From Gammaproteobacteria bacterium HGW-Gammaproteobacteria-13 (GTDB lineage Bacteria; Pseudomonadota; Gammaproteobacteria; Pseudomonadales; Pseudomonadaceae): a stretch of DNA of 64,000 bases. The stretch lies in the NCBI GenBank assembly GCA_002840155.1, contig PGZH01000003.1, positions 62,001-126,000 on the forward strand, written 5' to 3'. Every line of letters begins with the position of its first letter. Within the stretch, counting starts at the first letter, position 1. The notes below the pieces were generated by a model, which made no database searches, was not told the origin of the DNA, and saw only the letters and a list, made by a program, of their open reading frames with translations. Positions 1 to 64,000 of the stretch are shown here, piece by piece. The position numbers and the translations under genes are program-made.

Positions 1-1296
<1,296 letters not shown>

Positions 1297-2115
1297 ATGT
1301 CGAGCCGCATGCTTGCCATTGTTTTGAGCACCCTGCTCGCGATCACCCTCCCCCTGTTCAGCGCCGCGACCCAGGCTGCAGATGCCGCCACCAGCTTGCT
1401 GAAGCTGCACCAGCTACGCCTCGCTGCACAAAAGTCCCTGGGTGACTTCTATATGTTCAACGGCATGGAAGGTGATCAACGCTATGCGCGGATGATCAAC
1501 GACTCGCTGAGTGAGGTGAATAGCCACCTGACGGCGCTGACGGACATGCCCGGCGAGGGCGCAAAAGCGCTGCGCTCGCAGCTTGATCAGCAATGGAAGG
1601 GGTATCAGATCGACCTCAATAACCTGATCAATGCCCTGAAGAGCCAGGGCTTTACCGACCTGCAACCGGTAGCCGACCTGGCTGCGCGCAACCAGCAGTT
1701 GATGACCCTGAGCCAGGAGCTGTACACCAAAATCCAGCAGGAAGGCAGCTACAGCGTACCGACGCTGACCCAGCGCAGCCGCGAACAGAGCCTGCTGATG
1801 CAAGGCATTGCCGTGGATTACGCCTCGCGCAGCGCCTCGGTAGGCGCCACCTTTATGGGCGGCGGCGATGCGCGACCGATTGAAGAGCTGATCAGCGAGT
1901 TCGCCAGCAAGATGGCGGCACTGGAGAAAGACCCGAAGAACACGCCACAACTCAAGCAATCCTGGGAAGGGGTCGCCACCAAATGGCGCTATATTGAAAA
2001 GTCGCTGATCAACTACAACGAGAACAGCGTGCCATTTCTGGTCAACAAGTATTCCAACACCATCATCCAGGGCATTGAACAGATTTCCGGCCAGTACGCA
2101 GCCGCCAACCTCTGA
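1297..2115 (+). CDS. Exported helical protein of unknown function
   Basis: This 272-residue protein has a clear N-terminal signal peptide (MSSRM, then a hydrophobic run, ending near ATQA), so it is probably periplasmic. The mature part is polar and mostly helical by composition, rich in Gln, Leu, Ala and Ser, with no cysteine pair, no membrane segment after the signal and no motif I recognise. The ATG at 1297 is chosen over the upstream in-frame start at 952 because GGAG lies eight bases before it and the signal peptide begins exactly there. A strong terminator follows at 2168. Divergent from fadB, but nothing shows a functional link to fatty acid oxidation. Confidence 0.8.
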   Translation: MSSRMLAIVLSTLLAITLPLFSAATQAADAATSLLKLHQLRLAAQKSLGDFYMFNGMEGDQRYARMINDSLSEVNSHLTALTDMPGEGAKALRSQLDQQWKGYQIDLNNLINALKSQGFTDLQPVADLAARNQQLMTLSQELYTKIQQEGSYSVPTLTQRSREQSLLMQGIAVDYASRSASVGATFMGGGDARPIEELISEFASKMAALEKDPKNTPQLKQSWEGVATKWRYIEKSLINYNENSVPFLVNKYSNTIIQGIEQISGQYAAANL

Positions 2116-2167
2116 GCGCGACCGCTGCCATCCGCATTCGCTTTACCGGCCTGCCTGGCCGTACTCC

Positions 2168-2197
2168 GGCCCAGTGCTTGCACTGGGCCTTCTTTTT
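2168..2197 (+). terminator. Rho-independent terminator
   Basis: A perfect 9-bp stem, GGCCCAGTG (2168-2176) and CACTGGGCC (2181-2189), with loop CTTG, is followed by a T-rich run (TTCTTTTT). It ends the transcript of the exported protein gene at 1297-2115. Confidence 0.9.
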
Positions 2198-2273
2198 ATG
2201 GCCTGCCATCCATGGCGGCCACCCTTCGGGCCGTCGCTACGCGACGTTTAAAATTGCTCCAGACAATTTTTGC

Positions 2274-2711
2274 TCAGGCTTTGGCCTGCAGAAACGCGAC
2301 AATTGCCTCCAGCGCCTCCCCAGCGCCTCGCTCACCCCAGCAGACCGACAGCATCTGATCAGTCGCCTCGACCTTGAATGCATCCGCCGGCAGCGCCTGC
2401 AGTTGCGTCAACAAGGCCTGATCAGCGCAGGGCTCGCGCCATTTATTCACCCACTGCCCCGGTTCCAGCTGCCAATAGCACCAGCTATCGACCTGACCGC
2501 GACGGCGTGCACGGTGGTATTGCGGGCAGGCATGCGGCGGCTGACGCAGCAGCCAATGCGGCCATTCCTGGCGCGACAACTGCATCGCCACCCCCATACG
2601 CCGTGCCTGCAAGCGCACATCCATCTGCCCGCGCTGATGGCGCGAGGGTACCAGCCAGGCCAGCGGGCTGAGCAAAAAGGCCAGGAGCAAAAGCAGAAAC
2701 CAGGGACTCAT
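2274..2711 (-). CDS. Small membrane-anchored protein of unknown function
   Basis: A 145-residue protein that opens with one hydrophobic segment (residues about 4-22, rich in Leu) followed by a basic, Trp- and His-rich soluble part, so it is probably anchored in the inner membrane by its N terminus. I recognise no family. It is divergent from the universal stress protein gene at 2799, with 87 bases between the two starts, and its 3' end faces the terminator at 2168. GC-rich codon use is like the neighbours, which supports a real gene, but the long antisense frames over the same bases mean the call rests mainly on the sensible N-terminal segment. Confidence 0.65.
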   Translation of the reverse strand: MSPWFLLLLLAFLLSPLAWLVPSRHQRGQMDVRLQARRMGVAMQLSRQEWPHWLLRQPPHACPQYHRARRRGQVDSWCYWQLEPGQWVNKWREPCADQALLTQLQALPADAFKVEATDQMLSVCWGERGAGEALEAIVAFLQAKA

Positions 2712-2798
2712 ATCGTTATCTCACCGGCAAAAGCCTGTCATCAGCGCTCAGGACGGCCATACTAAAACCATTGATCCACTTGCAAGGAGAGTTACCCC

Positions 2799-3239
2799 AT
2801 GCCCTACCAGCACATTCTGGTCGCCGTCGACCTTACCGAGGAATGCGACCCGGTTATGCACCGCGCGCAGAAACTGGCCGCCAGCAGCGGGGCCAAGTTG
2901 TCTGTGGTGCATATCGTCGAGCCCATGGCCATGGCCTTTGGCGGCGACGTACCGATGGACCTGTCGATGCTGCAACAGCAGCAGTTCGACCAGGCCCGCG
3001 AGCGCCTGGACAAGTTTTCCGGCAAGTACCCCGACCTTAGCGCCGAGCATCGTCACCTGGCCTACGGCCAACCACGCCAGGAAATTCATCGCCTGGCCGA
3101 AGAGCAGCAGTGTGACCTAATCGTCGTCGGCAGCCACGGCCGCCACGGCCTGGCGCTACTGCTGGGCTCAACGGCCAACGACGTGCTGCACGGCGCACCC
3201 TGCGATGTGTTGGCCGTGCGCCTGAAAAAAGCCGAATAA
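2799..3239 (+). CDS. Universal stress protein, UspA family
   Basis: This 146-residue single Usp domain begins PYQHILVAVDLTEE, the usual first strand and loop of the family. Near the C terminus it carries the ATP-binding glycine motif in the form Gly111-x2-Gly114-x8-Gly123-Ser124, one residue tighter than the textbook G-2x-G-9x-G(S/T). Cytoplasmic, probably dimeric; the family supports survival under starvation, redox or oxygen stress. The start has a good Shine-Dalgarno (AAGGAG, about nine bases upstream). It stands alone, divergent from the small membrane protein upstream and convergent with the unknown gene downstream. Confidence 0.92.
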   Translation: MPYQHILVAVDLTEECDPVMHRAQKLAASSGAKLSVVHIVEPMAMAFGGDVPMDLSMLQQQQFDQARERLDKFSGKYPDLSAEHRHLAYGQPRQEIHRLAEEQQCDLIVVGSHGRHGLALLLGSTANDVLHGAPCDVLAVRLKKAE

Positions 3240-3250
3240 CGCGAGCTGCG

Positions 3251-3278
3251 GGTGAATAACGCTGCGGCGTTATTCACC
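3251..3278. terminator. Long hairpin between convergent genes
   Basis: A perfect 12-bp stem, GGTGAATAACGC (3251-3262) with GCGTTATTCACC (3267-3278) and loop TGCG, lies just after the stress protein gene and covers the stop codon of the convergent gene (stop at 3270-3272). It lacks a T-run on either strand, so it may stall or protect the 3' ends of both transcripts rather than act as a classic terminator. Confidence 0.6.
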
Positions 3279-3956
3279 GCTATCGGGTGAGCTCATGACC
3301 AGCGGGCGAATCTTCTGCAGCTGGGTTTCCAGCGAATAGGTCATGCTCGACGCCATGGAGAAGAAGGTCAGGAACGCCTTGAGGTTGGAGTCACCCTCAC
3401 AGGTCGCGTGAATCCGCTGCCAGAACGCCTGATTAACCAGCTGCAACTGCTGGAACATACGCACCAGGCCCTTCAGCTCCCAGTCCGCAGTGCGCCCCTC
3501 GCGCAAGTTGAAGTACTGCTGCGTCAGGTACAACGACACCGTACGCAAGATGAATTCCTGGCTATTGGCAAACGGCAGATGATGCTGCGCCATGGGCTTG
3601 AGCTTACCCAGCACAGGACAGGCACTGGTGGCCATGATCACCCCGAGCAGCGCACGCAGCCCCTCTTCCAGGCCCACTTGCTTGTTGTACTCGCGCTCAG
3701 GCGTACGCACCCACACAGCCACCTTCTTGAATGCCGGCAGGCCCTGGAAATCCTCGATTACCCGGTGCAGATCGACAGCCGCCGGGCAATGACTGAAGTT
3801 GTCCTTGCTCAGCGGACAATTGCTGCACTGCTGGTATTCAAGACGCGTCCAGGCCGGCGCGCTCTGCGCAGCCTCTGCCTCATACACCCGGTCCAGCTCG
3901 ATCCTGTAGCTGAACTGATGATTGTCGTCGAGAGTGATGCGGTACTCGATGGCCAT
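3270..3956 (-). CDS. Unknown cytoplasmic protein with a CxxC-x9-C cluster
   Basis: A 228-residue protein without signal peptide or membrane segment. Near the N terminus it carries Cys44-x2-Cys47-x9-Cys57 (YQQCSNCPLS then SHCPAA), which looks like three ligands of a metal site; another Cys-Pro pair follows later (SACPVLGK). I recognise it as a conserved Pseudomonas-type unknown but cannot name a function. The start at 3956 (MAIEYRITLDD) is preferred over an in-frame ATG 24 bases upstream because GGAGA precedes it. It lies 63 bases downstream of uup on the same strand and may be co-transcribed with it. Confidence 0.75.
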   Translation of the reverse strand: MAIEYRITLDDNHQFSYRIELDRVYEAEAAQSAPAWTRLEYQQCSNCPLSKDNFSHCPAAVDLHRVIEDFQGLPAFKKVAVWVRTPEREYNKQVGLEEGLRALLGVIMATSACPVLGKLKPMAQHHLPFANSQEFILRTVSLYLTQQYFNLREGRTADWELKGLVRMFQQLQLVNQAFWQRIHATCEGDSNLKAFLTFFSMASSMTYSLETQLQKIRPLVMSSPDSGE

Positions 3957-4019
3957 GTCTGTCTCCGCCAGAAGTCTCAAAATCCTGTTTGAGCGCGTTA
4001 CCTACTTAACACATCGGGT

Positions 4020-5942
<1,923 letters not shown>

Positions 5943-6311
5943 GGCACGCCTCAACAAAAAACGACGGGTGAAAGCCGGTAAAACCGCGGCTGAGCAACGG
6001 GCTTCGTTGCATCCAGTGCACAGCGGCAACCTGAAACACCCAGAAAATCATCTGCAGCTGCCCAAGGCACCCGCAAAACAGGGCGCGCATTCTAACCGAG
6101 AAGCGCACAGACCAAGCAGGCAATTTCAGCGCTTGGCACGCTAAATTCTGCCCTGGCCACCGGCTGCCCAGGCGGCAAGCGCTCTAGCACGCTTGCCAAG
6201 GCTCAAGCGTCGATTAGTGCCGACAATTACGCGTTGAAACGCTTTGCGCCTTCACCGCCCATAGGCAAACGACTAAGCTAGGGCCATACGCACTATTTGC
6301 CTGGAAGTGTC
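5943..6311. promoter_or_regulatory. Divergent gene-free region between uup and slt
   Basis: About 370 bases separate the two divergent starts. No open frame here looks coding and I see no clear sigma-70 hexamer pair, operator or hairpin. It presumably holds both promoters. Confidence 0.4.
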
Positions 6312-8237
6312 ATGCGCGGTCCCCTGTTCAGCCTGCTGTCCTGCCTGTTGGTTTCCTCCCTGAGCGTCTCTGCGGCCCAGGCCGCCACCCTGACGCAACA
6401 ACGTCAATATTACGACCAAGCCAAAGCCGCACTGGCCAAGGGCGACAAAGGCCCTTACCAGCGCTACGCCAGTGCCCTGCGTGACTATCCGCTGGAGCCG
6501 TACCTGGCGTATGACGAGCTGACCGCCCGACTGAAATGGGCGAGCAATGACGAAATCGAGAAATTCCTCGCCGAACATGGCGACCTGCCGCAGATCAGCT
6601 GGATGAAGCTGCGCTGGCTGCGCTGGCTGGCCGAGCGCGGCGAGTGGAAAACCTTTATCAATTACTACGACCCGGCGCTGAACTTCACCGAGCTCGACTG
6701 CTTGTATGGCCAATACCAGCTGAGCCATGGCATGCGCGCCGAAGGCAGTGCCACTGCCGAGAAACTCTGGCTGGTGGGTAAATCCCAGCCCAACGCCTGC
6801 GACCCGCTATTCGCACTGTGGGCCGCTGAAGGCCAGCTCACCGAACAGAAGCGCTGGCAGCGCGCCAAACTGGCGGCCGAAGCCCGCAACTATGGCCTGG
6901 TCACTCACCTGATCAAGACCATGCCGACCCTGGGTAATCACGGCAAAAGCCTGCTGGAAGTGGCGCAAAAACCTGAACTGTTGAAACAGACCACCCGTTT
7001 TACCCAGACCGACCCGGCCATGGCCGATGTGGTAGGCCTTGGCCTGCGCCGCCTGGCCCGCCAGGACCCGGAAAGTGCGCTGAAACTGCTCGATGGCTAT
7101 GCCCAGCGCATGAAGTTTTCCAGCGAGGAACAGGTCGCCATCGCCCGCGAAATCGGCCTGACCCTGGCCAAGCGCTTCGATGCCCGCGCCCTGCAAGTCA
7201 TGGCCAAGTACGACCCTGAGCTGCGTGACAACACCGTCAGCGAATGGCGTGCCCGCCTGCTGCTGCGCCTGGGCCGCTGGGATGAAGCCAACCAGCTGAC
7301 CCGGAAAATGCCGGCCGAGCTGGGTAACACCAACCGCTGGCGCTACTGGCAGGCGCGCAGCCTGCAATTGGCGCAGCCCAATAGTCAGGAACCGAAAGCG
7401 CTGTACCAGGAACTGGCCAAGGAGCGTGACTTCTACGGCTTTATGGCCGCCGACCAGGTGCAAGCACCCTATCAGCTGAACAACAAGCCACTGGCGCTGA
7501 GCCCGCAGACCATCCAGAAGGTGCGTAACTCGGCAGCAATTCGCCGTGCCCTGGAGTTCCACGCCCGGGGCCAGGTCGCCGATGGCCGCCGTGAGTGGTA
7601 CAACGTCAGCCGTCTGTTTAGCCGCGATGAAATGGTTGCCCAGGCCCGCCTGGCTTATGAGATGGGCTGGTACTTCCCGGCCATCCGCACCATCAGCCAG
7701 GCGCAGTACTGGGACGATCTGGATGTGCGCTTCCCGATGGCCCATCGCGAACACCTGGTGCGCGAAGCGAAGAACCGCGACATTCACTCCAGCTGGGTGT
7801 TTGCCGTCACCCGTCAGGAAAGCGCCTTTATGGCCGATGCCAAATCCCACGTCGGCGCCATGGGTCTGATGCAGCTGATGCCGGCCACCGCCAAGGAAAC
7901 CGCCAAGCGCTTTGGCATTCCGCTGTCATCACCACAGCTGGCGTATCGCCCGGACATCAATATCCAGCTGGGCGCGGCCTACCTGAGCCAGATCTACGGC
8001 CAGTTCAACGGTAACCGTGTGCTCGCCTCCGCCGCCTACAACGCCGGCCCAGGCCGTGTACGGCAGTGGCTGCGCGGTGCGGACCACCTGTCGTATGACG
8101 TGTGGATCGAGAACATCCCGTTTGATGAAACCCGCCAGTACGTGCAGAACGTGCTGTCCTACTCGGTGATCTACGGCGAGAAGCTCAACGCGCCGCAGCC
8201 ACTGGTGGCCTGGCATGAGCGTTACTTCGACCAGTAA
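6312..8237 (+). CDS. slt: Soluble lytic murein transglycosylase
   Basis: A 641-residue periplasmic enzyme that cleaves peptidoglycan between MurNAc and GlcNAc, forming 1,6-anhydro-MurNAc. A signal peptide (MRGPLFSLLS... ending SAAQA) is followed by a long alpha-helical superhelix, as in E. coli Slt70, and a C-terminal goose-lysozyme-like domain. The catalytic Glu is Glu503 in the motif VTRQESAF; the family motifs GAMGLMQLMP and AAYNAGPGRV follow. Start: the ATG at 6312 begins a good signal peptide and has GGAAG just upstream; a TTG at 6297 is in frame but less likely. A hairpin lies right after the stop. Confidence 0.95.
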   Translation: MRGPLFSLLSCLLVSSLSVSAAQAATLTQQRQYYDQAKAALAKGDKGPYQRYASALRDYPLEPYLAYDELTARLKWASNDEIEKFLAEHGDLPQISWMKLRWLRWLAERGEWKTFINYYDPALNFTELDCLYGQYQLSHGMRAEGSATAEKLWLVGKSQPNACDPLFALWAAEGQLTEQKRWQRAKLAAEARNYGLVTHLIKTMPTLGNHGKSLLEVAQKPELLKQTTRFTQTDPAMADVVGLGLRRLARQDPESALKLLDGYAQRMKFSSEEQVAIAREIGLTLAKRFDARALQVMAKYDPELRDNTVSEWRARLLLRLGRWDEANQLTRKMPAELGNTNRWRYWQARSLQLAQPNSQEPKALYQELAKERDFYGFMAADQVQAPYQLNNKPLALSPQTIQKVRNSAAIRRALEFHARGQVADGRREWYNVSRLFSRDEMVAQARLAYEMGWYFPAIRTISQAQYWDDLDVRFPMAHREHLVREAKNRDIHSSWVFAVTRQESAFMADAKSHVGAMGLMQLMPATAKETAKRFGIPLSSPQLAYRPDINIQLGAAYLSQIYGQFNGNRVLASAAYNAGPGRVRQWLRGADHLSYDVWIENIPFDETRQYVQNVLSYSVIYGEKLNAPQPLVAWHERYFDQ

Positions 8238-8248
8238 CAGCTAAACAG

Positions 8249-8277
8249 GCACGCTCAACTGCAACAGTTGAGCGTGC
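8249..8277. terminator. Hairpin between convergent slt and MOSC genes
   Basis: A perfect 13-bp stem (8249-8261 with 8265-8277, arms GCACGCTCAACTG) and a 3-base loop CAA lie between convergent genes. T-runs are short on both strands, so it is probably a bidirectional transcript end rather than a canonical terminator. Confidence 0.65.
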
Positions 8278-8286
8278 ATTGCCCGC

Positions 8287-9093
8287 CTATTCCAGCACCT
8301 GCACCGGCATATCCAGACGCAATTGCCCTTCGCCACAGGCGATCAGGTTCTGCCCGAAATACACCTCGCCTTCACGCTCACGGTAGGTTTTCAGGGTGGT
8401 CAGCGGTTCGCGATCCGCACTGCGCTCGCCTGTTTGCGGGTCGAGGGTGGTCATGATGCAGCGCGAGCAACCCTTGACCACACGAAACTCCAGCTCACCG
8501 ATACGAATACGCTTCCAGCTGTCTTCGGCATACGCCTCGCTGCCACTAACCACCAGGTTAGGGCGGAAACGCAGCATCGGCAGCGGCCGGCCGACCCGCG
8601 CCGACAGATCATCCAGCGACGCCTGGCCAATCAGCAGCAAAGGGAAGCCATCGGCAAACGCCACCTTGTCGCCCGCCTCGGCATAGGCCGTATCGACCTG
8701 CCGCGCACGCGACTCCGATACCTGCACCAGGCGACAGGTACGGCCGAGAAACTGGCTCAGCCACTGCGCGGCCTGATCACCGGCATCCGGCACTTGCAGG
8801 CTGTCGCGCCAGATGGTCACGCCACGCAGCGGGGCCTGCTCATCCGGCAGCGCCACCTGCAGATCAGCCATACCCGGCGCACTCAGCTGCAGGTGCGTGC
8901 TGCCCAACCAGCGCGCCTGCAGCTGAGTCATCTGCGCCAGCAAGCGTTGCGTAAGGAAGCGCCCGCTTTCGGCATCGACTACCATCCAGCGACGATCACC
9001 CTGCACGCCCAAGGCGTCCAGCGCCGTTTCGCGCAAGGCCTCACCTGCCGCCGACTTCAGTGGATAACGGTACAACCCGGAGAGATGCAACAT
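8287..9093 (-). CDS. MOSC domain protein, YcbX/mARC-like
   Basis: A 268-residue protein with the N-terminal MOSC beta-barrel (LSGLYRYPLKSAAGE) and the C-terminal MOSC domain. The conserved Cys that coordinates molybdenum in this family lies in VVKGCSRCIMTT (Cys209; a second Cys at 212). Relatives (E. coli YcbX, mitochondrial mARC) reduce N-hydroxylated compounds using the molybdenum cofactor. It lacks the C-terminal 2Fe-2S ferredoxin domain that full-length YcbX has. Its ATG overlaps the ATG of the divergent lipoprotein gene (shared CATG at 9091-9094). Confidence 0.9.
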   Translation of the reverse strand: MLHLSGLYRYPLKSAAGEALRETALDALGVQGDRRWMVVDAESGRFLTQRLLAQMTQLQARWLGSTHLQLSAPGMADLQVALPDEQAPLRGVTIWRDSLQVPDAGDQAAQWLSQFLGRTCRLVQVSESRARQVDTAYAEAGDKVAFADGFPLLLIGQASLDDLSARVGRPLPMLRFRPNLVVSGSEAYAEDSWKRIRIGELEFRVVKGCSRCIMTTLDPQTGERSADREPLTTLKTYREREGEVYFGQNLIACGEGQLRLDMPVQVLE

Positions 9094-9571
9094 GAGCCCA
9101 GCTTCCGTTTGGCAAAACGCACTTATACGAGCAACCCGCCGTACCTACAAGCCCGCTTTGGCCCTGCCGCTGCTGGTGCTGCTAAGCGCCTGCAGCGGCA
9201 CCGCGCCAGATAACCTGGGCATCCATAACGGCCAACTGAGCGCCTGCCCGGATTCACCCAACTGCGTAAACAGCCAGGCCAGCGATGCGCGACATGCCAT
9301 TGCGCCGCTGCCGCTGAAAGGCTCTGTTGAAGAAACCCAGGCACGCCTCAAGGCACTACTCAGTGAAGAGCCGCGCGTGACGCTGGTCGAGGAAGCGCCG
9401 GGTTATCTGCGCGCAGAATTCAGCAGCAAGCTGATGCGCTTTGTCGATGATGTGGAATTTATGATCGGCGCGGCCGGAGTAGATGTGCGCTCGGCGTCGC
9501 GCCTGGGCTATGCGGATTTTGACGTCAACCGCGAGCGCATCGAGCGGCTGCGCCAGCGCCTTGGCGAGTAG
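9092..9571 (+). CDS. DUF1499 family lipoprotein
   Basis: A 159-residue protein with a basic N terminus, a hydrophobic stretch and a lipobox LLSAC (lipidated Cys34), so probably a lipoprotein. The rest matches the DUF1499 pattern: CPDSPNCVNSQ near the start of the mature part, and DDVEFMI and RSASRLGYADFDVNRERIE toward the end. Function unknown. The ATG at 9092 has GGAGA eight bases upstream. The start codon overlaps the start of the MOSC gene on the other strand by two bases (CATG is its own complement), so the two ribosome sites and any promoters lie inside each other's coding sequence. Confidence 0.88.
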   Translation: MSPASVWQNALIRATRRTYKPALALPLLVLLSACSGTAPDNLGIHNGQLSACPDSPNCVNSQASDARHAIAPLPLKGSVEETQARLKALLSEEPRVTLVEEAPGYLRAEFSSKLMRFVDDVEFMIGAAGVDVRSASRLGYADFDVNRERIERLRQRLGE

Positions 9572-9588
9572 CGCAGCCCTGACCAGCG

Positions 9589-10524
9589 CTACTCCTGCGG
9601 GTGGATCAGCGCCAAGCGCTCGTGCACCACATCCACCAGTTTGTCCGGCTGAAATTTGGAGAGGAAGTTGTCGCAGCCGACCTTCTTCACCATGGCTTCG
9701 TTGAAGCTGCCGGACAGCGAGGTGTGCAGCACCACATACAAATCCTTAAGGCGCGAGTCGTTGCGGATTTCGGTGGTCAGGCGGTAGCCGTCCATCTCCG
9801 GCATTTCCGCATCAGTGATCACCATCAGCAGCTTCTCGTGCACATCAACCCCGGCGTCGGCCCAGCTTTTCAGCAGGTTCAGCGCGCGCAGGCCATCACT
9901 GGCGGCGTGGCAACGAATATCCAGTTGCGCCATGGTGCCCTTGAGCTGACTCATGGCCACGTTGGAATCGTCCACCAGCAGCACTTCGCGGCCCTTGGCG
10001 TATTCCAGCAGCGGATCGGCGAGTTTTTCCGGGGAAACCTTGGTGCTCATCGGGCTGATTTCCGCCAGCACCTTTTCCACGTCGATGACTTCGACGATCT
10101 GGTCTTCAACCTTGGTGATGGCAGTCAGGTAATGCTGGCGTCCGGCGCCACCGGGCGGCGGCAGGATGGACTCCCAGTTGAGGTTGAGGATGCGCTCGAC
10201 CCCACCGACCAGGAAGGCCTGCACGGAACGGTTGTACTCAGTGACAATGATGGTGCTGCGCTCATCCGGCACGATGGGGCGCATGCCGATGGCCTGGGAC
10301 AGGTCGATCACCGGTAGCGTTTGCCCGCGCAGATTGACCACGCCGCAGACAAACCGGTGCCGCTGCGGCATCAGGGTCAGCTTGGGCATCTGCAGGACTT
10401 CCTGCACCTTGAACACGTTGATCGCAAACAGCTGCCGCCCCGTCAGGCGGAACATGAGAATTTCCAGGCGGTTCTCACCCACCAGTTGGGTGCGTTGGTT
10501 CACTGAGTCGAGAATGCCGGCCAT
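9589..10524 (-). CDS. cheV: Chemotaxis coupling protein CheV (CheW-receiver fusion)
   Basis: A 311-residue protein with a CheW-like domain (residues about 15-155; RFVCGVVNLRGQTLPVIDL) followed by a receiver domain. The receiver has the acidic pair Asp185-Asp186, the phospho-acceptor Asp238 in ITDAEMPEMDGY, Thr268 and Lys290. CheV links chemoreceptors to the kinase CheA and helps adaptation. Two adjacent ATG codons exist; AGGAG is six bases from the second (10524), which is therefore chosen. No other chemotaxis gene is nearby. A second CheV, of shorter form, lies at 21608-22492. Confidence 0.93.
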   Translation of the reverse strand: MAGILDSVNQRTQLVGENRLEILMFRLTGRQLFAINVFKVQEVLQMPKLTLMPQRHRFVCGVVNLRGQTLPVIDLSQAIGMRPIVPDERSTIIVTEYNRSVQAFLVGGVERILNLNWESILPPPGGAGRQHYLTAITKVEDQIVEVIDVEKVLAEISPMSTKVSPEKLADPLLEYAKGREVLLVDDSNVAMSQLKGTMAQLDIRCHAASDGLRALNLLKSWADAGVDVHEKLLMVITDAEMPEMDGYRLTTEIRNDSRLKDLYVVLHTSLSGSFNEAMVKKVGCDNFLSKFQPDKLVDVVHERLALIHPQE

Positions 10525-10585
10525 CATGCGCTCCTGTTCACTTATCGATCTAGCCTAGCTCAAATAGCCATGCCCTGGTGTATCG

Positions 10586-10616
10586 GCCATCTGCCGCGCA
10601 TCTGAAGGCAGATGGC
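10586..10616. repeat. Inverted repeat between cheV and the lipid kinase gene
   Basis: GCCATCTGCC (10586-10595) faces GGCAGATGGC (10607-10616), an 11-base loop between. No T-run follows. It lies after the 3' end of the lipid kinase gene and could end or stabilise that transcript. Confidence 0.45.
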
Positions 10617-10677
10617 GCAGCGCCATCATGCGACAAGCGCAGCGGCTAGACCAGCCAGGCAGCAGGAACCGTTTGGC

Positions 10678-11574
10678 TTACTCCACCAGCAACGGCGAAT
10701 TTTCCGGCAAATGCACGCGCAGCGCGTTCGGCATTGCCGCAAAACGCAGTTTGCGACTTTCCATCGGCTCACCATCCAGATTGAGATCCAGGCCTTGCGG
10801 TGCCTCGACCTCCAGCCAAGGCAACCGCGCGCTCAGGGCCACGCTCTGCAAACCGTTGATACCGCCAGACAGCAACGTGCCCAGGGTGCCGACCACATCG
10901 GCCGCCGCCGGAACAATGCAGATATCCAGCAAACCATCGTTGACCCGCGCCTGCGGGCACAGCACATGCCCGCCGCCGGCCTGACGACCATTGCCGATGC
11001 CGAGGGCAAGAAACTCGCCTTCCCATTGAAAATCCGGCCCGGTAAAGCGGCCGAACGACGACTGCACTTCGGCAAAACGGCTCAGTCCGGTCAGAAAGTA
11101 AGCCGCGCCGCCGAGCACGCGCTTGAGGTCTTCCGGTGTGTTGGCGGTAACGTTGGAACCAAAACCGCCAGTGGCCATATTGAGAAACACCTGACCGTCG
11201 ACTTCGCCCAGATCAATTGGCTGCGCCGGCATATCCAACAAGGCCAACGCAGCCAGAGGCTCAAGCGGCACGCCAGCGGCACGGGCAAAATCATTGGCCG
11301 TACCCAGTGGCAACAGCGCCAGGCTGGCCTGGGTTTTGGCCAGCGCCATGGCTTCGGCCACTTCGCGCAGGGTGCCATCGCCACCGCCGGCAATCAGGGT
11401 CGGGTAACCGGCCTGCAGCGCTTCATTGACCAGACGCTGCGCATCGCCGCCCTCCCAGGTAACGCGCACATCCAGTTGCCAGCCCTCTTCACGACGCGCC
11501 TGCACGGCAGCACGCACCTCGGCATTGAGGGCTTGCTTGCCATGCAGAATCAGCAGCGCTTTACGTTCTTGCAT
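10678..11574 (-). CDS. Diacylglycerol/lipid kinase, YegS type
   Basis: A 298-residue protein, almost the length of E. coli YegS (299). The DAGK catalytic domain shows IAGGGDGTLREV (the GGGDGT nucleotide motif at 63-68) and LPLGTANDFARA; the C-terminal lobe has NMATGGFGSNV and VNDGLLDI. The family phosphorylates lipids such as phosphatidylglycerol or diacylglycerol in the membrane. Start: the ATG at 11574 has AAGGA at a normal distance, whereas the two upstream ATGs do not. It lies upstream of cheV on the same strand but 150 bases away, with a hairpin between. Confidence 0.9.
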   Translation of the reverse strand: MQERKALLILHGKQALNAEVRAAVQARREEGWQLDVRVTWEGGDAQRLVNEALQAGYPTLIAGGGDGTLREVAEAMALAKTQASLALLPLGTANDFARAAGVPLEPLAALALLDMPAQPIDLGEVDGQVFLNMATGGFGSNVTANTPEDLKRVLGGAAYFLTGLSRFAEVQSSFGRFTGPDFQWEGEFLALGIGNGRQAGGGHVLCPQARVNDGLLDICIVPAAADVVGTLGTLLSGGINGLQSVALSARLPWLEVEAPQGLDLNLDGEPMESRKLRFAAMPNALRVHLPENSPLLVE

Positions 11575-11783
11575 TCCCGGCATCCTTTTCACGCTCTAGG
11601 TAAAGACTCGGCGACACGGCTTGAGGTTGCGCTCGTCTATAAGACGCGCACAAAAACATCAAATAAGTAGATTATTAGGCTCAATATTTACGCATTTTTA
11701 ATCGCATTGATTTATTGGATCATCTGTTCATCGCCACTGAACACCGCTGCTGAAAGCCGGTGTTCCTCAATGAGGATACGCAG

Positions 11784-12482
11784 ATGATCGAAGTACGCCC
11801 CTTCGCCGAGCTCGGCGGTGCCCATCATGGCTGGCTGAATGCCCGTCATCACTTTTCCTTTGCTGAGTACTATGACCCGGCGCGCATGAGCTGGGGCCCG
11901 CTGCGGGTCTGGAACGATGATGAGATCGCGCCGCACACGGGCTTTCCAACCCACCCGCACCGCGATATGGAAATCATCACCTATGTACGCCAAGGGGCCA
12001 TCACCCACAAGGACAACCTGGGTAACCACGGTCGTACCGAAGCCGGTGATGTGCAGGTAATGAGCGCCGGCACCGGGATTGCCCACAGCGAATACAACCT
12101 GGAAGACACCACCACCAAGATTTTCCAGATCTGGATTCAGCCCAACCAGTCGGGCCTGCCGCCGTCCTGGGGCGCCAAGCCGTTCCCTAAAGGTGAGCGC
12201 GCCGGCACCTTCGTCACCCTGGCCAGCGGCTTTGCCGAAGACCAGGACGCCCTGTCGATCCGCACCAATGCACGGATGGCCGCCGCCACCCTGCAAGCCG
12301 GGCAGAGCACCGAGTACCCGATTGGCGCGGCGCGCCGGGCTTATCTGGTGGCCGCTAGCGGCAGCATCGAGGTCAACGGCGTCAGCGCCCAAGCCCGCGA
12401 TGGTGTCGCGGTTAGCGATGTAGACGTGATCCGGGTGACGGCTATCGAAGACAGCGAAATCATCTTGGTGGATGTGGCTTGA
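11784..12482 (+). CDS. Pirin family protein (YhhW-like cupin)
   Basis: A 232-residue two-domain cupin. The metal ligands of the N-terminal cupin are all present: His57 and His59 in FPTHPHRDME, His101 and Glu103 in GIAHSEYN, the same positions as in E. coli YhhW, which has quercetin 2,3-dioxygenase activity in vitro. Biological role uncertain; other pirins act as redox-sensitive partners. The ATG at 11784 has GAGGA eight bases before it, better than an in-frame start 24 bases upstream. The AT-rich stretch 11640-11760 before it likely holds its promoter. A palindromic repeat follows the stop. Confidence 0.92.
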   Translation: MIEVRPFAELGGAHHGWLNARHHFSFAEYYDPARMSWGPLRVWNDDEIAPHTGFPTHPHRDMEIITYVRQGAITHKDNLGNHGRTEAGDVQVMSAGTGIAHSEYNLEDTTTKIFQIWIQPNQSGLPPSWGAKPFPKGERAGTFVTLASGFAEDQDALSIRTNARMAAATLQAGQSTEYPIGAARRAYLVAASGSIEVNGVSAQARDGVAVSDVDVIRVTAIEDSEIILVDVA

Positions 12483-12491
12483 TGCGTAGCC

Positions 12492-12559
12492 CGTAGGATG
12501 GGTTAGCCGAAGGCGCCATCGATATGCCGATGGGTATCGCTTTGCTCACCCATCCTACG
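12492..12559. repeat. Palindromic intergenic repeat (GTAGGATGGGT type)
   Basis: CGTAGGATGGGT (12492-12503) faces ACCCATCCTACG (12548-12559), with further partial symmetry inside (CCGATGGGTATCG). The right arm contains the TAG stop codon of the convergent kinase gene (12555-12557). Other members of this repeat style in the window lie at about 18533 and 46957. Confidence 0.75.
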
Positions 12560-14114
12560 CCGGGTAGCCGGTAATTTTGCGGATGGTCTGGTACAGCGGT
12601 TTAAGTTGTTTGTACATGCGCTGATAAACCTGCGTGTACAGCTGCTGATAGGTGCGCTGCGCCTCAGGATTGGGCGTGAACACATCACCGACCCGGGTCA
12701 TGGCTTTGATCGCAGTCGGGTAATCCGGATGCAACCCCAGGCCCACCGCGCAGTTGATCGCCGCGCCCAGGCCACTGGTTTCATACAGGTGCGGACGCTC
12801 GGCAGGCAGGCCAAAGATATCGGCCGTCAGCTGCATCGCCGCATCGCTCTGCGAGCCGCCACCGGAAACGCGCAGGCGGGTAATTTTCGTGCCCGAACGC
12901 TTCTCGATTTTCTCCTTGCCCTGGCGCAAGGCATAGGCCAGCCCTTCCAGAATCGCCCGGTAGATATGCGCGCGGGTGTGCACGTCGCCAAAGCCGATGA
13001 TCGAACCCTTGGCCTCCAACCCCGGCTCACGAATACCCGGCGACCAGTACGGCTGCAGCATCAGGCCCATGGAGCCGGCCGGTACGCTGTTGACCAGCTC
13101 ATCAAACAGCGCCTCAGGCTCGACGCCCAGTTCCTTGGCCCGTTGCATTTCGCGCAGACCAAACTCCTGCTTGAACCAGCTGACCATCCAGAAGCCGCGA
13201 TAGATCATCACCTCGGTATTGAAGTGATCGGGAATCGCCGAGGGGTAAGGCGGGATCAGCGGAATGGTTTCCAGGTACTTGCTGCGCGTGGTGTTGATAG
13301 TTGCCGTGGTGCCGTAGGACAGACAGGCCGTGCTCGCCTCGACACCGCCAGCACCAAGCACCTCACAGGCCTTGTCGGCGCCGGCGGCAATCAACGGCAG
13401 GCCTTCGGGAATCCCGGTATGCCGGCTCGCCGCCGCGCTGATATGGCCGAGTAGCTCACCTGGCTTGCACAGCTCCGGCAACTGCTCGCGGCGCACCGGC
13501 ATCGCTTGCCATTTCCAGTCACCGGGTTTGGCCCACTGCAGGCGTTTGTAGTCAAACGGCAGGTAGGCCACACAGCTGGTCAGCGAATCGACAAACTTGC
13601 CGCACAGCCGGTGAGTAAGAAAGCCGGAAAGCAGCAGCACCTTGTGCGTATTGGCCCAGATGTCCGGCTGGTTCTGCGCGATCCAGTTGACCTCGGCCTG
13701 GGCGCGAAAGTAATCCACCGTGGCCTGCAGACCCGCGAGTTTGAACAACCAGCCCCAGGGCCCGGTGATCCGCCCTTCGACCTTGGCCTGGCGCTGATCG
13801 AGCCAGAGCATCGCCGGGCGCAACGGCTGACCTTGCTGATCGACATTGATCAGGGTGCCGCGCTGGGTAGTCAGCGACACGCCCTTGATCAGACTGCGGT
13901 CGATATCCACCTGCTGCCACAACTGCGAACAGGCCTGGCCCAGACTGGCCCAGTAATACTCGGGGTCCTGCTCGGCCCAGCCGGGCTGTTTGGAGTAGTA
14001 GGCCTCAAGCTCCACCTTGCCCTTGCCGAGCAGGTTGCCCTGAAGATCAAACAGCAGCGCCCGGATGCTCTGGGTGCCGTTGTCGATGGCCAGCAGGTAG
14101 TTTTTATCGCTCAA
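12555..14114 (-). CDS. FGGY family carbohydrate kinase, substrate unknown
   Basis: A 519-residue FGGY kinase of the glycerol/xylulose/ribulokinase superfamily. Residues 9-17 (AIDNGTQSI) form the phosphate loop, GADKACEVLGAGG contains the likely catalytic base Asp247, LSYGTTATINTT follows, and SGGGSQSDAAMQL is the adenosine motif. It is not a close glycerol kinase: the usual GlpK signatures are missing. The start is a TTG at 14114, seven bases after AAAGGG; upstream in-frame starts fall in the intergenic repeat. It is the last gene of a three-gene operon with a GlpD-like and an AGPS-like flavoprotein, so the substrate may be a glycerol-like or glyceryl-ether-like polyol. Confidence 0.88.
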   Translation of the reverse strand: MSDKNYLLAIDNGTQSIRALLFDLQGNLLGKGKVELEAYYSKQPGWAEQDPEYYWASLGQACSQLWQQVDIDRSLIKGVSLTTQRGTLINVDQQGQPLRPAMLWLDQRQAKVEGRITGPWGWLFKLAGLQATVDYFRAQAEVNWIAQNQPDIWANTHKVLLLSGFLTHRLCGKFVDSLTSCVAYLPFDYKRLQWAKPGDWKWQAMPVRREQLPELCKPGELLGHISAAASRHTGIPEGLPLIAAGADKACEVLGAGGVEASTACLSYGTTATINTTRSKYLETIPLIPPYPSAIPDHFNTEVMIYRGFWMVSWFKQEFGLREMQRAKELGVEPEALFDELVNSVPAGSMGLMLQPYWSPGIREPGLEAKGSIIGFGDVHTRAHIYRAILEGLAYALRQGKEKIEKRSGTKITRLRVSGGGSQSDAAMQLTADIFGLPAERPHLYETSGLGAAINCAVGLGLHPDYPTAIKAMTRVGDVFTPNPEAQRTYQQLYTQVYQRMYKQLKPLYQTIRKITGYPA

Positions 14115-14142
14115 GGCACAACCCTTTCTGTAAATACACAAC

Positions 14143-14192
14143 GTAGCCCGGATGTAATCCGGGAGGCCGCACCCGGATTGCATCCGGGCTAC
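14143..14192. repeat. Palindromic intergenic repeat (GTAGCCCGGATG type)
   Basis: Two 21-base arms, 14143-14163 (GTAGCCCGGATGTAATCCGGG) shortened here to its core GTAGCCCGGATG, and 14172-14192, match in 20 of 21 positions with an 8-base loop. It sits inside the operon between the GlpD-like and kinase genes. Half-copies of the same core occur at 40628 and 42471-42543. Confidence 0.85.
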
Positions 14193-14195
14193 CCA

Positions 14196-15779
14196 TCAGG
14201 CATTTGTTGGCAGGCTGTAGCAGCGCTGCCACAACGCCAAATAATCCGTTTGTTCTTGCTGCCAGCGCGCATCACTCCAACCCAGACGGGCCTGACACAG
14301 GGTGCGGATACGCGGCAGTTCGCCAGCCGCTCCGCGTGCCAGCAGCAGGCCCAAACGGGTGCGGCGCAGCAGCAGATCATCCAGGTGCAGCACCAGCTCC
14401 TGCTCGGCCGCCCAGGCCAGTTCGGCCCACAGGGTGTCCGTGTCGGCCACCTGTTCGACACCCAACTCATAGATCAACGCCAGCAGCTGCGGCAGCGCCC
14501 GGCCATAACGGCCGATCAGGCGTTTCTGTTGGGCAGGGCTCAAATGCGGCATAGGCTGAACGGGTACGGCTGCAAAGGTCGCCGCGCCCTGATCATCCAC
14601 AGTACGCCCGACCATCGGCGCACAGGCCTGCAACACCTCCAGCGCCAGCAGGCGGAAGGTGGTGAGTTTGCCGCCAGCCAAGGTCACGCAGCCGGGCTCA
14701 ATCCAGAGTGCATGCTCGCGTTTCTCATCCGAAGGTTTGCGCCCTTCACTGCCATCCGTAACCACCGGGCGCACCCCGGCCCAGGTCGACAGCACATCCG
14801 CCGCCTTGATCTGCGCCGCAGGAAACTGCTGAGTGCAGGCGGCCAGCAGATACTCCACTTCATCTGGGCTGATTCGCGCTTCTTCGGCCAATGGCGCCGG
14901 GTGATCCAGATCGGTGGTGCCGATTACCGTCGCGCCTTCCCAGGGGAAGACAAACACCGGACGCTTATCTGCCGCGTGCATAAAGCTAAAGGCATGGGCC
15001 ACCGGCAAACGCCAGGCTGGCAGCAACAGGTGGCTGCCACGCAGCGGGCGGATATGTTCCAGCCCGGTTTTCCAGCGCAGCTGATCGGCCCAGGCACCGG
15101 TGGCCTGCGCCACGGCGCGAGTCTTGAAGCGATACTGCAGGCCGCTTTCAACATCTTCGGCAAGCAGGCCGGTGACCCGCCCATCCTCGCGCAGCAACTC
15201 GACCACACGTATGCCATTGAGCGCTTCGCCGCCTTCGGCACGGGCCTCACCCAGTACGCGCTGCACCAGGCGCGCATCGTCGGTCACCGCATCGAAAAAC
15301 CGCGTACCGCCCAGCAGCCCGTCTTCCTTCAGGCCCGGGGCCAGGTAGCGCAGTTGCTGCAAGGGGTAGTACAGATGGTTGCGCTTGCCAGCCAGGGCGT
15401 CATACACCGCCAGCAAGCTGCCGAACACTATGGGACCAGGGAAGCTGCCCTGGTAATGGGCCATGATAAAACTCAAGGGGTCGACCAGCCCTGGCGCTTC
15501 ATGCAGCAAGCGCTGGCGCTCGCGTACCGAGTCGCGAGTCAGGCCAAACTGGCCCTTGGCGATATAGCGAAGCCCGCCGTGGACCATCTTCGAGGAGCGG
15601 CTGGAAGTGCCCCAGGCAAAATCACGCTGTTCCAGCAACAGGCATTTCCAACCGCGCCGCGCTGCTTCACGCAGAATCCCGGCACCGCTGATACCGCCGC
15701 CGACCACGATCAGATCCCAGTCGCGCGCGGCCAATTCAGGCAGTGCCTGCTCGCGCCAGGCGGCGTTCCACTGAGTCAT
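14196..15779 (-). CDS. FAD-dependent glycerol-3-phosphate dehydrogenase-like protein (GlpD family)
   Basis: A 527-residue flavoprotein of the GlpA/GlpD family. The FAD dinucleotide fold is DLIVVGGGISGAGI near residue 23, followed by the family motif WGTSSRSSKMVHGGLRYI and, later, GTTDLDH and GGKLTTFR. These enzymes oxidise sn-glycerol 3-phosphate to DHAP and pass electrons to quinone at the inner membrane. This is probably not the main GlpD: no glpK, glpF or glpR is nearby and it is embedded with an AGPS-like gene. The second of two adjacent ATGs (15779) is chosen because AGGA is six bases away; the first would overlap the upstream stop by one base. Tightly coupled to the upstream gene. Confidence 0.88.
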   Translation of the reverse strand: MTQWNAAWREQALPELAARDWDLIVVGGGISGAGILREAARRGWKCLLLEQRDFAWGTSSRSSKMVHGGLRYIAKGQFGLTRDSVRERQRLLHEAPGLVDPLSFIMAHYQGSFPGPIVFGSLLAVYDALAGKRNHLYYPLQQLRYLAPGLKEDGLLGGTRFFDAVTDDARLVQRVLGEARAEGGEALNGIRVVELLREDGRVTGLLAEDVESGLQYRFKTRAVAQATGAWADQLRWKTGLEHIRPLRGSHLLLPAWRLPVAHAFSFMHAADKRPVFVFPWEGATVIGTTDLDHPAPLAEEARISPDEVEYLLAACTQQFPAAQIKAADVLSTWAGVRPVVTDGSEGRKPSDEKREHALWIEPGCVTLAGGKLTTFRLLALEVLQACAPMVGRTVDDQGAATFAAVPVQPMPHLSPAQQKRLIGRYGRALPQLLALIYELGVEQVADTDTLWAELAWAAEQELVLHLDDLLLRRTRLGLLLARGAAGELPRIRTLCQARLGWSDARWQQEQTDYLALWQRCYSLPTNA

Positions 15780-15781
15780 CA

Positions 15782-17377
15782 TCAGTCCTGAATCAGCACG
15801 CCAGGGGCCAGGCGCTGTTCGGGATCAAAATGCCCGGCCAACGCCTTAAGCGTGGCCATGCCCAGCTCACCCTTCTCCACCGGCAAATAAGGCGCGTGAT
15901 CGCGGCCGACGCCGTGTTGATGGCTGATGGTGCCGCGGTTCTCGGCGATGGTCAGGCTGGCGGCGTGCTTGAGCTTCTGCCAGCGCGCCATGGCCTCGGC
16001 GTAGCTGCTACCTGGGCGGAACACATAGGTGGTGTAGATGCTTGAGCCTTCGTTGTAGACGTGGGACAGGTGAGTAAACACATGCACCTGCTCACCCTCC
16101 TCGCTCAGGCCGGTGCGCAGGCTGGTTTCGACCTTGTTCAGCAGGCTGTCGACGTTGCTCCAGTCGGTGGCGGTTTCCAGGGTGTCCACCGCGTAGCCGG
16201 CGGCCCACAGGCCGTGGCGCAGATAAGGGAAACGGAAGCGGTTCTCTGCCCACTTCTTGCCCAGCAGGGTGCCGGTAAATACACCACCAAAACCTTTCAG
16301 CAACTTCTTCGCCTGTTTCAGCGAAGCGGCGTTCTGTGTGCGGCTGCCGGTGACGCCAAAGGTCAGCATGCACTTGCCCTCGCGGGCGCCGCGCAGGGCC
16401 AGGTATTTCTCCAGCCAGGCGATCTGCTGCGGATGGCCGGCCAGGGCCAGCTGGGTTTTGGTTTCGATGGCGTTGGACAGGCGCAGCATCGACAGCGGCA
16501 CTCGCGCCTGGGCCAGGCTGCGAATGGCGTTCAGCGCCTGCTGCCAGTTGGGCAGGAACACCGCATAGAAATTCTCCTGCTCGGCCAGACGAGTGATGCG
16601 CACCTTGACCTCGGAAATGATGCCAAAGCGCCCTTCCGAGCCCATCAGCACTTCGCGCAAGTCGGGGCCAGCGGCAGAGGCCGGAAAGGTCGGAATCTCC
16701 AGGGTGCCGGCAAAGGTCTCGACCTTGCCGCCAGCGAACAGCTGCTCGATGCGCCCATAGCGCAGCGACTGCTGGCCGCTGGAACGACTGGCGACCCAAC
16801 CGCCGAGGGTCGACAGTTCCCAGGACTGCGGGAAATGGCCGAGGGTGTAGCCCTGGGCCCGCAGCTGGCTTTCCACCTGCGGACCAGTGGCACCGGGGCC
16901 GAAGGTAGCAATCAGGCTGTCGTGATCGATCTCGATCAGCTTGCCCATGCGCTCAAGCGACAGGGTCAGCACTGGCTTGCTGCCGGCCTGCGGGTTGATA
17001 TGCCCAGCCACCGAGGTGCCGCCGCCATAGGGGATCACGATCAGATCTTGCTGGCTGGCCCAGGCCAAAAGCTCGCGAATCTGCGCGGCACTTTCCGGGT
17101 AGGCCACGCCATCGGGAAACACACCGAAATCACCGGAGCGCATCGCCAGCCAGTCCGGCAGGCTCTGGCCACGGGCGTGACGCACGCGGTCTTCAGCATT
17201 CAGACAGATCAGCGGATGAGCCTGCAGACGCGAAGCCGGCACCTGGGCCAGCACCTGCTCCAGGCTGGCATCGACAAGCAGCTGGCCAGGGCCGACCAGT
17301 TCGGCGAGAAAAGCCTCGCCATGGGCCGGCAGTTCCACCACTGTTGCGTCATCACCCCAGCCGTTCCAACGTCGCAT
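15782..17377 (-). CDS. FAD-binding oxidase resembling alkyldihydroxyacetonephosphate synthase (AGPS)
   Basis: A 531-residue flavoprotein of the vanillyl-alcohol oxidase fold. It opens MRRWNGWGDD, the N-terminal signature of alkyl-DHAP synthases. The FAD loop is VIPYGGGTSVAGH, a conserved Tyr-containing stretch reads HVYNEGSSIYTTYVF, and the C-terminal active-site triplet is His486-Gln487-His488 in ISHQHGVGRDH, where AGPS has three histidines. AGPS exchanges the acyl chain of acyl-DHAP for a fatty alcohol, making the ether bond. Whether this bacterial relative does that, or oxidises another substrate, is open. GGGAG lies seven bases before the ATG. First gene of the operon with the GlpD-like and FGGY kinase genes, divergent from an AraC-type regulator. 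Confidence 0.85.
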   Translation of the reverse strand: MRRWNGWGDDATVVELPAHGEAFLAELVGPGQLLVDASLEQVLAQVPASRLQAHPLICLNAEDRVRHARGQSLPDWLAMRSGDFGVFPDGVAYPESAAQIRELLAWASQQDLIVIPYGGGTSVAGHINPQAGSKPVLTLSLERMGKLIEIDHDSLIATFGPGATGPQVESQLRAQGYTLGHFPQSWELSTLGGWVASRSSGQQSLRYGRIEQLFAGGKVETFAGTLEIPTFPASAAGPDLREVLMGSEGRFGIISEVKVRITRLAEQENFYAVFLPNWQQALNAIRSLAQARVPLSMLRLSNAIETKTQLALAGHPQQIAWLEKYLALRGAREGKCMLTFGVTGSRTQNAASLKQAKKLLKGFGGVFTGTLLGKKWAENRFRFPYLRHGLWAAGYAVDTLETATDWSNVDSLLNKVETSLRTGLSEEGEQVHVFTHLSHVYNEGSSIYTTYVFRPGSSYAEAMARWQKLKHAASLTIAENRGTISHQHGVGRDHAPYLPVEKGELGMATLKALAGHFDPEQRLAPGVLIQD

Positions 17378-17502
17378 CTGTATCTCCCGGATATTTCAGT
17401 CACCCTCGATGGCTGCCTATACTAGCTGGCCGTTTCAAAGCGTCACTGTCGTATCGAGCCAGGCGATATCGCCAATCAAGACATTCAGAATAAGAACAGT
17501 TC
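17378..17502. promoter_or_regulatory. Divergent promoter region, AGPS-like operon and AraC-type regulator
   Basis: This 125-base gap separates the divergent starts and should hold both promoters and the regulator's operator. I see no obvious direct repeat or dyad. Confidence 0.45.
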
Positions 17503-18525
17503 ATGGAAAACCTCGGTTATACCTCTGTCCCTTCCCTGCTCAAGTACCTGCGCCACGCCGAGCAATTGGGCCTGGATATCGACCAGGCGTTGGCGGCCGC
17601 CGGCATCAAAACCGAGGACCTGGCCGACAACAGCAAACGCATCCCCAGTGAAACCCATGAGCGCCTGCTCGATCACTTGCTCAAGGTGTCGGCTGACCCG
17701 CTGTTTGGCCTGCACTGCGCGCGCTTTGTGCAGCCGGGTTCGTGGAGCGTGCTGGGCTATATCACCATGAACTGTGCAACCCTCGGTGAGGCCATGAGCC
17801 GCATCGTGCCTTACGAGAAACTGGTGGGTGATATGGGTGTCAGCCGGGTCGAGGCGGCCAACGACCATGTTCGCCTGATCTGGACCTGCCGCCATCAGGC
17901 CCAACCGATCCGCCGGCATATGGTGGAGAACGTACTGGCCTCGTGGTTGCTGTATGCGCGCTGGATCTCCGATTCGGACAGTTCGCCGCGGGAGGTGTGG
18001 TTCGAGCACGCCCTGCCTGAGGGCGTCGATATTGCCGAGTACCAGGCGATTTTCGGCTGCCCGATCCGCTTCGAGCAAAGCTGCAATGCGCTGATCGTGC
18101 CGCTGGAGTACCTCACCGTGTCGCTGCGCCAGGCCGACGCCAACCTGCTGCGCACCCTGGAAGAACACGCCCTGACCCTGATGGCAGGGCTGGACGACAA
18201 CGAGCCGCTGCCGCAACGGGTGAAGAACGCCCTGCGCCTGCTGCTCAAGGATGGTTTGCCGCGCAAGGAACGCGTGGCGGAGAAGTTCAATATGACGGTG
18301 CGCACCCTGCAGCGTCATCTGCAACTGGCCGGCACCAGCTACCAACAGATACTCGATGAGCTGCGCCAGGAGCTGGCCGAGCACTACCTGCTGCGCAGCG
18401 ACCTGGCGATACAGGATATCGCCAGCTACCTGGGCTTTACCGAATCGCGCTCGTTCCATCGCAGCTTTAAGAGCTGGACCGGACAGACGCCTGGGGAATT
18501 TCGCGAAAGCCGGCGCAATAGCTGA
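17503..18525 (+). CDS. AraC family transcriptional regulator
   Basis: A 340-residue regulator with the N-terminal arabinose-binding-type domain of the OruR/MmsR-like group (SVPSLLKYLRHAEQLGL; HERLLDHLLKVSADPLFGL) and a C-terminal pair of helix-turn-helix motifs (VAEKFNMTVRTLQRHL; IQDIASYLGFTESRSFHRSF), ending in the family's KSWTGQTPGEFR. It is divergent from the AGPS-like/GlpD-like/kinase operon, and AraC-type regulators commonly control the divergent operon in response to its substrate. The ligand is unknown. Start at 17503 is supported by the strong domain match from the first residues. Confidence 0.92.
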   Translation: MENLGYTSVPSLLKYLRHAEQLGLDIDQALAAAGIKTEDLADNSKRIPSETHERLLDHLLKVSADPLFGLHCARFVQPGSWSVLGYITMNCATLGEAMSRIVPYEKLVGDMGVSRVEAANDHVRLIWTCRHQAQPIRRHMVENVLASWLLYARWISDSDSSPREVWFEHALPEGVDIAEYQAIFGCPIRFEQSCNALIVPLEYLTVSLRQADANLLRTLEEHALTLMAGLDDNEPLPQRVKNALRLLLKDGLPRKERVAEKFNMTVRTLQRHLQLAGTSYQQILDELRQELAEHYLLRSDLAIQDIASYLGFTESRSFHRSFKSWTGQTPGEFRESRRNS

Positions 18526-18532
18526 CCCCCTT

Positions 18533-18620
18533 GGTGGATGGGTGAAGCGCCATCCACCCTACTCCCTGGCACACGCCACGCCATCGACCGTAGGGTGGAT
18601 GACGCTGTTTTCATCCACCA
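18533..18620. repeat. Compound palindromic repeat (GTAGGGTGGAT type)
   Basis: Two hairpins lie back to back: GGTGGATGG (18533-18541) with CCATCCACC (18550-18558), and GGTGGAT (18594-18600) with ATCCACC (18613-18619). The inner ends CCACCCTAC (18554-18562) and GTAGGGTGG (18590-18598) also pair, so a cruciform of two stems is possible. It lies between the convergent AraC-type regulator and moeA genes. Confidence 0.75.
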
Positions 18621-18636
18621 TAAAGCCAGCCAGGTC

Positions 18637-19851
18637 CTACCCAAGAATCTCGCTAAGCGGAATAAACCTCAGACTATCGCCCTCGGCCAGCGTGGTGTTT
18701 TCCAAGACTTCAGCAAAACCCTCGGCCCAGACGGCGCTGCGTAGCACCCCGGAGCTCTGGTTCGGGTAAGGCACCACACGGCCATTTTCCAGACGCGCGC
18801 GCAGGTATTCGCGGCGATTGCCCGGCTTGCTCCAGGTGAAACCGGCCGGCATCGGAAAGCCCAACGGCTCGACCCGCTGCACGCCCAAGCGGCGCAGCAG
18901 ATAAGGCCGTGCCAGCAAACCGAAGGTCACCAACGTCGAGGCCGGATTACCCGGCAGGCCGATCACCGGCACCCCGCGAAACTGCCCGCAGGTCAGCGGC
19001 TTGCCCGGTTTGATCGCCAGCTTCCACAGCGCCAGTTCGCCCTCTTCACGCAAGGCCATGCCGAGGAAGTCCGCCTCGCCCACCGACACACCGCCGGTGG
19101 AGAGGATCAGGTCAACCTCGCTCAGCGCACCCAGCGCCGCGCGGGTCAGCTCCAGGTCATCGAGCAGAATGCCGCCGTCCACCACCTCGCAGCCCAGACG
19201 CTGCAGCCAGGCGATCAGTAAACGGCGGTTGCTGTTGTAGATCTGCCCGGGGCCCAGCGGCTGGCCCGGTTCGACCAGCTCATCGCCGGTCGATAAAACG
19301 GCCACGCGCGGCCGGCGGCGCACGGTCAATTCGGCGCAACCCAGGGACGCAGCCAGCCCCAGCTCAATCGGGCCTAAACGCGTGCCGGCCGGCAATACCG
19401 ACTCGCCAACACGGGTTTCCTGACCCTGGGCGCGCACGTTCTGCCCAAGCTTAAGCGGCTCGCTAAAAGCGACGCGGCCGTCTTCGCCGAGCACGGCGTT
19501 TTCCTGCATTTCCACGCTATCGGCGCCGGCCGGCAATGGCGCGCCGGTAAAGATCCGCGCACAGGTGCCAGGCTGTAATGGCTGCGGCGCGTTACCGGCC
19601 TGGATACGCTGACTGACGACCAGCGGCTCGCCATTCCAATCGGCCAGGCGCAAGGCGTAGCCATCCATGGCGCTGTTGTCCCAGGGCGGCAGATCAAGCT
19701 CGGCAAGCAGCGGCTCGGCCAATACCCGGCCAGCGGCGTCGCTCAAGGCAACCTGTTCGATCTCAACAATCGCGCTAGCCTCGGCCTGCGCCAGCAAGCG
19801 CGCCAACGCTGTCTCAACGGGCATCAGCCCGGGTTTGTCACAGCAGCTCAT
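18637..19851 (-). CDS. moeA: Molybdopterin molybdenumtransferase MoeA
   Basis: A 404-residue MoeA. It inserts molybdate into adenylylated molybdopterin, the last step of molybdenum cofactor synthesis. Motifs: LPPWDNSAMDGYALR in domain 1, RIFTGAPLPAGAD, VLSTGDELVEPG, the MPT-binding LSTGGVSVGEADF, and VIGLPGNPAST. The ATG at 19851 overlaps the moaB stop by four bases (ATGA), which fixes the start and indicates translational coupling; the open frame extends further upstream only inside moaB. Neighbours moaB and the divergent mobA form a small cofactor locus without moaA, moaC, moaD or moaE. Confidence 0.94.
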   Translation of the reverse strand: MSCCDKPGLMPVETALARLLAQAEASAIVEIEQVALSDAAGRVLAEPLLAELDLPPWDNSAMDGYALRLADWNGEPLVVSQRIQAGNAPQPLQPGTCARIFTGAPLPAGADSVEMQENAVLGEDGRVAFSEPLKLGQNVRAQGQETRVGESVLPAGTRLGPIELGLAASLGCAELTVRRRPRVAVLSTGDELVEPGQPLGPGQIYNSNRRLLIAWLQRLGCEVVDGGILLDDLELTRAALGALSEVDLILSTGGVSVGEADFLGMALREEGELALWKLAIKPGKPLTCGQFRGVPVIGLPGNPASTLVTFGLLARPYLLRRLGVQRVEPLGFPMPAGFTWSKPGNRREYLRARLENGRVVPYPNQSSGVLRSAVWAEGFAEVLENTTLAEGDSLRFIPLSEILG

Positions 19852-20387
19852 CCACGGCTCTCGCAGGCGGCCACCGATTTCAGATGCGGGACGAAATTGC
19901 ACGGGCGATGACGGTTATCCAGCTGCTCAGCGAGGATGCCATCCCAGGCGGTGCGACAAGCGTTGGTCGAACCCGGCAGGCAGCACACCAGGGTGCCGTT
20001 GGCCAGGCCGGCCAGAGCGCGGGATTGAATGGTCGAGGTGCCGATATCAGGTACGGAAATCTGCCGGAACAGCTCACCAAAACCATCGACCTGTTTATCC
20101 AGCAAACAGCTCACCGCTTCCGGCGTGCTGTCACGACCGGTAAAGCCAGTGCCGCCAGTAATCAGCACCACCTGCACCTGATCTTCGGCAATCCAGGTGG
20201 CGACCTGGGCGCGAATCTTGTACAGATCGTCCTTCAGCAAAACCCGGGCGGCGAGCTGATGGCCGGCGGCCTGCAGGCGGTCAACAAACAGCTGGCCGGA
20301 GGTGTCGGTTTCCAGGCTGCGGGTGTCGCTGACGGTCAACACCGCGATATTCAAGGGCACGAAATGTGCCTCGGCCTTGTGGTTCAT
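19848..20387 (-). CDS. moaB: Molybdenum cofactor biosynthesis protein MoaB
   Basis: A 179-residue protein of the MogA/MoaB fold, which binds or adenylylates molybdopterin. The MPT-binding motif reads [18 protein letters not shown], and [18 protein letters not shown] follows, matching MoaB closely. The start [19 protein letters not shown] (20387) has GGAAG upstream; the longer open frame before it overlaps the divergent mobA and lacks a ribosome site. Four-base overlap with moeA downstream. Confidence 0.93.
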
Positions 20388-20454
20388 GGCAGGCTTCCAG
20401 TTATGGGCGATAATGCCCGCCGTTATATCACAGGCCCGCTTTTGGAGACTGCGC

Positions 20455-21036
20455 ATGCCCGCTTCCGCCACCCTGCCCCGCTGTTCTGTTTTGCTGCTTT
20501 CTGGCGGCCGTGGGCAGCGTATGGGCGGCGCCGACAAGGGCCTGCTCGACTGGCAAGGCCGTCCGCTGATCGCCTGGTTGCACGAGCTGGTGCGGCCGCT
20601 GACCGACGACCTGATCATCTCCTGCAACCGCAACGCCGAGCGCTATGCGCCCTACGCGGATCGTTTGGTAAGTGATGATGCGGCGGACTTCCAGGGACCG
20701 CTGGCGGGCATTCGCGCCGGCCTACGCATCGCGCGCCAGGCGAATCTGTTGATCCTGCCGTGCGATGCGCCGCAGCTCGACAGGCCACTGCTGGAAGCTC
20801 TACTGAACCTGGCCGGTGAGCGTGCAGTTGTAGTGCGTCAGGGCGAGTTTCTCGAACCGCTGTTCAGTGTTATTCCCCGTGCACTGCATGCTGACCTGGA
20901 GCAGGCCTGGCAAGCTGGCGAACGCAGCCCGCAACGCTGGTTGCGCAGCCTTAATCAATTGACAGTGGAGTGCCCACTCGGTGACCCTCGCCTGGCCAAC
21001 TTCAACACGCCCGACTTGCTGACGACACGCAGATAA
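20455..21036 (+). CDS. mobA: Molybdenum cofactor guanylyltransferase MobA
   Basis: A 193-residue enzyme that transfers GMP from GTP to molybdenum cofactor, making the bis-MGD form used by DMSO-reductase-family enzymes. The GTP loop [18 protein letters not shown] spans about residues 13-30, and [15 protein letters not shown] carries the metal-binding Asp. GGAG is eight bases before the ATG at 20455. The gene is divergent from moaB-moeA with 67 bases between starts. Confidence 0.94.
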
Positions 21037-21113
21037 ACACCGGCAAGGGAACTTGACCGACAAAGTTTCGTCACAAGCAGGGTAAAAACCTCTATCCAAT
21101 CAAGGAGAAACCC

Positions 21114-21335
21114 ATGTCTCAGCGGATTATTCCAGCATTGCTGCTTACCTTGGGCCTGGTCGCGCTGACTGGTTGCGCATCCCCATCGGTAATCACGCTC
21201 AATGATGGCCGCGAAATCCAGACCATCGACGAGCCGGATTTTGACGAAAGCTCAGGCTTCTACGAGTTCGAACAACTCGATGGCAAACGCGCCAAGGTCA
21301 ACAAGGATCAAGTGCGTACCGTCAAAGAGCTGTAA
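21114..21335 (+). CDS. Small YgdI/YgdR-like lipoprotein
   Basis: A 73-residue lipoprotein: signal peptide with lipobox ALTGC (Cys21), then a short SH3-like domain (ITLNDGREIQTIDEPDF; GFYEFEQLDGKRAKVNKDQV) typical of the YgdI/YgdR family. Function in the envelope is unknown. AAGGAGA precedes the ATG. It stands alone, followed by an inverted repeat and tRNA-Pro. Confidence 0.9.
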   Translation: MSQRIIPALLLTLGLVALTGCASPSVITLNDGREIQTIDEPDFDESSGFYEFEQLDGKRAKVNKDQVRTVKEL

Positions 21336-21342
21336 GAAGGTG

Positions 21343-21382
21343 ACCCAGGCGTGCCAGGTACTTTTTTGCCCGGCGCCTGGGT
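21343..21382 (+). terminator. Possible terminator hairpin after the lipoprotein gene
   Basis: ACCCAGGCG (21343-21351) faces CGCCTGGGT (21374-21382). The loop is long (22 bases, containing TTTTTT) and no T-run follows the right arm, so this is a weak call. Confidence 0.4.
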
Positions 21383-21476
21383 TCTGAGCGATACATTCAA
21401 AGCGCTTGGCTAATAGAAAAAATTAAAAGCTAAACCCTTGTGCGGCAATACTTTCTCAGTAAAATCTTGACCCATT

Positions 21477-21553
21477 CGGAGTGTAGCGCAGCTTGGTAGC
21501 GCGTCTCGTTCGGGACGAGAAGGTCGCAGGTTCGAATCCTGTCTCTCCGACCA
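21477..21553 (+). tRNA. tRNA-Pro, anticodon CGG
   Basis: The 77-base sequence folds as a full cloverleaf: acceptor CGGAGTG with its partner before GACCA, D stem GCGC/GCGC, anticodon stem TCTCG/CGAGA around loop TTCGGGA (anticodon CGG, reads CCG), T loop GGTTCGAATCC, and an encoded CCA end. It closely resembles E. coli proK. No integrated element is attached to its 3' end; a terminator follows at once. Confidence 0.96.
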
Positions 21554-21561
21554 GATCACAT

Positions 21562-21591
21562 AAAAAAGCCCGCTTAATCGCGGGCTTTTTT
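21562..21591 (+). terminator. Rho-independent terminator after tRNA-Pro
   Basis: GCCCGC (21568-21573) pairs with GCGGGC (21580-21585); six A precede and six T follow, so it can work in both directions and may also end the convergent cheV transcript. Confidence 0.9.
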
Positions 21592-21607
21592 ATGGCTGTG
21601 AGAAAGG

Positions 21608-22492
21608 CTATTGCAAGCTTTCGAATGCGTGCACCAAGGCCTTGCTCAGGTCTATGGTGGAGAACTTGGTCAGCACGTCATTGGCACCCACTGCCTTGGC
21701 TTTTTCGGTGTTCATGGTGCTGTCGAGCGAGGTGTGCAGCAGCACATAGATCTGCCCGATATCCGCTTTCTTGCGCAGCGTGCGCACCAGGTCGTAGCCG
21801 TCCATTTCCGGCATTTCGATATCCGACACCAGTACTTCGATGGGTTCTCCGGCATCAAATTGCTTCTGCAGTAATTCAAGCGCGTCGGCGGCGCTGCGTA
21901 CCATCTGACAATCCAGCTCCAGCTTGCGCAGGGTAATCATGGTCTGATGCAACGCGACGTGGGAGTCATCCACCACCAGCACGCGACGGCCCCTGAGCAG
22001 CGCACGCTCGCGCTCTGATAGCAGCTGCTCATCCAGCTCCTCGACAATCATCGGCGCGAGTTCGTGCAAGACTTTTTCGATATCGAGAATCTGCACGATC
22101 TTGCCGTCGATCTGCGTCACTCCGGTGATAAAGGCTTTGCTGCCGGAACCTGCCGGTGGCGGACGGACATCACGGGTGTAGCACTGCACGATGCGCTCCA
22201 CGCTTTGTACATGCAGGCCTTGGCGCGAGCGACTGAGTTCGGTGACGATCAGGCAGCCGTCGTTGTTGCCAGGCACACCCTGCTCACCGATGGCCTTGGC
22301 CAGATCGATCACCGTCAGCGCCGAACCGCGCAGAGTGGCGACGCCACGCACATGCGGATGGCGACTGGGTAGTTTGGTCAGCGCCGGGCAGGGAATGATT
22401 TCCTGAACCTTGAGCAGGTTGATCCCCAACAAGCGACCGCTGTGCAAACGAAATAGCAGCAGCGACAAGGCGTCTCCAAGCACCATGCTCAT
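21608..22492 (-). CDS. cheV: Second CheV-type coupling protein
   Basis: A 294-residue CheW-receiver fusion. The CheW part (residues about 8-150) has VRGVATLRGSALTVIDLAKAIG; the receiver has Asp175-Asp176, phospho-acceptor Asp224 in VSDIEMPEMDGYD, Thr254 in LLHTSLD, and Lys276. It differs from the CheV at 9589 in a shorter N terminus and a more divergent CheW domain. No methyl-accepting receptor or cheA is nearby, so its receptor partners are not evident. GGAAGAAG precedes the ATG at 22492. Upstream on the same strand lies a glutaredoxin-like gene. Confidence 0.92.
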   Translation of the reverse strand: MSMVLGDALSLLLFRLHSGRLLGINLLKVQEIIPCPALTKLPSRHPHVRGVATLRGSALTVIDLAKAIGEQGVPGNNDGCLIVTELSRSRQGLHVQSVERIVQCYTRDVRPPPAGSGSKAFITGVTQIDGKIVQILDIEKVLHELAPMIVEELDEQLLSERERALLRGRRVLVVDDSHVALHQTMITLRKLELDCQMVRSAADALELLQKQFDAGEPIEVLVSDIEMPEMDGYDLVRTLRKKADIGQIYVLLHTSLDSTMNTEKAKAVGANDVLTKFSTIDLSKALVHAFESLQ

Positions 22493-22541
22493 TGATCTTC
22501 TTCCTTCACTAAATCATTGACCGCCGCGCGCCCATCGAGCA

Positions 22542-22784
22542 TCAGGCGCTACGCAGAAATTCGACAATCTGTTCGGCTTCGAATGGCCAGTTCAACTCGG
22601 CGCCGGTATCGCTGCGACGCAGCACCGGAATGCGCAGAGCATAGTCTTCGACCCAGTGTTCATGCTCGGCAATATCGACCAGTTCGACCAGCAGGCCGTG
22701 CTCGACAAAAGGCATCAGCAACGCTTCGGCCACCTCGCACAGGTGGCAGCCGAGCGTACCGAACAATTGACATTCCGGGAGCAT
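22542..22784 (-). CDS. Glutaredoxin-like thiol protein
   Basis: An 80-residue thioredoxin-fold protein with the redox motif Cys13-His-Leu-Cys16 (LFGTLGCHLCEVAE) and the cis-proline region YALRIPVLRR. It matches the small glutaredoxin-like (DUF836-type) family found in gammaproteobacteria. Cytoplasmic; partner unknown. It lies 49 bases before the second cheV and 50 bases after the DUF5610-like gene, all on one strand, so the three could be one transcript. Confidence 0.88.
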   Translation of the reverse strand: MLPECQLFGTLGCHLCEVAEALLMPFVEHGLLVELVDIAEHEHWVEDYALRIPVLRRSDTGAELNWPFEAEQIVEFLRSA

Positions 22785-22834
22785 CTGCGCACCTCCACTG
22801 ACTACTGGAGGTGCAGTTTAGCACTGCCCCGGGC

Positions 22835-23989
22835 TCAGGCGTCCGTGGACTTGCTGCTGTCTAGGGCGGGGTTGAGCAGGTTCTGCAGGCCATCAAGCAG
22901 ACGGCTGTTGAGCTGCTCGGCCTTATCCAGGCGACCACTGTCGAAACGCTCATCCAGCGAGAAGCCGCCTTTGAGCAGATCCAGCAGGCTGGTTTTGCCT
23001 GTGCCTTCTTCGGCCACTTGATTGGCGCTGCGCAGTGCTTCGAGCAGGCCCTGGGCGTAGTCGATCAACGAGTTGTTGACTGCGCTGGCAGCCTGACCGC
23101 CATCTTGCGCCACAGCGCTGTAGGCATCGGTCGCCTGGCGCACAGTGGTCTGGGTCAACCGCAGGGACATGGACGCCAACTGCTCGCCGTCCATTTCCAG
23201 TGCCATGGCACGATCAAAGGCGCCGGACAGATCGCCGGCGTAGAACTTGTTGGACAGCTCCTGCACCTGGCCGAAGAGTTTTTCCAGGGCGGCGCGCTCC
23301 TTATCATCCAGCTCGCCTTCGACGCTGACCTGCCAGGCGCCAATCTGCAAACTGCCGGACTGGCTACTGGCAACTACCGAACTGCCGTTGCCATTGCTAC
23401 TAGCGACAACGCCACTCTGCGACCAGTTGGCCGAAGCCTGGGCAATGGAAATACGCAAGCGATCACCATCACGGGTGGTCACTTCCATTTCAAAGGTTTC
23501 GGCTTTGGCGGCAAAGCGTTCGCTGTAGGCAGCGATCTTGGTCGAGCCCTCAACCAGCGCCGCGTCCGGATTAAAGCGCTTGTTCAGGTCGCTGAAACCG
23601 TCCTGAATCTTCTGGTAGGTGTCGTCGATATCGCTCGCCACCTTGCCTTGCAAAACGCCCATACCGTCGAGAATCTTGCGCGCTTCGGCAAAGCCCTTTT
23701 CCACGCCGCTGCGGGCCTGGTCGAGAAGTTTTTGCAGCTTGCCGGTATCGGCACCGGCGGCTTGCTCGCTTTGCAGACGCTGCTCGATAAAGCTGAGGAT
23801 GCGCCCGGCGACTTTCTCCGGGGTGTAGTCATTGGCCTTACCAGCCAACGCACCCGGCTCCAGCCCAAGGCGTTCAGCCAGGCGGTTGGCCAGCGTCGCC
23901 TGCGCATCAGCAGCATTGCGTACAACCGGCTGAGCGGTAACGGAAGTGGGGCGTGAAGCGGAGGATAAATTTGAGGCCAGGGGGTTCAT
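22835..23989 (-). CDS. DUF5610-like protein of unknown function
   Basis: A 384-residue soluble protein without signal peptide. The N-terminal third is predicted helical (NRLAERLGLEPGALAGKANDYTP; GRILSFIEQRLQ), a pattern I associate with DUF5610 proteins of Pseudomonas, from memory only. The middle has a Ser/Gly/Asn-rich linker (about residues 190-215) between predicted beta-rich parts, and the C-terminal third is helical again with many Gln and Leu. No catalytic motif is visible. The sequence starts MNPLASNLSSASRPTS, like the disordered starts of flagellar-associated or secreted proteins, but this is only a resemblance. Confidence 0.75.
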   Translation of the reverse strand: MNPLASNLSSASRPTSVTAQPVVRNAADAQATLANRLAERLGLEPGALAGKANDYTPEKVAGRILSFIEQRLQSEQAAGADTGKLQKLLDQARSGVEKGFAEARKILDGMGVLQGKVASDIDDTYQKIQDGFSDLNKRFNPDAALVEGSTKIAAYSERFAAKAETFEMEVTTRDGDRLRISIAQASANWSQSGVVASSNGNGSSVVASSQSGSLQIGAWQVSVEGELDDKERAALEKLFGQVQELSNKFYAGDLSGAFDRAMALEMDGEQLASMSLRLTQTTVRQATDAYSAVAQDGGQAASAVNNSLIDYAQGLLEALRSANQVAEEGTGKTSLLDLLKGGFSLDERFDSGRLDKAEQLNSRLLDGLQNLLNPALDSSKSTDA

Positions 23990-24248
23990 GGCAAAGTACC
24001 TAGGCGGTGTATCTGACTGGTTGGCGGCCGTGTGGGATAAAACTTTAGCCTGATTAGGGACAACCCGATCAACGGTGCGCGATGCATGCTAGAGCGATTG
24101 CGGCAGCAACCGCTGCACGCCGAGCCGGCACAGACCTTGCCCGAGCAGACCAAAGTCTAAAAGCCAAGCATAAGCCCCCATGCTTTATTGCGCCTCGCTG
24201 TAACAGATCGGCCACAAGCCGACCCGCACACACGAGGAGCTAACAATA

Positions 24249-25502
24249 ATGACTCAATCTCCCCTCGCCCGCGCTGTGGCACTCGCCACACTGGGCACCT
24301 GCCTCACCCTGCCATCGCTGGCCCAGGCAGAGTTTATCAAGGACAGCAAAGCCACCCTTGAGCTACGCAATTTCTATATGAACCGCGACCTGCGTAACAG
24401 CACCGCAGCGCAGCAATCCAAACGCGAAGAATGGGCCCAGGGCTTTATCCTAAAAGCCGAGTCGGGCTTTACCGAAGGCACCGTGGGTTTTGGTCTGGAT
24501 GCCTACGCAGGCCTGGGCCTGAAACTCGACTCGTCCGATGAGCGCGCAGGCACCGCCTTGCTGCCAAACAGCTTTGGTAATGAGGGGCCGGGGGAGTATT
24601 CCGAAGCCACAGCAGCAGCCAAAGTGCGTATCTCCAAGACCGTTGGCAAAGCCGGCGGCCTGATGCCTAAGTTGCCTATCGTGGCGTCCGGTGATTCGCG
24701 CCTGCTGCCACAGGTGTTTAACGGCGCGATGATCACCTCCCAGGAAATCGACGGCCTGACCCTCAACGGCGGCCAGTTACGCGAAGTGAACTTCCGCAGC
24801 TCCACCGACAGCCAGGACATCACCGCCAGCAACGTCGGCGGCGTGAGTGACCGTTACAACTTCGCCGGTGGCGACTACAAATTCAACGCCGGCAACACCA
24901 CTGTCGGCCTGTGGTACGGCGAGCTGGAAGATATCTACGACCAGAAGCTGTACAACCTGATCCACGTACAACCCATCGGCGACTGGAAGCTGGGGGCCAA
25001 CCTGGCCTACTTCGATTCCCAGGACAACGGCAGCAAACGCGGCGGCAAGCTGGACAACGACCTGACATCGGTCAACCTCTGGGCTGGCACAGGCGCACAC
25101 ACCTTCCGCCTGGGTTATCAGAAGGTCGGCGGCGACAACGCCTTCCCATTCCTCACCGAAACCGATCCTTACATCGTCAACTACCTGCAAATTCTCGATT
25201 TCACCCGCAAGGACGAGAAATCCTGGCAGGCACGCTATGACATCAACTTCGCCACCTACGGCGTGCCCGGTCTGAATGCCTTTGTGCGTTACGTCACCGG
25301 CGATGGCTTCGATGGCGCTGGTGGCCGTGATGGCAAGGAATGGGAACGCGACTTCGATGTCAGCTACACCATTCAGGAAGGCACCTTCAAGAACCTGGCA
25401 TTCCGCTGGCGGAATGCGATGGTGCGCAGCAACGCCGCAGCAACCGGCGGCGACCTCGACGAGAACCGCCTGATCGTCAGCTACACCCTGCCGCTGTTCT
25501 AA
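24249..25502 (+). CDS. OprD family outer-membrane porin
   Basis: A 417-residue porin of the OprD/OpdQ type. A signal peptide (MTQSPLARAVALATLGTC... ending LAQA) is followed by AEFIKDSKATLELRNFYMNRD, the typical N terminus of the family, by alternating amphipathic strands (18-strand barrel) and by the C-terminal SYTLPLF with terminal Phe needed for barrel insertion. OprD-family porins take up basic amino acids, small peptides or aromatic and dicarboxylic acids; the substrate here is not evident. Shine-Dalgarno GAGGAG lies nine bases upstream. Single gene with its own terminator. Confidence 0.93.
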   Translation: MTQSPLARAVALATLGTCLTLPSLAQAEFIKDSKATLELRNFYMNRDLRNSTAAQQSKREEWAQGFILKAESGFTEGTVGFGLDAYAGLGLKLDSSDERAGTALLPNSFGNEGPGEYSEATAAAKVRISKTVGKAGGLMPKLPIVASGDSRLLPQVFNGAMITSQEIDGLTLNGGQLREVNFRSSTDSQDITASNVGGVSDRYNFAGGDYKFNAGNTTVGLWYGELEDIYDQKLYNLIHVQPIGDWKLGANLAYFDSQDNGSKRGGKLDNDLTSVNLWAGTGAHTFRLGYQKVGGDNAFPFLTETDPYIVNYLQILDFTRKDEKSWQARYDINFATYGVPGLNAFVRYVTGDGFDGAGGRDGKEWERDFDVSYTIQEGTFKNLAFRWRNAMVRSNAAATGGDLDENRLIVSYTLPLF

Positions 25503-25531
25503 GCCTCACACTTAAGCAGTTGCAATAAAAA

Positions 25532-25556
25532 GGCCCGGACACTGTCCGGGCCTTTT
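25532..25556 (+). terminator. Rho-independent terminator, porin gene
   Basis: GGCCCGGAC (25532-25540) pairs with GTCCGGGCC (25544-25552), loop ACT, followed by TTTT and preceded by AAAAA. It can serve the convergent ammonium transporter gene as well. Confidence 0.92.
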
Positions 25557-25573
25557 GCATTAGCACGTAGCCA

Positions 25574-26782
25574 TCAATCCTGGCTGACGGCGCCAATCTT
25601 GTGTACCGAGAGGTCGGCACCGTAGTACTCCTCCTCCTGGCTCAGGCGGATACCCACAGTGGCTTTCAGCACACCGTACACCAGAACGCCGCCAAGCAAG
25701 GCCACCACCACGCCCAGCGCGGTGCCGACAAACTGGCTGGCCAGGCTAACGCCGCCCAGACCGCCCAGCGCCTCTTGGCCGAAGATGCCGCAAGCGATAC
25801 CGCCCCACACGCCGCACAGGCCGTGCAGCGGCCAAACGCCGAGCACGTCGTCGATCTTCCACTTCACCTGGGTTGCGGTAAATGCCCAGACAAACAGCGC
25901 ACCGGCAATCGCGCCAGTCACCAGCGCACCGACCGGATGCATCAGGTCGGAACCGGCGCACACCGCCACCAGGCCAGCCAGCGGGCCGTTGTGCAGAAAG
26001 CCTGGGTCATTGCGCCCAACAACCAAGGCCGCCACCGTACCGCCGACCATCGCCATCAGGGTGTTGACCGCCACCAGGCCGCTGACGCTACCCAGGGTCT
26101 GGGCGCTCATCACGTTAAAGCCGAACCAGCCGATGATCAGAATCCACGAGCCCAGTGCCAGGAATGGAATATTCGACGGGGCAAAGGCCACCAGACGGCC
26201 ATCGCGGTACCGCCCATTGCGACGCCCCAGCAGAATCACCGCGCCAAAGGCCAGCCAGCCGCCCATCGCATGCACCACCACCGAGCCGGCAAAGTCGTGG
26301 AAGGCTGCGCCAAACTGCGCTTCCAGCCAGGCCTGTACGCCGTAATTGCCGTTCCAGATCATCCCCTCGAAGAAGGGGTAGATAAAGGCCACGATCAGCA
26401 CCGTGGCACACAGCTGCGGGCCGAACTTGGCGCGCTCGGCGATACCACCGGAAATAATCGCCGGAATGGCCGCAGCAAAGGTCAGCAGAAAGAAGAACTT
26501 CACCAGCGCATAGCCGTGGCCTTCAGTCAGCACACTGGCCGGTTCAAGGAAGGTCACGCCATAAGCGATCCAGTAGCCGACAAAGAAATAGGCCAGGGCC
26601 GATACGGCAAAGTCGGAGATGATCTTCGACAAGGCGTTGACCTGATTCTTCTGCCGCACCGTGCCCACTTCAAGAAAGGCAAAGCCGGCGTGCATGGCCA
26701 GCACCATCACGGCGCCGAGCAGGATAAACAGGGTATTGGAGCCGTGAATCAGGGTTTCCACAGCACTGTTGATGTTTTCCAT
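25574..26782 (-). CDS. Ammonium transporter, Amt/MEP/Rh family
   Basis: A 402-residue membrane protein with about eleven hydrophobic segments. Family hallmarks are present: the periplasmic Trp/Phe gate region (NGNYGVQAWLEAQF), the pore histidines in GSVVVHAMGGW and in WPLHGLCGVWGG, and the motif DDVLGVWPLHG. It lacks a cleaved signal peptide, and no glnK lies beside it, unlike the usual glnK-amtB pair, so it may be a second Amt. The ATG at 26782 (MENINSAVETL) is chosen because homologous N termini begin near there; GGAG lies about twelve bases upstream. An NtrC-like dyad sits 116 bases upstream. Confidence 0.92.
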   Translation of the reverse strand: MENINSAVETLIHGSNTLFILLGAVMVLAMHAGFAFLEVGTVRQKNQVNALSKIISDFAVSALAYFFVGYWIAYGVTFLEPASVLTEGHGYALVKFFFLLTFAAAIPAIISGGIAERAKFGPQLCATVLIVAFIYPFFEGMIWNGNYGVQAWLEAQFGAAFHDFAGSVVVHAMGGWLAFGAVILLGRRNGRYRDGRLVAFAPSNIPFLALGSWILIIGWFGFNVMSAQTLGSVSGLVAVNTLMAMVGGTVAALVVGRNDPGFLHNGPLAGLVAVCAGSDLMHPVGALVTGAIAGALFVWAFTATQVKWKIDDVLGVWPLHGLCGVWGGIACGIFGQEALGGLGGVSLASQFVGTALGVVVALLGGVLVYGVLKATVGIRLSQEEEYYGADLSVHKIGAVSQD

Positions 26783-27159
26783 CTGCGAAGAAAACTCCGT
26801 CGCGGGGAAAAAGCACCAAAGCGGATCACAAACCAATAAATACGCACCATATGGCAGCATTTATCACGAACCACCTTGCCGAAGCAGGGTCTGTGCAGCA
26901 CCAAGCCGGTGCTGAGCAAACCTTGCATCGAAGTACTTATTCCATAGTTATTAATAAGTTATTGATGCACCACGGCGTCCTGGCCAGAACCCTTGCAGCC
27001 CCATAAAAGAGCGTATTGGCAAGAGCGCGCACCAGCGCAATGCAAGCGCTGTACCAGCCGATCAGCCGGCAGCATCCGCCGCGCACCAAAGAAAAAAGGA
27101 ACCACTGCCCCGCAGGGGACTCGAACCCCCTACACTGCCCCGTCACAAGGAGAGACACC
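26783..27159. promoter_or_regulatory. Gene-free divergent region, ammonium transporter and DUF883 gene
   Basis: The 377 bases hold no supported gene; the open frame that extends the DUF883 gene back to 27016 has no coding character. The left part carries the transporter promoter with an NtrC-type dyad. ACTTATT (26935-26941) faces AATAAGT (26953-26959) in an AT-rich patch, possibly part of a promoter. Confidence 0.45.
26898..26912. promoter_or_regulatory. NtrC-like binding site upstream of the ammonium transporter
   Basis: GCACC-N5-GGTGC (GCACC at 26898-26902, GGTGC at 26908-26912) is a perfect match to the NtrC dyad core. It lies 116 bases upstream of the transporter start, a usual distance for an enhancer site, which fits nitrogen control of ammonium uptake. 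I could not find a convincing sigma-54 -24/-12 element between it and the gene. Confidence 0.55.
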
Positions 27160-27477
27160 ATGGCTCGTAAGACCCCCGTATCGTCCAGCTCGGATCAGTT
27201 ACTCGACGAATTCCAGGCGCTGGTACGCGACACCGAAAGCTTGTTGCAGCACTCCGCCAGCCTCGCCGGCGAGCAAGCCGAAGAGCTGCGCGAGCAGATC
27301 CGCAGCAGCTTGGGCCGCGCGCGCAGCACCTTGCACAACGCCGAAGACGCCCTGCATGCACGCGGCAAGGCGGCTATTGAGGCCACCGAAGGCTATGTGC
27401 AGACTCATCCGTGGCAAACCCTCGGCATTGCAGCCGCCATTGGCCTGCTGCTGGGCATGCTGATTACCCGGCGCTAA
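27160..27477 (+). CDS. DUF883 family membrane-anchored protein (ElaB/YqjD-like)
   Basis: A 105-residue protein: a helical, charged soluble part (DQLLDEFQALVRDTESLLQ, EELREQIRSSLGRARSTL) and one C-terminal membrane segment (TLGIAAAIGLLLGMLITRR). This is the ElaB/YqjD layout; in E. coli these tail-anchored proteins bind stationary-phase ribosomes. AAGGAGA is six bases before the ATG. First of three tightly packed genes matching the yqjD-yqjE-yqjK order. Confidence 0.9.
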   Translation: MARKTPVSSSSDQLLDEFQALVRDTESLLQHSASLAGEQAEELREQIRSSLGRARSTLHNAEDALHARGKAAIEATEGYVQTHPWQTLGIAAAIGLLLGMLITRR

Positions 27478-27489
27478 AGAGAAACCTTA

Positions 27490-27873
27490 ATGGATGCAAC
27501 ACCGCCCACCCCGCCAAGTCGCGGCAGTTCGCCACGGCGATTTGCCAGCGCCTTGCTGGGGTTATTGCAGGGCCATATCGCGCTGTTTGGCGAAGAGCTC
27601 AAAGAACAGCAAAGCCATACCCTCAGCCTGTTGGTACTCACCAGCCTGAGCCTGCTGTTCGGCCTGCTGCTGGTTATCGGGTTGTCCGCCGCGCTGCTGA
27701 TTGCCTTCTGGGAAACGCACCGCCTGCTGGTTATCAGCGCCCTGTGCGCCTTCTATGCATTGGCCCTGCTGGGCGCCCTGATCACGCTGTTGCAGCGTGT
27801 ACGTAATGCCCCTGCGCCTTTCAGCGCCAGCCTTGAAGAACTGGCCCGCGACCGTGAGCAACTGCTGCCATGA
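27490..27873 (+). CDS. Phage-holin-like membrane protein (YqjE/DUF1469 type)
   Basis: A 127-residue inner-membrane protein with two adjacent hydrophobic segments (about residues 45-68 and 75-97) between a short Pro/Ser-rich N terminus and a charged C terminus. It matches the YqjE (holin superfamily III) type. There is no lysis context; it is part of the yqjD-yqjE-yqjK-like set. Its stop overlaps the next ATG (ATGA). Confidence 0.85.
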   Translation: MDATPPTPPSRGSSPRRFASALLGLLQGHIALFGEELKEQQSHTLSLLVLTSLSLLFGLLLVIGLSAALLIAFWETHRLLVISALCAFYALALLGALITLLQRVRNAPAPFSASLEELARDREQLLP

Positions 27874-28226
27874 ATATGCCCGAGCTACCCGCCAAGGCCT
27901 CGCGCCGCGAACTGCGCAAAACCTTGCTGCGCATGCGCCTGGAAATGCACCGTCAGGAACTGCGCCACGAAACCCTGGTCATGCTGCAGCCACTGCGGCA
28001 AGCGCAATACTGGCGCAACCACTGGCGTGAGGAATTGGGCAATAGCAATGCACCACTTTGGGTCGCCGGCGGCGCACTGCTGTTGGCCACCGTAGGTATC
28101 CGCCGTGGCCAGTGGCGACGCTGGCTGCGCATCGCGCTGATCGCCTTCCCGCTGCTGCGGCGCAACCCGCCGCGACGCCCGGAGCCATTTGCCGACACGA
28201 CTAAAGATACCCGCGCAGGGGATTAA
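27870..28226 (+). CDS. Small YqjK-position protein of unknown function
   Basis: A 118-residue, very basic protein with an N-terminal Arg/Leu-rich helix (RRELRKTLLRMRLEMHRQEL), one hydrophobic segment (LWVAGGALLLATVGI) and a basic tail. It occupies the position of yqjK in the yqjD-yqjE-yqjK set and overlaps the YqjE-like gene by four bases, so it is translationally coupled. Function unknown. Confidence 0.75.
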   Translation: MNMPELPAKASRRELRKTLLRMRLEMHRQELRHETLVMLQPLRQAQYWRNHWREELGNSNAPLWVAGGALLLATVGIRRGQWRRWLRIALIAFPLLRRNPPRRPEPFADTTKDTRAGD

Positions 28227-28300
28227 GCTGGCCACGATCTTGCTTAGTCACCTGGCTACGCCGCCCACCGGGGCGTCTTGCCTGGCTAAGGAACTGCGCA

Positions 28301-29464
28301 GTGTTCAACGGTCAACCGCTTGCTGTTTTCCAACCTTTTATCGATACCGCCACCGGACGTATTGCCGGTGTCGAGGCATTGGCGCGCCTGCGCAGCGCCG
28401 ATGGCCGACTGCACTCGGCAGGCCCGTTGTTCAGTGACCCGAAAACCCCGCCGACCGCTCTGCGCCGCCTTGACCGCGAGGTGCGCGAGCAAGCCTTGAG
28501 GCGCTTTCATGAAGCCCCGCAGGACTGGTTCCTCAGCCTGAATATCTCGCCACGCTGGATCAGCCGGCTGCGCCCCGAGCAAGCCTTACCCAGCCTCAAA
28601 CAGCTACAACGCAGCGGCATCGACCCAGCGCGCATCGTCTTTGAAATCACCGAACTGGGCGGCGCCAGCGCGCGCCTGCCGGGCGTGGTGGAGCGCTATC
28701 GCGAAGCCGGTGCACGCATTGCCATCGACGATTTTGGCGCCGGCTACTCACAGCTCGACCGCGTGCTGGCCCTGCAACCGGACATCCTCAAGCTGGACAT
28801 GCGCCTGTTTCAGCAGGCCGCCCGTGGCGGACCGAGCAGCGAAGTGGTCAAGGCCCTGGCACAGATGGCGGAAAAGACCGGCTGCTGGATCATTGCCGAA
28901 GGCGTGGAAACCGAAGCCGAGCTGGACTTTGCCCTGGAGTGCGGCGCGCGCTATGTGCAGGGCTACCTGTTTGCCAAACCCGAAGAAACCTTCTTCAGCA
29001 GCAGCGCCTTCGTCAAACGCTTCGCCCAGCTGCGCGACCACTATGTGCAGCAAAAACTCGCCGAGCGCGCACGGCTGATGACCCTGCGCCAGCAGCTTGG
29101 CGAGCTGATGAACAGCTTCAAGGCCTGGAGCGAAGGCGGCTCACAGCCCGAACAACTGCCGCAACCGCACGCTTACCCCTGGCTGCTGCGCATCTATCAA
29201 TGCGACCGCCACGGCACCCAACTGACCGCCAACCTGGAATGGCGCGAGCATGCCTGGCACAGCGATGCGCGTTACGTCGGGCATAACTGGTCGTGGCGGC
29301 CGTACTTCTACCAGTTGCTGGCCGAAGGCTGGGAGGAACGCCGGCTGATTCTCTCCAGCACCTACCGTGATGCCACCACCAATCAGTACTGCCTGACCGC
29401 CGGGCAATTTATCGACAACGGCAAGCGCCTGCTGCTGATCGATATCGACGCGGCCGGTTTCTAG
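28301..29464 (+). CDS. EAL domain protein with C-terminal YkuI-like sensor domain
   Basis: A 387-residue protein. The EAL domain (residues about 5-240) keeps the expected catalytic and metal-binding residues: GVEALARL, LSLNISPRW, EITELGG, IDDFGAGYS, LKLDMRL, IAEGVETE and VQGYLFAKP, so it is probably an active c-di-GMP phosphodiesterase. After a helical linker (residues about 245-285), the C-terminal part (PYFYQLLAEGWEER; ILSSTYRDATTNQY) resembles the Cache/PAS-like domain found at the end of B. subtilis YkuI. No signal peptide or membrane segment, so cytoplasmic. The start is a GTG with AAGGA eight bases upstream. Confidence 0.88.
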   Translation: MFNGQPLAVFQPFIDTATGRIAGVEALARLRSADGRLHSAGPLFSDPKTPPTALRRLDREVREQALRRFHEAPQDWFLSLNISPRWISRLRPEQALPSLKQLQRSGIDPARIVFEITELGGASARLPGVVERYREAGARIAIDDFGAGYSQLDRVLALQPDILKLDMRLFQQAARGGPSSEVVKALAQMAEKTGCWIIAEGVETEAELDFALECGARYVQGYLFAKPEETFFSSSAFVKRFAQLRDHYVQQKLAERARLMTLRQQLGELMNSFKAWSEGGSQPEQLPQPHAYPWLLRIYQCDRHGTQLTANLEWREHAWHSDARYVGHNWSWRPYFYQLLAEGWEERRLILSSTYRDATTNQYCLTAGQFIDNGKRLLLIDIDAAGF

Positions 29465-29592
29465 GGCGGGCGCAGATCCCCCAGAGCATTGACGAATGCC
29501 CTGAGGTGGCCACAATCAAAGAAGGACATGCAACGCAGAGTGCAGCCCATTGAGGCTGCCGGGTGTTCCACCGCCCACGGCGACTCAGCATC

Positions 29593-30387
29593 ATGCAAGC
29601 GGCCATCCGCAGCTTACTGCTTGTACTCTTACTCCTGCCCCAGACGCTCAAGGCCGAGGGGCCATCCGCTCTGCGCCTGTGCTACCAGCTGCAGGATCAT
29701 CCGCCGTTCACCCTCCCCGCGAACAACGCACAAGCGCCTGGTCCCGGCATTCTGCTGGAACTGATCCAGGCTGCCGCGACCCAGGCCGGGATAACTATCA
29801 ACTGGCAACGCCAGCCCTGGAAACGCTGCATCCTGGCCCTGCAGAGGGGCGACGTGGATGGCATCTTCCCGACCATCTGGCAGGCAGAGCGCGACACCTG
29901 GGGCCAGTTCCCCGGCCGCGATCCGCAAGCTGGCCAGCCAGTACAGCGGCAGTATCGGCTCTGGCAAGTCGACTACCCGATTGCCACTCGCCGCGACACC
30001 CACCTGAGCTGGGATGGCCAGCGTTTCGCCAACCTCAGGTACGGCCTGAGCTCGCCCCTGGGTTATCTCACCCACCAGCGCCTCGCCGAACTGGGCGCCC
30101 TGGCCAGCGTTTCACTGCAACCCGACAAAGCCCTGCAGCTGGTAGCCAGCGGCCGCCTGGATGGCTTTGTCATCGAACGCAATATCAGCCTGGCGCTGAT
30201 CGCCCAACTACACCTGCAGGAACAGTTGCAGTTGCTCCCGCAGCCCTTGTTGCAAGCGGACTGGCACCTGCCCCTGTCGCACACGTTCTACCAACGCCAC
30301 CCACAGCTAGCCGTGCGCTTCTGGCAGGCCCTTGGTCAACAACGCGAAGCGCGTGAAGCCGAATTGCGCCAGTGTTATATGCCTTAG
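29593..30387 (+). CDS. Periplasmic solute-binding protein, family 3 type
   Basis: A 264-residue protein with signal peptide (MQAAIRSLLLVLLLLPQTLKA). The mature part shows the family-3 pattern: LRLCYQLQDHPPFTLP at the start, PGILLELIQAAATQAGI, WQRQPWKRCILALQRGDVDGIF, and a second lobe with LGYLTHQRLAELG and DGFVIERN. No ABC transporter genes are adjacent, as is common for orphan binding proteins in Pseudomonas that may act as sensors or scavengers. Ligand unknown. The ATG at 29593 is chosen because it begins the signal peptide; its ribosome site is weak, and an in-frame GTG lies 30 bases upstream. Confidence 0.8.
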   Translation: MQAAIRSLLLVLLLLPQTLKAEGPSALRLCYQLQDHPPFTLPANNAQAPGPGILLELIQAAATQAGITINWQRQPWKRCILALQRGDVDGIFPTIWQAERDTWGQFPGRDPQAGQPVQRQYRLWQVDYPIATRRDTHLSWDGQRFANLRYGLSSPLGYLTHQRLAELGALASVSLQPDKALQLVASGRLDGFVIERNISLALIAQLHLQEQLQLLPQPLLQADWHLPLSHTFYQRHPQLAVRFWQALGQQREAREAELRQCYMP

Positions 30388-30514
30388 GTAACGACAGCAA
30401 AAGAGCGGCCGTGATCAGGGTATAAATCGCTCAACTGCCTGCCGCACGCCTTGCATCAGCGGCTTAGAACCCCGAAGCTAGCTGGCAAAAGCCCGGTAAC
30501 GGCGAGGATCTACC

Positions 30515-31846
30515 TTGGATTGGCAAACCCTGCTCAACCGTGAACGACTCGGCAAGCCGACGCACAGCGTCGCCGAACTGGGCCGCACCCCGTTTCATAA
30601 AGACCATGACCGCATCATCTTCTCCGGCGCGTTCCGCCGCCTGGGGCGCAAGACCCAGGTGCACCCGGTGTCGAGCAACGACCATATCCACACGCGCCTG
30701 ACCCACTCGCTGGAAGTCAGCTGCGTCGGCCGCTCCCTGGGTATGCGCGTTGGCGAGATGATCCGCGATGCCCTGCCGGCCTGGTGCGAGCCAAGTGACC
30801 TGGGCATGGTCGTGCAGTCCGCTTGCCTGGCCCACGACATCGGCAACCCGCCCTTTGGCCACTCTGGTGAAGACGCCATCCGCCACTGGTTCCAGCAGGC
30901 CGCCGGGCGCGGCTGGCTGGACTCGATGAGCGCGGCCGAGCGTGGCGACTTTCTCAGTTTCGAGGGCAATGCCCAGGGTTTTCGCGTACTCACCCAGCTG
31001 GAGTACCACCAGTTCGACGGCGGCACCCGGCTGACCTACGCAACCCTCGGCACCTACCTCAAGTACCCCTGGACCGCGCGTCACGCCGAAGCCCTGGGCT
31101 ACAAGAAGCACAAGTTCGGTTGCTACCAGAGCGAGCTGCCACTGCTTGAGCAGATCGCCAGCAAACTCGGCCTGCCGCAACTGGAAGAACAACGCTGGGC
31201 ACGTCACCCGCTGGTCTATCTGATGGAGGCGGCCGATGACATCTGCTACGGCCTGATCGACCTGGAAGACGGCCTAGAAATGGAGCTGCTCGATTACAGC
31301 GAAGTCGAGGCGCTGTTGCTCGACCTGGTCGGCGATGACCTGCCGGAAACCTACCGTCAGCTCGGCCCGGACGACTCCCGGCGGCGCAAACTGGCGATCC
31401 TGCGCGGTAAAGCCATCGAACACCTGACCAATGCCGCCGCCGAGGCCTTTGTCGAGCAGCAGGACGCCTTGCTTGCCGGCACCTTGCAGGGCGATCTGGT
31501 CGAGCATATGCACGGCACCGCCAAGCGTTGTGTGCAGAGCGCCAAGGATATGGCCCGGCAGAAGATCTTCCAGGACAAGCGCAAGACGCTGCATGAGATC
31601 GGCGCCTACACCACCCTGGAAATTCTGCTCAATGCCTTCTGCGGCGCGGCGCTGGAGCAGCATGGCGGACGCACGCCGTCGTTCAAGAACCGGCGCATCC
31701 TCGACCTGCTCGGCAATAACGCACCCGACCCCAACTGGCCGCTGTACCGCTCCTTCCTGCGCATGATCGATTTTATCGCCGGCATGACTGACAGCTACGC
31801 TACTGAAATGGCCCGCGAGATGACGGGCCGTTCAAGCCCGGTATAA
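30515..31846 (+). CDS. dgt: Deoxyguanosinetriphosphate triphosphohydrolase-like protein
   Basis: A 443-residue HD-superfamily enzyme that hydrolyses dNTPs to deoxynucleoside and triphosphate. Metal ligands: His64 in [10 protein letters not shown], His107-Asp108 in [13 protein letters not shown] and a later Asp in [12 protein letters not shown]. The N terminus ([18 protein letters not shown]) is typical of dGTPases and the length fits the shorter type found in Pseudomonas. The start is a TTG six bases after GAGGA. The next gene (FUSC) starts three bases after the stop. Confidence 0.92.
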
Positions 31847-31849
31847 GCC

Positions 31850-32920
31850 ATGAATAGCCTACTGCGACAAACCTTCAGCTGGCATGCCGGCCCGCCCGCC
31901 TGGGGCCCGGCGATGGTTGCCGGCTTCGGCTGCGCGCTGCCGCTGCTGCTCGGGCTGTTCAGCGCTCACCCGGGGTTTCTCTGGGCCTCGGCCGGGGCCT
32001 TCCAGGCGGCCCAGGCCAACCCGCTGCACCGTCTGGGCATGCTGCGTATGTTGATGCTCTGCGGCCTGGGCGCCTGCAGCGCCGGGTTGGGCTTCTGGTC
32101 GGCCAGCCATCCTTATGCCAGTTTGTTGGTCTTCGCCCTGTTTGGTTTCCTGCTCGCCTGGTTGCAACGCTTTGGCAGCGAAGCCGGCAAGCTGGGCATC
32201 GGTTTGGCCATCTGCCTGTGCCTGGGCCAAGGCCAGCAAGGCCTGGGCTCGCTGAACAATCCCTATGCCATCGCCATGCTGTTTATCCTCGGTGGGCTGT
32301 GGGTGATGCTGCTGGCCTTCGGCCTGCGCGGTATGCATGGCCTGCGCATGTGGCCATACATGCCGCGCTTTATCAGCATTTTCAAGGTACTGAAACGTCA
32401 CGCCAAACGCCTGCCACAACAGAAGTGGCGCCTGCATGCGCTGGGCTGCACCCTGGCGTTTGCCCTTTCCGGCTTGATCGTCAACCTGGCCGAGCTGCAC
32501 CGCGGCTACTGGCTGACGCTGACCGTGGTCACCACCTTGCAGCTGGATTTTCAAGGCAGCCTGGTGCGTGCCGTGCAATCGATCGTCGCCAGTCTGGGCG
32601 CAGCCGGGTTGCTAATTCTGCTCGGCCATAGCATGCAGAACCCGGCGCTGATGGTCGCCATATTGCTACCGCTGATCGCCCTTAGTCGTGCCCTGCAAGC
32701 CAACCATTACGGCCTGTTTGTGCTGCAGACCACGGTGTGTTTCGTGTTGCTGGCCGAAAGCCTGGCGCATGACTGGCAACTGCCGCAGGTGCGTCTGTTC
32801 AACAGCCTGATTGGCGTAGCCCTGGCCTTGCTGGTCGCGCTGCTGGTGTATGGCCTGGAACGCTGGCTGGAACATCGAAACAATCTGCAAAAAATCAAGC
32901 GCAGCACAGGCCCAATCTAG
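31850..32920 (+). CDS. FUSC family inner-membrane protein
   Basis: A 356-residue protein with about ten hydrophobic segments in two groups split by a basic cytosolic stretch (residues about 175-200, FKVLKRHAKRLPQQKW). The layout and the motif HRGYWLTLTVVTTLQ (where other family members have YW..ltv..vlq) match the fusaric acid resistance-like (FUSC/YccS-type) family. It lacks the large soluble domain of AaeB-type efflux pumps. Substrate unknown. It starts three bases after the dgt stop, so both are probably co-transcribed. Confidence 0.82.
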   Translation: MNSLLRQTFSWHAGPPAWGPAMVAGFGCALPLLLGLFSAHPGFLWASAGAFQAAQANPLHRLGMLRMLMLCGLGACSAGLGFWSASHPYASLLVFALFGFLLAWLQRFGSEAGKLGIGLAICLCLGQGQQGLGSLNNPYAIAMLFILGGLWVMLLAFGLRGMHGLRMWPYMPRFISIFKVLKRHAKRLPQQKWRLHALGCTLAFALSGLIVNLAELHRGYWLTLTVVTTLQLDFQGSLVRAVQSIVASLGAAGLLILLGHSMQNPALMVAILLPLIALSRALQANHYGLFVLQTTVCFVLLAESLAHDWQLPQVRLFNSLIGVALALLVALLVYGLERWLEHRNNLQKIKRSTGPI

Positions 32921-33019
32921 AGCTGTTGCAGCGTAAAAAACCTGCAGCCGCGCAACGGCAAAGCGCGAAAGGCTCCACTATGCTTGGCGCTTAGCCAAGG
33001 CATACAAGGGCATGCGCGG

Positions 33020-35989
33020 ATGCAGCAGACAGTAAAGTCCCAAGCAAGGTCTAAGGAACGACGTTTTCCGCTGCATATCCATATCAGCGTGCTGTTCACC
33101 CTGCTGCTGCTGGGCTCAGGGGTGGTGCTGGGGTATTTCAACTACCAGCAAACCAGCAACATCATCCTCAGCAGCAGCGACCAGCTGTTCAGCCAGATGC
33201 GCAAGGAAGTCCAGGCGGATCTGCGCAATACCTACCAACCGATTCGCTACATGATCAACCTGCTGGCGCGTAACGAGCAGATCAACGGCCGTGACCGCCA
33301 TGAACGCATGATCATGCTGCCGATTTTCAGCCAGGCGCTGCGCGACAACCCCAAGCTGGCGTCAATTTATGTCGGCTATGGCGATGGCAGTTTCTTTATG
33401 GTGCGGCCGCTGCGCAGCGAAAAACTGCGGCAGATTTTCTTTGCCCCCGAAAGTGCCGAATATCAGGTGTGGAGCATCGACCGCATCAGCGAACAACGTC
33501 TGGATTCCGAATACCTGTTCTTCGATGCGCAGCTGCAGCCCATCAGTCGCCGGCAGAACCTCAAGGAAACCTACGACCCGCGCAGCCGCCCCTGGTACAA
33601 CAGCGCACTGCAAAGCCAGGAGCACTTCACCACCGCGCCCTATGCCTTCTTCTCCACCCAGGAAATCGGCACCACCATTGCCCGCAAGAGCAGCGAAACC
33701 ACGGTGGTGGGCGCTGACCTGACCCTCGACGATCTGTCCGCTACCCTGGCCGAACACCGTCTGACACCCTCCACCGAAGTGGTGCTGTACAGCCCCGATG
33801 GCAGCGCAGTCGCCTACCCGGACAGCACACGCCTGGTAATACCCGGGGAAAAGCTGCAACTGGCTCAGGTCAAGGATCTCAGCCCGGTGCTCGCCGATTT
33901 TCTCAGCCTCGGCCTGAATGAGGATCGTCAGGGTGCCGTGCGCCTGAACAAACAACGCTGGCAAATCTCCTACAGCCAGTTCAGTGAAGGTGGCCCGCAG
34001 GGGCTGCGCCTGGCTTTGCTAGCCCCGGAAAGTGAGCTGCTGGCCGATGCTTACCGTATCCGCTGGCAAGGCGCGATATTGACCCTGGGCATCCTGCTGC
34101 TGTGCATCCCGATTGGCTGGTTGCTCTCCAATATTCTGGTCAAACCGCTGCGCCTGCTGGTGGGTGAAGCCGAAGCCATCCGCAGCTTCAACTTTGATTA
34201 CCCGGCCAGCGGCCGCTCCTTCGTCAAGGAAGTCGACCAACTGGCGGTGTCGATGGGCCGGATGAAGGAGACCATCTCCAGCTTCCTCGATATTGCCGCC
34301 ACACTCTCTGCGGAAACCCGCTTCGATGCCCTGCTGCGCCGGGTGCTACGCGAAACCGTCGACCTCAGCGAAGCCAGCGGCGGCCTGCTCTATCTGCGCG
34401 ACAGCAGCAGCGGTCGCCTGGAGCCGCACGGTTTGTTTATCGACGAGCAGCAGCACAACCTGGAAGAACACCGCATCCCGAGCTTCGACCCAAACGATCC
34501 GGCCCTGCCCAGCTGGCTCGCGCAGACGGCAACCGGCGGCTCCAGCGTCACCGTGGCACTCGGTTTCGAGCATGCGCAGGGTTTCCAGAGCCTGTTGCAC
34601 ACCCTCGACAGCCCGCGTGCGCACCTGGTCTGCACCGGCCTGCATAACCGCCAGGGCCAAACGTTGGGCGTGCTGCTGCTGCTGCACCGCGACACCGGAG
34701 ATGAAGCCGACCTGGCCATGCTACGCCCCGAGCGCATCGCCTATGTCGAGGCGGTTTCCGGCGTGGCGGCGTTGTGCATCGAGAGCCAGCGCCTGCTCGA
34801 TCAACAGAAGAAACTGCTCGACGCCTTTATCCAGCTGATTGCTGGCGCCATCGACGCCAAAAGCCCCTACACCGGCGGTCACTGCCAGCGCGTACCGGAA
34901 ATTACCCTGATGCTCGCCCGCGCCGCTGCCGCCAGCGAGGACGCCGCGTTCAGCGACTACCAACCCACTGACGAAGAATGGGAAGCCCTGCATATCGCCG
35001 CCTGGCTGCACGACTGCGGCAAGGTCACAGTGCCTGAGTACGTGGTGGACAAGGCCACTAAGCTGGAAACCATCTGCGACCGCATCCATGAAGTGCGCAT
35101 GCGTTTCGAGGTACTCAAGCGCGATGCCTGGATCAGTTACTGGGAAAACCTCAGCCAGGGCGGCGAAGCGGCCAGCCTGGCTCAGGTGCGCGATGAATTG
35201 CTCGCCACCCTGGATGATGAATTCGCCTTTATCGCCCGCTGCAACCTGGGCGGCGAAGCGATGGCCGAAGCTGACCTGCAGCGCCTGCGCAGCATCGCCG
35301 CGCGCACCTGGACGCGGACATTGGATGATCGCCTAGGGGTGTCCTGGGAAGAGAACCTGCGCCAGTCGCGCACCCCGGCGCAGCCGCTACCGGTGCAGGA
35401 AACGCTGCTCAGCGACAAAGCCGAACACCTGATCGAGCGCCCCGAAAGCGAGCTGATCGCCGAGGACAACCCCTGGGGCTTCAAGCTAGAAGTGCCGCAT
35501 TACAAACACAACCGCGGCGAGGTCTATAACCTCAGCATCGGTCGCGGCACCCTGACCAACGAAGAGCGCTTTATCATCAATGGTCATATGGTGCAGACCA
35601 TCCGCATGCTCAACCACCTGCCCTTCCCGCCGCACCTGGCCAACGTCGCCGAAATTGCCGGCGGCCACCATGAAAAGATGGACGGCACCGGTTACCCAAA
35701 ACGCCTGAAACGCGAGGACATGAGCCTGCCGGCACGGATGATGGCGATTGCCGATATTTTCGAAGCACTGACCGCGGTGGATCGCCCCTACAAAAAGGGC
35801 AAGCTGCTGTCCGAGTCACTCAACATCATGGCGGGTATGTGCAAAGGCGCGCACATCGACCCCGAGCTGTTCGGGCTGTTTGTGCGGGAAAAGATCTACC
35901 TCAGCTACGCCGAACGCTTTCTACGTCGTGAGCAGATTGATCAGGTCGATAACGCTGCGCTGCTGGCCAAGGCTGGCCTGAGCGACTAA
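33020..35989 (+). CDS. Cache-HAMP-GAF-HD-GYP sensor, putative c-di-GMP phosphodiesterase with split catalytic domain
   Basis: A 989-residue membrane protein. Order: first membrane segment (residues about 22-42), periplasmic double-Cache sensor (to about 345; YDPRSRPWYNSA), second membrane segment (about 350-372), HAMP, GAF-like domain (about 440-590), then HD-GYP. The HD pair is His664-Asp665 (LHDCGKV); the second half has His883-His884-Glu885 and Gly891-Tyr892-Pro893 in HHEKMDGTGYPKRL, then ADIFEALTAVDRPYKK. Between the halves is an extra stretch of roughly 140 residues absent from canonical HD-GYP domains. Such proteins hydrolyse c-di-GMP. The ATG at 33020 is used because AAGGG is nine bases upstream. 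A long hairpin follows the stop. Confidence 0.88.
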   Translation: MQQTVKSQARSKERRFPLHIHISVLFTLLLLGSGVVLGYFNYQQTSNIILSSSDQLFSQMRKEVQADLRNTYQPIRYMINLLARNEQINGRDRHERMIMLPIFSQALRDNPKLASIYVGYGDGSFFMVRPLRSEKLRQIFFAPESAEYQVWSIDRISEQRLDSEYLFFDAQLQPISRRQNLKETYDPRSRPWYNSALQSQEHFTTAPYAFFSTQEIGTTIARKSSETTVVGADLTLDDLSATLAEHRLTPSTEVVLYSPDGSAVAYPDSTRLVIPGEKLQLAQVKDLSPVLADFLSLGLNEDRQGAVRLNKQRWQISYSQFSEGGPQGLRLALLAPESELLADAYRIRWQGAILTLGILLLCIPIGWLLSNILVKPLRLLVGEAEAIRSFNFDYPASGRSFVKEVDQLAVSMGRMKETISSFLDIAATLSAETRFDALLRRVLRETVDLSEASGGLLYLRDSSSGRLEPHGLFIDEQQHNLEEHRIPSFDPNDPALPSWLAQTATGGSSVTVALGFEHAQGFQSLLHTLDSPRAHLVCTGLHNRQGQTLGVLLLLHRDTGDEADLAMLRPERIAYVEAVSGVAALCIESQRLLDQQKKLLDAFIQLIAGAIDAKSPYTGGHCQRVPEITLMLARAAAASEDAAFSDYQPTDEEWEALHIAAWLHDCGKVTVPEYVVDKATKLETICDRIHEVRMRFEVLKRDAWISYWENLSQGGEAASLAQVRDELLATLDDEFAFIARCNLGGEAMAEADLQRLRSIAARTWTRTLDDRLGVSWEENLRQSRTPAQPLPVQETLLSDKAEHLIERPESELIAEDNPWGFKLEVPHYKHNRGEVYNLSIGRGTLTNEERFIINGHMVQTIRMLNHLPFPPHLANVAEIAGGHHEKMDGTGYPKRLKREDMSLPARMMAIADIFEALTAVDRPYKKGKLLSESLNIMAGMCKGAHIDPELFGLFVREKIYLSYAERFLRREQIDQVDNAALLAKAGLSD

Positions 35990-36015
35990 CGAGGAAGTAC
36001 AGGAGGGAAAAGCAA

Positions 36016-36040
36016 CAGGGCATGCGCGATGCATGCCCTG
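36016..36040. terminator. Strong hairpin after the HD-GYP gene
   Basis: CAGGGCATGC (36016-36025) and GCATGCCCTG (36031-36040) form a perfect 10-bp stem around GCGAT. No T-run follows, so termination strength is uncertain. Confidence 0.6.
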
Positions 36041-36060
36041 CTTACAGGTAAAGAGCCGAT

Positions 36061-36184
36061 TCACGATCTCGCGAGCTAGAGTCAGGCAAGGCGAGAATGG
36101 CCGAGGGAGCTGAGTTTACGTGGGGTAAATGAGCATCCCGAGGCCATTTTCAACGCAGCCTGGCCGACGCGCAGCAGATCGTGA
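36061..36184. repeat. Nested long inverted repeat, about 125 bases
   Basis: Outer arms TCACGATCT (36061-36069) and AGATCGTGA (36176-36184) enclose a second pair (GAGAATGGCC facing GGCCATTTTC, 9 of 10 matching) and a central one (GTTTAC with GTAAAT). The whole can fold into one branched stem. I recall similar intergenic elements (with the phrase CTAGAGTCAGGCAAGGCG) in other Pseudomonas genomes, but cannot check copy number here. It lies between the convergent HD-GYP and yggL genes. Confidence 0.7.
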
Positions 36185-36191
36185 GCGGGTC

Positions 36192-36533
36192 TTAGGCCTG
36201 ATTGATCGCGTTGTCTGGATACCAGACATCGATCAGCGGGCTGGCGGTGAAGTCCACCAGCTCATCACGGCCTTTCAGCCAGGCTTCAACGGCAGCGCGC
36301 TGCTCTTCGTTGACCGAGCCACGCTTGGACAGGCACACCAGACCGAAGTCATCGCCGCCGACATAGCCCAGGCCGTTAACGGTCATGGCGTCACGCAGGA
36401 ACTGCTCAAGAAAGCTGTCGATGGCCTCATCAGCCAGGTCTTGCTTGAAGTTCAGGTTCAGCTCAAAACCCAGCTCCTGGAATTCATCCACGCAGAGTTT
36501 TTTGCGCAGACGGCGGGAACGGTTAGTAGCCAT
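36192..36533 (-). CDS. yggL: YggL family 50S ribosome-binding protein
   Basis: A 113-residue small basic/acidic protein matching YggL (DUF469): it begins MATNRSRRLRKKLCVDEFQE and has LGFELNLNF, LNLNFKQDLADEAID and VNGLGYVGGDDFGLV. E. coli YggL binds the large ribosomal subunit; the detailed role is unclear. The ATG at 36533 has GAGGA eight bases upstream; the in-frame start 33 bases further up does not. Convergent with the HD-GYP gene, separated by the nested repeat. Confidence 0.9.
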   Translation of the reverse strand: MATNRSRRLRKKLCVDEFQELGFELNLNFKQDLADEAIDSFLEQFLRDAMTVNGLGYVGGDDFGLVCLSKRGSVNEEQRAAVEAWLKGRDELVDFTASPLIDVWYPDNAINQA

Positions 36534-36767
36534 GGAACAATCCTCAAAAGTGATAACGCGCGGCACTCTAGCAGTTTCGCGGCCTGCGCGCCCGTTTGGA
36601 AGACGACAGGTCGGCCGATAGCCCGTAGAAAAGCCCGGCCGATGGCATTTACTGCCACTCAGCAGGCCCCGTATTGGGGCATAATTGCCAACATTATCCC
36701 AACCCGCGACGGAACCTCTTTACATGCCTCGCGTCACCTTTGTCCCTCAGCTGGAGGGTAGCCGCCC

Positions 36768-38216
36768 ATGATCAAAACCCTACGCCAACTGGCCATCGCC
36801 GGCCTGCTGCTGCCTGTTTGCCTGCCGCTGGCGGCCGCCACGAGCGGTATTTCCAACAAGGTTCAGCAATCGCTGAAAGCCAACAAGATCAGCAGCCAGT
36901 CGCTGTCCGTGGCCACCGTGCCGCTCAACGGTCCTGGCAACAGCAATTTCTTCAATGCCGATATTTCCGTAAATCCAGCCTCCACCATGAAGCTGGTCAC
37001 CACCTATGCAGCGCTTGAGCTGCTCGGTCCAACCCACCAGTGGAAAACCGAATTCTTCACCGACGGCCAACTGAAGAACGGCGTGCTCAACGGCAACCTC
37101 TACCTCAAGGGCGGCGGCGACCCCAAGCTGAACATGGAAAAGCTCTGGCTGATGATGCGCGACCTGCGCGCCAACGGCGTGCTGCAGGTGACGGGCGACC
37201 TGGTGCTCGACCGCAGCCACTTCGTGCAGCCGCAGCTACCAAGCTTCAATGACGACGGCGGCGACGCCAACAAGCCGTTCCTGGTGGCCCCAGACTCGCT
37301 GCTGGTCAACCTCAAGGCGCTGCGTTTTATCGCCCGTACCGAGGGCGGCAAGGTGTATATCGCCGCCGAGCCGCCGATTGCCAATATCCGTATCGACAAC
37401 CGCGTCAAAGCCCTGCCTGCAGCCAAATGCCCAGGCTGGCCGGATGTACGCTACAACCCGGTGACCGAATTCGACGGCACCACGGTGATTGTCAGCGGCC
37501 AACTGGCCGAAGGCTGCAGCTCGCAGACCTACCTGTCGCTGCTCGACCACCCGAGCTACGCCGCCGGCGCCATCCGCGCCATCTGGCAGGAACTGGGCGG
37601 CAGCATCATGGGCAAGGACCGCCTCGCCCCGGTGCCGGAGAAAGCCCGCCTGCTGGCCCGCGCCTACTCGCCGGACCTGACCGAGATCATCCGCGACATC
37701 AACAAATACAGTAACAACACCATGGCCCGGCAGCTGTTCCTCAGCCTCGGCGCGCAGTTTCGCAACTCCGCCGATCAGGACGACAGCAAGGCCGCACAGC
37801 GGGTAATCCGCAGCTGGCTGGCGCGTAAAGGCATCACCGCGCCGCACCTGGTGATGGAAAACGGCTCCGGGTTGTCACGCGCCGAGCGAGTCAGCGCGCG
37901 GGAAATGGCCACCCTGCTGCAGGCCGCCTGGAAGAGCCCTTATGCGGCCGAATTTATGGCCTCGCTGCCGCTGGTGGCGATGGACGGCACCATGCGCAAA
38001 CGCCTGCACCGCACCCCGCTGGTGGGCGAGGCGCGAATCAAGACTGGTACGTTGAACAACGTGCGTGCCATCGCCGGTTTTAGCCGCGACAGCAATGGCA
38101 ATAGCTGGGCCGTGGTGGCCATTCTCAACGACCCACGCCCGTGGGGCGCCTCGTCGATTCTCGATCAGGTACTGATCGATCTGTACAAGCAGCCCAAGCT
38201 CAGCGCCCAGCGCTAA
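36768..38216 (+). CDS. dacB: D-alanyl-D-alanine carboxypeptidase/endopeptidase DacB (PBP4 type)
   Basis: A 482-residue periplasmic low-molecular-weight penicillin-binding protein that trims or cleaves peptidoglycan cross-links. A signal peptide (ending LPLAAA) is followed by the SxxK box Ser72-x-x-Lys75 (NPASTMKLV), the inserted domain typical of class C PBPs, the SxN box in KYSNNTMAR and the KTG box in ARIKTGTLNNV. GGAGG lies about ten bases before the ATG. Single gene. Confidence 0.94.
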   Translation: MIKTLRQLAIAGLLLPVCLPLAAATSGISNKVQQSLKANKISSQSLSVATVPLNGPGNSNFFNADISVNPASTMKLVTTYAALELLGPTHQWKTEFFTDGQLKNGVLNGNLYLKGGGDPKLNMEKLWLMMRDLRANGVLQVTGDLVLDRSHFVQPQLPSFNDDGGDANKPFLVAPDSLLVNLKALRFIARTEGGKVYIAAEPPIANIRIDNRVKALPAAKCPGWPDVRYNPVTEFDGTTVIVSGQLAEGCSSQTYLSLLDHPSYAAGAIRAIWQELGGSIMGKDRLAPVPEKARLLARAYSPDLTEIIRDINKYSNNTMARQLFLSLGAQFRNSADQDDSKAAQRVIRSWLARKGITAPHLVMENGSGLSRAERVSAREMATLLQAAWKSPYAAEFMASLPLVAMDGTMRKRLHRTPLVGEARIKTGTLNNVRAIAGFSRDSNGNSWAVVAILNDPRPWGASSILDQVLIDLYKQPKLSAQR

Positions 38217-38230
38217 GCCCTCGCTCAACC

Positions 38231-38250
38231 CCGCGCCTTCCCGGGCGCGG
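38231..38250. terminator. Hairpin between convergent dacB and marR-type genes
   Basis: CCGCGCC (38231-38237) pairs with GGCGCGG (38244-38250). No T-run; the gap between the convergent stops is only 39 bases. Confidence 0.45.
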
Positions 38251-38255
38251 CGGCT

Positions 38256-38729
38256 CTACTCCATCTCTCCACACAGCTGCGCCGCGCGTAACAACGCGGC
38301 GGTCAGGCTGTGGCGCTCCCACTCCTGCAGCCCGGCAAAACGCTCGACAAACTCCGGCGGCAGCAGGCTCGGCGCCTGTTGCAGCAGGGTGCGGCCCTGC
38401 TCGCTAAGCAGCAGCCACTGGCGGCGCCGGTCCTGATCGTCGCGCTGGCGTTGCAGCAGGCCGCGCTCCTCCAGCCGATCAAGCATGCCGGACAAGGTCG
38501 CAGCCGTGAGGCTGACCCGACCACTCAAGTCACTGGCCGTCAGCCGTGTCTCCCCCGCCAGCACCTGCAGAATCAGCAGCTGCATCGGCGTCAGCCCACC
38601 AAAGCGGCCGAGGCGTTTGGCATGCACTTCACCGGCCTGCTGCAAACGCCGCAACGCCTGAAACAGCGGCAGTTCGAAGGCCGAAACAGATGACAAATCT
38701 ATTTCAGTAGAAACCTTTTTATCAGCCAT
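38256..38729 (-). CDS. MarR family transcriptional regulator
   Basis: A 157-residue winged-helix regulator: an N-terminal helical dimerisation part, then LTASDLSGRVSLTAATLSGMLDRLEERGLLQR (helix-turn-helix, about residues 65-95) and the wing DDQDRRRQWLLLSEQG. It is divergent from the NAGGN operon with 111 bases between starts; in P. aeruginosa (PA3458, from memory) a MarR-type gene sits in the same place. It is thus a candidate regulator of osmoprotectant synthesis, but the ligand and effect are unknown. Confidence 0.9.
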   Translation of the reverse strand: MADKKVSTEIDLSSVSAFELPLFQALRRLQQAGEVHAKRLGRFGGLTPMQLLILQVLAGETRLTASDLSGRVSLTAATLSGMLDRLEERGLLQRQRDDQDRRRQWLLLSEQGRTLLQQAPSLLPPEFVERFAGLQEWERHSLTAALLRAAQLCGEME

Positions 38730-38840
38730 ATACGCCTTTTAATTCGATATAAAACTTTGACATGAAATCATTATTTTGTTTTGGTGTAAAAGGTTCGGCA
38801 GCCCCGAATCACTCCCCAACGGCAATACCGGTAAGGAATT
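38730..38840. promoter_or_regulatory. Divergent promoter region, MarR-type gene and NAGGN operon
   Basis: An AT-rich patch (38735-38790, including GATATAAAAC and ATCATTATTTTG) sits between the divergent starts and is the likely site of both promoters and of regulator binding. No perfect dyad is visible. AAGGA lies just before the asnO ATG. Confidence 0.45.
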
Positions 38841-40610
38841 ATGTGCGCAATCGCTGGAGAATTACGTTTTGATCAACGACCGGCCGACCTGGCTGCAGTC
38901 GAGCGAATCACCCACCACATGGCCGCCCGCGGCCCCGATGCCCACGGCTTCTTCAGCCAGGGCCCGCTAGCCCTCGGCCACCGCCGCCTGAAAATCATGG
39001 ACCTGGCCGAAGCCTCCGGCCAGCCGATGATCGACAGCGAGCTGGGCCTGACGATGGTATTCAACGGTGCCATCTACAACTACCCGGAACTGCGCGAAGA
39101 GCTGAAGGCCCTCGGCTATCGCTTCTTCTCCGCCGGCGACACTGAAGTACTGCTCAAGGGCTACCACGCCTGGGGCACCGACCTGCTGCCCAAGCTCAAT
39201 GGCATGTTCGCCTTCGCCATCTGGGAACGTGACAGCCAACAACTGTTCATCGCTCGCGACCGCCTCGGCGTCAAGCCGCTGTACTTGTCACGCACGGGTG
39301 AACGCCTGCGCTTTGCATCCAGCTTGCCGGCGCTGCTGGCTGGCGGTGATATCGGCAAAACCCTCGATCCCGTCGCTCTCAACCACTACCTGAACTTCCA
39401 CGCCGTGGTGCCCGCGCCGCGTACCCTGCTGGCCGGCGTGGAGAAACTGCCGCCAGCCAGCTGGATGCGCATCGACGCCCAGGGCAACTGTGAACAGCAG
39501 ACCTGGTGGAACCTGACCTTCGGCCCGCAGCGCGATGAAATCGCCTTCGGCCTGGAGGAATGGCAAGAACGCGTGCTCGACGGCATGCGCGAGGCGGTAG
39601 CGATCCGTCAGCGCGCCGCCGTGGACGTTGGCGTGCTGCTTTCCGGCGGCGTCGACTCAAGCATGCTGGTCGGTCTGTTGCGTGAAGCCGGGGTGGACAA
39701 CCTGTCGACCTTCTCCATCGGCTTTCAGGATGCCGGCGGCGAACGCGGCGACGAGTTCCAGTATTCCGACCTGATCGCCGAGCACTTCGCCACCCGCCAC
39801 CATCAGCTGCGTATTGGCGAGCACGAGATTCTCGAGCAGTTGCCGGCGGCATTCCGAGCCATGAGCGAGCCGATGGTCAGCCACGACTGCATCGCCTTCT
39901 ACCTGCTGTCACGCGAGGTGGCCAAGCACTGCAAGGTGGTGCAGAGCGGCCAGGGCGCCGATGAGCTGTTCGCCGGCTACCACTGGTACCCGCAGGTGGA
40001 CGCCGCCGAGGATGCCTTCGGTGCTTACCGCGCGGCGTTCTTCGACCGTGACTACGACGAATACGCCGCCTGCGTGCAGCCTGAGTGGTTGACCGGCGAC
40101 ATGGCCGGCGACTTCGTCCGTGAGCATTTCGCCCAGCCCGGCGCCGTGGCCGCCGTGGACAAGGCGCTGCGCCTGGACAGCACCGTGATGCTGGTCGATG
40201 ACCCGGTCAAACGGGTCGACAACATGACCATGGCCTGGGGCCTGGAGGCGCGCACGCCGTTCCTCGACTATCGCCTGGCCGAGCTTTCAGCGCGTATTCC
40301 AGGGCGCTTCAAGCTGCCCGATGGCGGCAAGCATGTACTCAAGGAAGCCGCGCGCCAGGTCATTCCCAGCGCGGTGATCGACCGGCCCAAGGGCTATTTT
40401 CCGGTGCCTGGTCTTAAGCACTTGGAAGGCGCCACCCTCGGCTGGGTACGTGACCTGTTGCTTGACCCCAGCCAGGATCGCGGCCTGTTCAACCCGGCCA
40501 TGCTGGATCGTTTGCTGAGTGACCCGCACGGTCAGCTAACCCCTCTGCGCGGCTCCAAGCTGTGGCAGTTGGCGGCGCTGAATCTCTGGTTGAACGAACA
40601 CGGTCTGTAG
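38841..40610 (+). CDS. asnO: N-acetylglutaminylglutamine amidotransferase AsnO (NAGGN synthesis)
   Basis: A 589-residue asparagine-synthetase-B-like enzyme. The N-terminal class II glutaminase domain starts with the nucleophile Cys2 (MCAIAGELRF) and has HHMAARGPDAHGF and VFNGAIYNY; the synthetase domain has the ATP PP-loop SGGVDSS at 268-274 and GQGADELFAGYHWY. In the NAGGN pathway this protein amidates the dipeptide N-acetylglutaminylglutamine to give the osmoprotectant. The next two genes (ngg and the M42 peptidase) complete the known operon, first described in Sinorhizobium meliloti and P. aeruginosa. Assignment depends on that context, since the domain alone is shared with other AsnB paralogues. 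Confidence 0.92.
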   Translation: MCAIAGELRFDQRPADLAAVERITHHMAARGPDAHGFFSQGPLALGHRRLKIMDLAEASGQPMIDSELGLTMVFNGAIYNYPELREELKALGYRFFSAGDTEVLLKGYHAWGTDLLPKLNGMFAFAIWERDSQQLFIARDRLGVKPLYLSRTGERLRFASSLPALLAGGDIGKTLDPVALNHYLNFHAVVPAPRTLLAGVEKLPPASWMRIDAQGNCEQQTWWNLTFGPQRDEIAFGLEEWQERVLDGMREAVAIRQRAAVDVGVLLSGGVDSSMLVGLLREAGVDNLSTFSIGFQDAGGERGDEFQYSDLIAEHFATRHHQLRIGEHEILEQLPAAFRAMSEPMVSHDCIAFYLLSREVAKHCKVVQSGQGADELFAGYHWYPQVDAAEDAFGAYRAAFFDRDYDEYAACVQPEWLTGDMAGDFVREHFAQPGAVAAVDKALRLDSTVMLVDDPVKRVDNMTMAWGLEARTPFLDYRLAELSARIPGRFKLPDGGKHVLKEAARQVIPSAVIDRPKGYFPVPGLKHLEGATLGWVRDLLLDPSQDRGLFNPAMLDRLLSDPHGQLTPLRGSKLWQLAALNLWLNEHGL

Positions 40611-40627
40611 ACCTCGGCAACACCGCC

Positions 40628-40648
40628 GTAGCCCGGATGCAATCCGGG
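40628..40648. repeat. Single-copy GTAGCCCGGATG repeat arm
   Basis: One 21-base arm identical in sequence to the right arm of the palindrome at 14172-14192 (reverse complement), lying between asnO and ngg. No partner arm is near, so this copy is degenerate. Confidence 0.6.
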
Positions 40649-40714
40649 GGTGTTGCGGCTCAAACCCACAACCTGGCTCAGCCCAGGCCAAGCGAATGAG
40701 CAAAGGACTCCCCA

Positions 40715-42451
40715 ATGCGTGCCACTGCCTTTAATCAACGCCTGCTGCGCGGCCAAGCGCCCTCCTACGAGCGCCTGCAGGCGCGCCTGGCCGAGGATCA
40801 CACCGCCCCACCCAGCGAACCGCACGCCGTGCACTGCGGCTGGGGCCGCCTGCTACTCGGCCACACCTACCCGGATGCCGCCGCCCTGGCCAGCGACCTG
40901 CTGACCGAGCAGCCCGGCGAGCGCGATATCGCCCTGTATGTCGCCGCACCGCACCAGGTGCTGGCGCAAGCGCCGCAGCAACTGTTTCTCGACCCATCCG
41001 ACACCCTGCGCCTGTGGTTTACCGACTACCGCCCGGCACGCCGGGGCTTTCGCGGTTACCGCGTACGCCGCGCGCAGAATGCCGAGGACTGGCAGTCAAT
41101 CAATCAGCTGTATCAACTGCGCGGCATGCTGCCGATCGAACCCGGCAAGCTCACCCCACGCCACCTCGGCGGGCCGGTGTATTGGCTGGCCGAAGATGAA
41201 GACAGCGGCGCGGTGATCGGCAGCGTTATGGGCCTCAATCACCACAAGGCCTGCCAGGACCCGGAGCACGGCAGCAGCCTGTGGTGCCTGGCGGTCGACC
41301 CACGCTGCAGCCGACCCGGTGTCGGCGAGGTGCTGGTGCGCCACCTGATCGAACACTTTATGAGCCGCGGCCTGAGCTACCTGGACCTGTCCGTACTGCA
41401 TGACAACGAACAAGCCAAGGGGCTGTACGCCAAGCTGGGCTTTCGTGAGCTGCAGACCTTCAGCATCAAGCGCAAAAACGGCATCAACGAAGCACTGTTC
41501 CTCGGCCCCGGCCCACACACACCGATGAATCCTTATGCGCGGATCATCGTCGATGAAGCGCTGCGCCGCGGTATCGAAGTACAGGTCGACGATGCCGACG
41601 CCGGCTTGTTTACCTTGAGCCATGGCGGCCGGCGCATCCGCTGCCGGGAATCGCTGAGCGACCTGACCAGCGCCGTCAGCATGACCCTGTGCCAGGACAA
41701 GCGCCTGACCCATCGCGCCCTGGCCCGCGCCGGCTTGCACCTGCCGGCCCAGCGTCTGGCCGGCAGTGCCGAAGAAAACGCCGCGTTTCTCGCCGAGCAC
41801 GGCAGCCTGGTGGTCAAGCCGGTTGATGGCGAACAGGGCCAGGGCGTAGCGGTGGACCTGCGCACGCCGCTGGATGTGCAGGACGCCATCGAGCGCGCCA
41901 GCAGCTTCGACAGCCGCGTCTTGCTGGAAAGCTTTCACCCAGGCTGCGACCTGCGCATTCTGGTGATCGGCTTTGCCGTGGTCGCCGCCGCCATTCGCCG
42001 TCCGGCCGAGGTAATCGGCGATGGCCAGCACAGCATTGGCGAACTGATCGATGCGCAGAGCCGCCGCCGGCAAGCCGCCACCGAAGGCGAAAGCCGCATT
42101 CCCAAGGACGCTGAAACCCTGCGCACCCTGCATGCCGCAGGGGTCGACTACGACAGCGTGCTACCCGCCGGCCAGCGCCTGGCCGTGCGCAAAACCGCCA
42201 ACCTGCACACCGGCGGCAGCCTGGAAGACGTCACAGAGATCCTCCACCCGGTGCTGGCCGATGCCGCAGTCAAAGCCGCCCGTGCCCTGGATATCCCGGT
42301 GGTCGGCCTTGACCTGCTGGTGCCTGCGGCCGATCAACCCGACTACGTGTTTATCGAGGCCAATGAACGCGCTGGCCTGGCCAATCACCAGCCACAACCC
42401 ACCGCCGAGCGCTTTATCGACCTGCTGTTTCCGCTTAGCCAGGTGGATTGA
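40715..42451 (+). CDS. ngg: N-acetylglutaminylglutamine synthetase (GNAT plus ATP-grasp)
   Basis: A 578-residue fusion. Residues about 105-270 form a GNAT acetyltransferase (SSLWCLAVDPRCSRPGVGEV, with the acetyl-CoA loop at RPGVGE; YAKLGFRELQTF), and residues about 280-578 an ATP-grasp ligase of the RimK/cyanophycin-synthetase type (GSLVVKPVDGEQGQGVAV; VGLDLLVPAADQPDYVFIEANER). Ngg acetylates glutamine and ligates the second glutamine to make the NAGGN precursor, which AsnO then amidates. It starts 104 bases after asnO; the ATG is preceded by AAGGA at 40703-40707. Confidence 0.93.
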   Translation: MRATAFNQRLLRGQAPSYERLQARLAEDHTAPPSEPHAVHCGWGRLLLGHTYPDAAALASDLLTEQPGERDIALYVAAPHQVLAQAPQQLFLDPSDTLRLWFTDYRPARRGFRGYRVRRAQNAEDWQSINQLYQLRGMLPIEPGKLTPRHLGGPVYWLAEDEDSGAVIGSVMGLNHHKACQDPEHGSSLWCLAVDPRCSRPGVGEVLVRHLIEHFMSRGLSYLDLSVLHDNEQAKGLYAKLGFRELQTFSIKRKNGINEALFLGPGPHTPMNPYARIIVDEALRRGIEVQVDDADAGLFTLSHGGRRIRCRESLSDLTSAVSMTLCQDKRLTHRALARAGLHLPAQRLAGSAEENAAFLAEHGSLVVKPVDGEQGQGVAVDLRTPLDVQDAIERASSFDSRVLLESFHPGCDLRILVIGFAVVAAAIRRPAEVIGDGQHSIGELIDAQSRRRQAATEGESRIPKDAETLRTLHAAGVDYDSVLPAGQRLAVRKTANLHTGGSLEDVTEILHPVLADAAVKAARALDIPVVGLDLLVPAADQPDYVFIEANERAGLANHQPQPTAERFIDLLFPLSQVD

Positions 42452-42470
42452 ACCAGCGCCGCGCTGCCTG

Positions 42471-42543
42471 TTCCCGGATTGCGCCAAGGCTTATCCGGGC
42501 TACAGCGCATCGTAGCCCGGACAAGCGCAGCGCAGTCCGGGAA
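42471..42543. repeat. Compound palindrome of GTAGCCCGGA arms between ngg and the peptidase gene
   Basis: Inner arms TCCGGGCTAC (42494-42503) and GTAGCCCGGA (42512-42521) face each other across AGCGCATC; outer arms TTCCCGGA (42471-42478) and TCCGGGAA (42536-42543) pair as well. Same family as the repeats at 14143 and 40628. It may form a processing or stabilising structure inside the operon transcript. Confidence 0.75.
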
Positions 42544-42604
42544 GCAAGAACCGCATAGCTAGCCGACCAGGTGGCCATTCAGACACTTTTCGCAAGGAGA
42601 CACC

Positions 42605-43795
42605 ATGCAACAACTCCCCGAACCCGACCTCGTCTATCTGCAGAAAGTACTGCTGGAAATGCTCGCCATTCCCAGCCCCACCGGTTTTACCGACACCATC
42701 GTGCGTTACGTCGCCGAGCGCCTGGAGGAGATCGGCATCCCCTTCGAGATGACCCGCCGCGGCACCATTCGCGGCACCCTCAAAGGCAAGCAGAGCAGCC
42801 CGGACCGTGCGGTTTCGGCGCACCTGGACACTATTGGCGCGATCGTCCGCGAGCTGCAGGACAACGGCCGTCTTGGCCTGGCCGCCGTTGGCTGTTGGTC
42901 GAGCCGCTTCGCCGAAGGTAGCCGCGTCAGCGTGTTTACCGACCAGGGCGTGATTCGTGGCAGCGTGCTGCCGCTGATGGCCTCGGGGCACGCGTTCAAC
43001 ACCGCCGTGGACCAATTGCCGATCAGCTGGGATCACGTCGAACTGCGCCTGGACGCCTACTGCAGCACCCGCGCCGACTGCGAGTCGCTGGGCATCTCGG
43101 TGGGTGACTTCGTCGCCTTCGATCCGCTGCCAGAATTTACCGAGAGCGGCCATATCAGCGCCCGCCATCTGGATGACAAGGCCGGCGTCGCCGCCCTGCT
43201 CACCGCCCTCAAGGCCATCCAGGAAAGCGGCCTGGAACCGGAAATCGACTGCCACCCGCTGTTTACCATCACCGAGGAAGTCGGCTCGGGCGCGGCCGCG
43301 GCCCTGCCCTGGGATGTCAGCGAATTTGTCGGCATCGATATCGCCCCGGTTGCGCCGGGCCAGCAATCGAGCGAACACACCGTCAGCGTGGCCATGCAGG
43401 ACTCCGGCGGGCCTTACGACTATCACTTGTCGCGCCAACTGCTGCGCCTGGCCAGCGAGAATGAAATCCCGGTGCGCCGCGACCTGTTTCGCTACTACCA
43501 CAGCGATGCACAGTCGGCAGTCACCGCCGGCCACGACATCCGCACCGCCCTGCTGGCCTTCGGCTGCGATGCCACCCACGGCTATGAACGCACGCATATC
43601 GACAGCCTCAAAGCACTTAGCCGCCTGCTCGCCGCCTACCTGCTCAGCCCACCGGTATTTGCCAGTGACGCCCAGCCGGCGCAGGGCTCGCTAGAGCGCT
43701 TCAGCCATCAACTGGAACACGATGCGCAGATGGAAAGTGATACCCGTGTGCCCACTGTCGACAGCCTGTTACGCCCCCGCGATCAGGACGCTTGA
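42605..43795 (+). CDS. NAGGN-system M42 family peptidase
   Basis: A 396-residue metallopeptidase of clan MH (M42 aminopeptidase type). Metal-binding and catalytic motifs: VSAHLDTIGAIV with the first His-x-Asp, SARHLDDKAGVAALLTAL with the bridging Asp, FTITEEVGSGAA with the catalytic Glu pair, GIDIAPVAPG and DATHGYERTHID near the end. It is the third gene of the NAGGN operon, where it is conserved; it probably degrades or remodels the dipeptide when osmotic stress ends, but this is inferred from context. CAAGGAG is about seven bases before the ATG. Confidence 0.9.
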   Translation: MQQLPEPDLVYLQKVLLEMLAIPSPTGFTDTIVRYVAERLEEIGIPFEMTRRGTIRGTLKGKQSSPDRAVSAHLDTIGAIVRELQDNGRLGLAAVGCWSSRFAEGSRVSVFTDQGVIRGSVLPLMASGHAFNTAVDQLPISWDHVELRLDAYCSTRADCESLGISVGDFVAFDPLPEFTESGHISARHLDDKAGVAALLTALKAIQESGLEPEIDCHPLFTITEEVGSGAAAALPWDVSEFVGIDIAPVAPGQQSSEHTVSVAMQDSGGPYDYHLSRQLLRLASENEIPVRRDLFRYYHSDAQSAVTAGHDIRTALLAFGCDATHGYERTHIDSLKALSRLLAAYLLSPPVFASDAQPAQGSLERFSHQLEHDAQMESDTRVPTVDSLLRPRDQDA

Positions 43796-43875
43796 AGGGC
43801 TGCGCGCATCCGGGCAAAGTGACGGCATGACGCGGGGCCGGATCAGGCCTCAAATAATAATATTGAGGTCGGTGA

Positions 43876-46629
43876 ATGCCTCGGATATGGCTGGCGGTGG
43901 TGCTGTTCTGGCTGTGCGGATCGGCGTGGGCGCTGCAGCCTGCAACACTGGACAACGCCGACCTGCGCCTGTCACTCGGCCCGTCCATGGCCTACCTGGA
44001 AGACCCGCAGGGTGACCTGAGCATTGAGCAGGTCGGCGCCCTGAGCGATGAGCGCTTTACCCCAGTGAAGGGCGAGCACGCCAACCTCGGCAAGAATGAT
44101 TCGGTCTGGTGGTTCAAGGTACGCCTGAACAACAGCCTGGCGCAGAACCTGGCCGGCTATTTGGAGGTCAACTACCCGCTGCTCGACCACCTGCAGGTGT
44201 TTCTGGCCGGCGCCGATGGCCAGTGGCAGATGCAGGAAAGCGGCGACCGCTATGCCTTCTCCCAGCGCCCGGTGCAGGTGCGCAACTTCTGGTTTCCACT
44301 TGAACTGACACCCGGCGAAAGCACCCTGCTGGTGCGGGTCGAGACTACCAGCACGATCTTTATGCCGCTGTTCTTCAGCACCTATCAAGCCAGTGCCGCC
44401 GCCCAGGAAAACCTTATGGGCTTCAACGGCGCTTTCTACGGCGTGCTGTTTGCGATGTTCTGCTACAACCTGTTCCTATTTATCTCGCTGCGCGAATCTG
44501 CCTACCTCTGGTACCTGGCCTACAACCTCAACGTCGGTCTGCTGGCCGCCTGCTTCGATGGCATGCTGTTCAAGCTGCTGCCCGAGCATGTGGCATTCCA
44601 GTCGGTGAGCATCTACATCCTGATGTACCTGCACTGCCTGACGGCCATCCAGTTCAGCCGCCACTTCCTGCATGCGCCGCAGTACTTCCCACGCTTGGAC
44701 ACTGGCCTACGCCTATTGATGCTGGCCTGTGCCGGCTGCCTGCTGTCGGTGCCGCTGATCGGCTTCGCGGCCTGGAATATTCTGGCCAGCGTCACCGTCT
44801 CGCTGGTTTCACTGATCCTGCTTCTCACCGGCCTCTATGTGTGGCGGCGCGGCGTACGTTACGGCTCCTATTACACCCTGGCTTGGGCCATTCTGCTGTT
44901 CGCCTTTATCCAGGCCACCACCGGCTCGTTGGGCCTGGAAGTGCTGGGTGTGTTCGGCGCCACGGTGGTGAAGATCGGCGTGACCATCGAACTGATCACC
45001 CTGTCGATTGGCCTGGCCGACCGCATCAACCTGCTCAAGGAAGAAGGCTTCCAGTCGCGCCGCGCCGCCGAGCAGGCAGAAATCGAGAACCAGGCCAAGA
45101 GCCGCTTTCTGGCCAAGATGAGTCACGAAATCCGCACCCCACTCAACGGCGTGCTGGGCATGCTGCAGCTGCTCAAGGAAACCCCGCTGGACCGCAGCCA
45201 GCGCTTCTACGTCGACACCATTTCCAGCTCCGGCAGTTCGCTGATGGCGGTGATCAACGACATCCTCGACTACGCCCGTATCGAATCCGGCAAGCTCAGC
45301 CTGGAACATATCGAGTTCGATCTGGAAGAGCTGATTTCCGACACCCTCAGCCTGTTCACCGGCCAGGCCCTGGACAAGCGCCTGCGCCTCTACGTCAGCC
45401 TGGAAAATGGCGTGCCGCGCCGCGCCCAGGGCGACCCGACGCGGCTCAAGCAGGTGCTGATGAACCTGCTCAGCAATGCCCTGAAATTCACCGCCGAAGG
45501 CCACGTGGCGCTGAACGTCTGCCGACGCAATGACTCGCAGGGCAAACCGCACCTGGTGTTCGCCATCAGCGACAGCGGTATCGGCATCAGTGACAAGGCC
45601 CTGACCCAGCTGTTTGAATCCTTCGCCCAAGGCGACTCCAGCACCACCCGTCGTTACGGCGGCAGCGGTCTGGGCCTGGCGATCAGCAAGGAGCTGGTGG
45701 AAATGATGGGCGGGCGTATTGAAGTGCAGAGCACCCCTGGCCAGGGCACACGCTTCGCCTTTGATATTCCGCAAGGGGATGACGCTCTGCCCGTCGACCC
45801 GCTGCACGAACTGCTCAAGGGCCGCACCGCGCTGCTCACCTCCCTCGATGGCCTCGGCCTTGATGCCCTGAGCCGCTTACTCGGCCGCTGGGGTATGCGC
45901 ACCGAACGCTGCCAGAACCCGGAAACCCTGCTCGGTTATTTGGAAGATTTCGCCGCCCCGCCGCTGCTGGTGCTGATGGCGCCATGGCCGGGCAGCATTC
46001 AGCACTGGTTGGACTCACTGCGCCCGCTGCTGCAGCCAGGGCAACGCGTGCTGTTGCTCTGCGCGCCAGAGCAATGCCAGCAACTGCCCAGCTCTGGCGG
46101 CCTGCGCCTGCTCGGCCTGCCGCAACCGCTGGCAATCAATGCCCTGCGCAGTGCGCTGTTGGAACTCTACGAGGAACCGCGCGCGGCGGAAATCAAACCG
46201 CTGCCAAAAACCTACCACGACACCGGCAGCACGCCGTGCATCCTGGTGGCCGAAGACAACCCGGTGAATCAGCTGGTGGTGCAGGGCTTTCTGAAAAAGC
46301 GCGGCTACAACGTGCGTCTGGTGACCAACGGCCTGGCCGCCCTCAATGAATACCAGCGCGACCCGAGCGCCACGCAACTGATCCTGATGGACTGCGAAAT
46401 GCCGGAGATGGACGGCTTCGAAGCCACCCGACAGATCCGCCGCCTGGAACGTCAACACAACCTGCCGGCTGTGCCGATCATTGCCCTGACCGCGCATATT
46501 CTCGATGAGCACCGCCAGCACGGGGTCGAATCCGGGATGAATGACTTCCTCGGCAAACCGCTGGACAGCGCCAAGCTGTACAGCACCCTGGAAATCTACC
46601 TGCAGCCTGCGGAACCGCCCGCCCAGTGA
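43876..46629 (+). CDS. Hybrid sensor histidine kinase with 7TMR-DISM sensor
   Basis: A 917-residue inner-membrane hybrid kinase. After a signal peptide (ending AWA) come a periplasmic DISMED2-type beta domain (to about residue 165; WWFKVRLNN), seven membrane segments (about 178-375), a short coil, and the kinase: phospho-acceptor His417 in [16 protein letters not shown] box LLSNALKF, G boxes DSGIGIS and [13 protein letters not shown]. An inactive-looking receiver-like stretch (about 650-765) precedes a true receiver with Asp839 in [18 protein letters not shown]. It follows the NAGGN genes by 80 bases and, from memory, the same neighbour is present in P. aeruginosa (PA3462), so it may sense osmotic or envelope stress. 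Confidence 0.92.
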
Positions 46630-46692
46630 AGCAGGCATGGTCAGTCAGGGCCGTGCGCGTTAGCATCCGCGCTGCGCTCTGGAGGCCTTACC

Positions 46693-46932
46693 GTGCTGAT
46701 TCCTTACCACCTGCTCGAAGCTGACACCCTGACCCGCCTGATCGAAGATTTCGTCACCCGCGACGGCACCGACAACGGCGACGAAACCCCACTGGATACG
46801 CGTATTGAACGGGTACGCCACGCGCTGAGCAAAGGCCAGGCGGTGATTGTGTTTGATGCGGAGAGCCAGCAATGCCAGCTGGCACTGAAACGCGATGTGC
46901 CGAAAGAGTGGTTGGATGCGCTTGAGGAATAA
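46693..46932 (+). CDS. yheU: YheU family (UPF0270) protein
   Basis: A 79-residue protein matching YheU: it begins MLIPYHLLEADTLTRLIEDF and has FVTRDGTDNGDETPLDTRIE, ALSKGQAVIVFDAESQQC. Function unknown. The start is a GTG with GGAGG seven bases upstream. It lies 63 bases after the hybrid kinase gene on the same strand, as in P. aeruginosa (PA3463, from memory). Confidence 0.9.
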   Translation: MLIPYHLLEADTLTRLIEDFVTRDGTDNGDETPLDTRIERVRHALSKGQAVIVFDAESQQCQLALKRDVPKEWLDALEE

Positions 46933-46956
46933 ACGCCGCAGGGTAACCTCATCCTC

Positions 46957-47036
46957 GTAGGTTGGTGCTGAGCGCAGCGAAGCCCAACAAGGCGACATGT
47001 TCGTTGGGCTTCGCTGCGCGCCTCAACCCAACCTAC
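46957..47036. repeat. Long palindromic repeat (GTAGGTTGG ends)
   Basis: Outer arms GTAGGTTGG (46957-46965) and CCAACCTAC (47028-47036) enclose a 17-bp perfect inner stem (46972-46988 with 47003-47019). The right end contains the TAG stop of the convergent gene (47033-47035). Another member of the GTAGG-ended repeats seen at 12492 and 18533. Confidence 0.8.
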
Positions 47037-47461
47037 CCGCGTAGGCCGCCTTCACGCTCCCAGGCGCAGCGCACGCGCAACTCACCTTCCTGCGGACTGT
47101 GAAAGCCGTTATCCGACTCCCAGCGAAAGGTGTGCGTGCCGTTCAGCTCGGTTTCCAGATGCACCACCGCGCTGGCCCAGTACAAGCGCTTAAGCAGCGC
47201 CTCGAACTGCTTGATCCACAGGCTCCACTCATACTCCACCGTGCGGTAGCTGGCGCCGAAGTGGATCACCTGGGTCTGGTACAGGCCGTCACCCGGCTGC
47301 TCGCAACAGGCAAACATCTCCCGCCCAAGAAAACTCCAGGCATCGCCTGCCGGTAGCTCATCGAGCACCTGCCGATTGATTTCACGACGCAAACGGCTTT
47401 CCGCCGGACTGTCCGACGGCCAGTCACGGATGCAACCATAAACGATGGATTCGGACTCCAC
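47033..47461 (-). CDS. Unknown soluble protein
   Basis: A 142-residue protein without signal peptide or membrane segment, rich in aromatic and acidic residues (YRTVEYEWSLWIKQFEAL). I recognise no family. The start is taken as the GTG at 47461, with GGAG seven bases upstream; the open frame starts 21 bases earlier. Its stop codon is supplied by the neighbouring palindromic repeat, so the final residues (GGLRG) may differ from homologues. Confidence 0.7.
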   Translation of the reverse strand: MESESIVYGCIRDWPSDSPAESRLRREINRQVLDELPAGDAWSFLGREMFACCEQPGDGLYQTQVIHFGASYRTVEYEWSLWIKQFEALLKRLYWASAVVHLETELNGTHTFRWESDNGFHSPQEGELRVRCAWEREGGLRG

Positions 47462-47571
47462 GCAGGCACTCCAGCAAATCAAGGCTGCCTTCTATCACAG
47501 CCGCCCAGGCCAAGGAAGGAACTGCTGCCAAATAAGCGTCAGCACAGCGCCGCAACGACGCCTGACCGGCG

Positions 47572-48738
47572 TCAGTTATGGGCGCGCTTCGGGCCGCGGC
47601 GCATCATCCAGGCCAGCAGCGTCATCAGCACCGCAAGCCCGGTGAGCACCATAAAGGGCAACTGGTAGTTACCCGCAAGATCGCGCGCCAGACCGGTCAA
47701 CACCGGGGTCAGACAGGCAATGCTGTAACCCATGCACAGCATCATCGCCGTCCAGCGGCTGACTGCCAGGGGCGAGCCCGCCTCGTACAACGGCAGCACC
47801 AACGACAAGGCAAATGAGCCGCCCAGGCCAAAGCCGATGGTCACCGCCCACAATTCGGGTAGCACGGAAGGCTGGAAGGTGATCATCGCCAGACTGATCG
47901 ACGACAACAGCCCGCAGCCCACCAACAGCAGGTAACGGTTCTTGAAACGCTGCGCCAACCAGGGCAGCAAAAATGCGCTGGGCAGGCCCATCAGCATCGA
48001 CACACTGAACAGGCTGTTGCTGTGCATCAGGCTCAGGCCCGCCTCGTGATAACGCGCTACAGCCCAGGTGGCGAGGGCATAAAACAAACCGGCCTGAATG
48101 GCAAAAAATGCGCTGATCAACCAGGCACGCGGCTGCCGCCAGGGCAGCCCCATGCCGCCCTCCTCACTCTCGCTTTCGACCCGGTTCGGCAGGCACAACC
48201 AAAGCACTAGCCCGACTACAGCCGGCAGTGCCCAGATGGCCAGACCATAGGTCCAGTCATTACCCAGCCACTGCGTCGCCGGGATGGTGAGCACCGCACC
48301 ACCGGCACCACCAATCGCCATGCTCAGCGAATACCAGCCCACCACGCTGCCCATACGCCCGGCAAAGTGCCGCTTGATAAAGCCCGACAGTAAAGGCCCG
48401 GCAACCGCGATGGCCGCGCCCAGCAGCACCGCACTGCCAATCAGAATCGTACTGGCATGCCCCACCGCACGCAGCAGCAGCGCCACTGCGATCACCGCCA
48501 TGCACAGGGCGATGGTGCGTTCGAGACCTAGACGCACGGCCAAACGCGGCGCAAAAGGTGCCAACAAGCCCATGCACAACACGGGCAATGCAGTAGTGAG
48601 GCTGATCAGGCTGCGGCTCAAGGCCAGTTCTTCGGCAATCCGCTCGATCAGCGGTGCCAGGGAGGTGATACCGGGCCGCAAGTTGATTGCGGCCAGGATC
48701 AGGGCCAGCAACAGCATGGCCCGCGGGAAAGGTTTCAC
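47572..48738 (-). CDS. MFS transporter, CynX/NimT type
   Basis: A 388-residue membrane protein with about twelve hydrophobic segments. It starts LLLALILAAINLRPGITSLAPLI, the typical first helix of the CynX/NimT/YeaN group of the major facilitator superfamily, which includes cyanate- and 2-nitroimidazole-linked permeases. A central cytosolic loop (NRVESESEEGGMGLPWRQ) splits the two halves. Substrate unknown. Start: the GTG at 48738 with TGGA seven bases upstream gives the usual short N terminus; the longer open frame adds a basic stretch unlike the family. Confidence 0.85.
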   Translation of the reverse strand: MKPFPRAMLLLALILAAINLRPGITSLAPLIERIAEELALSRSLISLTTALPVLCMGLLAPFAPRLAVRLGLERTIALCMAVIAVALLLRAVGHASTILIGSAVLLGAAIAVAGPLLSGFIKRHFAGRMGSVVGWYSLSMAIGGAGGAVLTIPATQWLGNDWTYGLAIWALPAVVGLVLWLCLPNRVESESEEGGMGLPWRQPRAWLISAFFAIQAGLFYALATWAVARYHEAGLSLMHSNSLFSVSMLMGLPSAFLLPWLAQRFKNRYLLLVGCGLLSSISLAMITFQPSVLPELWAVTIGFGLGGSFALSLVLPLYEAGSPLAVSRWTAMMLCMGYSIACLTPVLTGLARDLAGNYQLPFMVLTGLAVLMTLLAWMMRRGPKRAHN

Positions 48739-48866
48739 AGTAAATCCATCAGTTTCGCGGCCATGCCGACATGACCGCAAACCTTAGAACGCAAGCTCAT
48801 CGCAGACAACCCCGAACGGCGATTAAGTTGACCTTTAAATCAACTAACTCACATCACCACTGCCTG

Positions 48867-49673
48867 TCACTTGGCGCGCGGCGCACGCATCTTGTCGGCC
48901 ATGCTGGTCATTTCGTTGTACAGCAACTGCGGGTTCTTCTGCTTCAACGCCCAGGCCATACGGCCCTGCTCGTGGGGCAGAATCATAAATTCGCCTTTGC
49001 CGATCTCCTGGTAGATGTAGTCGGCAATATCCGCCGCACTGATCGGCGAGCTTTCCAGCAGCTTACCAACCTGCGCCTTCATCGTCGGCGTCGGACCGCG
49101 GAATGAGTCCAGTAGATTGGTCTGGAAGAACGATGGGCACACCACATGCACGCTGACTTCATGCAGCTTCAACTCGATCAACAGACTTTCCGACAACGCC
49201 ACAACACCGGCCTTGGCCACGTTGTAGTTGCTCATCGCTGGGCCCTGCATCAAAGCCGCCATGGAGGCGATATTGACGATCTTGCCTTTGCTCTTTTCCA
49301 GCAGCGGCAGGAAGGCCTTGCAGCCCTTGACCACGCCCATCAGGTTGATCGCGATTTGCCAATCCCAATCCTCCAGCGACAGTTCGCTGAAGAAACCGCC
49401 GGAGGCCACGCCAGCGTTGTTGACGATCACATCGATACCGCCAAGTTTCTCCTCACAGGCCTGGGCAAACGCGGTCAGCTGGCTGTAATCACGCACGTCG
49501 CAGCGCTGGGTGAAACCATCACCACCCGCCTCACGCACCATCTGCAGGGTTTCCACCAAGCCCGGCTCGTTGACATCCGACAGCGCCAACTGCCAGCCCT
49601 CACGCGCCCAACGCAGGGCAATCTCACGCCCCAAACCCGAACCCGCGCCGGTGATCATCATGCGATTTTGCAT
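48867..49673 (-). CDS. Short-chain dehydrogenase/reductase
   Basis: A 268-residue classical SDR. The NAD(P) loop is TGAGSGLGREIA near the N terminus, NNAGVAS follows, the catalytic Ser lies in IVNIASMAA and the Tyr-x3-Lys pair in SNYNVAKAG. The C-terminal stretch FFQTNLLDSFRGP resembles acyl-chain or lipid-linked SDRs, but the substrate cannot be read from sequence. It stands alone, 106 bases from the DUF2784 gene. Confidence 0.9.
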   Translation of the reverse strand: MQNRMMITGAGSGLGREIALRWAREGWQLALSDVNEPGLVETLQMVREAGGDGFTQRCDVRDYSQLTAFAQACEEKLGGIDVIVNNAGVASGGFFSELSLEDWDWQIAINLMGVVKGCKAFLPLLEKSKGKIVNIASMAALMQGPAMSNYNVAKAGVVALSESLLIELKLHEVSVHVVCPSFFQTNLLDSFRGPTPTMKAQVGKLLESSPISAADIADYIYQEIGKGEFMILPHEQGRMAWALKQKNPQLLYNEMTSMADKMRAPRAK

Positions 49674-49778
49674 AGGAAAGCTGCCTTGTAATGCGGTGAT
49701 TGATGGGGCCAGTGTAGCCGGGGAAATTATCTTGCCTGCACACCATCATCCATCTGAATAAGGCGGCCTAAGCTCAAC

Positions 49779-50150
49779 TCACGGCCGCCGCCAGCGCTGC
49801 CACAGCAACAGACCATATATCAGCGTATTGAGCAGCAGGACGAACAGCCCCAAGCCAATCTGAATCTGCGGCGTCAACCCAGCCGGGTAAATGATCGGCA
49901 GCAGATAGTGCTCAACGAAACCACCGCTATACCCCGCCTGCCCCGCAGCCAGACGCAGTCTGTGCTCCAGCGGTGTCAGCGGACAGGGCCAATGCATCAA
50001 CTCCACCAATACACCCCACAAGGCCGCCGGCACATGCAACCAGACCAACCCGCGCCAACGCCACACCAGCAACCCGCCCAACACCGCAAATAGAATAAAC
50101 AGCAGATGCACAACTACCACGCCATCTGCCGCCACAGTCGCCCAGAACAT
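49779..50150 (-). CDS. DUF2784 family membrane protein
   Basis: A 123-residue protein with four predicted membrane segments. It matches DUF2784 in its pattern MFWATVAADGVVVVHLLFILF, then LVWLHVPAALWGVLVELMHWPCPLTPLE and a later GFVEHYLLPIIYP. Function unknown. The ATG at 50150 is preceded by GAGGA six bases away, better than the ATG at 50162, which lies within that ribosome site. Confidence 0.85.
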   Translation of the reverse strand: MFWATVAADGVVVVHLLFILFAVLGGLLVWRWRGLVWLHVPAALWGVLVELMHWPCPLTPLEHRLRLAAGQAGYSGGFVEHYLLPIIYPAGLTPQIQIGLGLFVLLLNTLIYGLLLWQRWRRP

Positions 50151-50233
50151 AAACGTCCTCATCCCGACTACTTGGCCTATTGCTACTGCACAGCGTGCAA
50201 GAGGGATTAAAAACACAATACGCAGAAAGCAAA

Positions 50234-50256
50234 AAGGCCGGTTAATAACCGGCCTT
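50234..50256 (-). terminator. Rho-independent terminator, comEA transcript
   Basis: On the minus strand AAGGCCGGTT and AACCGGCCTT (50247-50256 and 50234-50243) form a 10-bp stem with a 3-base loop, followed by T residues (plus-strand A run 50231-50235). It follows the comEA stop at 50277. Confidence 0.88.
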
Positions 50257-50276
50257 AATTAAAACAACTGAACGCG

Positions 50277-50600
50277 TCAGTTAATACTCAACTTGTCGCG
50301 ATTCTTCTCCAGCGTTGCCTCGCCAATACCCTTGACCTCCAGCAACTCATCCACCGAAGCAAAGTCGCCGTGCTCATCACGATAAGCAACAATTGCCTGC
50401 GCCTTGACCTCACCAATCCCCAACAACTCACGTTGCAGAGTGGCAGCATCAGCCGTATTGAGATTGACCTTACCGACCGGAGCCACTTCAGCTGTTTTAA
50501 CAGCAGGAACTGGCTGGACCTGCGTTTCAACAGCAGAAACCGCCAGGGACATGGAAGCAAGAACAGCGAACAGCAGAGAAGACAGTTTGGCTTTTAGCAT
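50277..50600 (-). CDS. ComEA family helix-hairpin-helix protein
   Basis: A 107-residue protein with a signal peptide (ending SLAVSA) and one ComEA-type DNA-binding domain with two helix-hairpin-helix motifs (VNLNTADAATLQRELLGIG; VDELLEVKGIGEATLEK). ComEA proteins bind incoming DNA in the periplasm during natural transformation; single-domain versions also occur with no shown role in uptake. It lies just downstream of wbpM, as in P. aeruginosa, and marks the end of the O-antigen locus. A hairpin (50630-50654) lies between. Confidence 0.92.
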   Translation of the reverse strand: MLKAKLSSLLFAVLASMSLAVSAVETQVQPVPAVKTAEVAPVGKVNLNTADAATLQRELLGIGEVKAQAIVAYRDEHGDFASVDELLEVKGIGEATLEKNRDKLSIN

Positions 50601-50629
50601 ACGAGAATCCTTTCGTTAGATTTTTTCAG

Positions 50630-50654
50630 AGCGTGGGACTTCCTTCTCCACGCT
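50630..50654. terminator. Hairpin between wbpM and comEA
   Basis: AGCGTGG (50630-50636) pairs with CCACGCT (50648-50654); on the plus strand it is followed by TTTT. In the direction of the wbpM operon it is followed by A residues instead, so it may be an mRNA structure rather than a terminator of that operon. Confidence 0.4.
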
Positions 50655-50746
50655 TTTGAAAACTAGCTGCTGCCATGCGCTTGTCAAATAACTGAGTGAG
50701 TCTTCGATTGGGACAACCTTAACCAACACGCCTTTACGGGATAACG

Positions 50747-52753
50747 CTATGGCTCCAGACGGCGTTTGATATGTATCCAGTCAACGATCTCGCCTTCCGG
50801 CTTATAGCCACTAACCGTCTCACGCAACAACTGGCGCACACGATCATAGTCATCACGAGCCACCGCAGCTAACAGTTCGCTTAACACCGCCTTGAAGGCT
50901 TCCCACGAAAGGTGCTCTTCATTCGCCCGCATGATCATAGGATGTTCAGTCGGGCTAACGTTATCGCCAATCAGCAACTCCTCGTAGAGCTTCTCGCCAG
51001 GCCGCAGACCAGTAAACTCAATGGAGATATCGCCGTGAGGGCTCTTGGCGGAGCGTAAGCTCAGGCCACTGAGATGGACCATTTTCTCAGCCAGTTCGGC
51101 AATTTTGACCGGTTCGCCCATGTCCAGCACGAATACATCCCCGCCCTTGCCCATGGCACCAGCCTGGATCACCAACTGCGCCGCCTCTGGGATGGTCATA
51201 AAGTAACGAGTGATATTCGGATGAGTGACCGTAACCGGGCCGCCTTTGCGAATCTGCTCATGGAACAGCGGAATAACTGAGCCGGATGAGCCCAGCACAT
51301 TGCCAAAGCGCACCATGGTAAAACGCGTTTTGTTCAGTTGGCGCAGCGCCTTGCCATCCTCGAACAAAACTGGCGCTGACTCGCGACTAAGAGCCTGGAG
51401 CACCATCTCTGCCAGCCGCTTGGTACTACCCATTACATTGGTAGGACGCACGGCCTTATCGGTGGAGATCAGTACAAAATTACTCACGCCGGCCCTGATT
51501 GCAGCTTGCGCAGTATTCAGCGTGCCCACTACGTTATTCAGCACCCCTTCGGCAATATTGTGCTCCACCATCGGTACATGCTTATAGGCTGCAGCGTGAT
51601 AAACCGTGTCCACTTTCCATGCTTGCATCACGTCCAACAACCTATCGGCATTACGGATCGAACCTAGAATAGGCACAAGGCGAAGCGGGAGCGATTCACG
51701 CTTGATACGCGCCTCCAGTTCACTGTGAATGCTGTAAAGATTGAACTCACTGTGTTCGAACAACAATAGCGTTGCAGGTTGGTTGAGCAGAATTTGCCGG
51801 CACAACTCGGCGCCAATGGAGCCACCGGCGCCGGTTACCATTACCACCTGATTGCGGATACAGCGCTCAAACAGTACCTGCTGCGGCGGCACTGAATCAC
51901 GCCCTAGCAAGTCGGCTATATCTACTTCCTGAACATCCTCGACCTTCACCCTACCGCTGGCCAAGTCCATAAAGCCGGGAATACTACGTACATGCAGTGG
52001 AAAATTTTCCAGCTCTCCAAGAATTTGCCGCCGCCTCCCCCGCGAAGCTGAAGGCATGGCCAAGAGAATTTCATCAGCACCGGTTTCATCAATCATTTGC
52101 TGGATATGCTTAGAGGTGTATACCCGCAAGCCCGCAATCATGCGATTAGCAATGCCCGAATCGTCATCAATAAAGGCTACCGGGCGCATAGCGCGTCCCA
52201 ACCTAAGCGCAGCAACCAACTGGTTACCCGCCGCACCTGCACCATATATAGCGACTTTGGGCAAACCGCTTTCACGACCTTGTAACCTAGTTGGCTGGTC
52301 GGCAGAGAACCAGTCCCCCATAAAATACTGGCGCATCATCAAGCGCAGCCCACCGACCAATACCAGACTCAACCACCAGTAGTTGAAGACCATTGAGCGC
52401 GGGATAAGCTTGGGCGCCGCCTGATGCCAATAAACAGCCAACGCCAGTAATAACGCCGAAAGTGTGACAGCCTTGCCGATAGCCAGCAGCGCATCGTTGC
52501 CGAAATAGCGCATAACGGCACGGTACATACCAAACCGAATAAACAGCGGAATGGCGATAATCGGCGCCAGAGCGAACAACCAAGCATGCCCACCGAGGGG
52601 CTCGATAGACTGACTATCGCCCAAGCGCACAACAAACGCCAACCAAAGCGCACTCCAGACAAGCACCACATCCATGGTTACCTGAATAAATCGCTTCTGA
52701 CGTCGTGACATGCTGACCAGACGGCTGCGCAACTTTTCAGCAAGTCTTAGCAC
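50747..52753 (-). CDS. wbpM: UDP-N-acetylglucosamine 4,6-dehydratase WbpM (PglF/FlaA1 family)
   Basis: A 668-residue inner-membrane enzyme. Four hydrophobic segments (residues about 24-150) precede a first nucleotide-binding part (VAIYGAGAAGNQLVAAL) and the C-terminal dehydratase domain, with NAD loop VTGAGGSIGAELCRQI, YHAAAYKHVPMVEHN and the catalytic Met/Lys arrangement in PTNVMGSTKRLAEM, where ordinary SDRs have Tyr-x3-Lys. It converts UDP-GlcNAc to the 4-keto-6-deoxy sugar, the first step to bacillosamine-type and fucosamine-type sugars. The start is a GTG after GAGGAG. Last gene of the O-antigen operon, directly after the aminotransferase. Confidence 0.95.
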   Translation of the reverse strand: MLRLAEKLRSRLVSMSRRQKRFIQVTMDVVLVWSALWLAFVVRLGDSQSIEPLGGHAWLFALAPIIAIPLFIRFGMYRAVMRYFGNDALLAIGKAVTLSALLLALAVYWHQAAPKLIPRSMVFNYWWLSLVLVGGLRLMMRQYFMGDWFSADQPTRLQGRESGLPKVAIYGAGAAGNQLVAALRLGRAMRPVAFIDDDSGIANRMIAGLRVYTSKHIQQMIDETGADEILLAMPSASRGRRRQILGELENFPLHVRSIPGFMDLASGRVKVEDVQEVDIADLLGRDSVPPQQVLFERCIRNQVVMVTGAGGSIGAELCRQILLNQPATLLLFEHSEFNLYSIHSELEARIKRESLPLRLVPILGSIRNADRLLDVMQAWKVDTVYHAAAYKHVPMVEHNIAEGVLNNVVGTLNTAQAAIRAGVSNFVLISTDKAVRPTNVMGSTKRLAEMVLQALSRESAPVLFEDGKALRQLNKTRFTMVRFGNVLGSSGSVIPLFHEQIRKGGPVTVTHPNITRYFMTIPEAAQLVIQAGAMGKGGDVFVLDMGEPVKIAELAEKMVHLSGLSLRSAKSPHGDISIEFTGLRPGEKLYEELLIGDNVSPTEHPMIMRANEEHLSWEAFKAVLSELLAAVARDDYDRVRQLLRETVSGYKPEGEIVDWIHIKRRLEP

Positions 52754-52789
52754 AACGACTCCTCAATCCTTTAGAAAATGAAACCCGAC

Positions 52790-53962
52790 CTAACAGGCTT
52801 CCCGCATTACTTCGACCAGAACATCACAGGTCTTATTAATTTCTGCGTCTGTAAGCGTCGGGTGAACCAGGAACATCAAACTAGTCTCGCCTAGATATCT
52901 GGCAATAGCCAAAGGCTCTACAGGACGCATGCCTGTGCCGTCAAAGGCCTTTTCTAAATACACTTCCGAACAAGAACCAGAGAAGCAAGGCACTCCTCGG
53001 ATGGTTATTTCATTGAGAATGCGATCACGATTCCAGCCAGGTAACAAAGCATTAGGCTCGACAAAAACATAACATTTGTAAGCAGCGTGTGTGATGTCAG
53101 CAGACGGCAAAGGCACACGTAAACCAGGGAACACACGTGCAGTCGACCAGATACGTTGAGCATTGGCCAAGCGTTGCGCGTGCCAACTTTTCATACGCTG
53201 CAATTGAATACGACCAATAACAGCCTGAACTTCCATCATCCGCCAATTAGTACCGAAGCTTTCATGCAGCCAACGGAAACCCGGCGCATGTTGACGCTCA
53301 TAAACAGCTTCCCAAGATTTGCCGTGATCCTTGATCGACCACATACGCGACCACAGGGCACGATCATTTGTGGTGACCATCCCGCCCTCACCGCCAGTGG
53401 TCATGATCTTGTCCTGACAGAATGACCAAGCAGCAACATCGCCAATCGAGCCAACCGGACGACCTTTGTAGTGCGCGCCATGGGCCTGGGCGCAATCCTC
53501 GATAACTTTCAGACCCTGCTCGACGGCTAGTGCCATGATCGGATCCATATCGCAGGGCCAGCCGGCCAGATGCACACAAATGATCGCCCGAGTACGCGGT
53601 GTAAGCACAGCGCGGATAGTTTCGGCGGTGATATTCTGCGACTTGCTGTCGACGTCAGCGAAAACCGGTATCGCACCGGCATTGACTATGCTCGATACCG
53701 ACGCAAGGAAGGTGCGCGGCGTGACAACCACCTCATCACCAGCACCAATACCTAATGCCTGCAGAGCCAAATCCAGTGCAACAGTGCCATTAGCCAAGGC
53801 GATGGCATGTTCGCTACCGGTCCATTCTGCAAATTCCTTCTCGAACTCACGACATTCCTGCCCAGTCCAGTAGTTGACCTTGTTGGACAGAATTACATCG
53901 CGCACAGCATTGGCCTCTTCCTCCGTGAAGGACGGCCAGGGGGAGAAGGGGGTATTCAGCAC
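52790..53962 (-). CDS. DegT/DnrJ/EryC1/StrS aminotransferase, PglE-like
   Basis: A 390-residue PLP-dependent sugar aminotransferase. The PLP lysine is Lys185 (AAWSFCQDKIMTTGGEGG), with the ring-stacking region IEDCAQAHGA and a typical ALANGTVALDLAL start. In this context it probably converts the WbpM product UDP-4-keto-6-deoxy-GlcNAc to UDP-4-amino-4,6-dideoxy-GlcNAc, the PglE/WbpE-type step of bacillosamine synthesis; the family also contains aminotransferases for other keto sugars. The start is a GTG at 53962. It lies 36 bases upstream of wbpM. Confidence 0.9.
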   Translation of the reverse strand: MLNTPFSPWPSFTEEEANAVRDVILSNKVNYWTGQECREFEKEFAEWTGSEHAIALANGTVALDLALQALGIGAGDEVVVTPRTFLASVSSIVNAGAIPVFADVDSKSQNITAETIRAVLTPRTRAIICVHLAGWPCDMDPIMALAVEQGLKVIEDCAQAHGAHYKGRPVGSIGDVAAWSFCQDKIMTTGGEGGMVTTNDRALWSRMWSIKDHGKSWEAVYERQHAPGFRWLHESFGTNWRMMEVQAVIGRIQLQRMKSWHAQRLANAQRIWSTARVFPGLRVPLPSADITHAAYKCYVFVEPNALLPGWNRDRILNEITIRGVPCFSGSCSEVYLEKAFDGTGMRPVEPLAIARYLGETSLMFLVHPTLTDAEINKTCDVLVEVMREAC

Positions 53963-54046
53963 TTAAAGACACTCTTAGCAATTCAAAGAAAATAGGTTAA
54001 GCCACTAGAGCGGCTTCAGGCCAACTTAGAGTGATTCCCGTCAGGT

Positions 54047-54667
54047 TCAAGTATGGGGTCGAGCAGGAACACCCACCACCTCCAACCCATCGGCCACATC
54101 AGAAACCACCGCAGCACCGGCGCCCACCATCACGCGACTGCCGATGCACACCAATTGACGCACGCTAGCGCCGATGCCGATCCAACTTAAATCACCAACC
54201 CGCACCCCACCCGCCAGCCGGGCACCAGGGCTGATATGCACCGCATCGCCAAGCATACAATCATGATCGACGCTGCAGCCCGTGTTGAGAATGGCACCTT
54301 GACCGATCTGCGAATCTGCATTCACTACAGCGCCGGCAAACACCACTGAGCCGATGCCCAAACACGCATGGCGGCTGACATAGGAGGCGGGATGAATCAG
54401 GTTAAACAGCCGAGCACCGGCAGCTTGCAGCTCGATCAGTTTAAGCTGTCGGATGCGGTTGTTTCCCATCGCCACCAGTACGCCGTCATAACGCGTCAGG
54501 CTGGCCAACAGAGCGGTCGTATCACCAATTACCGGCCAGGCACCATTGTTCTGCCGCTTAGGCCACGCGTCATCATAAAACTCGACCACCTGCCAGCTAC
54601 AGCACTCGGCAGTATCTGCAACGACCTTGCCATGGCCGCCGGCCCCAAGAATCGCCAGTCGCTTCAA
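54047..54667 (-). CDS. Sugar O/N-acetyltransferase, PglD/NeuD-like hexapeptide enzyme
   Basis: A 206-residue two-part acyltransferase. The N-terminal domain (LAILGAGGHGKVVADTA) binds the UDP-sugar and the C-terminal left-handed beta-helix carries hexapeptide repeats (IGSVVFAGAVVNADSQIGQGAI). The PglD catalytic region SVDHDCMLGDAVHISPGA is present. In the bacillosamine pathway PglD acetylates the 4-amino group. It starts with TTG and overlaps the preceding PglC-like gene by four bases. Confidence 0.9.
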   Translation of the reverse strand: MKRLAILGAGGHGKVVADTAECCSWQVVEFYDDAWPKRQNNGAWPVIGDTTALLASLTRYDGVLVAMGNNRIRQLKLIELQAAGARLFNLIHPASYVSRHACLGIGSVVFAGAVVNADSQIGQGAILNTGCSVDHDCMLGDAVHISPGARLAGGVRVGDLSWIGIGASVRQLVCIGSRVMVGAGAAVVSDVADGLEVVGVPARPHT

Positions 54668-55257
54668 GTGCGAGGGCCTGTGAACTTACTCATCGTCGCC
54701 TCGCCTTCAGCGCTAATTCCATCGCGCAGCAAAACCTTCTTAATGGTCAGGAAGAGTATCTTTAGGTCGAGCCAGAACGATCGGTGGTCCACGTACCAGA
54801 CATCTAGCTTGAACTTCTCCTCCCAGCTCAGAGCATTGCGACCATTGATCTGAGCCCAACCAGTAACACCAGGCCGTACCTCATGCCGACGGTACTGCTC
54901 CGGGCTATACAGCGGTAGATACTCCATCAACAGTGGCCGTGGCCCCACCAGGCTCATATCCCCCCGAAGTACGTTCCAAAGCTCCGGTAGTTCATCCAGG
55001 CTGCTCGAGCGCAAAAAATTGCCAAAAGGCACCATTCGCTCTACGTCCGGTAACAAATTACCTTCCACATCTATAGCGTCACGCATAGTGCGAAACTTGA
55101 CCATTTCAAAAGGTTTGCCATCAAGCCCAGGACGTATCTGACGAAAAAGCACTGGCGCCCCCAACTTATTGCGAATTTTCCACGCCACCATCAGCATTAC
55201 GGGAGTAAATAAGATCAGCGCAGCAAGGCAAGCAACGATATCAAAAAGACGTTTCAT
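54664..55257 (-). CDS. Phosphosugar transferase, PglC-like (initiating sugar-phosphate transferase)
   Basis: A 197-residue monotopic phosphoglycosyl transferase: one N-terminal re-entrant hydrophobic helix (DIVACLAALILFTPVMLMV) with the following KFRTMRDA, the DE catalytic pair in SSLDELPELWNVLRGDMSLV, and GPRPLLMEYLPLYSPEQ. It moves a sugar phosphate, here probably diacetylbacillosamine phosphate, from UDP to undecaprenyl phosphate, starting the repeat unit. It is short, like Campylobacter PglC, and lacks the N-terminal membrane domain of WbaP-type proteins. It overlaps the upstream glycosyltransferase gene by 17 bases. Confidence 0.92.
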   Translation of the reverse strand: MKRLFDIVACLAALILFTPVMLMVAWKIRNKLGAPVLFRQIRPGLDGKPFEMVKFRTMRDAIDVEGNLLPDVERMVPFGNFLRSSSLDELPELWNVLRGDMSLVGPRPLLMEYLPLYSPEQYRRHEVRPGVTGWAQINGRNALSWEEKFKLDVWYVDHRSFWLDLKILFLTIKKVLLRDGISAEGEATMSKFTGPRT

Positions 55258-56389
55258 GCATGCCGTCCTCAGCCAACAAAAACGCCATCAAACGCGCATT
55301 TACCTTCTGCACATCAAACCGCTCTTGCGCCATCAGCAAACTTTTTTCACCCATGCTCGTAATTAACTCCGGCTGCTCAATAAAGCGGAACATGGCTTCA
55401 GCCAGTGCCTGAGGGCAGCGTGGAGGAACCAGAAACCCATTCACATTATCCACCACAGTTTGCCGGCAACCAGGTACATCTGTCGTGATAACCGCCCTGC
55501 CAGCGGCCATCGCTTCCTGCGTACTTACCGGCACGCCTTCACGATAGGACGGCAAAACATAAACACTGGCAAGCTCCATCCAGGGCTGCACAGGCACATG
55601 GCCATGCCATTCAAGAATCCCCTCAGCAACCCAAGCCCGCACATCCGCTTCGGTTAACGCGCCGGGGTTATCGTCCAGTCCACCTAGTAAAACAAAGCGT
55701 GCATTCGGATGGCGCTGTTTGACGATACACGCCGCCGAGGCATAATCCTCGATACCTTTTTCCCGTAACAGACGCGCCACCAATAAAAAGGTGACGGGTT
55801 CAATAGGTGAAGGGATAAGCCGCCAGCGCTCAAGCTCTACACCAATCCCCCCCAACAAAAATGCCTTTTCCTTCCGTAAAGTCCCTGCCGCCAGCAACTC
55901 GTCACGGTCATCCGGGTTAAGAAAAATCGCTTTGTGGGCACAGAGTAAACCCGCCCTATACAAGGCCAATACCAAATACTTCAGCAATCTTCGCTTAAAT
56001 GAAAGCGCCTTTCCTGTCGGAGTAAAGACAAAGCCAAGACCTTCCACCATGGCAATACGCAGAGGAACACCTGCCAAAAATGCAGCAATAGAACCAAAAA
56101 TAACCGGCTTGACAAAATAGCCCAGCGTTACATCCGGCTGAAGCCGACGCAACAAAAGCAACATGCGCCATGTATTAAGAGCGTCACGCAGAGGATTCAT
56201 TCCAGTTCGATCCATAGGGCAATCAACGGGACTAGCCCCCATGGCTAACACTGCTGCACGGCTCCCCTCATCAAAGTTGGGAGCCAAAGCCAAAACATGA
56301 ATACCCCTAGCCACCAGAGCACGAATTAGTGGTGCGCGGAAATTGAGCAACGATGGCGCGTGAGACGTAATTAATGCAAAGCTCTTCAT
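55241..56389 (-). CDS. Glycosyltransferase family 4, PglA-like
   Basis: A 382-residue GT-B glycosyltransferase. The acceptor side opens ALITSHAPSLLNFRAPLIRAL and the donor side has LLVARLLREKGIEDY, LPSYREGVPVSTQEAMAAGRAVITT, the GT4 signature with the catalytic Glu pair. Similarity and position next to the PglC-like gene suggest a PglA-like enzyme that adds the second sugar to the bacillosamine lipid. The donor sugar cannot be read from sequence. Confidence 0.88.
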   Translation of the reverse strand: MKSFALITSHAPSLLNFRAPLIRALVARGIHVLALAPNFDEGSRAAVLAMGASPVDCPMDRTGMNPLRDALNTWRMLLLLRRLQPDVTLGYFVKPVIFGSIAAFLAGVPLRIAMVEGLGFVFTPTGKALSFKRRLLKYLVLALYRAGLLCAHKAIFLNPDDRDELLAAGTLRKEKAFLLGGIGVELERWRLIPSPIEPVTFLLVARLLREKGIEDYASAACIVKQRHPNARFVLLGGLDDNPGALTEADVRAWVAEGILEWHGHVPVQPWMELASVYVLPSYREGVPVSTQEAMAAGRAVITTDVPGCRQTVVDNVNGFLVPPRCPQALAEAMFRFIEQPELITSMGEKSLLMAQERFDVQKVNARLMAFLLAEDGMHETSF

Positions 56390-56398
56390 ATAAAAATC

Positions 56399-57697
56399 TC
56401 AGACGCCAGGTTTATCATCAAGCCCTGCAGCACAAGTTTTCCCAGACAAACCTACAGCAATAACTGCGCCAAGAAACAACCAAAATATACGCTGATATAG
56501 CATCTCATGAAACATAGCCATTGCCCCAAATGACAACAGCAACAAAATAACTGCGTTATTTCTAACACCCCGTTTAGCCGAGAAAAATACAAACCCCACA
56601 AGTGATATAAAAAATGCCGAGAATATTAAAAACCCAAACAAACCCATCTCAGACAAAACCCACAATACACTGTTGTGCTGTACGATTGAAAATCCATATA
56701 CCGCTTCACTACTAGTGTAAAACGCACCCAGTCCAGCGCCGAAAAAAGGGTTCTCAAGCCACATAGCGAAAGAATCTTTCAGTAACTGGCCACGCAGCAT
56801 ATCACTTTCAACCGAGGATATAGCCATAACAACCTTTCCTCTCCCTTCGCTATTCTGCCCCCCCATAGAAAGCAAATCGTTAAAAAAGTAAAAAAAATCA
56901 GGGAAGTAGAAAATCAATACACTTATAATCACACCGCCCGACATCGACCAAAACAGAAATTTCCAGCCTGTCATTTTCATAAAAAAAGCAGCGAGATACA
57001 AAAGCAACATAGTTGCAATACCTGAGCGCGACGAGGTTAAAAACATACTACAAACAAGAACAATCGCGGAAAATAACAAGAAGTTTTGATTCAGTCTTAA
57101 ATTCCTCAAGTACAAAGGCTGAAACGCCAACACTAACGACAAAACAGCAAGGATTTGAAAAGCCAACGCATTGCGGTTACCTGAAAGAGCTGTCAGATAA
57201 CTGAGATGCACTGTACCGCTAGAAATACCTTTAACTATTTCCAAAAACAACATGAAATCACTCAGCAAAAGCATACCAACAAAAAATATAAGCAACAGAT
57301 TAAAGAACCTGAAAAAAGCAAAGAACCCCAACCTATTAACTAGCATTGCCGAAGCGTACAGATACCCCAAAATAACAATCCAACCAATTGCCTTGGTAGT
57401 TGCCCAAGAAATCGAATAATCAGAAAGCAAAGCAGTCAGCCAGCCCGAAGCCAATGCTAAACAGGTTAGCAGCGCAAATATGTTGAAATTTTTTACCTTC
57501 CAGCGAACAGGAGTCTTGGTGTAGAAAAAACCCAGGAGCAAAGTTGACAAAACCAGCATGACAAAAAAATCTGCAAGATTTATGTTTATAGCAAAATCAA
57601 ATAGAACAACGTGAAATTGAACCAACACAAACAGAAAAATAAAAAAAGAAAACAGCCAAACTAACAAGTTTTCCCGACTAGTGATGCCAATATTCAT
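56399..57697 (-). CDS. O-antigen polymerase/ligase-like membrane protein (Wzy/WaaL family)
   Basis: A 432-residue membrane protein with about twelve hydrophobic segments and one larger periplasmic loop (residues about 265-330; SMGGQNSEGRGKVVMAIS), then NPFFGAGLGAFYTS and VQHNSVLWVLSEMGLFG. The NPFFGxG...HNSxL pattern is typical of Wzy polymerases and WaaL ligases. As part of an O-antigen locus, polymerase is more likely. The gene is distinctly AT-rich compared with genes outside the locus, a usual sign of laterally exchanged O-antigen genes. Overlaps the upstream gene by four bases. Confidence 0.85.
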   Translation of the reverse strand: MNIGITSRENLLVWLFSFFIFLFVLVQFHVVLFDFAININLADFFVMLVLSTLLLGFFYTKTPVRWKVKNFNIFALLTCLALASGWLTALLSDYSISWATTKAIGWIVILGYLYASAMLVNRLGFFAFFRFFNLLLIFFVGMLLLSDFMLFLEIVKGISSGTVHLSYLTALSGNRNALAFQILAVLSLVLAFQPLYLRNLRLNQNFLLFSAIVLVCSMFLTSSRSGIATMLLLYLAAFFMKMTGWKFLFWSMSGGVIISVLIFYFPDFFYFFNDLLSMGGQNSEGRGKVVMAISSVESDMLRGQLLKDSFAMWLENPFFGAGLGAFYTSSEAVYGFSIVQHNSVLWVLSEMGLFGFLIFSAFFISLVGFVFFSAKRGVRNNAVILLLLSFGAMAMFHEMLYQRIFWLFLGAVIAVGLSGKTCAAGLDDKPGV

Positions 57698-58593
57698 TTA
57701 CCACCCTCCCTGCCGACAAGCAAAATCGGATAACACATCAAAACAACGGCCATAGAGATCAGGCCAATGAATAAAGAAGCAGCAAGCCCAGCCTCCGCAG
57801 CTCCACCAAGGTAAGCCACAAAAAACATAGATGAAACTTCTCTAAGCCCCCATCCGCCGAAGCTTACCGGCAATGAGGCCAGAAAAGAGACAATGAAAGC
57901 AACCGAAACTATTTCAAGATAATCAGCCTTCGGCAATGCCACGCTAAACATTAGCGCAAAGCACATCATCATCAACACCATACCCAGCGCTACGATCAAT
58001 CCAACTCGAAACAGCAAGAAAATGTTTCGCCAACTTGAATAAACTTTAATAGCTCTCTTTTCAACATCCAAAATTATCAGCCGGTAAAATAAAGCAAGAG
58101 CAACAATAGCTGCAATCACAAATATTATAAAATTAACTAGCCCCGCCCCCTCAACAACTTTCCAGTCATAAAGGTAGAAAAATCCAATAGCAGCAAAAGT
58201 AGCGCTGACAGCACCAGCCACCACACGCTCATATCCTGAGGCGGCTGAATTTTCTATCGCTGACACGCCCAGCTTACTCAAATAAAACTGTCGCCCAGCA
58301 ATTTGCCCGAATACAGGTATAAAAAAAAGTGCACCAATATTTCCGGCGACACATGCTTTAGCCACCCCCATAAAGCTCAGCTGATGACCAAAATCGCGAA
58401 GGATTATCCAGATTCGTAAAAAAGAAAGTAGCACCGTCATCAGAAACAATAGCGCAACAACAGCAATACGCTGAAATTCAAACAAAGGAAGCACTTCAGA
58501 AAAAGCGCTAAAATCCCCCATAGACCAAAAGGCTACGCCGAGCAATAACAGCGAAAAAAACATCAGCGCTGTTTTTTTATTTATCTTTATCAC
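57694..58593 (-). CDS. Flippase-like membrane protein (UPF0104 / lysylphosphatidylglycerol synthase TM type)
   Basis: A 299-residue membrane protein with seven to eight hydrophobic segments, AT-rich like the next gene. The C-terminal motif SLPVSFGGWGLREVSSMFF is the hallmark of the UPF0104/MprF-flippase-like family (AglD-type). These proteins are thought to help move lipid-linked molecules across the membrane. Here it sits where a Wzx flippase would be expected, although it is not a Wzx homologue. Overlaps the Wzy-like gene by four bases, so both are co-expressed. Confidence 0.85.
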   Translation of the reverse strand: MIKINKKTALMFFSLLLLGVAFWSMGDFSAFSEVLPLFEFQRIAVVALLFLMTVLLSFLRIWIILRDFGHQLSFMGVAKACVAGNIGALFFIPVFGQIAGRQFYLSKLGVSAIENSAASGYERVVAGAVSATFAAIGFFYLYDWKVVEGAGLVNFIIFVIAAIVALALFYRLIILDVEKRAIKVYSSWRNIFLLFRVGLIVALGMVLMMMCFALMFSVALPKADYLEIVSVAFIVSFLASLPVSFGGWGLREVSSMFFVAYLGGAAEAGLAASLFIGLISMAVVLMCYPILLVGREGGK

Positions 58594-58855
58594 TTAACAT
58601 CCTTAGCAAACGAAAAATACCTTTTGTGCTGCAACAGCAACTTTCTGCCATATTTCCAAGTGGGATCATGCGCTAGGAGCACCGCCAATTATTTTCCACT
58701 GGCATCAGTGCCTCTCGAATGAAGCCTAATCTCACCACCGTGAACGGCCTGCCTTGTAAGTCGGGACGTATCCCCCCCCCCGAAAATCCCCACCTAACCG
58801 CACAAATAACAATAGGATCAGCTTAATTGGCGCAGCGTGATATCAACAAATGACT
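58594..58855. other. Intergenic gap with a ten-C tract
   Basis: The 262 bases between the flippase-like gene and the WbuB-like glycosyltransferase hold no open frame I can support. A run of ten C (58772-58781; G on the transcribed strand) lies 180 bases upstream of the flippase-like start. The region may hold an internal promoter for the downstream AT-rich genes. Confidence 0.5.
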
Positions 58856-60085
58856 TCAATTGTTCTTACCTTGAAATAATATCGACAGATAGTCGCTGGC
58901 CAGTTTCGAATAGTTGCGATTCTGCAACAACCATTCACGCCCGAGCGAGCCCATCAAGGAACGCTCCTCTTCGCTTCTCGATTTCATGTCGAGGACAGCG
59001 GTGACCACCGCACCAACGTCATTCGCGGGCACGAACACGCCGCACCCTGATTCGTTGATCATAGAGGGGTAACCATTGTAGGAAGCCACAACAGGTTTGG
59101 CCGCCAGCATGTAGTCAATAACCTTATTCAGCGACTGCCCATAATCCCAGACCTTCGAGTCGTGAACCGAAAAATACAGGAGATCTCCTTGCGCAAGCAC
59201 TGCCTGCACCATGTTTCGCGGAACTTTTGGCGCGAAAATAAGGTTGGGAAGGTCACCCCACTGCTTTTCGTAGATATGCTTCAGCGCACCGTCGCCGACG
59301 ATGACGAACTCGATATCCACATGCTCCCGCATGGCTTCGGCTGTTGCAAAAAACACATCCAAGGCGTTGGTGATGCCAATGGTGCCCGCATGCACGACCT
59401 TGAACTTGTTACTGGACAGGTAACGTGCGCTATATTCTGCGGGAAGCGCTGCCACATCGCTAAGATGCTCCTGGCTCACCCCCATCGGAACGCAGTAAAC
59501 CGGACGCTCGTGACCAAGTTCACGCCTCACATGCTCGGCGAGATTTGGCATGGTTCCGACGATTGCATCCGCTTTCCTGTAGGCGAGTCGCTCCAGCCAC
59601 GACAACCCTTTGATAAACAAATTGTTGTTGCTGAACCCTCCCTCCTCGACGATGGTGAGCGGCCATATGTCGCGAACTTCGAATACCAAGCGACACTTGT
59701 ATTTGAGGCGCAGCAACAATCCATTGATGATGGTCAACAGCGACAGACTGGAAACGATCACGACGTCAGGGCGTTTCAAATTGCTCTTGTCGAGCCAAAA
59801 CAGATTCCACTCGAAATGAAACCAGCTCAGAATCCTGCGCAAGGACTTGGCAACCGAGTATTTCATCGTTTTTAGCCAGACGATTTTTACACCATCGGCG
59901 TCCTGCAGCGTTACGCGCTCCTTCAGTACTGGTAGATCCACTAGGTTGTTGGAGTCCGAGCTGATCACAACGACTTGGTAGCCGGCACGCTGCATCTCGT
60001 CCACCAGAAACCAGCCTCGTCCTCCGGGGCTACTCGTGGTCTTGGGTGAAAAATACTTCGTGACGTACCAGATGGTCTTGTTCAT
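58856..60085 (-). CDS. Glycosyltransferase family 4, WbuB-like
   Basis: A 409-residue GT-B glycosyltransferase. It opens MNKTIWYVTKYFSPKTTSSP with the following GGRGW, the pattern of WbuB-like fucosaminyltransferases; the donor side has FKVVHAGTIGITNALDVFF and KVIDYMLAAKPVVASYNG. Start: the ATG at 60085 is chosen because it begins the homologous sequence; the open frame extends 45 bases into the gap. It lies 16 bases after the amidotransferase fusion gene, so the two are probably coupled. In P. aeruginosa a GT of this kind also sits near the amidotransferase wbpG. Confidence 0.88.
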   Translation of the reverse strand: MNKTIWYVTKYFSPKTTSSPGGRGWFLVDEMQRAGYQVVVISSDSNNLVDLPVLKERVTLQDADGVKIVWLKTMKYSVAKSLRRILSWFHFEWNLFWLDKSNLKRPDVVIVSSLSLLTIINGLLLRLKYKCRLVFEVRDIWPLTIVEEGGFSNNNLFIKGLSWLERLAYRKADAIVGTMPNLAEHVRRELGHERPVYCVPMGVSQEHLSDVAALPAEYSARYLSSNKFKVVHAGTIGITNALDVFFATAEAMREHVDIEFVIVGDGALKHIYEKQWGDLPNLIFAPKVPRNMVQAVLAQGDLLYFSVHDSKVWDYGQSLNKVIDYMLAAKPVVASYNGYPSMINESGCGVFVPANDVGAVVTAVLDMKSRSEEERSLMGSLGREWLLQNRNYSKLASDYLSILFQGKNN

Positions 60086-60101
60086 TGTGCCAACCGGCCT
60101 G

Positions 60102-61925
60102 TCAATCTTTGTACAACCGTGGAATTGCATTGATGACCTTGATTACCTCGGTGAAATCCATTCCCAGCGCATCAAGGTACCAGCGAATGTTTTGATAACG
60201 CGGACGGTTTTCCTCACGCACCAACTCGAGCGCACGTTCGCGAGTGATCTCACCCTCACGCACCTGGTTGCTGCGGAAAGTATCGTGCTCGGAGAAGCCA
60301 GCAACTAGATAATAAATATAGTTGTACAGTCCCGCAGTACCGTCGCCGATACGCCAAGTGGTGCTGGTATCGACAGCAAGCTCCCAACCATAGTCGTTGA
60401 TCAGCGTGTCATCGATGGCCTGCTCGTCCCAGCGCCAGTAATCGAAGATGTGATAGTAGTCCTTCTTCTCCGTGAAACTCCGGTAGTACTCGCCAGAGAG
60501 GGTGTCCCAGAGAGAGCTATTGAAATAGCCTGGACTCTTGAGCATCGCTTTAAAACGCAAACTCTGGTATTCCATCTGCTTTTGCCAGCCGTGCATATAC
60601 ACGCGCTTTTCTTCAAAGTCCGGTGGTACACCAAGGAAGCCGGCTTTGAAGTGAGTAACCTCTAGGGGGTTAACCCCCCAGAGGTTCAGACTCACGCCAG
60701 TCTGCTTCTTAACCGTCTCAATATGACGGAAGAAGTGCTTGTCACCCGCAGTTAGAATACTGATCATGCCAAGATGCGGGGCCTTCAACCAAGCGTTGAG
60801 GTTGATCGCAATATTCCTACGCTTCTTGGCGATATCGTCGGCAACGATAATGTTCTCCACACCCAGTTCGGCGCTCATCCGGCTGATATTGCGCCGACCA
60901 AGATCGGTCACCATACCCCAGTCGTAGGTATAGGTAACCGCGTTCATCTTTAGCTCTTTGACAATCAAATGCAGCCCGTAGCAGCTATCACGGCCGCCGG
61001 AGAACGGTACGATGCAGTCGGTAACACCTGCGCGTCGATAGCCCTCTACAAGATTGAAGAGTTCTTCCTTGGGCTTAGGTACATTGCGTGGGGTGTAAGT
61101 GTGACAGTAGTTGCACACACCGTCCGCATCAAAGGCAATGTACGGCATCGTTTCTGGAAGAATGCAACGCGTACAACGACGCAAGTTAGGCTGAGGATAA
61201 AGCAATTGCTTTTCTTCAGACGAAATGAATTGGAAAGGTGGAATCAGGTTGTGAACACGTTGATTATCGTCGGAAACACTGATCTCCGTGGAAGCAGGTA
61301 AATCCAAGATAACGGCGTCTTGCTTGACCTGCTTGATATCCGAACAGCCAATCTGACTGAGCGGGAACATTTCCGAAGAAAAGCAGACACCTTCCTGAGC
61401 AGTGCCAACATACAGGCTGCCATTATTGGAAAACAGTAGCGCCTTACCCATACGTGGGATAACGATGGCGCATGCAACGACCCCAACACACAACCCCAGC
61501 ACCTTGTGCGCTAGTCCGTCGAGATCATCGCCCGACTCATCCAGGTGTTGCTCGGCAATGGCGGCGATCACCTCACTATCGATTTCGAGACCACGGGTGG
61601 GTTTGATGTGATTCCACACCTCACCATCATTCACGATGATGCCGTTGTGGATAACGCAAATACCGCCACGAACAACCGGCTGGTTGTCGGAAAGACCGTT
61701 AGTGATCAAACGGCTATGACCAAAGACAAAAGCAGAGTCAAACGGCTTAACCCGCGAGATCAGTTTTTTGATGTCGTAGTCGGCTCGTTTAACTTGATAA
61801 CCCGAACGATCCGCATAGATCAGACCACTGGAATCACGCCCACGCTGCCTCGCATGCAGAGCCAACGTCATCAAGCTTTGTTGGTTAACTTTTTCCCTGG
61901 CGATAAAACCAAAAATTCCACACAT
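60102..61925 (-). CDS. Class II glutaminase fused to WbpG-type N-acetyl-sugar amidotransferase
   Basis: A 607-residue fusion. Residues 1-235 form a class II glutamine amidotransferase: nucleophile Cys2 (MCGIFGF), HARQRGRDSSG and the oxyanion-hole Asn94-Gly95 (VIHNGIIVND). Residues 243-607 form an N-acetyl-sugar amidotransferase of the WbpG/PseA type: a zinc site with Cys251, Cys254, Cys271 and Cys274 (CTRCILPETMPYIAFDADG) and an ATP PP-loop SGGRDS (309-314). WbpG normally gets ammonia from separate HisH2 and HisF2 proteins to turn an acetamido into an acetamidino group; here the glutaminase is fused on. No hisH or hisF is present in the window. Confidence 0.9.
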   Translation of the reverse strand: MCGIFGFIAREKVNQQSLMTLALHARQRGRDSSGLIYADRSGYQVKRADYDIKKLISRVKPFDSAFVFGHSRLITNGLSDNQPVVRGGICVIHNGIIVNDGEVWNHIKPTRGLEIDSEVIAAIAEQHLDESGDDLDGLAHKVLGLCVGVVACAIVIPRMGKALLFSNNGSLYVGTAQEGVCFSSEMFPLSQIGCSDIKQVKQDAVILDLPASTEISVSDDNQRVHNLIPPFQFISSEEKQLLYPQPNLRRCTRCILPETMPYIAFDADGVCNYCHTYTPRNVPKPKEELFNLVEGYRRAGVTDCIVPFSGGRDSCYGLHLIVKELKMNAVTYTYDWGMVTDLGRRNISRMSAELGVENIIVADDIAKKRRNIAINLNAWLKAPHLGMISILTAGDKHFFRHIETVKKQTGVSLNLWGVNPLEVTHFKAGFLGVPPDFEEKRVYMHGWQKQMEYQSLRFKAMLKSPGYFNSSLWDTLSGEYYRSFTEKKDYYHIFDYWRWDEQAIDDTLINDYGWELAVDTSTTWRIGDGTAGLYNYIYYLVAGFSEHDTFRSNQVREGEITRERALELVREENRPRYQNIRWYLDALGMDFTEVIKVINAIPRLYKD

Positions 61926-62108
61926 AACACAGCCCGTATCAATTAGGTTTTCCCGCTACCGACACAGCGGGTCGTAGTCTTGGCGGAACACCAGCCTTGC
62001 TAAGGGGCTACTGGACACCACCGAATCTTTACATCAGAGCGCCAGCCCCGCCCCAAATTTGCATAGACCCGCATGGGCATAACGCAAAATTAGCATGCCC
62101 CAGAAATT
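61926..62108. promoter_or_regulatory. Gap between two polysaccharide genes
   Basis: The 183 bases contain GGGCAT (about 62073) facing ATGCCC (about 62093), and a Shine-Dalgarno for the downstream fusion gene cannot be clearly seen. An internal promoter is possible; no JUMPstart or ops element is present. Confidence 0.35.
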
Positions 62109-63245
62109 TCAGTGGTTAGTCGTCGATAGGCCCTGCTGGTACAGCTCAACCAACTTTTTTTCCTGCGCCTGCCAGCTCAACGGCGCCAGGTTCGCGAACT
62201 TGAATGTTGATTGCGAACGCTCAAGCCTCAAGATGGCATCGCGGACATCGAGGGCACGCAGTTTACAGCATTCGCCTACGTCATACTCCGTAAGCAAAGC
62301 ACGAATATCGGGAAAATCTGATGCAAGAACCGGAACACCTGCGAAGCAATATTCGAATAGTTTGTTCGGCAAGCAGTAGTAGTCACTGAGCGAGACATCT
62401 TCGACTAGGCAAAGGCCGAAGTCTGCAGATTGCGCAATAGGCACAACCTGGGAATGAGGTACAGCACCATGCACATGCATGTTCGGATGCTGGGCGGCAA
62501 GACGCTTGAGCTCCTCGCTCAAATCGCCATAACCGAGGAACACCACATGCGAGGAAACCTGAGGATCCTTGAAAGCCTCGGCCAGCAGATCAATGCCTCG
62601 ACCATGGCCGAGGATGCCCACATAAATGAATATCTTGCTCTCGACCGGTATGGAAAACATCTTACGCAGATAATCTTCATCTTGGTGTCGCGCTTCAAAA
62701 AATAAGGGCGAATTTAAAATCACCGCCGAGCGTTTTGGGCCAATGTTCTCCTGGTACCAACGCTCAATGGATGGACTAACCACGATTAAAGCATCGACAA
62801 AACGCCAAAGGAGTTTTTCCACGCGCAACGTCAAAATACCTTGTAGCTTAGTTAGCCCGTTGCGATTGGACTCTAGCTCGTGAGCGTCGTAGACCAGCTT
62901 GGCACCGGTCAGAAATTTGACTATGCAACCAAGCGGAAGCACCAAGGTGTCGTGACAGTGAATGACATCGGGGCGCTCGCGAACCGCTCGCGGCAGCATC
63001 TTGCCGACCAGTTCGAACAGGGTGACGACGTGCCGCAAGGTTCGGGGCAAGAAATTTAGCTTACGCGAGCGTAGATTGAGTGCCGTGATGTCAGCCGCAA
63101 AGGGAACGGCTGTCTTCTGCGCCCCCTCATCCAGGACGACACCAATACCACTGACTGTGTACCCCGCGGTGACCAATGCACCCATTTCTTTGAGAATTCG
63201 AGAGTCGAACTCAATATCCGTATGGGTTAAATGTAGATTTTTCAT
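62109..63245 (-). CDS. Glycosyltransferase family 4
   Basis: A 378-residue GT-B glycosyltransferase. It opens MKNLHLTHTDIEFDSRILKE, the acceptor domain has DVIHCHDTLVLPLG and LVYDAHELESNRNG, and the donor domain has IFIYVGILGHGRGIDLL and CLPNKLFEYCFAGVPVLASD. The sugar and linkage are unknown. It is the first complete gene of the polysaccharide operon in the direction of transcription; what precedes it is gene-free or degraded, so the operon promoter may lie in 63246-63500. Confidence 0.86.
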   Translation of the reverse strand: MKNLHLTHTDIEFDSRILKEMGALVTAGYTVSGIGVVLDEGAQKTAVPFAADITALNLRSRKLNFLPRTLRHVVTLFELVGKMLPRAVRERPDVIHCHDTLVLPLGCIVKFLTGAKLVYDAHELESNRNGLTKLQGILTLRVEKLLWRFVDALIVVSPSIERWYQENIGPKRSAVILNSPLFFEARHQDEDYLRKMFSIPVESKIFIYVGILGHGRGIDLLAEAFKDPQVSSHVVFLGYGDLSEELKRLAAQHPNMHVHGAVPHSQVVPIAQSADFGLCLVEDVSLSDYYCLPNKLFEYCFAGVPVLASDFPDIRALLTEYDVGECCKLRALDVRDAILRLERSQSTFKFANLAPLSWQAQEKKLVELYQQGLSTTNH

Positions 63246-64000
63246 GTGGTATCAGATTTTCACATTTATAATTTATCAAAATTTTCAGAAAACTAATTCC
63301 TGAAACTGCGTATAGGCTCTTCTACTGCTCCAAGCGCAGCCAACATACAACCAAATACAGACCGACAATCGAAATACGGCACCTACCGATATAAGAGCGT
63401 ACGGAAACGCCAGCAAAAACAAGGCTATAGAAAAAGCTCCCTACCCTTTAGCACTCTCAAAAGTAGCCAAACAAAAAACTTAATCTTCACCTTGACGAAC
63501 AAGACACAACCAATGATCCACTTTTCTGACATGAGCAGCACCAAAAGCGCAGCCAGTAGAGTAAACGGTATCAATATTGAAAAAAACAGCACGCATATGT
63601 TTATCCGCGATGAACGAAGAACAAGATAAGAAAAAACGCAACAGCTAAATCTTTACCAACTACCCAGCGAACGGCGTATAGCTAAAAGTAGCGCAGCTGC
63701 ATGCAAAGCTAACAAAAAACCATCGTCAGAATTGACTATAAAATTCTTTTAATCCCCCTCCGGAAAAATAGAAAAAAACAGCGACACCGCACAAATACAA
63801 CCTAGCATCAAGAAAAAACCCTTTCATAAAGGGTGTACCCTACACCATAAAAACCATTAATCGAGACAACCCAGTGTCCTAACATAACGAAAGCCATAAG
63901 AACCTTCGCTCATACCGAGCTTTCAAAATAAATATTCACAGATTAGTCCCCATTATCAAACCCCATAACCAAGGCCCAAGGTGTATTGGAAATTTCCCAA
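63246..64000. other. AT-rich region without intact gene; possible degraded membrane-protein gene on the minus strand
   Basis: No open frame of useful length on either strand in 755 bases. On the minus strand one frame reads hydrophobic from about 63823 down to a stop at 63425-63427, broken only by TAA at 63749-63751 and 63653-63655; its last 75 codons end with a hydrophobic helix then a basic tail (LLAALLVLLMSEKWIIG). This could be the remains of a Wzx-like or other polytopic gene. The minus strand is T-rich here, which by itself makes Phe, Leu and Val codons, so the resemblance may be chance. The left part should include the promoter of the polysaccharide operon. Confidence 0.35.

What the first reader, a model, noticed from the sequence alone, without database searches (positions are those of the whole stretch)
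60102..61925. Glutaminase fused to a WbpG-type sugar amidotransferase, replacing HisH2/HisF2
Seen: one 607-residue frame holds a complete class II glutaminase (Cys2, Asn94-Gly95) and a complete WbpG-type domain with four zinc cysteines and an SGGRDS PP-loop. Known: WbpG of P. aeruginosa and PseA/PtmG-type enzymes form acetamidino sugars and normally rely on separate HisH2 and HisF2 for ammonia. Inference: this protein makes its own ammonia and channels it internally, a self-contained amidine-forming enzyme. That would be a different architecture for the same chemistry, using a class II instead of a class I glutaminase.
Basis: partly seen in the sequence, partly recalled or inferred. Interest (0 to 1): 0.75.

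Follow-up and report, generated by a model that had tools for sequence, protein, structure and literature searches.

The report
Glutaminase-fused sugar amidine-forming enzyme
A bacterial surface-sugar gene cluster encodes one protein that joins a glutaminase-type domain, predicted to release ammonia, to a sugar amidotransferase-type domain; it is predicted to put an amidine group on a sugar unaided, a job that better-known bacteria split among three proteins.

Summary
The frame is real: minus strand, 61925-60102, 607 residues. It holds an intact class II glutaminase half and an N-acetyl-sugar amidotransferase (NASAT, WbpG/WbuX-like) half with four zinc-type cysteines and SGGRDS. The AlphaFold model is confident (pLDDT 92.6, pTM 0.92); its C half matches the Legionella NASAT crystal structure. 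The host genome has full-length HisA/HisF only in one place and no other NASAT. In 50 fusion-bearing genomes HisF2 passes its cut-off in 18 of 19 that also carry a stand-alone NASAT and in 0 of 31 that carry only the fusion, so HisF2 follows the stand-alone enzyme. That supports a self-supplied enzyme but corrects the word 'replacing': in 19 of 50 both systems coexist. The company points to 2,3-diacetamido-hexuronic acid as substrate: WbpD in 45 of 50 fusion genomes against 31 of 232 controls, and an E. coli O-antigen cluster has only this special sugar route plus the fusion. The fusions form one side of a tree branch, occur in at least two phyla, are misnamed, and were not described in the papers searched. 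Amidine product, substrate and tunnel are inferred; the tunnel could not be tested.

The parts
60102..61925 (-). Fusion gene: class II glutaminase + NASAT-like amidotransferase, 607 aa
61281..61925 (-). Class II glutaminase half, about residues 1-215
61920..61922 (-). Codon of Cys2, presumed nucleophile after removal of Met1
   Evidence: sequence; kept in 73 of 75; role recalled from GlmS/PurF/AsnB
60105..61190 (-). NASAT half, residues 246-607
61104..61175 (-). Four-cysteine motif Cys251, 254, 271, 274 (predicted zinc site)
   Evidence: 75 of 75 fusions; zinc found in the Legionella relative (PMC10607449)
60984..61001 (-). PP-loop SGGRDS, residues 309-314 (predicted ATP site)
   Evidence: 75 of 75 fusions
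58856..60130 (-). Glycosyltransferase GT4b; frame as listed overlaps the end of the fusion gene, likely true start at 60085. Commonest next gene after the fusion
   Evidence: immediately downstream in 53 of 82 loci; E. coli homologue aligns from residue 16
62109..63245 (-). Glycosyltransferase GT4a upstream
   Evidence: same cluster in 28 of 82 loci
57694..58593 (-). LPG_synthase_TM-type membrane protein
56399..57697 (-). Wzy_C polymerase/ligase-type membrane protein
55241..56389 (-). Third GT4 glycosyltransferase
54664..55257 (-). Initiating sugar-phosphate transferase (Bac_transf, PglC-like)
   Evidence: homologues (cluster 2) in 47 of 82 loci
54047..54667 (-). PglD/NeuD-type acetyltransferase
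   Evidence: 216.9 bits, cut-off 160.8; cluster 4 in 34 of 82 loci
52790..53962 (-). DegT-type aminotransferase (PglE/PseC-like)
   Evidence: cluster 6 in 30 of 82 loci
50747..52753 (-). WbpM-like nucleotide-sugar dehydratase (Polysacc_synt_2)
   Evidence: cluster 5 in 33 of 82 loci

Best explanation
The protein is a fusion of a class II glutaminase-type domain and an N-acetyl-sugar amidotransferase-type domain, and it likely turns the 3-N-acetyl group of a UDP-linked 2,3-diacetamido-hexuronic acid into an acetamidino group with ammonia that it would release itself from glutamine. Shown: both halves and their motifs, their conservation, the absence of a second HisF and of any other NASAT in the host, the independence from HisF2 in other genomes, and the companion WbpA/B/D/E-type genes. 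Inferred: Cys2 splits glutamine; the PP-loop half adenylates the N-acetyl oxygen with ATP (giving AMP and PPi, as proposed for NASAT); ammonia passes inside the protein and displaces AMP to give the amidine; GT4b or GT4a then adds the sugar to a repeat unit begun by the PglC-like transferase. Where a WbpG/HisH2/HisF2 set sits in the same cluster, the fusion likely serves a second sugar or position.
Against: No activity, product or sugar structure was found for any member. The C half scores below the WbuX curated cut-off and differs from WbpG at many otherwise conserved positions, so its acceptor or chemistry could differ. The fusion coexists with a WbpG-type enzyme in 19 of 50 genomes, so it is not simply a stand-in. 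In L044 HisH2/HisF2-type genes directly precede the fusion while the stand-alone NASAT lies 21 kb away, and in L095 and L083 (outside the 50) a stand-alone NASAT lies near the fusion with no HisH/HisF in the fetched stretch (in L083 that stretch begins only 4 kb before the fusion), so sharing of ammonia sources is not excluded. Four of 31 fusion-only genomes have no WbpD match, and the far branch (about 40% identity) sits beside asnB and glycosyltransferases with no wbp genes in view. In rigid superposition asparagine synthetase matches only about one domain (171 residues), so no known tunnel can be carried over. The WbpD control is one class, while the fusion genomes span phyla.
Confidence: 0.68

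Rival explanations
1. The fusion amidates the C6 carboxyl of the diacetamido-hexuronic acid to a uronamide, an asparagine-synthetase-like reaction on the same sugar, and does not form an amidine.
For: Glutaminase II followed by a PP-loop domain is the asparagine synthetase order (recalled; weak TIGR01536 match 34.7 bits). A uronamide (ManNAcCONH2) occurs in the Tannerella glycan, whose gene cluster holds an AsnB-domain protein, although its authors assign that protein to the acetamidino group (PMC6120980, passages). The substrate genes fit equally well.
Against: The C half is closest to NASAT in sequence and fold, with the four-cysteine motif; AsnB scores far below cut-off. Separate asnB-like genes occur near some fusions, so that job seems taken there.
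Confidence: 0.13
2. The fusion forms an amidine on another N-acetyl sugar of the unit, such as the PglC/D/E-type 2,4-diamino sugar, with the WbpA/B/D/E genes only as bystanders.
For: Genes of PglC/PglD/PglE/WbpM type follow the fusion in many loci (clusters 2, 4, 6, 5 in 47, 34, 30 and 33 of 82 loci); the fusion coexists with WbpG-type enzymes that may already serve the uronate.
Against: The E. coli cluster L135 has no PglC-, PglD- or WbpM-type gene annotated between galF and gnd yet keeps the fusion with the WbpD/WbpE route.
Confidence: 0.13
3. It is a glucosamine-6-phosphate synthase or asparagine synthetase relative, as public annotation says.
For: Database names such as 'glucosamine 6-phosphate synthetase'; the glutaminase half resembles GlmS.
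Against: GlmS 60.2 bits against a cut-off of 418, AsnB 34.7 against 267; no sugar-isomerase domain reported by Pfam; C half is NASAT-like.
Confidence: 0.02

Closest known systems
[not shown]
   Same: PP-loop plus four-cysteine amidotransferase; company of WbpA/B/D/E-type genes
   Different: Here one chain with a class II glutaminase; no HisF2 in 31 of 50 genomes; 21-25% identity to 13 WbpG-type proteins aligned, below the WbuX cut-off
Legionella NASAT, PDB 8WEX (PMC10607449)
   Same: Fold of residues 246-607, four cysteines, PP-loop
   Different: No glutaminase half
GlmS and PurF class II glutaminases
   Same: N-terminal Cys glutaminase fold and motifs
   Different: Acceptor half is of another kind (no SIS or PRTase domain found)
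Asparagine synthetase B / beta-lactam synthetase
   Same: Order class II glutaminase-type domain then PP-loop domain (recalled)
   Different: Acceptor half is NASAT-like with cysteines; rigid superposition covers only about one domain

Membership tests
NASAT / WbuX (TIGR03573) | Curated score of the family | tested here: not met
   128.3 bits against 203.2
NASAT / WbuX (TIGR03573) | CxxC...CxxC and SGGxDS motifs | tested here: met
   definition from PMC10607449
NASAT / WbuX (TIGR03573) | NASAT fold | tested here: met
   [not shown]
NASAT / WbuX (TIGR03573) | Works with separate HisH/HisF-type partners | tested here: not met
   no second HisF in host; HisF2 over cut-off in 0 of 31 fusion-only genomes
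NASAT / WbuX (TIGR03573) | Makes an acetamidino sugar | not testable with these tools
   needs enzyme assay or glycan structure
Class II glutamine amidotransferase domain | Family score and N-terminal Cys with conserved Arg, Asn-Gly, Asp | tested here: met
   [not shown]
Asparagine synthetase (TIGR01536) | Curated score | tested here: not met
   34.7 against 267.1 bits
Asparagine synthetase (TIGR01536) | Same placement of the two domains | tested here: inconclusive
   [not shown]
GlmS (TIGR01135) | Curated score and SIS domains | tested here: not met
   60.2 against 418.05 bits; no SIS hit in Pfam at E 0.001
Self-contained ammonia-channelling synthetase | Internal tunnel between Cys2 and PP-loop | not testable with these tools
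   model coordinates not available in the script box

The most novel reading that the evidence does not exclude
Amidine sugars are made by two machines that get their ammonia in unrelated ways: the known three-protein NASAT/HisH2/HisF2 set and an old, single-chain glutaminase II-NASAT enzyme that arose once, spread across phyla on surface-glycan clusters, and in many bacteria runs beside the first so that one repeat unit carries two differently made amidines.
Probability: 0.45. Interest if true: 0.68.

Novelty: new variant of a known kind. Interest (0 to 1): 0.56.

Why it matters
Amidine sugars add positive charge to surface glycans (recalled), and the one NASAT structure paper I read says little is known of the family's function (PMC10607449). 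A one-protein version without HisF2 would be a far simpler system for assaying this chemistry in vitro, would show that the HisF2 barrel is not needed for it, and would let annotators predict amidine sugars in clusters where the gene is now called glucosamine-6-phosphate synthetase or hypothetical.

Tried and rejected
First structure model from 22 close relatives was poor in the C half (mean pLDDT 71.7); replaced by the 89-sequence model. The idea of a plain replacement of HisH2/HisF2 was dropped after HisH/HisF-like pairs turned up inside fusion loci. The AsnB-type uronamide enzyme was kept only as a rival. A tunnel search was given up: no coordinates in the box. Plasmid search: 135 records with any match, 3 covering 80% or more of the protein; phage search: none. 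In the NASAT-half tree (63 rows) seven of 30 stand-alone loci (L111, L113, L114, L115, L117, L119, L128) were left out because my script found no frame with SGGxDS across the locus centre; the rows used for the fusions and WbpG were also a subset of alignment A2 (31 of 75 and 6 of 13), and several long branches make positions outside the fusion clade unsure. The own genome is not among the 50. The 82 loci are these 80 plus L015 (own) and L130, which comes from the same genome as L020 (same coordinates).

Full report
WHAT IS THERE. The finding's frame exists at its stated coordinates on the minus strand (61925 to 60102). It is the only match to itself in the host genome (4.55 Mb, 26 contigs). 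The upstream in-frame stop allows at most ten more codons (open frame 617), and the Met-Cys start is kept in nearly all of 22 relatives aligned. Residues 64-189 match class II glutaminase profiles over cut-off. Residues 250-589 match the N-acetyl-sugar amidotransferase family WbuX/TIGR03573 at E 4e-37, yet at 128 bits against a curated cut-off of 203, so this is a separate branch of that kind. By sequence the six hits among solved structures at E 0.1 are the Legionella NASAT 8wex and five GlmS chains.

CONSERVATION AND ORIGIN. In 75 aligned fusion proteins Cys2 is kept in 73 (two N-terminal gaps), and Arg72, Asn94, Gly95, Asp116, four cysteines and SGGRDS in 75. The catalytic roles of these glutaminase residues are recalled from GlmS/AsnB. 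Both halves show purifying selection, roughly measured. In a tree of NASAT halves (63 rows) the 31 fusion rows form one side of a branch (SH-aLRT 99), consistent with one fusion event, with a near branch (63% identity and more) and a far branch (37-44%). In a collection of 84,980 species genomes, 253 of 290 pattern-matched stretches encode a relative, a lower bound; the 80 best come from Pseudomonas, Xenorhabdus, Vibrio, Chryseobacterium, Devosia and others, including many metagenome bins whose labels may be wrong. It is patchy: 4 of 397 genomes of the phylum sample at E 1e-60, and in the family sample 8 of 398 genomes carry a fusion-length match at 129-136 bits, four of them with a stand-alone NASAT over cut-off. 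By blastn with a Xenorhabdus copy, 2 of 5426 E. coli genomes have it. Where a source names it, the names are glucosamine 6-phosphate synthetase, glucosamine--fructose-6-phosphate aminotransferase, predicted glutamine amidotransferase or hypothetical protein; most listed entries have no name.

DOES IT REPLACE HISH2/HISF2? The host has full-length HisA and HisF matches in one place on contig C17, with one of its eleven class I glutaminase matches beside them; three further PF00977 matches are short (about 50 positions) and weak. None passes the AglZ/HisF2 cut-off. Across 50 fusion genomes (50 of the 80 loci; the rest dropped as told under Tried and rejected), 19 carry a stand-alone NASAT over cut-off and 18 carry HisF2 over cut-off, all among those 19. 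The odd one, G380, has a HisF-like gene below cut-off starting 0.8 kb from its NASAT pair. So 0 of 31 fusion-only genomes have HisF2 (Fisher p 1e-12). On the fusion tree the stand-alone NASAT changes state at least 14 times by parsimony on the best tree (9 forced by starred branches), and in 8-9 of 9 independent pairs HisF2 changes with it, never against it (sign test p 0.004-0.008). As a control, 34 of 41 class genomes with a stand-alone NASAT have a HisF-like gene within 5 kb; seven do not (two have one at 10-11 kb, one at 51 kb, four none on the contig). Thus HisF2 follows the stand-alone enzyme and the fusion does without it. But in 15 of the 19 genomes with both, the two lie on one contig, 2-7 kb apart in 13 and 21-23 kb in two: they are neighbours, not substitutes. 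Against a clean picture: in L044 HisH- and HisF-type genes directly precede the fusion and the NASAT is 21 kb away; in L083 and L095, outside the 50, a stand-alone NASAT stands near the fusion with no HisH/HisF in the fetched stretch. The likeliest reading of coexistence is two substrates or positions; shared ammonia supply is not excluded.

WHICH SUGAR? Upstream of the window, on L015, lie genes of WbpE, WbpD, WbpB and WbpA type, named by recall and by family; in P. aeruginosa such genes build the O-antigen monomers together with wbpG (PMC8319346 passages) and, from memory, make the 2,3-diacetamido-hexuronic acid. A WbpD homologue (best hits 52-95% identity) is present in 45 of 50 fusion genomes (27 of 31 fusion-only), within 30 kb on the fusion's contig in 36, against 31 of 232 genomes of the class at the same threshold, three of which carry fusions themselves. 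At 50% identity or more the controls number 26 of 232. The E. coli locus L135 is the cleanest case: between galF and gnd it holds a Gfo/Idh/MocA protein (24% to WbpB), TviB (33% to WbpA), WbpD-like (76%), WbpE-like (73%), wzx, wzy, one GT4, a WecB-type 2-epimerase, the fusion (72%) and GT4b (58%), two frameshifted transposase genes, and no other special sugar pathway, NASAT or HisH2/HisF2 annotated. Counter-cases: an Agrobacterium plasmid locus with wecB and asnB but no WbpD-type gene evident in the 26 kb seen, and far-branch loci beside asnB, although the far-branch genome G204 has a WbpD homologue on another contig.

HOW IT WORKS. Shown: domains, motifs, fold, company. Inferred: glutamine hydrolysis at Cys2, ATP activation of the acetamido oxygen at the PP-loop (the AMP route is a proposal in PMC10607449; parts 1 and 2 of 4 of the text read), internal ammonia passage, amidine product, and hand-over to GT4b, which directly follows the fusion in 53 of 82 loci. 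The PglC/PglD/PglE/WbpM-type genes of the window have homologues in 47, 34, 30 and 33 of 82 loci and likely make and load the first sugar of the unit.

LITERATURE. Searches (open-licence PubMed Central only; up to 20 listed papers seen per search) returned no paper that, by title, start of abstract or the passages I read, describes such a fusion. The nearest published thought is that an AsnB-domain protein might form an acetamidino group in Tannerella (PMC6120980, passages). A Sphingomonas cluster with separate WbuX, HisF2 and HisH genes is in PMC11340318 (passage).

VERDICT. A real, conserved, misnamed variant of a known enzyme kind; self-supply of ammonia is well supported by genomics, the amidine product and substrate are good predictions, the tunnel is open.

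Noticed in passing
L133:8359-10446 and L134:919-3051 (unnamed class genomes): HisF-like and NASAT domains in one open frame (696 and 711 aa): another way of tying the amidotransferase to its ammonia partner.
   Followed up: partly
L132:4749-7727, minus strand: A frame (993 aa, reaching the contig end) that reads like a nonribosomal peptide synthetase with a NASAT-like PP-loop domain inserted in what looks like its adenylation domain (by eye).
   Followed up: no
L015:5944-7698 and 7944-9116, minus strand: Two proteins of the cluster (584 and 390 aa) with no Pfam match; from memory the first resembles glucuronyl C5-epimerases, untested.
   Followed up: no
L131:7398-11319; L136:12001-18821: Far-branch fusions (about 40% identity) lie directly beside asnB-like genes and glycosyltransferases, without wbp genes in view; public name 7-cyano-7-deazaguanine synthase in one case.
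   Followed up: partly
L044:8457-11827: HisH- and HisF-type genes directly upstream of a fusion gene, with the stand-alone NASAT 21 kb away: an order that hints at possible cross-supply.
   Followed up: partly
G646:C2:519637-521451: A fusion relative (65% identity) with one stop codon inside its match, perhaps a decayed copy.
   Followed up: no
[not shown]
   Followed up: partly
window 60085-60130: GT4b as listed overlaps the fusion's end; homologues suggest a start at 60085, just downstream of the fusion's stop.
   Followed up: partly
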